IMG/VR virus record: IMGVR_UViG_3300030333_002814
Location: 1 to 24,186 of that record
Source of the DNA: a virus
DNA length: 24,186 bases
Direction: 5' to 3' (one strand)
The notes under the pieces are model-generated. The model searched no databases. It had not been told where the DNA came from and saw only the letters and a program-made list of their open reading frames with translations. How positions within the stretch are numbered: the stretch's first letter is position 1; each line of letters begins with the position of its first letter. Positions 1 to 24,186 of the stretch are shown piece after piece. The position numbers and the translations under genes were made by a program.

Positions 1-1
1 A

Positions 2-463
2 ATTGCACAATGGGCTGAGAAGTCTAATACTCTTGCGGAAAAAATAAGTGTTGATAATTTGACCTATACTACTAACGATGGTAATAGGATAGCGACAACA
101 TGGAACTTCTCAGACCTAAGCACTACTGCTCTTTATGAGGCATTTAGGTGTGATTCTATGAACGGACAGAAGTTTAATCAATATGTGATGTCCTTTCAAG
201 AGCCCAATGAATTAGAAATACGAGTCGGTGCTGATTTGAAAGGTAAAACTATTACGAAAATAGAAAGTCAGCCCTTCACGACTCCTGTTGGCGAAGATAC
301 GGGCTTTACTGCTACCTATGGTGGCGGCCTTGAGCATATCTTTCAACACTTGAACAGCGACATAGGCATCCATGTTTGGGATTTCACAGAAGCAGGTATG
401 GGCTACCCTATGTTAATCACGCTCGGAGATGGTGATTACATCTTTCAAGCATCACATTTATAA
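2..463 (+). CDS. Sliding clamp (PCNA)-like protein, C-terminal fragment
   Basis: The reading frame is open from the left edge, so this is the last 153 residues of a longer protein whose start lies outside the window. A TTG at 59 is internal to the open frame and is unlikely to be the start. The alternating beta/alpha pattern resembles the second half of a PCNA monomer: a strand-rich part (NELEIRVGADLKG), a short helix (GGGLEHIFQHL), and then a strand pair ending in GYPMLITLGDGDYIFQASHL. That end matches the usual PCNA finish, where a conserved Pro-Leu strand is followed by a short turn and an AP(R/x) tail. The role would be a ring-shaped processivity factor for the DNA polymerase encoded 370 bases downstream. 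Its position in front of a family B polymerase with a PIP-like tail supports the idea. Divergence is high and only part is visible, so this is a structural-pattern call rather than a clear motif match. Confidence 0.45.
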   Translation: MAQWAEKSNTLAEKISVDNLTYTTNDGNRIATTWNFSDLSTTALYEAFRCDSMNGQKFNQYVMSFQEPNELEIRVGADLKGKTITKIESQPFTTPVGEDTGFTATYGGGLEHIFQHLNSDIGIHVWDFTEAGMGYPMLITLGDGDYIFQASHL

Positions 464-485
464 CCGTAATTTTTGAGGCATAAAC

Positions 486-677
486 ATGAAAGCAAATAAA
501 AGTTGGCGAAGGGTGCAATCCGCTTATGGTATGTCTTATTTAGACATAAATGAGATTGTAGCCATAACAAAAAGAAATGAAGAAGGCGAAAGTTATGATA
601 TACACATGGCTTCGGGGTCTATTTTTACCACCCCGCACTTGATGCCGTTCATGGAAGACATAATGGCGTTGGCGTGA
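486..677 (+). CDS. Small hypothetical protein (63 aa)
   Basis: I do not recognise this protein. It begins with ATG behind a TTTTGAGGC stretch that can act as a ribosome binding site, 22 bases after the preceding stop codon, and it ends 4 bases before the next gene. It starts with a basic segment (MKANKSWRRV) and is otherwise mixed alpha/beta with no cysteines, no membrane segment and no catalytic motif. Its place in an unbroken co-directional operon with clamp-like and polymerase genes makes it a likely real gene with a replication-related accessory role, but that role is only inferred from position. Confidence 0.6.
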   Translation: MKANKSWRRVQSAYGMSYLDINEIVAITKRNEEGESYDIHMASGSIFTTPHLMPFMEDIMALA

Positions 678-681
678 TACT

Positions 682-840
682 ATGGGGCAATACACACCAC
701 CGACAGAAGATTGCGCTAATTGTGGCGCTCGCTTCTCATGGTTGTTTGTTGATAGTATAGCAGAAGGCGACATTTACGAATGCGAAAAGTGTAATAATAT
801 TATTCTAAAAGTATTTGAAGTGGTTAGCGATGATAATTGA
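682..840 (+). CDS. Small zinc ribbon protein (52 aa)
   Basis: A 52-residue protein with two CxxC pairs, C11/C14 and C34/C37, spaced by 19 residues. This is the classic four-cysteine zinc ribbon layout. It starts at ATG 682 with GTGAT just upstream, and its stop codon lies 11 bases inside the DNA polymerase gene (ATG 830), so translation of the two is probably coupled. Zinc ribbons of this size usually mediate contact with DNA, RNA or a protein partner. No enzymatic part is present. It is the first of a series of small CxxC proteins, each lying directly before an enzyme gene in this operon. The cysteine pattern and tight packing make it a credible gene. The function is unknown. Confidence 0.7.
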   Translation: MGQYTPPTEDCANCGARFSWLFVDSIAEGDIYECEKCNNIILKVFEVVSDDN

Positions 841-3055
841 AAGCAAAGGCAGAACTGTTATCGTTAGAGGTCGTGATAATGCTGGTAAAAGATACGAGAA
901 AAGTATTACGGGCCATTGGCCGTATTGTTTTGTTAGGACTGAGGATGCCGAGTATGCCGCCGAAGGAGTAGCCGTTAAACATGGCTACACCGGACTTTAC
1001 GGCGAAGAACTATCTAAGATTTCTTGCACTTCTGATTATGATGTAAAACAGATAGCAAAGCGAGAACAGACATGGGAAGGCAATTTACCCTATGTTAATC
1101 AAGTATTGGCTGACTACATCAACGAGGGCAACCCACGCTTTGAGAACTACAAACACCGCACATGGTATCTTGATGCCGAGTGGTCGCCCTCAACAGGGAA
1201 ACTACGATGTATTGTAGTCTATGATAACTTTAGCGAAAAAGAATATGTGTGGTTTGTGCATCACAACATAGAAGAAGAAAAAGACGGTAAAGGCGTGCCG
1301 TTCAAGACCTTCGGTGATTTTGAATATGAAACTCCCGCTATGGCTTTCCCTACTGAGAAATCTATGCTTATCCATTTCTTGCGACATATCAAGGCTTGCG
1401 ACCCCGACATCATCACCGGATGGTATGTGGTCGGCGCAGATATTAAGACAATCATAGAGAGATGTCGTGCTAATCATCTGTCCGAGTATTCTCTATCTCC
1501 TATGCGTAAGATACGATACGAATACAAAGATTGGTCGCAGCCTATTGTTGGTCGTAATTGTATAGATTTGATGATAGCCGTTGCTAAACTATGGGAGTTG
1601 AAGAATGGAAAACTACCGTCATACAAACTCGATGATGTAGCCTACGAAATATTAGGGGAAAAGAAAGTCGAGTTAGAACACGGACACGATACATGGTTTG
1701 AAGATAAGCCGCTGTATATCCACTACTGCCGTCAAGATGTTCGACTGTTGCCCAAATTGGATGAGGCCGTGAATGCTCTCGACTACTATACATCGCTACA
1801 ACATATTGTTCAATGCGATATTCGTTCAACACCGTTTATCACACAGATGTTTACACAATTAGTCTTAACAGACCCCGACTTCGACCGAAGAATCCCATCG
1901 AAACCACAGTTCGATAAGGTGGATTACGAGGGCGCAGACATCTTAGATGTGAATGCTGGTGTGTATGATAATGTGGGTATCTTAGATATTAGGGCCATGT
2001 ATCACAGCAACGCAGATAAATACAATATTTCATGGGACACCTTAGATGAAAACGGACAGGACTGCGGGAACGGAACTAAGTTCCGGCGGGGAGAGAAGGG
2101 ATTGTTGGTTCGGCAGATGGATAAAATGACTGAACTTAGAAATACCTTTAAATTAAAAATGATTATGAGCGAGGGTAAGCAAAGAGCAAAATGGGATTGT
2201 ATGCAGTTCGCCGCTAAGACTCTCGTTGCTTCTATGTATGGAGTGGCGGGAGATGCTAAGTATGGAATGTATCACCCCGAAATAGCCGCCGCTATCACCC
2301 ACACATCACGAAACACATTGGGAGAGTTGATGATTGAAGCACAGCGCGTTGGCTTTGAGGTTATCTATGGGCATACCGACTCGGTATTTTGCACTATACC
2401 TTCACCCGAAAAGGGCATGGAACTTTTACCGCAAATAAACGAGAGAATGTCGCCTATCGTGGTTGAGTTTGAGAAATGGTGTAGTCGTCTTATCATGGTT
2501 GCTAAGAATCGCTACACAGGTAGGGTTGCATGGTCTGATGGAGAATACCATGAGCCGAATATTTATGTTAAAGGTATTGAGATGAAGCAGTCAAGGATGC
2601 CGCCCGTGATGAAAGAGGCCATGAATACTACCATATCGGGCATACTAAATGACGAATCCGAAATCCGTATCACAGCGCGAAATTTATCTCTAATAGACAG
2701 TATATTAGGGGGTAAAATAGACCCGTTAGAATTGTGTATGAAAGGAAAGATAGAACGCGACCTTTCTAAGTATAAAGTTCTCTCCGGTTCGTCTGCTGCG
2801 GCGGCATGGGCCAACGAGTTCTTAGGTAAAGGGTATCGAGGCGGCTCATTCTTCTTAGTTAGTATTAACGAAGACGGTAAATACATTGGCTTTGACGAAC
2901 CTTCTGAAATTGAAGGGATAACTAACATTGGGGCAAAAGTAATGACGGATAGATTTATTATAAAGAAAATATTGCCTTACTATGAATTGGCGGGTTGGGA
3001 TGCTCAACCACTTTTAAATGCACAAAATGGATTGGATATGATACAATGGATATGA
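830..3055 (+). CDS. polB: Family B DNA polymerase with 3'-5' exonuclease
   Basis: Replicative DNA polymerase of family B, 741 residues from ATG 830, a start that overlaps the previous stop codon. A TTG at 815 is possible but lies deeper in the previous gene. Exonuclease motifs are visible: Exo I YLDAEWS (D115, E117), Exo II around D204 (GWYVVGADIK, where families usually show an Asn and Phe-Asp) and Exo III YCRQD (Y299, D303). Polymerase motif A is LDIRAMYHSN (D386) where YPS is usual. Motif B is KTLVASMYG (K463, Y470), with Ala replacing the common Asn. Motif C is YGHTDS (D517) instead of YGDTDS. A thumb-type KGIEMKQSRMPP motif follows. Both essential metal-binding Asp residues (386, 517) and the exonuclease carboxylates are kept, so an active proofreading enzyme is expected. 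The extreme C terminus QNGLDMIQWI resembles a clamp-binding peptide. The fold assignment is secure and the host lineage is inferred. Confidence 0.96.
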   Translation: MIIESKGRTVIVRGRDNAGKRYEKSITGHWPYCFVRTEDAEYAAEGVAVKHGYTGLYGEELSKISCTSDYDVKQIAKREQTWEGNLPYVNQVLADYINEGNPRFENYKHRTWYLDAEWSPSTGKLRCIVVYDNFSEKEYVWFVHHNIEEEKDGKGVPFKTFGDFEYETPAMAFPTEKSMLIHFLRHIKACDPDIITGWYVVGADIKTIIERCRANHLSEYSLSPMRKIRYEYKDWSQPIVGRNCIDLMIAVAKLWELKNGKLPSYKLDDVAYEILGEKKVELEHGHDTWFEDKPLYIHYCRQDVRLLPKLDEAVNALDYYTSLQHIVQCDIRSTPFITQMFTQLVLTDPDFDRRIPSKPQFDKVDYEGADILDVNAGVYDNVGILDIRAMYHSNADKYNISWDTLDENGQDCGNGTKFRRGEKGLLVRQMDKMTELRNTFKLKMIMSEGKQRAKWDCMQFAAKTLVASMYGVAGDAKYGMYHPEIAAAITHTSRNTLGELMIEAQRVGFEVIYGHTDSVFCTIPSPEKGMELLPQINERMSPIVVEFEKWCSRLIMVAKNRYTGRVAWSDGEYHEPNIYVKGIEMKQSRMPPVMKEAMNTTISGILNDESEIRITARNLSLIDSILGGKIDPLELCMKGKIERDLSKYKVLSGSSAAAAWANEFLGKGYRGGSFFLVSINEDGKYIGFDEPSEIEGITNIGAKVMTDRFIIKKILPYYELAGWDAQPLLNAQNGLDMIQWI

Positions 3056-3333
3056 AAAAGATAAGTAAAAAATGTAAAGCGGGCATGAGGGTGCATGGCG
3101 GTCATGTTTGGGATATTAGAAAGGCATGGTATAACCACAGTATAACAGCCCCTATGAGATGGAAAGGGGAGAACTCTAATTCTTCAAGAATAGTAAGCGA
3201 AGTATTGCTTGAATGTATTGACTGTAAAGAATCATATTGGGTTAGGTATGAGTCTAAACCAATTGAGGACATGGTTAAGGATGAACATTTTTCCTATGAG
3301 GATGAAGATGTAAAAAATGAAGTGTATTCATAG
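3052..3333 (+). CDS. Small Cys/His protein, possible zinc-binding (93 aa)
   Basis: I do not recognise this protein. I chose ATG 3052 because it overlaps the polymerase stop codon as ATGA, the typical coupling pattern here; ATG 3046 in the same frame adds two residues and cannot be excluded. It has a basic N terminus (MKKISKKCK), a C8...H15xxH18 group followed by Trp, and a CIDC pair at 55-58, so a single zinc site is possible. The C terminus is acidic (YEDEDVKNE). Its end overlaps the next gene by 17 bases. It sits between DNA polymerase and a PAPS-reductase-like enzyme, as another small metal-site protein preceding an enzyme. Confidence 0.65.
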   Translation: MKKISKKCKAGMRVHGGHVWDIRKAWYNHSITAPMRWKGENSNSSRIVSEVLLECIDCKESYWVRYESKPIEDMVKDEHFSYEDEDVKNEVYS

Positions 3334-4138
3334 TGATTTTATGGTTGATTATATCGTTATGTATTCCGGCGGCCTTACTTCTTTTGAGGCCGCAAGACTT
3401 ACGATAGAAAAATACGGTAAAAGTAATATTAGGCTATGGTTTGCGGACACATTAACCGAAGATGAAGACCTTTACCGATTCAATAAAGATGTCGAACAAT
3501 ATCTCGGTGTTGAAATAGAGGTTCTATCAGAAGGAGAAAGTGTTTGGGATATTTTTTTCAAGCATAGATTTTTGGGCAATACGAGAGCCGACCCGTGTAG
3601 CAAATTTTTGAAACGGAATAGTATAAAGAAAAAACTAAAAGAAGAATACCCCGACCCAAAAGATGCAATAGTAGTATTAGGGATGGATGATATAGAGGAC
3701 TGTAATAGGTGGGAACGGGCGGCTAAAGCGCAAGAGCCATACGAAACCTATTTTCCCTTGATTGAGCAAGGGCCTATACTAAAAAGTGAAATAATAAACT
3801 TTTTAGAGGGTGTTGGGATAGATGCGCCCCGCCTATATAGTATGGGATTTACTCATAATAATTGCGGCGGCTTTTGTGTAAAAGCGGGCTTAGGGCAGTT
3901 CGCGCATCTATACGAAACAATGCCCGAAAGATACCTTTACCATGAAAATAAAGAGCAAGAATTTAGAGACTTTATAGAAAAAGATGTATCTATTTTGAGA
4001 GATAGAAGGGGTGGTAAGACTTCACCGCTAACTATGAAAGACTTGAGGCGAAGAATAGAAGATGGGGAGAAGTTCGATTATGACGCGGGTTGGACTTGTA
4101 TGTGTTTTGTTGATACTAACGATTTTTCGTGGTTATAG
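3317..4138 (+). CDS. PAPS reductase-like PP-loop ATPase family protein
   Basis: The N terminus carries a PP-loop, YSGGLTS (residues 16-22), of the adenine nucleotide alpha-hydrolase superfamily. It is followed by a segment typical of PAPS reductase/sulfotransferase-like proteins (WFADTLTEDEDLYRF, RADPCSKFLK and GMDDIEDCNRWERA). Such enzymes adenylate a substrate or bind an adenylated sulfur donor. Five cysteines could hold a metal site or carry sulfur: C94, C183 and C187 (CGGFC), and C261 and C263 (CMC). No separate reductase tail or thioredoxin motif is seen. Relatives are common in tailed phages with unknown role. Nucleic acid thiolation or base modification is a fair inference but unproven. 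The start may be ATG 3317 (used here, overlapping the previous gene) or ATG 3341, which puts the PP-loop closer to the N terminus as is usual. The superfamily call is firm, the reaction is not. Confidence 0.85.
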   Translation: MKCIHSDFMVDYIVMYSGGLTSFEAARLTIEKYGKSNIRLWFADTLTEDEDLYRFNKDVEQYLGVEIEVLSEGESVWDIFFKHRFLGNTRADPCSKFLKRNSIKKKLKEEYPDPKDAIVVLGMDDIEDCNRWERAAKAQEPYETYFPLIEQGPILKSEIINFLEGVGIDAPRLYSMGFTHNNCGGFCVKAGLGQFAHLYETMPERYLYHENKEQEFRDFIEKDVSILRDRRGGKTSPLTMKDLRRRIEDGEKFDYDAGWTCMCFVDTNDFSWL

Positions 4139-4173
4139 AATTATTTATATGCGTGATAATCTGAGGAGATATT

Positions 4174-4464
4174 ATGGCTAAGAAAGTGAATGCCGAAGAC
4201 TTTGAGATATTCGTTAGAGAAGTGGCGACAGCCCTTACTATGATAGGCGCGGATTTAGGGAAAATGCAAACGCTATTGTATGCAAGTCTAAATCAGCAAG
4301 GATTCATTAATGAGATGAAGTGCCCTCATTGTAAAGAAGAATTGATGATACCTACCTTGCCGGACATAGAGCAAAGCGATAAATGCCCTGCTTGCGGAGA
4401 GAATATTCACGAAGGCACACAGACAACCTTTGAAACATGGGATTCGGGCGGCGAAGAAGAATGA
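4174..4464 (+). CDS. Zinc ribbon protein with N-terminal helical part (96 aa)
   Basis: It starts at ATG 4174 behind a strong GAGGAG ribosome binding site with a 5-base spacer. The first 45 residues look helical and amphipathic (EDFEIFVREVATALTMIG). A zinc ribbon follows: CPHC at 50-53 and CPAC at 71-74. The acidic tail ends WDSGGEEE. A 35-base gap precedes it, one of the few gaps in this operon; it contains TTTATAT at 4144-4150, which may be a weak internal promoter. The stop codon overlaps the start of the nuclease gene as ATGA, so the two are translationally coupled. The function is unknown. A DNA- or protein-binding partner of the downstream nuclease is inferred only from linkage. Confidence 0.75.
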   Translation: MAKKVNAEDFEIFVREVATALTMIGADLGKMQTLLYASLNQQGFINEMKCPHCKEELMIPTLPDIEQSDKCPACGENIHEGTQTTFETWDSGGEEE

Positions 4465-5312
4465 GAGCGACCGAAGAACAGTCGGCTTGTTCGACTTACA
4501 ATCCGATAGATGCCGACATAATAAGAATTAGTAAGTCCTCTTTGATGGGCTACATGAAGTGTCCGCGACAGTTCTTTTGGGGCTATGTCGCTGATATACC
4601 GCGTGCGCCACCTACTGAGGAGATGATACGCGGAACACACATTCACACAGTCATGGAGGCCGGAATACTTCAAGGACCGGACATGATAATGCCCGCTGCG
4701 ATTGAGCAGGGGGTCGAAGAAGACGAGGGCGTTGATTCTATGAATCTTCTTCTGCATCAGATAGCCCACGATATAGGCGGCTTTGATGTAGTCGAGGCCG
4801 AAGTCAAGCACGAAGTCTATGAGGAGTTCAACGGCCATGAGATTGTATGGGTCGGGTTGATTGACGGCGTGCTAAGACACCCCGAAACAGGCGACCTAAT
4901 CTTAGTTGAGTTGAAGACAGGTAATATGGGTGTGGCTAAGTTAGGCCGCACACGAAAAGAGTTAGTTTATTACACACGCCTTCTTCGCAAACTCGGCTAT
5001 GATAATGTGAGTCATTTCTTATACATATCACCCGATTACGAGATACCCGAAGACGGACAGGATAAACTCTTACTTGAAGGGCAAAAGAGAGGTAAGACCA
5101 TGTGGTTAGGGCCGGAACGCGGATTCGCCCTGCTTGAACCTATGTTGGAACGCTCGTATAATGCCTTTGAAGAATCTTTATACAACACAATAGATTCTTT
5201 AACAACCCACCAATGGCCGATGAAGTGGAACGACTATTTCTGTCCTATGTGGTGTGATTTTTCATTGAATTGTGAAGCAGAACTTAACGGAGTAAATGGG
5301 TGGGATGTATGA
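4461..5312 (+). CDS. Cas4/RecB-like PD-(D/E)XK nuclease with Fe-S cluster
   Basis: A 283-residue nuclease of the RecB/AddB/Cas4 group. The start ATG 4461 overlaps the upstream stop as ATGA. Visible parts are an N-terminal SKSSLMGYMKCPRQFFWGYV segment with the first cluster cysteine (C34), RGTHIH with H62, and the catalytic core IDGVL (D135) and VELKTG (E150, K152). A following helix has YYTRLLRKLGY in place of the QxxxY motif. A C-terminal cysteine group CPMWC...C (C261, C265, C271) together with C34 should hold a 4Fe-4S cluster. Such enzymes trim or cut single-stranded DNA ends in recombination and replication. No cas1 or cas2 gene or repeat array is nearby, so a viral recombination or replication role is more likely than CRISPR adaptation. 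It is coupled to the next zinc ribbon gene by an ATGA overlap. The family assignment is confident. Confidence 0.9.
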   Translation: MRATEEQSACSTYNPIDADIIRISKSSLMGYMKCPRQFFWGYVADIPRAPPTEEMIRGTHIHTVMEAGILQGPDMIMPAAIEQGVEEDEGVDSMNLLLHQIAHDIGGFDVVEAEVKHEVYEEFNGHEIVWVGLIDGVLRHPETGDLILVELKTGNMGVAKLGRTRKELVYYTRLLRKLGYDNVSHFLYISPDYEIPEDGQDKLLLEGQKRGKTMWLGPERGFALLEPMLERSYNAFEESLYNTIDSLTTHQWPMKWNDYFCPMWCDFSLNCEAELNGVNGWDV

Positions 5313-5488
5313 GTAGGGCCGGAGAAGCGAGAGATTTTATCGCAAAAATAGTTTGCGCCGCCTGTGGGTCTGATGACTTATGGGAAGGTTCAGAAGAAGT
5401 GTGGCGCGTCAATGGGCAAGAGGGTTCAGCACCGGAACGTGTTACCATTATTGCCTGTGAATGCGGGAGTCAGCAAGTCATCGGGTGA
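5309..5488 (+). CDS. Small zinc ribbon protein (59 aa)
   Basis: It starts at ATG 5309, overlapping the nuclease stop as ATGA; a GTG at 5300 would add three residues. Cysteine pairs are CAAC (C16, C19) and CEC (C50, C52), separated by 30 residues. The second pair is a compact CxC followed by Gly, which still fits a zinc ribbon. Between them lies a charged strand-rich part with two Trp residues. It ends 4 bases before the primase start, and its final codons (GGGTGA) provide the primase ribosome binding site. The function is unknown. The linkage suggests a partner of the nuclease or the primase. Confidence 0.72.
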   Translation: MSRAGEARDFIAKIVCAACGSDDLWEGSEEVWRVNGQEGSAPERVTIIACECGSQQVIG

Positions 5489-5492
5489 GCCT

Positions 5493-6500
5493 ATGATATT
5501 GTCTTTTCCGCGTGAAATCGGTTTGAGGCGCACGCCCTGTAATAACAAAGATGATTACGATAGTTATATCTCAAAAGTAAATGGTAAAGCATCCTGTTAT
5601 ACATCTCTCTATGCGTTTGAGAAATGCGATGATAGAATGTCTTGGAAAATGGATATTGAAAGCGTGGTTATGGATAGGGCGTGGTGGGATTTCGACACCA
5701 CCGAAGATACCACACTTGAAGATGTAAGGGCAGATGTTCTAACCTTACTATCCCGCCTTGAAGGCGATGTCCGAACTGTCTTTACAGGCAGGGGATTTCA
5801 TGTTCACCAATTTTTCGATACTCCGGTCAAAGGCACAGCAATAGCGAGGCACATTGACCGCTACCAAAGGCACGCCGCAAGAGGGCTAAAAACGCTTGAC
5901 GGCGTGGGCTTTCCGCAGAAACTTACACGCATACCGGACACCTATAATCCGAAGCGTGGTAGGTGGGCAGTCAATATAGATACAGTCGCTTTTAAGGCCG
6001 ACCCAAACTATGATATACCAACTCACCCCTCTAAAGAATTACAGCATCACGACCCATTTACGGGAGATGCACCCACTAATGGGTTCAACATAAGAAAATG
6101 GATTGCGGATAATCCCGTAACCGAAATAAGGCCCGAAGGGGTCTTACAGGCCGATATAGGCCACGCCGGACAGATACCAATACCACCGTGTATCGAGAAG
6201 GCAATAGAGGGAGATAATCCGAAGCACACAGCACGACTTGCGCTCGGTTATCATTTAGTGGAAAATCTTAGATGGTTTGCAGACCCAAAGTCGCTTACAT
6301 CTGAGCAACGAGAAAGTATTATTCAAGAAGCAATAAACTTTATCGAAAAACTAAATTGGCGGGATTTTAACCGTAGCATGACGAGAAGTCAGATTGAGTC
6401 CATCGTGGACCATGAGTTCTCGCCGTCATGTTCATGGTTGCAGACCCGCATAGGCTGCCCCGCTATCTGTTGGCGTGATGATGGAACAAGGAGAAATTAA
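5493..6500 (+). CDS. Primase: AEP catalytic domain fused to PriL-type Fe-S domain
   Basis: DNA primase, 335 residues from ATG 5493, which follows the ribosome binding site GGGTGA. A longer open frame reaching 5364 lies inside the previous gene and has no support. The catalytic archaeo-eukaryotic primase half shows motif I WWDFD (D66, D68), motif II TGRGFH (R100, H103) and motif III RIPDTYNPKRG (146-156). The usual third acidic residue just before motif III is not obvious, with D136 the nearest candidate. The C-terminal part (about 228-330) matches the primase large-subunit iron-sulfur domain: IPPC (C233), a KHTARLALGYHL helix, TRSQIESI, and SPSC...GCPAIC (C313, C322, C326). Archaeal cells normally split these functions into PriS and PriL, so here one chain combines RNA/DNA primer synthesis with the Fe-S domain needed for initiation. 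The call rests on strong motif agreement in both halves. Confidence 0.9.
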   Translation: MILSFPREIGLRRTPCNNKDDYDSYISKVNGKASCYTSLYAFEKCDDRMSWKMDIESVVMDRAWWDFDTTEDTTLEDVRADVLTLLSRLEGDVRTVFTGRGFHVHQFFDTPVKGTAIARHIDRYQRHAARGLKTLDGVGFPQKLTRIPDTYNPKRGRWAVNIDTVAFKADPNYDIPTHPSKELQHHDPFTGDAPTNGFNIRKWIADNPVTEIRPEGVLQADIGHAGQIPIPPCIEKAIEGDNPKHTARLALGYHLVENLRWFADPKSLTSEQRESIIQEAINFIEKLNWRDFNRSMTRSQIESIVDHEFSPSCSWLQTRIGCPAICWRDDGTRRN

Positions 6501-6501
6501 T

Positions 6502-6660
6502 ATGATGTCTTTACGCGAAATTAAAATAGAAGAAACAGCGGTTTGCGTTATGTGCAACCACAAATGGACTACTGAAAATGAAGTCGAGAAGTATTGTGGT
6601 AAATGTAAATCGCACATCGTAATCATACAGGATGAGGTCTATTACTCGCAGGGTTGGTAA
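6502..6660 (+). CDS. Small zinc ribbon protein (52 aa)
   Basis: It starts at ATG 6502 (or the adjacent ATG 6505), one base after the primase stop, with a clear AAGGAG ribosome binding site inside the end of the primase gene. Cysteines CVMC (C15, C18) and CGKC (C32, C35) lie 14 residues apart, a compact zinc ribbon. The C-terminal strand (SHIVIIQDEVYY) ends in an aromatic QGW tail. It immediately precedes the ERCC4 nuclease gene. Its role is unknown; this is the fifth small metal-site protein in this arm. Confidence 0.75.
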   Translation: MMSLREIKIEETAVCVMCNHKWTTENEVEKYCGKCKSHIVIIQDEVYYSQGW

Positions 6661-6695
6661 TACTCTTTAAGAAGGCTTCTCGTTGTCGTAGTTTT

Positions 6696-7400
6696 ATGCT
6701 ATTGATAGACGACCGCGAGAATGATAAGGTCATCAATAAATTACTCATGCGTATGGGTAAAGATGAGGTAAAAGTATGTCGGATGAAAGCGTCTGACTAT
6801 ACTATGGGAACATGGGGCATCGAGGCCAAAGAGATTAACGACCTGTATAGGTCTATCATGGGCTTCGGTCGCACACGAACTATCGTGGACCAATTGCATG
6901 ACCTGCAAGAGTCATGCGAGCATCCTTTCCTCGTTGTCTATGGAACTGAATTGAAGCCATACATTCCGGGCCAAAGACCCAACGCGAAGTTAATATCTGT
7001 CGAAATGGCCCGCATGAAAAAAGTAATCAAGCAGTTTAAGGCTGTATTCTATCAAAGATTTCCTAAAATTAAATACATGGAACTCACCACTATGGATGAG
7101 TTCGTGGAATGGCTCGTAGTCAATCATACACAGCAGGGCATAGCAAAAAGCCGCCTTGCATACGAACAACAGCAAGTTATAAAAAATGCTGATTTAGATT
7201 CAAGAATCCAACTTCTATCTTCTATCGAGGGTGTATCTGTTAATCAAGCCGAAGCCCTGTTAGAAAAGTTTGGTAGCATACCAAATATACTTAGAGGTAA
7301 AAGAACTCAAAAAGAATTGATGGATATAACAGGTATCAATCGCAGAAAAGCAAAAGCCATTTTATCTTTAAGAGAAAAATTAGTAGGGTTTGAATCTTGA
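6696..7400 (+). CDS. ERCC4 (XPF/Mus81-type) nuclease with HhH domain
   Basis: A structure-specific endonuclease of the XPF/Hef family, 234 residues. ATG 6696 begins right at the nuclease fold (MLLIDDREND). An upstream TTG at 6654 would overlap the previous gene. The DxRE motif is D5/R7/E8. The usual GDYxx...ERKxxxD signature appears as SDY (D34) and EAK...D (E43, K45, D49), so the Arg of ERK is replaced by Ala. GRTRTIVDQLHDL follows, as in the family. Residues 168-228 form a tandem helix-hairpin-helix domain (SSIEGVSVNQAEALLEKFG and ITGINRRKAKAIL) that binds branched or single-stranded DNA. There is no helicase domain, so it resembles the short archaeal XPF form. It probably resolves flaps or forks during viral replication. 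It is the last gene of the + strand arm and overlaps the convergent hub gene by 21 bases. Confidence 0.93.
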   Translation: MLLIDDRENDKVINKLLMRMGKDEVKVCRMKASDYTMGTWGIEAKEINDLYRSIMGFGRTRTIVDQLHDLQESCEHPFLVVYGTELKPYIPGQRPNAKLISVEMARMKKVIKQFKAVFYQRFPKIKYMELTTMDEFVEWLVVNHTQQGIAKSRLAYEQQQVIKNADLDSRIQLLSSIEGVSVNQAEALLEKFGSIPNILRGKRTQKELMDITGINRRKAKAILSLREKLVGFES

Positions 7401-10400
7401 TACGCCAGACCTTGTGTGCGCCGATGCTCTCTCTAAATTAACGCTTAAGTTATTTACAACTACACTTGAAGTGTTTGCGTCATCATCTCCTGTTCCGGCC
7501 TTACGAGTTACAGTTACAACAATAGTTCTGCCCGCAACACTACAACCCTTTAGAGATGTTGTCGGAATTAAACTTATTGGTTTGTTTTCTAACCCTGTTC
7601 CTATTTTAGTTGTGTGAGATACCGTATCGCCTGTTTCTTGTATTAACGCTGTAGTATATAATACCGCAGTAGTGTTACCGCCGATTTGAGGACTATGTGT
7701 TACATTTGCTTGTATGTGCATTCTTTCATTTAAAACATCCATTGGTATAGTAAAAGTAGTCTGTATAGTAGTTTCTTGCGAATCTGCCGCAACATCATTA
7801 CCCATCAGACCTTTACCACCAAAAATATAACCATCTGCTGATACTGCGGCTGTTCCACTAACCGCAGATATGTCCTCATTCATCCCTTCTATACCCCTTG
7901 AAGAATACGCAACAACAGAAGATGTTTCTTTTTGGCCTAAAACGGAGAGTGTCCCATCACCCGCCATAATATCTGCACCCAAAGACATACGATGTCTTTT
8001 TGGAAATCTGCCGTCAGATGGTGAAGGGTTAAACGGATGGTTTCCGTCTTCCTGTTGGTCGTTTTGGTTACTGTTGTCTGGGTCAAAATCACTATCGGGG
8101 TTATTTTCTGCTGGTGTTGTTTGTAAGCCGTTATCTTGATAAGAACCGCTACCACCACCTATAACAGAACCCATTGTATTAGAATCGGTTTTAGGGAAAA
8201 GATAAGTCATAAGACCCTGCCGCTCAAGGCCTTCATCCCGCTCTAATTCTAAATTAACATTTTCTGTCGAGCCCGCAGATACTTGATAATTAACATTTTT
8301 TATGCTTAATGTTTCTGCATTCATTTCTAAACCGGCATCTGTATAAGTTACAAAAGTTGCCGGAACATAAGAAAAATCGCGGCATATATGCACGCGAGGC
8401 GCATACCAAGTAACTCTTTCGTCTTTCCAAGCAGCACCCAAACTTAAATTACTACTACCCATTTCACTATAAACCCTTTTACCCAAAGGAAAAATAGTAT
8501 CGGTGTTTGTAGCGACACGCTTTAAAATATTACTACTACTCGGGTCGCCGCATCTGTGCCGCAACAATGCGCGGCAGTATTCTGCGTTAAATGATATTAC
8601 TATTTTAGCACCTGCTGGCGCACCATAATTTGTGGGTATTTCTATTTCGTAAAATCCACTATGTTTTACATCAGTTCCTTTTACATTATCACTTGCAGAA
8701 GTTGAGTTGTAAGTATCACTTGCTATTCTTCTCATAGCCGTGCCGCCATCTCCGCTACCAAAATGATAATCACCAAGATAAATTGAAAATTGGGCATCAT
8801 CAATTGTTGCGCCGCTATCCTGTGTTGATTTTAAATCAACCCATATTCTCATCGGTTCTCCTGTTAAATCACTAACAAACGGTGTTGAATTAGGTATATG
8901 AACTATTTGAACCGCATGAGAAATTGAGTTGCTACCATACCAATAGTAATTGTCCGCCCACGCTACATCACCCGAAGATGTTGTATTTTTTGATTGCCCG
9001 TATCTTGAGTTAAGGGGGTCTATATCTGTATTCATATTACCGTTAAGAGCATTTACCATGCCCGGAAATAAAGCGCCGCCTGTTCCGAGAACAGTCCAAT
9101 TACATACGCGCATATCTGCTTTTGAGGCCGTGTTATCAGCATTACCATTAAGGGCAATATATGGGTCTGCTATGTAGCCGTATCTGCCTGTTTCTATCAT
9201 TTTATGCTGTGTGCCGCTTTCAAGAATAGGCTCTATGGCTAATTTTAATGAATTATTTTTACGGCTATTATATTCTTGTTCGGCTATTTTAGTTGCTTCT
9301 TCGGTGCTGGCTACATCGGGATGTTCAATAATTTTCCATCGTGTGCTATCTCCTAAAGATGCAGAAGGATAATCAACAAAGTTTTTATGGTTATTGTAAT
9401 AAACTCTTATGTTTTGTATTTGCGCCGATAAATTAGCCGTAAGATTTGTAACACGGGTGTTGTTTCTATTGAAAGTTATCCCACTATTATATTTTGGCCT
9501 TAACTCTATTCTATTATCCCTACCCATTCTGTAAGTAAATGTAGTATAGTTGCTTTCCCCTTGACTTGCTTTTTGTTGTATAGCATTTAAAGTTGCGCCA
9601 AGAGTTTTACCCCTACTATCTGTTATTGAACCGTAGTAATCGTTACTGCTTGTATCGTTGTAAGTAGTCATGTGATTTGTAATTGGAACATTGTTAATGT
9701 CGAATATACAATTAACAGTTGCAGACGGTAGCCATGTGTCCATAATAGCAGCGTTCCAAAGCATACGCATTTTGTCGCTGGTCCAATAAGTTCCACTCGA
9801 TTTATTTTTGTAAAATCCATCAACATGAAGTAAAAGACGCAATAAATATGATGATGCGACCGTAGCATGAACTTCATAGGCTATGGGGTCATTAGTTCCT
9901 GTTCCATAAATTCCATGTGTTCCAAACGAAGTCCAAGAAGAAGAACCCGATTGAAACCTATTCCAAACTTCTTTTTCTGTTTCAGTAATTGATGCGGCGA
10001 TACTTTCTAAATATGTATCTATAGGAACTTCAAAAACCATAGCCAATTGGGGTAATATATCATAGGTGTCGCCACTCGACCATGTAACGGTTGTTCCATC
10101 TGTTGCCGTTCTTTCAATAGTAAGTTTTGTATCAGTATTCGCCCCGCTCGTATCACCTACGGCAAGAATATTATGGTAAGTTAAATCACCACCTCCATTT
10201 GGAGTTCTTTGTAAAACCATTCCCTTTTTAATTCCGCCAGCCGCGTGGTCTATTCCGCTTGTAGTAATTACATACACATTAACGCCTTCATAAGTTGTTG
10301 CGGATATAGTTCCGCTTATTCCGGTTGTATTGTTAAACTCGGTATCTAATTTACCATCCCACACAAAATATCTATCGTTATTATTACCGCCTTTATTATC

Positions 10401-13400
10401 GCGTTCATAAACAGTTACGAGTCGCCCTACGCCACTCTCCGCAAAGTTTTGTGTATTATCTAAAGGTAATCCTATACTACCGTTGATAAACCCATTAGTT
10501 GCTGTAGTTACATCAGATATTAAATGGTTTTGGTTTGGGTGTTGTCTAACTACCGTTCCGGTTGTTCCGTAAGATGCAATAGCCTCTCTCCAATAATTAT
10601 CAATAAGAGCAGGGAATCCTTCGTTTTCAACTATATAGTCGGTAAGGTCAGTTCTGCCCGCGCCAATTTGTCCGGTCTTACCATCATTTACAAAAGTATT
10701 TAGATTGAAAAATTTAGCACAATCAATTACTATTAAAGACCCTGCTTTGTTTTCCCAATCGTGAAGATAATCAAGTCTATGTGTTTCGCTACCACCAGCC
10801 GGATAAGCAATTACTCCACCATCATATCCTGTAGCGGCGGAAAAATCAGTCGTTGTAGTCATTTGATTACTAACATTACTTGTTATTTCGTGTATTCCAT
10901 CATGGGCTGTGCTACCTACTAAATGAACATAAGTGCCGTAGCCGCTTGAATCGCTTACCGCTATTCTTAATTTACCTCCGTTATCAGTAAGAGTAGCCGT
11001 GCTTGGGTTTGTGTAGTCCGGCGGTTTTGAAAGTGCGCTACCGGTTAAGGGGTCGGCGGTAGCATCCATATTCCATACTAAAAAGTCCTCTCCGTTTTGT
11101 AGTGTGCCGAACTTATCTAAATTACCGTCAGCATCTGTTTGGTCTGCAAAGTAAAGGTCAAAATTATAATTTTCTTCTATTGGGTATTGCAGACCAAATG
11201 ATGTTTTTCTTTCTGAGCCATCTGCGTTTGCCTCGCCGTTGTTTCTCATGTCGGACCAAAGAAGCCAAATGTGTTTATAATCATTATCTATATCTTGCAC
11301 TCGGAAATAGTATTGACGAGCACTTGTGTTATTATCGGTTGGATATGTTCCTTTGATATATTTAACGCCGGTCAAATAATAATCAGAAGATACCTGTTGC
11401 TTGCCTTGATAAATAAACTTTTCAAGATAAAAAGAGTTGGAGGAATCCCATCTATCAACATTGTTTCCACTACCGAAGGGTGGGTCCGAAGCCCATATTT
11501 CGACTATGCCGGAGTTTGGAAAATTCTCATAGGTCTTTTGATGTATTTTTATACTTTTAGTAGTAGGTGAAAGACTTACACCACCAACTGCGGTAGGTTT
11601 GCTGTAAATGCTATTGGTTACGCCCGCAGGTAAAGTATTATTAACATAATCATATTTAATTTTGCCGAAATGATATTGGAACCACAAAGACATAGGTAAA
11701 TCTCTCATCCAAGTTGCATGAACTGCTCGGTTTTGTATTGTTTGCGCTGTGTCTGATATAAAAACACCCTCAACATAGCCTGCGTCTTTACTCCAAGAAA
11801 ACCTTGAAGTTCCGTTTAAAAAAGAATCCGAAGCATATAACCCGTGTGATTCGGAACCACTATACGGGGTGCTTGTTTGAACAACCCAAAAATTACCAGC
11901 AGATGTAACTAAATTACTACCACCAACTGATGTGTAATCTTTTATTTTTCTTACTTGTGTTACTCTATGCCTAACACGATAAGCAGAATTTAAATCACCC
12001 GATGCCGCATCATTTCTTCTATTAATGTAAAAATAATCTCCTTCTTTTAGGCCGGGATTAGCAGTAAAAAACACATTCATATAGTGTGGTCCAGAACCAA
12101 CAGTATGTGCTGTTGATGGGCTACTTTGGTAATTATTATATAGATTTTCCCATGCTTGTTTCCACGCATTGTAAAATAATGTCCCACTTGGTCCATTATC
12201 CCATTTTCCATCATCGTTTTCTGCGCCACTAAAACCGGTATATTTTCCAATGTAAAATATTTTACTTGTTTCATCAAAGTTGCTATATGCAAGGTCGCTC
12301 GCATTAAAGGTTATTTCACCTGTTGTTCCATCAACTGCTGTAGCACTAATAGCACTTGTAGTAGCATAATTATCTGCTGTAATATGAATATTAGCAAAAT
12401 CACCTACTACTTTACCATGTGAAGCAACAGCAGGTATGGCTATAACCGTAGTAGCCGAACCTGTTGGTTCAGTAAAACCAAGAATACCAAAGTCGCCATA
12501 ATCCCTCTCAACATTATTTGGCCCGAAGTCATCTTCATTGTTATACATCTGTATAGCGTGCCCAGAACCTAATTGAGTTCTTTGGTCTGCTGATTCTTTA
12601 TGAGAATTTTCTGTATCAAAACCCATATTATTATCGAGTAATTTTAATTTACCAGCGCCAAGATTCATAATATCTCTAAAGCCCTGTGCGCCATAGGCCC
12701 AATAATCTGTAGGCTCTCCGTTACTGTCTTTTTCTTTTTGTCCTATATCCCAAAGAGGAAGTTGGCTGTCTAATTTTTCTATGGAATCTTTAGCAGACAA
12801 TGTTATAATTCTATCACGCCATTTTTGCTGTATGTTAAATGAATCAACAAAACCGCGCCAGACCGGCCTATCAATTCTTGCCGAACTATCAGCAAAAACA
12901 AGCAACGACCAATCAAGCGGAGTTGTGCTTACAAATAAACTTCTAAGATTTAATAAATAATCAGAAGACGAAGCACCTCTTACGCCGCCGGACAATTCAG
13001 CATCGTCTGCTATTTCAACTACACATGAAGATATACCATTTACGGGTTGTCTGATATTTAATTTTTGTATTTGTGTTTCCCTACTGTGTTCTAACCTATC
13101 TAATTCATCAGTAAGGTATCTCACAAGCCCTACTCTATCAAGCATAAGATAAGATACCCAACCTTCGTCATCAGTATTAGTAGCGTTATTTACTGTTATT
13201 TGATAACCATATAGATTTGATGCGGTAGTTGCACTATCAGAAGTTCCGTCAAGGTTTCCGTCAGTCATAGGTTGATTAGTTGAGTGTGAAGTTCCATTAA
13301 CATATACATCAAAAGTATTAGCGGTATAATCAAAAACAAAATCAACATCAATCCAAGCATTATCGTTATTATAAGATTGCACAAAAGCGCCGGAATTGTA

Positions 13401-14360
13401 AAGCAAACCTTCTTCGTCATAAGAAATTGCTGATAAATCTAAGTTGTAGTATATAGCGGGGGTTCCTGTGTAACCACCATCACTAAGAATACCTGCCTCG
13501 CTTGTTGGAAAACCTATTTCAAATAAAACTCTTGTATCATCCCATGCAGCATTTTCTGCTTTCATAGTTCTTACGGCTATTCTTGCCGTAAAAACATCTC
13601 CGTCAAGGCGTGTATTAAGAGGACCGTCATAAATTATAGTAGGGGTTGTAGCAGAATCGCTTTCGGATTTTCTCGATGACTGCACACATAAAAACGGCAT
13701 ACCCGATGGCGACTTAACTTCTGCATAAATTGAACGGGGAAAATTAGAAGTGGTGCTTTGTTGTAGTTGTTCGCCGGTCCAAACACCAGCAAGATGTGCC
13801 CGTTGCACGAAATCTCCTGTTGTTGAAATTAAACCTGCCTCTTTATTTCCAAAATTAGTATTTGTGTAATCTTTCATGTTAGCATGACCGAAGGTAGCGT
13901 CATTATCTCCTGTGGGCACGATGTAAGAAGCATCGCTATTATGTCCGTTGATAAACCGTTGGTAAAAATCGCTACCATAAGTTGAATCGTTATCGAACTT
14001 ATATCGGTTTGCTATATGCCCATCGGGATATTGCAGTTGGGCTCTCCCCGCCCAATTATAACTATCAAGCCTAATACTATCAAACGATAACCACTCAAAA
14101 ATACCATCATTTTTTAATTTAAGATTACTACTTGATGCGACTTGCTTTGCTGAGTCGTTTTCTCTTTCTTCTATTGAAAATCTAAAACGCGGATTAAGAA
14201 ATGCCTCCCCATTCATCGGATTTCCAAAGTGGCTTTTCGTAGCGGTAAATGTTACATCGCTTGGTTGGTCGAGAGCATCTGCTATGGCTCTCGCCCCGTT
14301 GAAATCATCGTAATAGCCCGCAAGCCATATCTGATATTTCTTCTCAACGGTTCTTACCAT
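7380..14360 (-). CDS. Giant tail hub / receptor-binding protein (2326 aa)
   Basis: It starts at ATG 14360 with the ribosome binding site GGGTGAT, 9 bases after the tape measure gene. Position after the tape measure protein and beta-rich, Asn/Ser/Thr/Gly-rich composition mark it as a tail tip protein. Roughly: residues 210-410 look like a LamG/concanavalin-type jelly roll (FDVYVNGTSHS). Residues 420-540 resemble a baseplate-hub module (VVEIADDAEL, PVWRGFVDSF). Residues 1540-1740 resemble the second half of a hub, with an EATKIAEQEYNSRKNNSLKL helix and a strand ending GRYGYIADPYI. About 1000 beta-rich residues lie between the two halves. An Asp/Asn-rich linker (about 2080-2110, possibly calcium binding) leads to a C-terminal beta-sandwich (2130-2326), a plausible host-receptor binding end. 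No lysozyme or peptidase motif was recognised. The general role is well supported by context; domain limits are approximate. Confidence 0.8.
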   Translation of the reverse strand: MVRTVEKKYQIWLAGYYDDFNGARAIADALDQPSDVTFTATKSHFGNPMNGEAFLNPRFRFSIEERENDSAKQVASSSNLKLKNDGIFEWLSFDSIRLDSYNWAGRAQLQYPDGHIANRYKFDNDSTYGSDFYQRFINGHNSDASYIVPTGDNDATFGHANMKDYTNTNFGNKEAGLISTTGDFVQRAHLAGVWTGEQLQQSTTSNFPRSIYAEVKSPSGMPFLCVQSSRKSESDSATTPTIIYDGPLNTRLDGDVFTARIAVRTMKAENAAWDDTRVLFEIGFPTSEAGILSDGGYTGTPAIYYNLDLSAISYDEEGLLYNSGAFVQSYNNDNAWIDVDFVFDYTANTFDVYVNGTSHSTNQPMTDGNLDGTSDSATTASNLYGYQITVNNATNTDDEGWVSYLMLDRVGLVRYLTDELDRLEHSRETQIQKLNIRQPVNGISSCVVEIADDAELSGGVRGASSSDYLLNLRSLFVSTTPLDWSLLVFADSSARIDRPVWRGFVDSFNIQQKWRDRIITLSAKDSIEKLDSQLPLWDIGQKEKDSNGEPTDYWAYGAQGFRDIMNLGAGKLKLLDNNMGFDTENSHKESADQRTQLGSGHAIQMYNNEDDFGPNNVERDYGDFGILGFTEPTGSATTVIAIPAVASHGKVVGDFANIHITADNYATTSAISATAVDGTTGEITFNASDLAYSNFDETSKIFYIGKYTGFSGAENDDGKWDNGPSGTLFYNAWKQAWENLYNNYQSSPSTAHTVGSGPHYMNVFFTANPGLKEGDYFYINRRNDAASGDLNSAYRVRHRVTQVRKIKDYTSVGGSNLVTSAGNFWVVQTSTPYSGSESHGLYASDSFLNGTSRFSWSKDAGYVEGVFISDTAQTIQNRAVHATWMRDLPMSLWFQYHFGKIKYDYVNNTLPAGVTNSIYSKPTAVGGVSLSPTTKSIKIHQKTYENFPNSGIVEIWASDPPFGSGNNVDRWDSSNSFYLEKFIYQGKQQVSSDYYLTGVKYIKGTYPTDNNTSARQYYFRVQDIDNDYKHIWLLWSDMRNNGEANADGSERKTSFGLQYPIEENYNFDLYFADQTDADGNLDKFGTLQNGEDFLVWNMDATADPLTGSALSKPPDYTNPSTATLTDNGGKLRIAVSDSSGYGTYVHLVGSTAHDGIHEITSNVSNQMTTTTDFSAATGYDGGVIAYPAGGSETHRLDYLHDWENKAGSLIVIDCAKFFNLNTFVNDGKTGQIGAGRTDLTDYIVENEGFPALIDNYWREAIASYGTTGTVVRQHPNQNHLISDVTTATNGFINGSIGLPLDNTQNFAESGVGRLVTVYERDNKGGNNNDRYFVWDGKLDTEFNNTTGISGTISATTYEGVNVYVITTSGIDHAAGGIKKGMVLQRTPNGGGDLTYHNILAVGDTSGANTDTKLTIERTATDGTTVTWSSGDTYDILPQLAMVFEVPIDTYLESIAASITETEKEVWNRFQSGSSSWTSFGTHGIYGTGTNDPIAYEVHATVASSYLLRLLLHVDGFYKNKSSGTYWTSDKMRMLWNAAIMDTWLPSATVNCIFDINNVPITNHMTTYNDTSSNDYYGSITDSRGKTLGATLNAIQQKASQGESNYTTFTYRMGRDNRIELRPKYNSGITFNRNNTRVTNLTANLSAQIQNIRVYYNNHKNFVDYPSASLGDSTRWKIIEHPDVASTEEATKIAEQEYNSRKNNSLKLAIEPILESGTQHKMIETGRYGYIADPYIALNGNADNTASKADMRVCNWTVLGTGGALFPGMVNALNGNMNTDIDPLNSRYGQSKNTTSSGDVAWADNYYWYGSNSISHAVQIVHIPNSTPFVSDLTGEPMRIWVDLKSTQDSGATIDDAQFSIYLGDYHFGSGDGGTAMRRIASDTYNSTSASDNVKGTDVKHSGFYEIEIPTNYGAPAGAKIVISFNAEYCRALLRHRCGDPSSSNILKRVATNTDTIFPLGKRVYSEMGSSNLSLGAAWKDERVTWYAPRVHICRDFSYVPATFVTYTDAGLEMNAETLSIKNVNYQVSAGSTENVNLELERDEGLERQGLMTYLFPKTDSNTMGSVIGGGSGSYQDNGLQTTPAENNPDSDFDPDNSNQNDQQEDGNHPFNPSPSDGRFPKRHRMSLGADIMAGDGTLSVLGQKETSSVVAYSSRGIEGMNEDISAVSGTAAVSADGYIFGGKGLMGNDVAADSQETTIQTTFTIPMDVLNERMHIQANVTHSPQIGGNTTAVLYTTALIQETGDTVSHTTKIGTGLENKPISLIPTTSLKGCSVAGRTIVVTVTRKAGTGDDDANTSSVVVNNLSVNLERASAHTRSGVSRFKPY

Positions 14361-14369
14361 TTAATCACC

Positions 14370-17300
14370 CTAAGCATTCATTTTGTAACCAAGAGAATAG
14401 CCCCTGTATTCTATTTCTTCTATTATTTGGTCGGCCATCTCCGGTATAGTCAAACCATTAAATACATTAGTCATAACTACTTCGGTGTTTGTTATTAGGT
14501 TTTCGACCCCTTGTTGTTGAACTTGTCTAATTAAATTACCCGTAAGTTTACTTGCACTACCACCAAAGAATAATTCTTCTCTTGCGTTATTAAACTCTTG
14601 CATTTCTTCTGTTGCATCACTAAAAGAATCCGCTACTGCGTTAGCAGAATCTTCTGCTGTGCCCGCTATCATAGTTGCGGAACGGGTATTAAAATCCTCT
14701 AATTCTTCTAAAGTATTTATACCCGTTCTTTTTACAAACTCGGCTGTTTCTTTATTTGCGTCTTTCCAATCATTTAAAGCAAAAATAGCGTCTTGAACTG
14801 CCGCTTCTCCGTCTGTCGGCAAATCGCCAGCAAAAAATCTTGTCCAAAAACTTTCGCTATCGTAAAGAGCCTGTGCTTCTTGGCTTTGTTTTGTTAGTTT
14901 ATCTAATTCTGCGATAGTGTTTTTAACTGCGTCAGTTTGCGCTAATTCGACATCTCTTGCATTTATTAAATCATTTTTTCTTTGAACTGCTGCATCGTGT
15001 TGCTCTTTAGCCAATCCTTGCGTAGCATCCTTTGTTTGCTCTATAATTTTTTCTTGCTCTCTTAATTCATTATTTATTTGGCCCAAAGTCATATCTTCAT
15101 ATATTTTTGCTACATTATCTAAGTTTGTTATAGCGGCTGTTGTTTCGTCTATACTTGATGCGGTATCTTTAAATGCGCCAGCAACGAGATAAGCAAGACC
15201 TGCTAAGATAGCCATACCACCTGCGGTAACTACAGTTAATGCCGCTGCAAAGGAAATTGATGCTGCCGTAGCAAGTTTTGTAGCAAGAGTATATTGTAGT
15301 TTAGCAATAATACCCATTTCTTGCATCATGTTATTTCTAATTTGAGCAGCAGTTTGTGCTTCAGTTGCTACCACTTCATTAAGAGTTGCTGCGAACTTTA
15401 TCATACTTGCTTTCGCCGACTCAATAAGTTTTACTATTTGAAGCGCTACCGCAACTCCGTTTAATAACATACCGGCTCTTTGCATTCTTTCATTATTTCT
15501 AAACAACATCATAGCCATACCGGCCCCGCTAAGAGCAATACTAAGATTGTTATATGCTTTTGCACTTTGTGTTATTCCTTTCACTCTTAATTCCTGTGCT
15601 TGGGCTTCTTCTTCACTTAATCTTATTTCGGCTGCACCAAACCTTCTTTTGTCTTCATGGATTTTATCGAGTATGTCTTGCTCTTGTTTTTTTACCGCTA
15701 TAACTTTTCTTGTGGCTTCATCTTCTGCGTTAAGAGCCCTTGTGTTAGCGCCTCGTTGTCCTCTTAATCTTTTTTCCGCAGCAGATAACTCATCAGTTGC
15801 GAGTTTTTCTTCTTCCTTTGCCCGCTTTGCTGCTCTTACTGCAACAATATATTGATTTCCCATTTGACCTCTTGCTGCCGCTTGTTCTGCTTTTGCAGAT
15901 TCTGCCGCCCTTCTTTTTTCTTCGGCCACCGCCTGTAAAGCATTAACTTCTTCTTGAAGATTTATAGTCCTTTCTTCTGTGGCTAATGCTTCGCCCGCCC
16001 TTTTACTTTGAAGTTCCTCCAATACTTGCTTTTCTTCTCTTAAAGCATCTCTTTTTTCCATCAACGCAAGTATTTCTTTTCTTACTTCTGCTTGTGCTTC
16101 TCTTGTTGTTGGTATATCTTGTGTTTCTCTAAACAATGTGTTTAAAGTATGCTCTTTATTTACTTCGTGTAATGCGTTTGAATACAAACCATATAGGTGT
16201 ATGGATTCTTGCAGTTGCCCGTATTGATTTGTATATGCCGCTGTTCCAGATGTAGTAGCGGCCTTTGCCGCTTCTTGAATAGCCGTTAGTGTTTGTATTG
16301 CTATACCCATATTAAAAATACTTAGCATAAAATTACTCATAGGACCCATAGCAACTTTCATTAGAATAGATGTTTGGCTAAAGAAATCAAGTAAAATACC
16401 TAATGCCCGATTATCTGATGCTTGGGTTAATGTATCATAAAAAACAATTTGTAAATCAACACCGGCTTTCATGTCGTCTATCATAGTTTCTCCAAATGCC
16501 GCTTGATAGTTTCTTAATTTCTTTTCTGCTTGCTCTAATTGGAACAGTTCGGTATCACGCCTTCTTTCTATTTCTTCCATAGCAGGGAACATACCTGTTA
16601 GTGCTTCTTCCTCAAGTTCTCTTACCCTATCAACATTTTCAAGCAACTTAATTAGACGGGTATAGTGTCTATTTCCGGCAACAGCCTGTGCAAGTTGCTG
16701 TTGTTCTGCACCTTCTAAGGTTTGATACCTCGCCGCCAATTCTTCTAATATATCACTAAACGGCCTCATAGCCCCTGTTTCTGTATCTATAACACTAATA
16801 CCGAGTTTTTCTATAGTAGTTCTTGCGCCGTTAGTATCAGCACCAAGACGAGCATATATCATACGAAGCGCACGACCACCCTTACCCTGTTCTTCTCCGG
16901 CCTCAATCAATGTAGCCGACATAGCAGCCATCGCAGCAATACTTTCACCCGTTAGGTGAGCCTGTGAGGCAAACTGATTCATAACATAGGTTATTTGTTG
17001 CATTGTAGCCGCAGACCGGTTTTCAACTGTGTTAAGTTCGTCAAGAACTCTTATAGAATTAGACCGCATTATATTAAGGCGTTCCTGTTGATTCGCGGCA
17101 TTTTCAGTTCCTTGAGTCATAAACTTAGTTTGCTGTTGTAAGTTAATTAGTCGTTGCATGGCTTCTTCTGTTTCCATACCGCTTATCAAACCAAACTGCA
17201 TACCAATTTCAGTTCCAAGAGGAGTAGTTCCTTGACCGAGAGTTCCCGCCAATTGAGCCATTCTTGCGGATGCTTCATAGGCTTCATCTGCGGCAAAACC

Positions 17301-17675
17301 ATATCTCAAACCTATTTCTGATATGCTTTCAAACACTTCGGGGCTTCTTTCGGCTTCTGCAAGGAACTTATCAAACTGTATTCTTGCTTCTTCAATTTCA
17401 CGCGCTATAGGAACAGTAGCCTCGACTACTTCCCCGAAAATATCGGCTATTTCCGTTGCTGATTCTTGAATAGAAGTAAAGGCATCAAGATAAATTGCTT
17501 CAAGAACTGTTGCGGACCCTTCGGCATCTTTAATCATTCTATTTGCTTGAAAAACACCGACTATATCGAAGAAAACTCTTGACGCACCTGCACGGAGAAC
17601 TACCATCGCTACCGCGCAGGCAAACATTACGAGAGGAGTAAATGTAAGAGAAGGAACTAATATTTCACTTATCAT
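14370..17675 (-). CDS. Tail tape measure protein (TP901-like)
   Basis: A 1101-residue protein that sets tail length and is held in the tail tube until DNA ejection. I chose ATG 17675 because a GGAGAGGG ribosome binding site lies just upstream; a GTG at 17690 in the same frame is less likely. A hydrophobic segment is near the N terminus (about 10-28). Residues 70-400 carry the TP901 tape measure core: GMETEEAMQRL, a GEEQGKGGRALRMIYARLG stretch near 250-280, then FSDILEELAARYQ and AVAGNRHYTRLI. A long Glu/Arg/Ala-rich coiled coil follows (about 525-680), then hydrophobic segments near 710-730 and 808-835 that may cross the host membrane during ejection. The gene overlaps the end of the chaperone T reading frame by 11 bases. 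The family match is strong. Confidence 0.93.
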   Translation of the reverse strand: MISEILVPSLTFTPLVMFACAVAMVVLRAGASRVFFDIVGVFQANRMIKDAEGSATVLEAIYLDAFTSIQESATEIADIFGEVVEATVPIAREIEEARIQFDKFLAEAERSPEVFESISEIGLRYGFAADEAYEASARMAQLAGTLGQGTTPLGTEIGMQFGLISGMETEEAMQRLINLQQQTKFMTQGTENAANQQERLNIMRSNSIRVLDELNTVENRSAATMQQITYVMNQFASQAHLTGESIAAMAAMSATLIEAGEEQGKGGRALRMIYARLGADTNGARTTIEKLGISVIDTETGAMRPFSDILEELAARYQTLEGAEQQQLAQAVAGNRHYTRLIKLLENVDRVRELEEEALTGMFPAMEEIERRRDTELFQLEQAEKKLRNYQAAFGETMIDDMKAGVDLQIVFYDTLTQASDNRALGILLDFFSQTSILMKVAMGPMSNFMLSIFNMGIAIQTLTAIQEAAKAATTSGTAAYTNQYGQLQESIHLYGLYSNALHEVNKEHTLNTLFRETQDIPTTREAQAEVRKEILALMEKRDALREEKQVLEELQSKRAGEALATEERTINLQEEVNALQAVAEEKRRAAESAKAEQAAARGQMGNQYIVAVRAAKRAKEEEKLATDELSAAEKRLRGQRGANTRALNAEDEATRKVIAVKKQEQDILDKIHEDKRRFGAAEIRLSEEEAQAQELRVKGITQSAKAYNNLSIALSGAGMAMMLFRNNERMQRAGMLLNGVAVALQIVKLIESAKASMIKFAATLNEVVATEAQTAAQIRNNMMQEMGIIAKLQYTLATKLATAASISFAAALTVVTAGGMAILAGLAYLVAGAFKDTASSIDETTAAITNLDNVAKIYEDMTLGQINNELREQEKIIEQTKDATQGLAKEQHDAAVQRKNDLINARDVELAQTDAVKNTIAELDKLTKQSQEAQALYDSESFWTRFFAGDLPTDGEAAVQDAIFALNDWKDANKETAEFVKRTGINTLEELEDFNTRSATMIAGTAEDSANAVADSFSDATEEMQEFNNAREELFFGGSASKLTGNLIRQVQQQGVENLITNTEVVMTNVFNGLTIPEMADQIIEEIEYRGYSLGYKMNA

Positions 17676-17976
17676 CGCTTCCCTCTCCACTATCGGCCCT
17701 CACAAACGGGACCCCGCTCTCTCTCAACATATCCACTATTTCACTATTGTTTGATAATAGTTTGCGTTGCTCTCGCCGTTGATTGCGGCGGGCAACTGCG
17801 CCCTTAGCATCTTTTTTAGATGCTTTAGAAGTTGCTTCGGATATTTTGTCGTTGATTTCAGCGGCCATTAGTAAGTCTAATTCCATTAGACGGCGACCGC
17901 CCTCAACAGAATATTTTAGCCATAAATCTGACGGTAATGTTCCCTTAAAGGCCATACACAGGCTCGGTGCGACCAT
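17665..17976 (-). CDS. Tail assembly chaperone, T-like part (frameshift-extended)
   Basis: A 103-codon frame that starts at ATG 17976, overlapping the stop of the previous gene as TAATG. The N-terminal part (FKGTLPSDLWLKYSVEGGRR) is followed by a helix rich in Leu and Met, then a basic Lys/Arg/Gln stretch and a Ser/Gly/Asp tail. It corresponds to the T part of the G/GT chaperone system of long-tailed phages, in which a -1 frameshift joins G and T into one protein that recruits the tape measure protein. The frame lines up exactly with a -1 shift at CCCTTTT 17988-17994, giving a G-T product of about 239 residues. Independent initiation at ATG 17976 is also possible. No homology to a specific T protein is claimed beyond position, size and frame. 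Confidence 0.8.
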   Translation of the reverse strand: MVAPSLCMAFKGTLPSDLWLKYSVEGGRRLMELDLLMAAEINDKISEATSKASKKDAKGAVARRNQRREQRKLLSNNSEIVDMLRESGVPFVRADSGEGSDDK

Positions 17977-18383
17977 TAGGAACTCAGAAAAGGGACTGCG
18001 CCCTCCTCATCATCGCCACGCACAAAGTTTAGAATGCGTGTAAGTTCATCAAATGTAAGTGTGTTCGGGTCTATATTTTCATCAAGAATACAGGCTGGAA
18101 CCCACTCGTTTATTTGGTCTTCCATGCTACCGCCCATTTCATCAATATGTGAGGCGAACTCCTCGTTTTGCTCATCGGTCCAATCAGCAGGGTCGCCAGC
18201 GTGCCGCATCTTGCGGAATGCTTTACCTTGAATATTCGTGATTCGGAGGCGTTCCATTCCAGACGCTTGCCTAACCCAAATCTTTGTTCCATCATCTAAT
18301 TCTATTTCTTTCTTCATAACCGGCATGGTTTTCACTCTCGCTCTAATATAAGGCACGCCTTGTGGCCTTATTAAAGATTTCAT
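17976..18383 (-). CDS. Tail assembly chaperone, G-like
   Basis: A 135-residue protein that starts at ATG 18383, coupled to the previous stop by an ATGA overlap. A strand-rich N terminus (KKEIELDDGTKIWVRQASG) is followed by a helical, acidic part (WTDEQNEEFASHIDEMGG and LTFDELTRILNFVRGDD). This is the usual look of the short tail assembly chaperone encoded between tail tube and tape measure genes. These proteins bind the tape measure protein before tube assembly and do not enter the virion. Its last codons contain the CCCTTTT slippery heptamer, so some ribosomes should shift -1 into the next frame. The role rests on gene order, size and frameshift architecture, which agree. Confidence 0.85.
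   Translation of the reverse strand: MKSLIRPQGVPYIRARVKTMPVMKKEIELDDGTKIWVRQASGMERLRITNIQGKAFRKMRHAGDPADWTDEQNEEFASHIDEMGGSMEDQINEWVPACILDENIDPNTLTFDELTRILNFVRGDDEEGAVPFLSS
17988..17994 (-). promoter_or_regulatory. Predicted -1 ribosomal frameshift slippery site CCCTTTT
   Basis: On the minus strand the heptamer CCCTTTT lies in the G-like chaperone frame as C CCT TTT, the exact X XXY YYZ arrangement needed for simultaneous -1 slippage. It sits 9 bases before the zero-frame stop codon. After the shift the ribosome reads Ser-Glu-Phe-Leu and enters the downstream T-like frame at its ATG. This mirrors the conserved G/GT frameshift in long-tailed phages. I did not identify a convincing downstream stem or pseudoknot by eye, so efficiency is unknown. 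Confidence 0.75.
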
Positions 18384-18589
18384 TCATCTTCTTCGGTCTT
18401 TACGGGCTTTGGTTTTTCAACCTTTGGTGCGACCTTTTTTGGTGCAGCCTTTGGTGCAGCCTTAGTAGCCGTAGGGAATCTTCGGCAATAATATAGAACC
18501 TGTTGCTTAGTTTTCATACCAGCAATAGTTTCCATAGCCTCATCCGGTATATCCTTACCGAGAGATTTTGCTAACTCGACTAAATCCAT
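18380..18589 (-). CDS. Small Lys/Pro/Ala-tailed protein (69 aa)
   Basis: It starts at ATG 18589 after a GGCGATT ribosome binding site, 9 bases behind the tail tube gene. The first 40 residues form a short helical domain (MDLVELAKSLGKDIPDEAM, then a helix with YYCRRF). The rest is a low-complexity Lys/Pro/Ala tail ending in acidic residues. I recognise no family. Small proteins between tail tube and chaperone genes may be minor tail proteins or assembly factors; this one lies in a coupled run (ATGA overlap with the next gene), so it is probably expressed together with the chaperones. Confidence 0.7.
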   Translation of the reverse strand: MDLVELAKSLGKDIPDEAMETIAGMKTKQQVLYYCRRFPTATKAAPKAAPKKVAPKVEKPKPVKTEEDE

Positions 18590-18598
18590 TTAATCGCC

Positions 18599-19636
18599 TC
18601 AGTAAGCAGATGTTCCGGCTGCGCCGCCCTTCATTTCAATTCTCATAGCCGCGTCTGCGCCGCTTGCGGTTGCATCGTAAAGACCTACAAATCCAACACT
18701 CATAGTGTTTGTATCACGACCGCTTACAGAAGCAGTTGGTGCTTCAAATCTTACATGATAAAACTTAACCTTTACGTATGTTGAGTCATCTGCTGTTTCG
18801 TCTTGAAGATATAATATAATTGTTGGCTCATCTGCACCATCCGAATAACTTAGACCGTCTGCGGCAATTAGAGCATCATAATCCGGCTCATCAAGGGTTT
18901 GGTCGCCGTAAAGAACGGTGTTAAACTCGATTGTTCCGGTAATTTCCCTGCGCTGTGCAGGTGGTGCGCGTGTGTATGTGGAGTTTCCAAGACCATAAGC
19001 ATTATCTGTATCTCGGTTTAGATTTATTTCAAAACTAAATGATTTAACGCTTGCCGATGCCGCAGGTGCTGAACCGGAACCGTCATCGAAAAGAATTGTT
19101 CCGTTAGCAAAGTAAAGAGCATCTTGAGCATCGCCGTCATAAGAAAAACTCGTTTGAAGTGCGCTTGTTGAACTTTCAGATTTTCCTACGTAGTCAGCAG
19201 AAAGCATAACATATTCGCCTACATTAGCGGTCATGCTAAGACGAGAGCCTACCATACCTGTGTATGTATGTTCTTTTTGTTCCCTACCTACTCTAATAGT
19301 ATAAGAATTGTATGTGTGAGATGATGTAGTCGGCTCTTTAAAAGCGTGGCCTCCGCTAACATTGGTGTCGTAATTAGTATCGGGGAAGAAAGCACCAAAA
19401 ATATTACCTACGAAATCATCCACCTGCAAGGCCATATTAAGTCCGCCTTCTGAATATTCCGTGCCGGTTACGCTCTTTGAAGCAACTTCTCGGCTCATAT
19501 CCTGTCGTGTTAGCAAGTCATAATTGTGTTGGAAAGATTCGTCATCAACTTCACCAAAAAGTTGCGTGCCGCTCGGCTCGGTTCCGTATGTTGATTCTTT
19601 TTCCAATGAAACATATCTATTTAGAAACTCAACCAT
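18599..19636 (-). CDS. Major tail tube protein
   Basis: A 345-residue protein that starts at ATG 19636 after an AGAGGTG ribosome binding site. The N terminus (FLNRYVSLEKESTYGTEPSG) followed by a DDESFQ...LTRQDMSRE stretch is typical of phage tail tube proteins, which begin with a strand, an early 'ESTYGT' type turn and a beta-barrel. The middle part is rich in beta strands, and RAPPAQRREITGTIEFNT is also typical of this group. It would stack as hexameric rings to build the tail tube. It lies between the tail terminator and the chaperone genes, where the tube gene is expected, and a TATA-like element at 19678-19683 could give it extra transcription. The fold call rests on pattern and gene order. 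Confidence 0.85.
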   Translation of the reverse strand: MVEFLNRYVSLEKESTYGTEPSGTQLFGEVDDESFQHNYDLLTRQDMSREVASKSVTGTEYSEGGLNMALQVDDFVGNIFGAFFPDTNYDTNVSGGHAFKEPTTSSHTYNSYTIRVGREQKEHTYTGMVGSRLSMTANVGEYVMLSADYVGKSESSTSALQTSFSYDGDAQDALYFANGTILFDDGSGSAPAASASVKSFSFEINLNRDTDNAYGLGNSTYTRAPPAQRREITGTIEFNTVLYGDQTLDEPDYDALIAADGLSYSDGADEPTIILYLQDETADDSTYVKVKFYHVRFEAPTASVSGRDTNTMSVGFVGLYDATASGADAAMRIEMKGGAAGTSAY

Positions 19637-19677
19637 AGTTACACCTCTATGTGGTCTATCTTAGGCAACGGTTGTCC

Positions 19678-19683
19678 TATAAA
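19678..19683 (-). promoter_or_regulatory. Possible TATA box before the tail tube gene
   Basis: Minus-strand TTTATA sits in the only sizeable gap of the tail gene run (19637-19688), about 44 bases before the start codon. A start of transcription about 25 bases downstream would leave a short leader that still contains the AGGTG ribosome binding site. A strong separate promoter for the most abundant tail protein would make sense. It is only a six-base match, so confidence is low. Confidence 0.3.
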
Positions 19684-19688
19684 CATTA

Positions 19689-20744
19689 TCATCGGTGTCG
19701 CATATCAATTCTTCGCATATATGTGAGCGTGAGAAGATGCACACACACTATTTCGTCATCATCCATTTTACTATCAAGGTCAGCAGAATAACTAATTATA
19801 CTATCAGTAGTGCCTTCCACGCCTGTTTGAGTGTATAGTTCATCAAATACTTCTCCCATAAGATTAAGTCCTTTACGGTAAGCATTTTCAAAATTAGTTC
19901 CCTTTACACTAACAAATACCTTAACATCGTAATGTTGAGTAATTTTTGCGCCACCAAGCGACTCAAACTCCGGTGAATTTAATTGTTCAACTAACACATG
20001 AATGCTTGGAGTCCCCACTTTATTTAGCATTTGTGAAGATATATCATAACCATATACTATTGCTGAATCATCAACTTGTGTTTTTAAATATGGTCTATTT
20101 GCGTTTTTTAGTTGGCTTACTATACTAAGACCCATACGAGCCAATGTGTCCTGTGCAAAATCAGATACTAATAGTTCTTCGGGTGTAAATGCGCCAAACT
20201 TGCTGTAATAAACGGATGCCCACTTTACATTACCGGTAGTATTACCCCATCTAACAGTTTTACCCGACCCCGAACTACCGGTTACGCTTAAGAATGCGTC
20301 ATTTGCGTCATCATCGTCAATAATTTCGTGTTTATATAGTTTGGCTGTTCCGTCTGCGGCAAGAGTTAATCTTAGCATAAGACTAACAGGCTCGTCTTCG
20401 GCCAGCGTTAGGTCAAGGTCTGTTAGTGTAGCGGTTGTAGCGCCTACGAGAGAAAGGCTTGTGTTTGTGCCTGTGGATTGAACCTCGACCCTGTGTGTGC
20501 CGTTATCTAACCTCATCAAGACTTCGCCGCTATTAGGCGCTGTAGTGTATTCTAAGCAAGCAAATAGCGTATAGGCACTTGTGGTAGGGGTGATGGTAAA
20601 TGTGCCGTTAGTAATGACCCAATAGCCATTAGAGGCACTACCGCCGCTACCGGTCCAACTGTCGTTAAATGTTCCCGTCAAAGCAGACGGGTCTGTGCCG
20701 TTCATTCGACTATTCCAATATTGAGTCTTTGTTGCTATAGTCAT
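19689..20744 (-). CDS. Tail terminator-like protein with N-terminal beta domain
   Basis: A 351-residue protein that starts at ATG 20744 after AAGGTGATTAA. The C-terminal part (about 190-351) shows FAQDTLARMGL, then strand-helix-strand elements (IHVLVEQLNSP, HYDVKVFVSVKG and AYRKGLNLMGEVFDELY) and a final strand VCVHLLTLTYMRR. This fits the alpha/beta fold of tail terminator (gpU-like) proteins that cap the tail and join it to the head. The N-terminal 180 residues are a Ser/Thr/Gly-rich beta domain (HRVEVQSTGTNTSLSL, AKLYKHEI) resembling LamG/jelly-roll modules, an unusual addition to a protein that is normally about 130-150 residues. Position between the neck and tail tube genes supports the role. 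The fold is inferred, not proven. Confidence 0.65.
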   Translation of the reverse strand: MTIATKTQYWNSRMNGTDPSALTGTFNDSWTGSGGSASNGYWVITNGTFTITPTTSAYTLFACLEYTTAPNSGEVLMRLDNGTHRVEVQSTGTNTSLSLVGATTATLTDLDLTLAEDEPVSLMLRLTLAADGTAKLYKHEIIDDDDANDAFLSVTGSSGSGKTVRWGNTTGNVKWASVYYSKFGAFTPEELLVSDFAQDTLARMGLSIVSQLKNANRPYLKTQVDDSAIVYGYDISSQMLNKVGTPSIHVLVEQLNSPEFESLGGAKITQHYDVKVFVSVKGTNFENAYRKGLNLMGEVFDELYTQTGVEGTTDSIISYSADLDSKMDDDEIVCVHLLTLTYMRRIDMRHR

Positions 20745-20748
20745 TTAA

Positions 20749-21528
20749 TCACCTTGTTTTTAATCTATTTTTAATTCTTGCAGTTCCACCGAAGGGGTTT
20801 CCTTGTCCTCTAAGTTTTTTAGGCATAGTTCCCCTTTCAGTCATTTGGGCTAAGTTACCACCCCTGCTACCCCTAACACCTGTTGGGTTAAAATCACTAT
20901 CGGTTATATCGTAAGACCCGCCAATCCCGCTTATGTATTGATTTTTAGTAACATCTTGGTCTTTTATTTGAACCTCTAATGAGTCTGCTACTGTATGGTA
21001 AATATCACCATCTGCCTTTTCATTAGAAAAGTATTTGCTCTTAAATCTTCTTGGTCCGTTTTTGATTTGTGTTTTAGTTTCTTGTGTAGCCCTTTGAAAT
21101 TCTCCCTTCATTTGGTTTGCGGCTAATTGTTTTAAATCGTGTGTAATATTTTCAACAAAACCAACAAACTGTTTTTTATCAAAATGATGTGAAAAAGACA
21201 TAGTGGTTTTTTTAGAAGAAGGCTTTATTATATTAAAGGGCATATTTTCGGGTCTTGCCCCTTTTCCTGTTTTTCGTGCTATGTATGCAGGTAAAGTATT
21301 GCTATTCACCGCAACAGCAATTTGTCTATTTGCTTCGTGAGTCGCTTCTGCTATATTCTTTCTGAATTTTTCGACAGCGCCTATATCGGGCATTCCCGGA
21401 TGCTTTTCGTTTAGAACATAGGTAGTATAATATTTACCTTTTACTTCACTTGAACGACCGCCTGTCTTAAACTTAGCACCGAGCGCACTTAATGCACCAT
21501 ATCTTTTAAAGTCTTCTCGACCGGCCAT
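20749..21528 (-). CDS. Putative neck / tail completion protein (259 aa)
   Basis: It starts at ATG 21528 after an AGGTGA ribosome binding site, 8 bases behind the connector gene, and ends 4 bases before the tail terminator-like gene. It is basic overall, with a helical part in the middle (FVENITHDLKQLAANQM) and a Gly/Arg-rich C terminus (GVRGSRGGNLAQM and IKNRLKTR). In the usual order of head-tail genes, this slot holds the HK97 gp10-like tail completion or neck protein. I see no diagnostic motif, and the length is somewhat above that family's usual size, so the call rests on position. Confidence 0.55.
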   Translation of the reverse strand: MAGREDFKRYGALSALGAKFKTGGRSSEVKGKYYTTYVLNEKHPGMPDIGAVEKFRKNIAEATHEANRQIAVAVNSNTLPAYIARKTGKGARPENMPFNIIKPSSKKTTMSFSHHFDKKQFVGFVENITHDLKQLAANQMKGEFQRATQETKTQIKNGPRRFKSKYFSNEKADGDIYHTVADSLEVQIKDQDVTKNQYISGIGGSYDITDSDFNPTGVRGSRGGNLAQMTERGTMPKKLRGQGNPFGGTARIKNRLKTR

Positions 21529-21536
21529 TCTTTCAC

Positions 21537-22073
21537 CTAATCCACACTACCCAAGTGAGCCAACCTTTTTAGGTTCATCTCGCCTCGTTCTCTCAATGCT
21601 GTTCCGCGCAACGAGCCTTCGGGTCCTGTGGTCTGAAATAGGCTTTCATCCTCAAGATAATATGATGCCGCAAGGTCCGCGCATATCTCTCTTAATACAT
21701 GGGCGAACTCGCCCTCTTGAACTGCTACATCATCAGCGTGGTCGAAAGAAAGACCGCTGACCCCTGTAAGGGTATTAGTTGATTTGCCGGTCCATTTGAA
21801 AGAATCGCCATCCACATTACCATTACCCGCAGAACTAAATCCTGTGCCGCTGGTAAGAACAATAGAAGTAGCACCTGCTACTACTGCACCGTCAAGTGTA
21901 GTATCTTTAATACTCTTGCTCGGAACATCTCGCCCGTAATCACGGAATGTTTGGTCTATGTCTATGGTTGAACGGCGTATTGCGCTGGTAAGTTTTGTGT
22001 TAGCACGGGTGCGTTGTGCGCTATCAAGGCCCAATCGAGAGCCGACATCAGATATAGAACAATAGTAAGTCAA
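21537..22073 (-). CDS. Head-tail connector (adaptor) protein
   Basis: A 178-residue protein. I chose TTG 22073 because GGCGGTG lies 7 bases upstream and because MTYYCSISDVGSRLGL then starts exactly like many connector proteins. A TTG at 22097 would extend it with no better signal. The N- and C-terminal parts are helical (LTSAIRRSTIDIDQTF and FAHVLREICADLAASYYLED) and surround a beta insertion (about 60-120: SIVLTSGTGF, FKWTG, LTGVSGLSFDHADDVAV). That insertion is a strand motif widespread in phage structural proteins. The helical bundle around a central insertion matches gp6-type adaptors that sit between portal and tail. It overlaps the upstream small membrane protein gene by 26 bases. Confidence 0.7.
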   Translation of the reverse strand: MTYYCSISDVGSRLGLDSAQRTRANTKLTSAIRRSTIDIDQTFRDYGRDVPSKSIKDTTLDGAVVAGATSIVLTSGTGFSSAGNGNVDGDSFKWTGKSTNTLTGVSGLSFDHADDVAVQEGEFAHVLREICADLAASYYLEDESLFQTTGPEGSLRGTALRERGEMNLKRLAHLGSVD

Positions 22074-22215
22074 TTGTAAACACCGCCGTAAATCCAAACG
22101 CTAATAGCCAAAGCATCCGCTTCTGTGTCTTGTTATAAGCAGCGAGTGTCTTTTCAACATTTGTAATGCGTTTTACCACATCTCGACACCATGCGTTCCA
22201 TTGTTGCTCATTCAT
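22048..22215 (-). CDS. Small membrane protein, C-terminal transmembrane helix (55 aa)
   Basis: It starts at ATG 22215, 4 bases after the preceding stop codon, with GTGAT close upstream. The frame is open further but those codons lie inside the previous gene. The first 30 residues form a charged amphipathic helix (VVKRITNVEKTLAAYNK). One hydrophobic segment ends the protein (MLWLLAFGFTAVFTIDLLLF). I recognise no family. A short coiled-coil-plus-membrane protein next to other membrane proteins of similar design could belong to a lysis or envelope-remodelling set, but this is inferred. Confidence 0.65.
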   Translation of the reverse strand: MNEQQWNAWCRDVVKRITNVEKTLAAYNKTQKRMLWLLAFGFTAVFTIDLLLFYI

Positions 22216-22219
22216 ACTA

Positions 22220-22471
22220 TCACATCTGAGTTGAGATGCCCATAGCACCTGCGACAATAGCAATTAAGGCTAAAGTAATCTTTTGAGTGTTAGACATATA
22301 TGATGCGATAAGACCGTTAGTTATCTCTAATTCAGTAGCAACTTGAGCCAAACCGGTTTTCATATCCATGTTAGACTGAACCAATTGTTCGATGAGTCTT
22401 TCATGTCTTTTTGCCGTTTCTTCTAAATTACCTAATCTTAAATCTATCACACTATCTTTATCATTCAACAT
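22220..22471 (-). CDS. Coiled-coil membrane protein, holin/XhlA-like layout (83 aa)
   Basis: It starts at ATG 22471 with GGGTGA just upstream, overlapping the end of the SAP-domain gene by 11 bases; a TTG three bases further in has better spacing and cannot be excluded. Residues 1-55 form a heptad-like helix (DLRLGNLEETAKRHERLIEQ), then a short polar part, then a C-terminal membrane segment (ITLALIAIVAGAMGI). A coiled coil followed by a terminal transmembrane helix in about 85 residues is the layout of XhlA-type lysis accessory proteins. No sequence match is claimed. Together with its two neighbours it forms a group of three small membrane proteins. Confidence 0.65.
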   Translation of the reverse strand: MLNDKDSVIDLRLGNLEETAKRHERLIEQLVQSNMDMKTGLAQVATELEITNGLIASYMSNTQKITLALIAIVAGAMGISTQM

Positions 22472-22838
22472 CTTCACCCATGCTTGCTTCAAGTCGGGCT
22501 ATTAGGTCGGCCTTCTTGCCCGATACGGCAAGACCCTTCTCTTTTAGCATAGCCCTCAGTTCAGCAACATTTCGGGATTCCAATGTATCTTCGATAGTCT
22601 TCAATTCCGCCTTCGCTTCTCCTACTTTCTCTTTGACTTCACCCATAGAGTCAATAACTTCGTCAAGGGTTATCTTACCATCAGCATTTAATGTCTGATA
22701 CTTTTTGTAAGCCCAAGCAGCAATACCCGCAAGAGCGGCTATCGCAACCAAAATCACTTCTATGTCGTCAAGGAGAGAAGAAGATTCGCTTACGCAATCT
22801 AAACATTCCTCGATTATTGTTGTATTATTTCCCTGCAT
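22461..22838 (-). CDS. Holin-like membrane protein with C-terminal SAP domain (125 aa)
   Basis: It starts at ATG 22838 after AGGTGA with a 5-base spacer; a GTG at 22847 lies inside the ribosome binding site. One transmembrane helix is visible (about 27-45, VILVAIAALAGIAAWAYKKY). Next comes an EF-hand-like loop at 49-60 (N51, D53, G54, I56, E60; the first ligand position is Thr), then a charged helix. Residues 90-118 form a SAP motif (VAELRAMLKEKGL then SGKKADLIARL), normally a short DNA- or chromatin-binding helix pair. The N-terminal half with an 'NADGKITLDE' loop after one membrane helix resembles many phage holin candidates. The SAP domain on a membrane protein is unexpected. It may tether DNA or a virion part to the membrane, or be a protein-binding variant. 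Confidence 0.75.
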   Translation of the reverse strand: MQGNNTTIIEECLDCVSESSSLLDDIEVILVAIAALAGIAAWAYKKYQTLNADGKITLDEVIDSMGEVKEKVGEAKAELKTIEDTLESRNVAELRAMLKEKGLAVSGKKADLIARLEASMGEDVE

Positions 22839-22839
22839 T

Positions 22840-23031
22840 TTATTCACCTGTTCTATCGTAAATTATCTGCGTTACGGCTGAGAGCGGGATTACGCTAAAT
22901 GGTTTGGCGGACCCTACCCTGTAAATCTTGTAGCCGTGAGGTGTTTCTTCAATGTTTACATTGGTATATGACTTTTCCGGTGGTCTATACACAATTTTAC
23001 CTTTGCGTAGCACCCTGTCTTCGGCAGACAT
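22840..23031 (-). CDS. Small hypothetical protein, first gene of late operon (63 aa)
   Basis: It starts at ATG 23031, with no ribosome binding site but a TATA box 24 bases upstream, so it is probably translated from a leaderless transcript. The product is basic and strand-rich (KGKIVYRPPEKSY, GYKIYRV, FSVIPLSAVTQIIY), with no membrane segment or cysteine. I recognise no family. Its stop codon lies inside the ribosome binding site of the SAP-domain gene, so the two are probably coupled. Confidence 0.65.
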   Translation of the reverse strand: MSAEDRVLRKGKIVYRPPEKSYTNVNIEETPHGYKIYRVGSAKPFSVIPLSAVTQIIYDRTGE

Positions 23032-23036
23032 ATTAC

Positions 23037-23048
23037 ACGATTAATCGT
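23037..23048 (-). promoter_or_regulatory. 12-bp perfect palindrome, possible operator
   Basis: ACGATTAATCGT is a perfect 12-base inverted repeat that lies between the TATA box (23051-23059) and the start codon (23031), covering the place where transcription should begin. A dimeric repressor bound there would block RNA polymerase. The sister promoter near 24.03 kb lacks it. Palindromes of this size can occur by chance in AT-rich DNA; its exact placement makes it worth noting. Confidence 0.4.
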
Positions 23049-23050
23049 AG

Positions 23051-23059
23051 TATATTTAA
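23051..23059 (-). promoter_or_regulatory. Archaeal TATA promoter of the virion gene operon
   Basis: Minus-strand TTAAATATA ends 19 bases before the ATG of the first small gene. With the usual 25-base distance from TATA centre to transcription start, the transcript would begin at or beside the start codon (leaderless). The stop codon TAA of the preceding gene lies inside the box. The identical nine bases occur at 24024-24032 at nearly the same distance from the oxygenase start, which strengthens both. Confidence 0.65.
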
Positions 23060-23415
23060 GTAGTGGGTATCAATATACCGACATTTTTTAGTTCTTCAAA
23101 CTGTTCTAACATTTCTTCCCATTCGACAATATCGCATATTACCTGCGAATAAGAATCGCCTACTTCGTATGCGTGATAGGTTGCATTAGATACCCATATT
23201 TTGTAGCCTTCAAGGCTGTTTAGAGATACTTCGACATAGATTCTATGTCCTTCTTCGTCATGTATTTTTTCGACAACATTACCTTGAACTTCCCTACACT
23301 CAAAGGGGTTTACTATTCCGCTATCGGGATAAGGTGGGATATACGGGGCGGCTATAATTATACCCAATATAACAGCCACTAACACACCGGCTCTATCGTC
23401 ATACCCCATAGTCAT
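23056..23415 (-). CDS. Membrane-anchored or secreted protein (119 aa)
   Basis: The start may be ATG 23415 or 23409; neither has a clear ribosome binding site, and the preceding oxygenase gene ends 24 bases upstream. The N terminus has a hydrophobic segment (about 9-24, AGVLVAVILGIIIAAP) after Asp/Arg residues. This could be a signal anchor or an uncleaved signal peptide. A Pro-rich linker (YIPPYPDSG) and a beta-rich domain follow (HRIYVEVSLNSLEGYKIWV) with two Cys residues (in FECREV and QVICDIV) that could form a disulfide. The C terminus is acidic. I recognise no family. The topology suggests an outward-facing domain, possibly acting at the host envelope. Confidence 0.65.
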   Translation of the reverse strand: MTMGYDDRAGVLVAVILGIIIAAPYIPPYPDSGIVNPFECREVQGNVVEKIHDEEGHRIYVEVSLNSLEGYKIWVSNATYHAYEVGDSYSQVICDIVEWEEMLEQFEELKNVGILIPTT

Positions 23416-23439
23416 TAGGGGTATAAGCCGTTAGTTAAA

Positions 23440-24003
23440 TCATCGCCAGCGTGGGCCTTCAAACCATGCTACGAGGCTCGTTCTTGAGCCCGAAGTAATA
23501 GCAGACACGCCATGTTCTAAATATGACGGAAAGCAGATAATAGACCCGCGCTTTATCAAACTATCGGGGTCTGGATTCTGTGTGTGTGCAAACGATAATA
23601 AACCACCTTCGTAATCATCGGGGTCGGTCAGTTGCACGACAATACTCAACTTTCTGTGCTTGCCGTCTTGCCTGTTCCAATCTATATCGTGGTGCATTCC
23701 GTAGTGGTGTCCTACATCTGCATACTCGGTAAATTGTAGCGGTGGTAAATCTGTAAGGGTAAGGTTAAATTGTTTGTTAGCATCCATAGCAACCTTCATT
23801 AAAAAGTCGTGCATCTCGGAGTATGGACCAACATTAGGAAGCCACCTAATGTCTGTTTTGCGGTGAGCATCAGACTCACCTTCACCTGTTCTGAATGTTT
23901 TTGCCTCTTGTTTTGGTGCTTGTCGGCCTAATTCAATCCAACGCTCGCAATCTTCTTCACTAAGGACTCCTTCGTATAGTAACCAATTTGGGTGTTCCAT
24001 CAT
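23440..24003 (-). CDS. 2OG-Fe(II) oxygenase, prolyl hydroxylase-like
   Basis: A 187-residue dioxygenase of the prolyl-4-hydroxylase/PKHD type that uses iron and 2-oxoglutarate. The iron site YxxHxD is Y101, H104, D106 (in YGMHHDIDWN). The distal ligand is H164 (SYLEHGV), and R174 ten residues later binds 2-oxoglutarate. The core strands LSIVVQLTDPDDYEGGLLSF and the RGSIICFPS segment are typical. It starts at ATG 24003 (or 24000), without a ribosome binding site but 20 bases after a TATA box, so it is probably leaderless. The substrate is unknown. Such genes are frequent in marine viruses near structural genes; hydroxylation of a virion or host protein is an inference. The family call is strong. 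Confidence 0.92.
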   Translation of the reverse strand: MMEHPNWLLYEGVLSEEDCERWIELGRQAPKQEAKTFRTGEGESDAHRKTDIRWLPNVGPYSEMHDFLMKVAMDANKQFNLTLTDLPPLQFTEYADVGHHYGMHHDIDWNRQDGKHRKLSIVVQLTDPDDYEGGLLSFAHTQNPDPDSLIKRGSIICFPSYLEHGVSAITSGSRTSLVAWFEGPRWR

Positions 24004-24023
24004 GTGTAATACAGCCCATCAAG

Positions 24024-24032
24024 TATATTTAA
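24024..24032 (-). promoter_or_regulatory. Archaeal TATA promoter of the oxygenase gene
   Basis: Minus-strand TTAAATATA lies 7 bases after the stop codon of the preceding gene and ends 20 bases before ATG 24003. The spacing predicts transcription starting at the start codon. The same nine bases and the following CT occur at the promoter at 23051-23059. Confidence 0.65.
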
Positions 24033-24038
24033 TGGGTT

Positions 24039-24186
24039 TTACCAACACCAACCATTTATTTCTGTAATATATGGGCCATATTTTTCTTTCATGTTGGTCT
24101 TATATTCGCCCCAATCACCATCTGAAATCCATGTATCAAACCAACCAATATCCCAATGACTATCAGCCGGTATCTCCCATGTGTTT
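24039..24186 (-). CDS. Trp-rich protein, C-terminal fragment
   Basis: The frame is open from the right edge (first full codon at 24185) and ends with TAA at 24041-24039, giving at least the last 48 residues of a protein that begins outside the window. It is rich in Trp, Gly and Asp (WDIGWFDTWISDGDWGEYK) and ends in GWCW. I recognise no family. Its stop lies 6 bases before the oxygenase TATA box, consistent with a real gene end. Too little is visible for a functional call. Confidence 0.55.
   Translation of the reverse strand, partial: NTWEIPADSHWDIGWFDTWISDGDWGEYKTNMKEKYGPYITEINGWCW

Follow-up and report, generated by a model that had tools for sequence, protein, structure and literature searches.

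A gene in the window (the whole 24,186-nucleotide stretch of viral DNA that was analysed) encodes a 335-amino-acid putative primase in which an AEP catalytic domain of PriS type is followed by a helical domain that resembles the C-terminal domain of PriL (PriL-CTD) and PriX. The first-pass annotation had proposed that these two domains are joined in one short chain, and the present analysis supports it. The one-chain PriS-PriL architecture is already known. The new point is a ligand swap at the predicted metal site of the C-terminal domain; no description of it in this family was found in the literature searched. Most likely its product serves as replicative primase for a tailed dsDNA virus, whose host is probably a marine archaeon.

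Table 1. Features of the primase gene and of its surroundings, with positions in the window
Feature	Position	Strand	Remarks
PolB, family B DNA polymerase, same gene run	815..3055	+	PF00136 8e-29, phrog_262 9e-84
Cas4/Dna2-like PD-(D/E)XK nuclease, upstream of primase	4437..5312	+	PF12705 3.4e-9
One-chain AEP/PriL-CTD primase gene (335 aa)	5493..6500	+	ATG start
N-terminal AEP (PriS-type) catalytic domain, residues 1-206	5493..6110	+	AlphaFold, Foldseek
Motif I, D66-F67-D68, within WWDFD (64-68)	5688..5696	+	D66, D68 invariant
Motif II, TGRGFH (98-103), H103	5784..5801	+	H103 invariant
Motif III aspartate D136 (LDGVG), third acidic residue	5898..5900	+	invariant
Motif IV, K143...R146xPxTxN152xxR155, nucleotide-binding Arg and Asn	5919..5957	+	invariant; spacing as in PolpTN2
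Linker, residues 207-228	6111..6176	+	pLDDT 54 at 211-220
PriL-CTD/PriX-like helical domain, residues 229-330	6177..6482	+	PF04104, model pLDDT, PriX fold matches
Predicted metal ligand C233	6189..6191	+	invariant
Predicted metal ligand C313	6429..6431	+	in relatives exchanged for Cys/His after C326
Predicted metal ligand C322	6456..6458	+	every row has a Cys 4-7 residues N-terminal of C326
Predicted metal ligand C326 (CW)	6468..6470	+	invariant
XPF/Hef-like ERCC4-HHH nuclease, downstream of primase	6654..7400	+	PF02732 4.3e-9, NF010337 7e-17

The gene and its protein family

The ATG at position 5493 is taken as the start of the gene because aligned relatives begin at the same N-terminal sequence, FPR[EQ]xGL. 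A longer open reading frame with a GTG start at 5364 was rejected, as the N-termini of homologues match the ATG. Relatives were collected from IMG/VR; one scan found 96, and from two further profile scans the best 80 of 218 and the best 80 of 198 matches were kept. The alignment contains 124 distinct full-length sequences in 125 rows, the window's own sequence being entered twice. These 124 proteins are 325 to 357 amino acids long, with identity down to 40%. Residues D66, D68, H103, D136, K143, R146, T150, N152 and R155 are invariant in all 125 rows, and so are C233, H245, R248, C326 and W327 in the C-terminal half. Another cysteine, C16 (window 5538-5540), lies near the N-terminus of the AEP domain and is present in 113 of the 125 rows; it was discarded as an additional metal ligand because the other 12 rows of this larger alignment have a different residue.

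Sequence searches with the 335-amino-acid protein gave no relevant match in the PDB or in phage and plasmid collections, and the family profile had no match in the PDB. No relatives were found by direct search of bacterial and archaeal genome contigs (GTDB collection), and a profile search with the C-terminal domain returned chance matches only.

The catalytic domain

Judged from its motifs and from the structural model, the N-terminal half is a complete AEP domain with motifs I-IV present. The open reading frame and the motifs DFD, GRGFH and RIP...K are as the first-pass annotation had described them, with key residues invariant across the 125 rows; residues 144-157 read LTRIPDTYNPKRGR. The annotation had also held that the third catalytic acidic residue is out of place. 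This does not stand, as the invariant D136 is ten residues N-terminal of R146, just before motif IV, which is where the third acidic residue of AEPs (PriS) usually sits. The six-residue spacing of R146 and N152 is that of Arg231 and Asn237 in motif IV of the plasmid primase PolpTN2, where Arg231 is essential (PMC5862659).

The AlphaFold model of the whole protein has a mean pLDDT of 89.5, with most of the AEP domain at 89-97. Foldseek matches of this domain in the PDB include the CRISPR-associated Prim-Pol CAPP (E=1.6e-5), archaeal PriS (4e-3), the polymerase domains of LigD (PolDom) and S-2L PrimPol, all with a probability of ~1; PrimPols and end-joining polymerases, and not PriS, lead this list. 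By sequence, two relatives match the PriS model TIGR00335 (best E=0.0014).

The C-terminal domain

The gap between the AEP domain and the C-terminal domain is only ~20 residues, and the N-terminal domain of PriL is therefore absent. The linker that fills this gap is short and probably flexible. The last ~105 residues appear to form a PriL-CTD/PriX-like helical domain, for which sequence and model give moderate, not conclusive, fold support. The PriL model PF04104 matches residues 217-323 at E=0.0044, with 16.8 bits vs a curated cut-off of 22.4; at E<=1 it matches 4 of 57 relatives. The PriL-family matches all fall short of the curated cut-offs, and most relatives display none. In the AlphaFold model, helices start at or adjoining C233 and C313, an arrangement similar to that of PriL-CTD. 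Residues 218-335 were also modelled on their own (pLDDT 86.5, pTM 0.81), and this model was compared with 350,542 PDB chains. The top three matches were all PriX, with non-significant scores (E 1.6-2.7, TM 0.38-0.45), and PriX is related in structure to the Fe-S domain of PriL (PMC5700102); a C-terminal fold unlike PriL-CTD, which would have spoken against the first-pass annotation, is not what this ranking suggests.

That PriX and not PriL-CTD comes first, albeit with weak scores, and that PriCT, PriX and PriL Fe-S_N are related to each other (PMC5862659) raise the question of descent. The domain might be a PriCT/PriX-type helical domain that gained its metal site independently and does not descend from PriL. 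This origin is considered unlikely, given that the sequence matches are to the PriL models PF04104 and NF002589 and take in the PPC motif.

The predicted metal site and the ligand swap

Cysteines 233, 313, 322 and 326 are found where the first-pass annotation placed them; C233 and C326 never vary, and C313 provides the fourth ligand in 67 of the 124 sequences. In the other 57, the fourth ligand is a Cys or His just past C326, in the form CWxC (30 sequences), CWxH (26) or CWC (1). Examples can be seen in the C-terminal ~20 residues of relatives L007, L019, L035, L039 and L131-L142. The two arrangements are mutually exclusive, with both present in 0/124 sequences and neither present in 0/124. 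As such exact compensation between C313 and Cys/His is best explained by one four-ligand metal site, the alignment supports a single site formed by the four conserved ligands. In a tree built from 54 rows after dereplication, six changes are needed to account for the exchange, and at least two are forced by well-supported branches. Whether the fourth ligand has moved repeatedly between C313 and the position past C326, so that close relatives would carry Cys4 and Cys3His sites, is a proposal with about an even chance of being right.

The centre at this site is most likely Fe-S, though the sequences by themselves fit Zn as well. Exchange between Cys and His is frequent where zinc is bound, and the Fe-S assignment is therefore uncertain. 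Zinc sites tolerate both such exchange and ligand moves well; here the His of CWxH is the fourth ligand in 26 of 124 sequences and the site shifts between two positions. Fe-S clusters with Cys3His ligation exist too, and the position and context of the ligands fit the cluster ligands of PriL. A one-chain primase as proposed, with zinc (Cys4 or Cys3His) as a purely structural staple in place of 4Fe-4S, would agree with the finding that PriX performs the priming role of PriL-CTD without a cluster (PMC5700102). It agrees less well with the fusion primase PolpTN2, which was light brown when purified, consistent with Fe-S (PMC3973330), and zinc is considered a rather doubtful alternative to the preferred Fe-S centre.

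Gene neighbourhood and host

The gene order in the window is PolB, a PAPS-reductase-like gene, a Zn ribbon, the Cas4-like nuclease, the primase and the XPF/Hef-like nuclease. PolB is ~2.4 kb upstream of the primase in the same gene run, and the tail genes are on the opposite strand. The PAPS-reductase-like gene (3317-4138) lies between PolB and the nuclease; a close relative, G001, has no such open reading frame between PolB and the Zn ribbon. Two other loci on the minus strand are a 2OG-Fe(II) oxygenase (23440-24003, PF13640 1.6e-14) amid structural genes, and a 2326-amino-acid protein (7380-14360) with no significant PHROG family match.

The one-chain primase is present in 16 of 16 related genomes of 60-75 kb. 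No other PriS or PriL was detected in these 16 genomes with PF01896 and PF04104; the same models miss the one-chain primase itself, and a second, equally divergent primase may therefore escape detection. One 73.8-kb viral contig (G013) has two diverged primase copies, at 1972-2967 (L129) and 69395-70402 (L044), possibly from a mis-join.

Among annotated records, PolB best matches haloarchaeal tailed viruses (~24% identity), and an archaeal host is therefore likely. Some relatives share GroEL and RFC-like genes. A 68.5-kb relative carries, beyond the genes seen in the window, an RFC-like AAA protein, GroEL and a terminase; MCM is above cut-off in 1 of the 16 genomes. ICTV profiles record an archaeal-type primase in magroviruses, with no domain detail (PMC12999244, PMC10768690).

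Proposed role

A replicative primase is the most likely role, given PolB in the same gene run and the lack of other detectable PriS/PriL in the 16 genomes. The fold matches of the AEP domain, led by CRISPR-associated Prim-Pol and LigD polymerase domains, and the Cas4-like and XPF-like nucleases on either side of the gene could also suit a PrimPol or end-joining type polymerase that serves repair or restart. Such a role is improbable for a gene that is kept in all 16 related genomes and shares a run with PolB; in addition, the hafunavirus homologues occupy a similar replication module and the PriL-type domain is linked to initiation.

As a replicative primase, the protein would bind two metal ions through D66, D68 and D136, and H103, R146 and N152 would hold the elongation-site nucleotide. 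H245 and R248 of the C-terminal domain may hold the initiating nucleotide and the template, as PriL-CTD does in the cellular primase, with a [4Fe-4S] cluster or other metal stapling the domain. The primer would then be handed to the virus's own PolB, which is likely to extend it.

This is a small primase of archaeal/eukaryotic type with both catalytic and initiation-type domains, with 335 amino acids where hafunaviruses have ~412 and the record of pTN2 gives 945, and could serve as a convenient model for the cooperation of the two domains. The ligand swap offers natural variants for probing metal-centre function. If the fourth ligand does move repeatedly, and the sites carry 4Fe-4S clusters of differing redox potential, nature would supply a set of variants with which to test what the cluster does when the primer is made and handed over, a matter of dispute. 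The family also aids annotation of many marine viral proteins that general family libraries miss.

Comparison with known primases

The first-pass annotation stated that cells keep PriS and PriL as two subunits. This is too general, as DPANN archaea have single-chain PriS-PriL fusions (PMC7414124) and plasmid pTN2 of Thermococcus nautili encodes one, PolpTN2 (PMC3973330); for viruses and plasmids of archaea, too, the single-chain design is no novelty. The proteins of DPANN archaea and Nanoarchaeum equitans are likewise one-chain but are fused cellular subunits, and they are likened here by description only (PMC7414124, PMC3973330). Two database proteins are of similar size: A0A516M133 (BFVD/UniProt), a 332-amino-acid homologue that is 56% identical (TM 0.87), and A0A1S5Y2Y2 of an uncultured archaeal virus, with 327 amino acids and E=1e-8 but only 18% identity. 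The latter is labelled 'Archaeal/eukaryotic-type DNA primase large subunit', that is, after its PriL part alone.

PolpTN2, like the viral protein, has PriS-like and PriL-like domains and four cysteines in one chain, and its primase/polymerase activity has been demonstrated (PMC3973330). It differs in its length of 945 amino acids as annotated in its record, with PriCT-1, a PriL N-terminal domain and a winged helix, and in a Gln that replaces the motif II His (PMC5862659), which the viral primase retains as H103. PolpTN2 was rejected as a close homologue because there is no profile match. A chain of 335 amino acids also leaves no space for the additional domains of PolpTN2.

The closest known systems are the primases of haloarchaeal hafunaviruses, which form PHROG 9660 (HRTV-8 gp73, E=4.9e-199; also HRTV-27 gp62, UBF22755.1, and HRTV-11 gp63, UBF22320.1). 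The 335-amino-acid protein matches this family locally, over residues 4-98 (E=4e-5), and 16 of 57 relatives match it too (best E=7e-6); tblastn gave no link between the two groups, which are too diverged. Only in the profile-profile alignment is the match near full length (E=2.8e-6, probability 88%, 268 columns), and this alignment pairs C233, C313 and C322. Several hafunavirus primases are annotated with a PriS-type N-terminal and a PriL-type C-terminal region. They share with the viral primase the single chain, an AEP N-terminus, a PriL-type C-terminus and the same motif order, and most have a PC and three C-terminal cysteines. The HRTV-27 primase (L166, 3720-4961) has lost the three C-terminal cysteines that its hafunavirus relatives retain. 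The genes are likewise near PolB and a Cas4-like nuclease. Hafunavirus primases are longer (405-420 amino acids), have SGHKGxH as motif II where the viral primase has TGRGFH, and display no counterpart of C16.

Follow-up and report, generated by a model that had tools for sequence, protein, structure and literature searches.

A predicted -1 frameshift site, kept by selection and occasionally rebuilt, at the junction of the tail chaperone genes G and T in tailed viruses probably infecting marine archaea

How is the second of two overlapping tail assembly chaperone genes translated in a tailed virus that probably infects archaea: through a -1 ribosomal frameshift that fuses it to the first gene, or from a start codon of its own? 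The question arises at the junction of the G-like and T-like genes in a stretch of 24,186 nucleotides (IMG/VR record IMGVR_UViG_3300030333_002814, positions 1 to 24,186; hereafter the window). The original prediction, made from this one sequence, had placed a slippery heptamer at the end of G and had added that a TAATG overlap might let re-initiation supply a third product.

The genes concerned lie on the minus strand. The tail tube gene (18599 to 19636; Pfam Phage_tube_2, 3.1e-18; PHROG minor tail protein) is followed by an ORF for a Lys/Ala/Pro-rich small protein of 69 aa (18380-18589), then by G and T, and then by the tape measure gene (14370 to 17690; PhageMin_Tail, 7e-21; PHROG tape measure, 2.9e-22). 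G (17976 to 18383) was recognized from the ORF list, its HMM relatives and an AlphaFold model; its longest ORF has 135 aa from 18383, and the start that is conserved in the family is the ATG at 18326 (MPVMKKEIEL, 116 aa). The end of G reads GAG GGC GCA GTC CCT TTT CTG AGT TCC TAATGG. As originally claimed, C_CCT_TTT (17988 to 17994) stands here in the slippery frame, 9 nt before the G stop (TAA, 17978-17976), and it is the sole X_XXY_YYZ heptamer in the G frame. The -1 frame, which is open without an ATG from 18006, does run straight into T and continues as the T ORF (17665 to 17976, with its ATG at 17976 and its stop at 17665), the gene being delineated by alignment and a predicted helix. Between the heptamer and the T ATG (17977 to 17987) the zero frame encodes L-S-S-stop and the -1 frame S-E-F-L. 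The last A of the G stop is shared with the T ATG, giving the TAATG overlap (17974 to 17978) of stop and possible re-initiation codon. (Note that the 69-aa ORF contains a second candidate, A_AAA_AAG at 18440, which was rejected because its -1 frame hits stops before G and it thus cannot fuse.) Beyond the tape measure gene, a late gene of 2326 aa (7380-14360, minus strand) has no Pfam match and ends where the replication genes of the opposite strand end; it perhaps encodes a baseplate or fibre protein.

A heptamer of this kind in a single genome is weak evidence. Approximately 0.055 such heptamers are expected per 8 codons in late genes, and one appears with a chance of about 13% when synonymous codons are redrawn. 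Since one site is expected by chance in 5-13% of such gene ends, relatives must decide. Scans of IMG/VR with an HMM returned 268 loci with G, comprising 100 distinct junctions. The overlapping T is in the -1 frame relative to G in 99 of these 100 loci and in the +1 frame in the remaining one; a relative of the tail tube gene lies upstream of the site in all 93 loci that reach far enough, and the tape measure gene lies downstream in all 77 that do. Window and relatives alike thus have what typifies a G/GT arrangement: a pair of small overlapping ORFs flanked by the tail tube and tape measure genes, and a slippery sequence near the end of G that leads into T. Conservation of heptamer and frame in related contigs had been proposed as a check, and CCCTTTN is present exactly, and in frame, in 77 of the 100 distinct loci (CCCTTTG in 46, CCCTTTT in 16 and CCCTTTA in 15). 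The others comprise a T_TTT_TTG clade (11 loci), A/G/T_CCT_TTT or CATTTT junctions (11 loci) and the single +1 case.

We compared codon choice at the heptamer in 39 representatives (less than 75% identity) with the codon usage of the same genes. The first base, X, is C in 33 of the 39 (5.3 expected), the proline codon is CCT in 34 of 34 (12.5 expected) and the next codon is TTT, TTA or TTG in all 39 (21 expected); the corresponding p-values of 4e-23, 2e-15 and 2e-11 treat the 39 representatives as independent and are to that extent optimistic. Moreover, among the 61 CCCTTT[AG] loci X changes 0 times, compared with 11-14 changes at neighbouring third positions. Judged from these comparisons, selection maintains the slip site in about 100 related sequences, where it has now and then been rebuilt.

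The window itself belongs to a clade of 27 loci that retain CCTTTT or CATTTT. Here X changes 11 times versus 7-10 times for its neighbours, the first heptamer base being as variable as neutral sites, and 11 of the 27 loci are without a canonical heptamer (A/G/T_CCT_TTT or CATTTT). In every locus without a canonical X, Z is T, and the Phe tRNA can therefore re-pair perfectly on UUU. Because the first base of the heptamer is no longer conserved in this clade, slippage there would probably occur mainly on the U_UUU part, with the Phe codon re-pairing on UUU, and may possibly involve one tRNA, in the P site; one-tRNA and two-tRNA routes have both been described (PMC8211752). That all of the Z = T loci fall in one clade means that they reflect one evolutionary event and not many. 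The alternative reading, in which the acquired ATG of T relaxed the site, fits the conserved -1 frame described below less well.

CATTTT replaces CCTTTT in L019 and L029, and in L029, which is also without the T ATG, T_TTT is the only obvious slip site left. In the T_TTT_TTG clade (L161, L169, L251-L255, L260-L262 and L266), this sequence replaces CCCTTT three bases downstream, and the -1 register of the fusion is unchanged. The exceptional +1 locus (L170, IMGVR_UViG_3300025110_000229, positions 4001-4400; also L281) has T in the +1 frame of G, and its junction TCC_TTT_CGT_TGA restores the motif F-V-E-F-L-Q-V-A-P. This locus seems to use +1 slippage at TCC_TTT_CGT, although it is a single contig in which an assembly error is possible; a pattern scan for further +1 sites returned six contigs, only one of which encodes G/T. 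As predicted from sequence, CCCTTTT, ACCTTTT, CATTTT, TTTTTTG and TCCTTTCGT should all be sites that yield the fusion. It is conceivable that these sites record one family in which the signal was rebuilt several times and the fusion was kept, with the CCCTTTR double slip giving way to a U_UUU single-tRNA slip, and with T_TTT_TTG and the +1 site UCC_UUU_CGU as further forms; we hold this history tentatively, at a little short of even odds.

The protein encoded across the junction provides a separate line of evidence. Among relatives the G stop lies 0, 3, 6, 9, 12 or 15 nt after the heptamer. Despite this moving stop, the T core motif F-x-x-F-[LIF]-x-VAPSLCMAFKG, which begins 5' of the window's ATG, is gapless and keeps a fixed register from the slip site, and the predicted junction S-E-F-L coincides with this conserved -1-frame segment. 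Parsimony assigns 18 changes to the stretch from heptamer to stop in the 40 loci spaced like the window; 14 of them hit third positions of the -1 frame (p = 1.4e-4) and only 2 hit third positions of the zero frame. Within the window's clade, -1 third positions take 9 of the 11 changes that precede the stop (p = 1.4e-3) and 19 of the 22 that precede the ATG (M) slot. The signal is weaker in the CCCTTT[AG] loci overall, where 39, 29 and 53 changes fall on -1 phases 1, 2 and 3, respectively (53 of 121 on phase 3). On these counts the segment from heptamer to T is under selection in the -1 frame.

Could T nevertheless be started from its own ATG? At the slot that it occupies in the window, an ATG is found in 24 of the 27 loci of the window's clade and in 1 of the 61 CCCTTT[AG] loci, in which the slot otherwise reads AGA, CGA, CAA and similar; within the clade it has been lost three times. 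By this distribution, TAATG is derived, a late addition of the window's clade. The overlap is thus present as originally claimed, but re-initiation at it, being derived and lost three times, could be at most a dispensable supplement. Outside the clade T almost never has a start codon at the junction, and fusion is therefore the simplest route to its synthesis.

In the window's clade alone, the G-T fusion might be accompanied by free T made through re-initiation. This proposal is a rider on the frameshift reading and does not exclude it; the retention of the ATG in most of the clade speaks in its favour. We nonetheless consider it doubtful, given that M, I, L and R are all accepted at this slot of the -1-frame protein, that the three losses occurred without other damage, and that no Shine-Dalgarno-like sequence is found at a normal distance from the T ATG of the window.

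Far less probable is that termination-reinitiation at TAATG or TGATG supplies most of T as a protein of its own, with the heptamer as a leftover. An ATG that overlaps the stop in 24 of the 27 loci, in the very clade whose first heptamer base is free, would fit such a scheme. However, the codons 5' of the ATG are under selection in the -1 frame (the 19 of 22 changes noted above), a conserved motif and a predicted helix (residues 2-15) both start upstream of the ATG and extend across it (T model pLDDT 73.5, middling), and nearly all CCCTTT[AG] relatives are without it. In addition, the losses of the ATG include L190 and L029, neither of which has a canonical heptamer; as they have no ATG, a slip is needed in these two loci if T is made from its conserved N-terminus. 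(Note that many loci have another ATG deeper in T, and that a start there would drop the conserved motif.) The original prediction had taken relatives with both genes intact and no slippery heptamer to count against frameshifting. Such relatives exist, namely the 11 of 27 loci of the window's clade, yet the loss of the exact heptamer does not mean that the fusion was lost there, since the -1 frame 5' of the ATG is still conserved and L190 and L029 have no ATG from which to start. The last alternative, that the overlap reflects compact gene packing and shared coding constraint with no recoding, could appeal to the 5-13% chance of an in-frame heptamer near a gene end in a single genome, but is hardly tenable, as the comparative data already contradict it: T is without a junction start codon in almost all relatives outside the clade, three consecutive codons depart strongly from codon usage, and conservation in the -1 frame extends from the slip site onwards.

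With the junction anatomy, its conservation and the selection on its -1 frame observed as described, we consider it very likely (about 0.92) that this tailed virus, whose hosts are probably marine archaea, has a lambda-type G/GT arrangement with programmed -1 ribosomal frameshifting. We infer the slippage itself, its efficiency and the chaperone roles as follows. Most ribosomes would read G to its stop and produce the short chaperone gpG; on CCCUUUU a minority would step back by one nucleotide and translate on in the T frame, yielding a G-T fusion of approximately 220 aa when measured from the conserved start. If the analogy with lambda applies, G would bind the tape measure protein, and the fusion would recruit tail tube subunits through its T part.

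Candidate stimulators of slippage were sought on both sides of the site. Upstream, the window has a Shine-Dalgarno-like stretch, GAGGAGGG (18001 to 18008, minus strand), 6 nt 5' of the heptamer. GAGGG-like sequence at this distance, counted as Shine-Dalgarno-like 4-mers, occurs in 28 of the 39 representatives versus a background of 8%, and the upstream Glu codon is GAG in 18 of 29 cases (p = 0.001). This stretch may stimulate slippage, or may merely reflect a conserved Glu-Gly. Downstream, no convincing hairpin or pseudoknot was found; windows just 3' of the heptamer are only mildly stable (the best mean z is about -0.85), and the lowest values come from windows that include the site itself.

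The identity of G as a chaperone is suggested, not conclusively, by its predicted fold. Its AlphaFold model (pLDDT 91.7) has as nearest named viral models (Foldseek, BFVD) mycobacteriophage tail assembly chaperones, with a probability of up to 0.97 and a weak E of about 0.02. HK97 gp13 can be superimposed on the G model over 81 residues, nearly the full length of gp13, with an rmsd of 4.2 A, at a Z of 4.5 that is tied with unrelated chains. By sequence, G and T have no reliable PHROG or Pfam family and no match above chance, and neither G nor the tail tube protein has a match in 50,697 annotated phage records. No relative was found among solved structures (the best hits were sigma factors, at E 0.13 or worse, which we take as chance), and scans of 84,980 prokaryote genomes (A1 or A2 queries) found no relatives and no provirus or host contig.

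What, then, is the host? The window encodes a Hef/XPF-type nuclease (ERCC4 + HHH; 6654 to 7400, plus strand; ERCC4 4.3e-9; Hef nuclease model 7.1e-17, below the curated cut-off). Of 15 long relatives, 12 have ERCC4; in a control set of 14 genomes it was confined to the four archaea. Through ERCC4/Hef these viruses thus carry an archaeo-eukaryotic information gene that among prokaryotes is specific to archaea, as is characteristic of an archaeal virus. Among the matches listed for polymerase B the best are haloviruses, at 22-25% identity. A GroEL-like chaperonin is found in 6 of the 15 long relatives (including L274 and L273), and PCNA in none of the 15. The window also has a PAPS reductase-like (CysH) gene (3317-4138, plus strand) and a 2OG-Fe(II) oxygenase gene (23440-24003, minus strand), both of which are listed as auxiliary genes of magroviruses. 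On gene content, the host is probably archaeal and marine; Poseidoniales would be a guess. The G/GT arrangement, the -1 direction and, as probable, the archaeal-virus setting of the original prediction are upheld.

Gene content permits comparison with described marine viruses. Magroviruses have genes for a family B polymerase, GroEL, CysH and a 2OG-Fe(II) oxygenase (PMC10768690, PMC10160649), and the chaperonin, CysH and oxygenase genes seen here fit that content, a likeness drawn from their description only. Among the marine tailed viruses of Poseidoniales (PMC10768690, PMC10160649, PMC13108676), the Aoguangviridae map shows a tail assembly chaperone, and the text of PMC10160649 makes no mention of frameshifting; unlike the 15 long relatives, aoguangvirids carry PCNA. 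We note, finally, that the HVTV-1 record (KC117377, genes 129/130) joins two chaperone ORFs at a site that we read as G_GGA_AAG, and that its G and T have no profile similarity to those of the marine family.

The slip site of lambda is GGGAAAG, whereas that of the present family is CCCTTTN, in viruses of a probable archaeal host. The conserved tail-assembly frameshift of long-tailed phages is that of Xu, Hendrix and Duda 2004, as cited in PMC7911831 and PMC5009743. In haloarchaeal viruses, frameshifted tail chaperones have been described for HVTV-1, HCTV-1, -2 and -5 (-1) and for HSTV-2 (+1) (PMC5009743, PMC8211752). The -1 viruses of this group resemble the window in being archaeal tailed viruses with the frameshift upstream of the tape measure gene, and HVTV-1 also encodes a Hef nuclease. 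Hardycor1 likewise has a -1 X_XXY_YYZ site upstream of the tape measure gene of an archaeal virus, but the site is G_GGA_AAT and the virus an isolated halovirus; one further relative of it is named with G_GGA_AAG (PMC7911831). The HF1-group haloviruses, with +1 TTT-CGC, resemble L170 only, the window and 98 other loci being -1; TTT-CGN is the +1 motif cited for them, and UCC_UUU_CGU is cited in influenza A (PMC7230728).

Frameshifted archaeal tail chaperones are thus of a known kind, to which our analysis adds a new and large marine family whose sites differ from those described and whose history can be read. Demonstrated cases of archaeal frameshifting are scarce (PMC8211752 lists a single cellular gene along with a few viruses of haloarchaea), and the present family contributes about 100 distinct marine sequences with a conserved site, its variants, and a record of which bases selection holds where. 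There is a use for annotation as well: T mostly has no junction start codon in these genomes, and automated gene calling will probably put it in the wrong place. The variants also make a testable prediction, that the X of X_XXY_YYZ is dispensable when Z permits perfect re-pairing. If the signal was indeed rebuilt as proposed, the slippage rules of archaeal ribosomes would be readable from natural variation.
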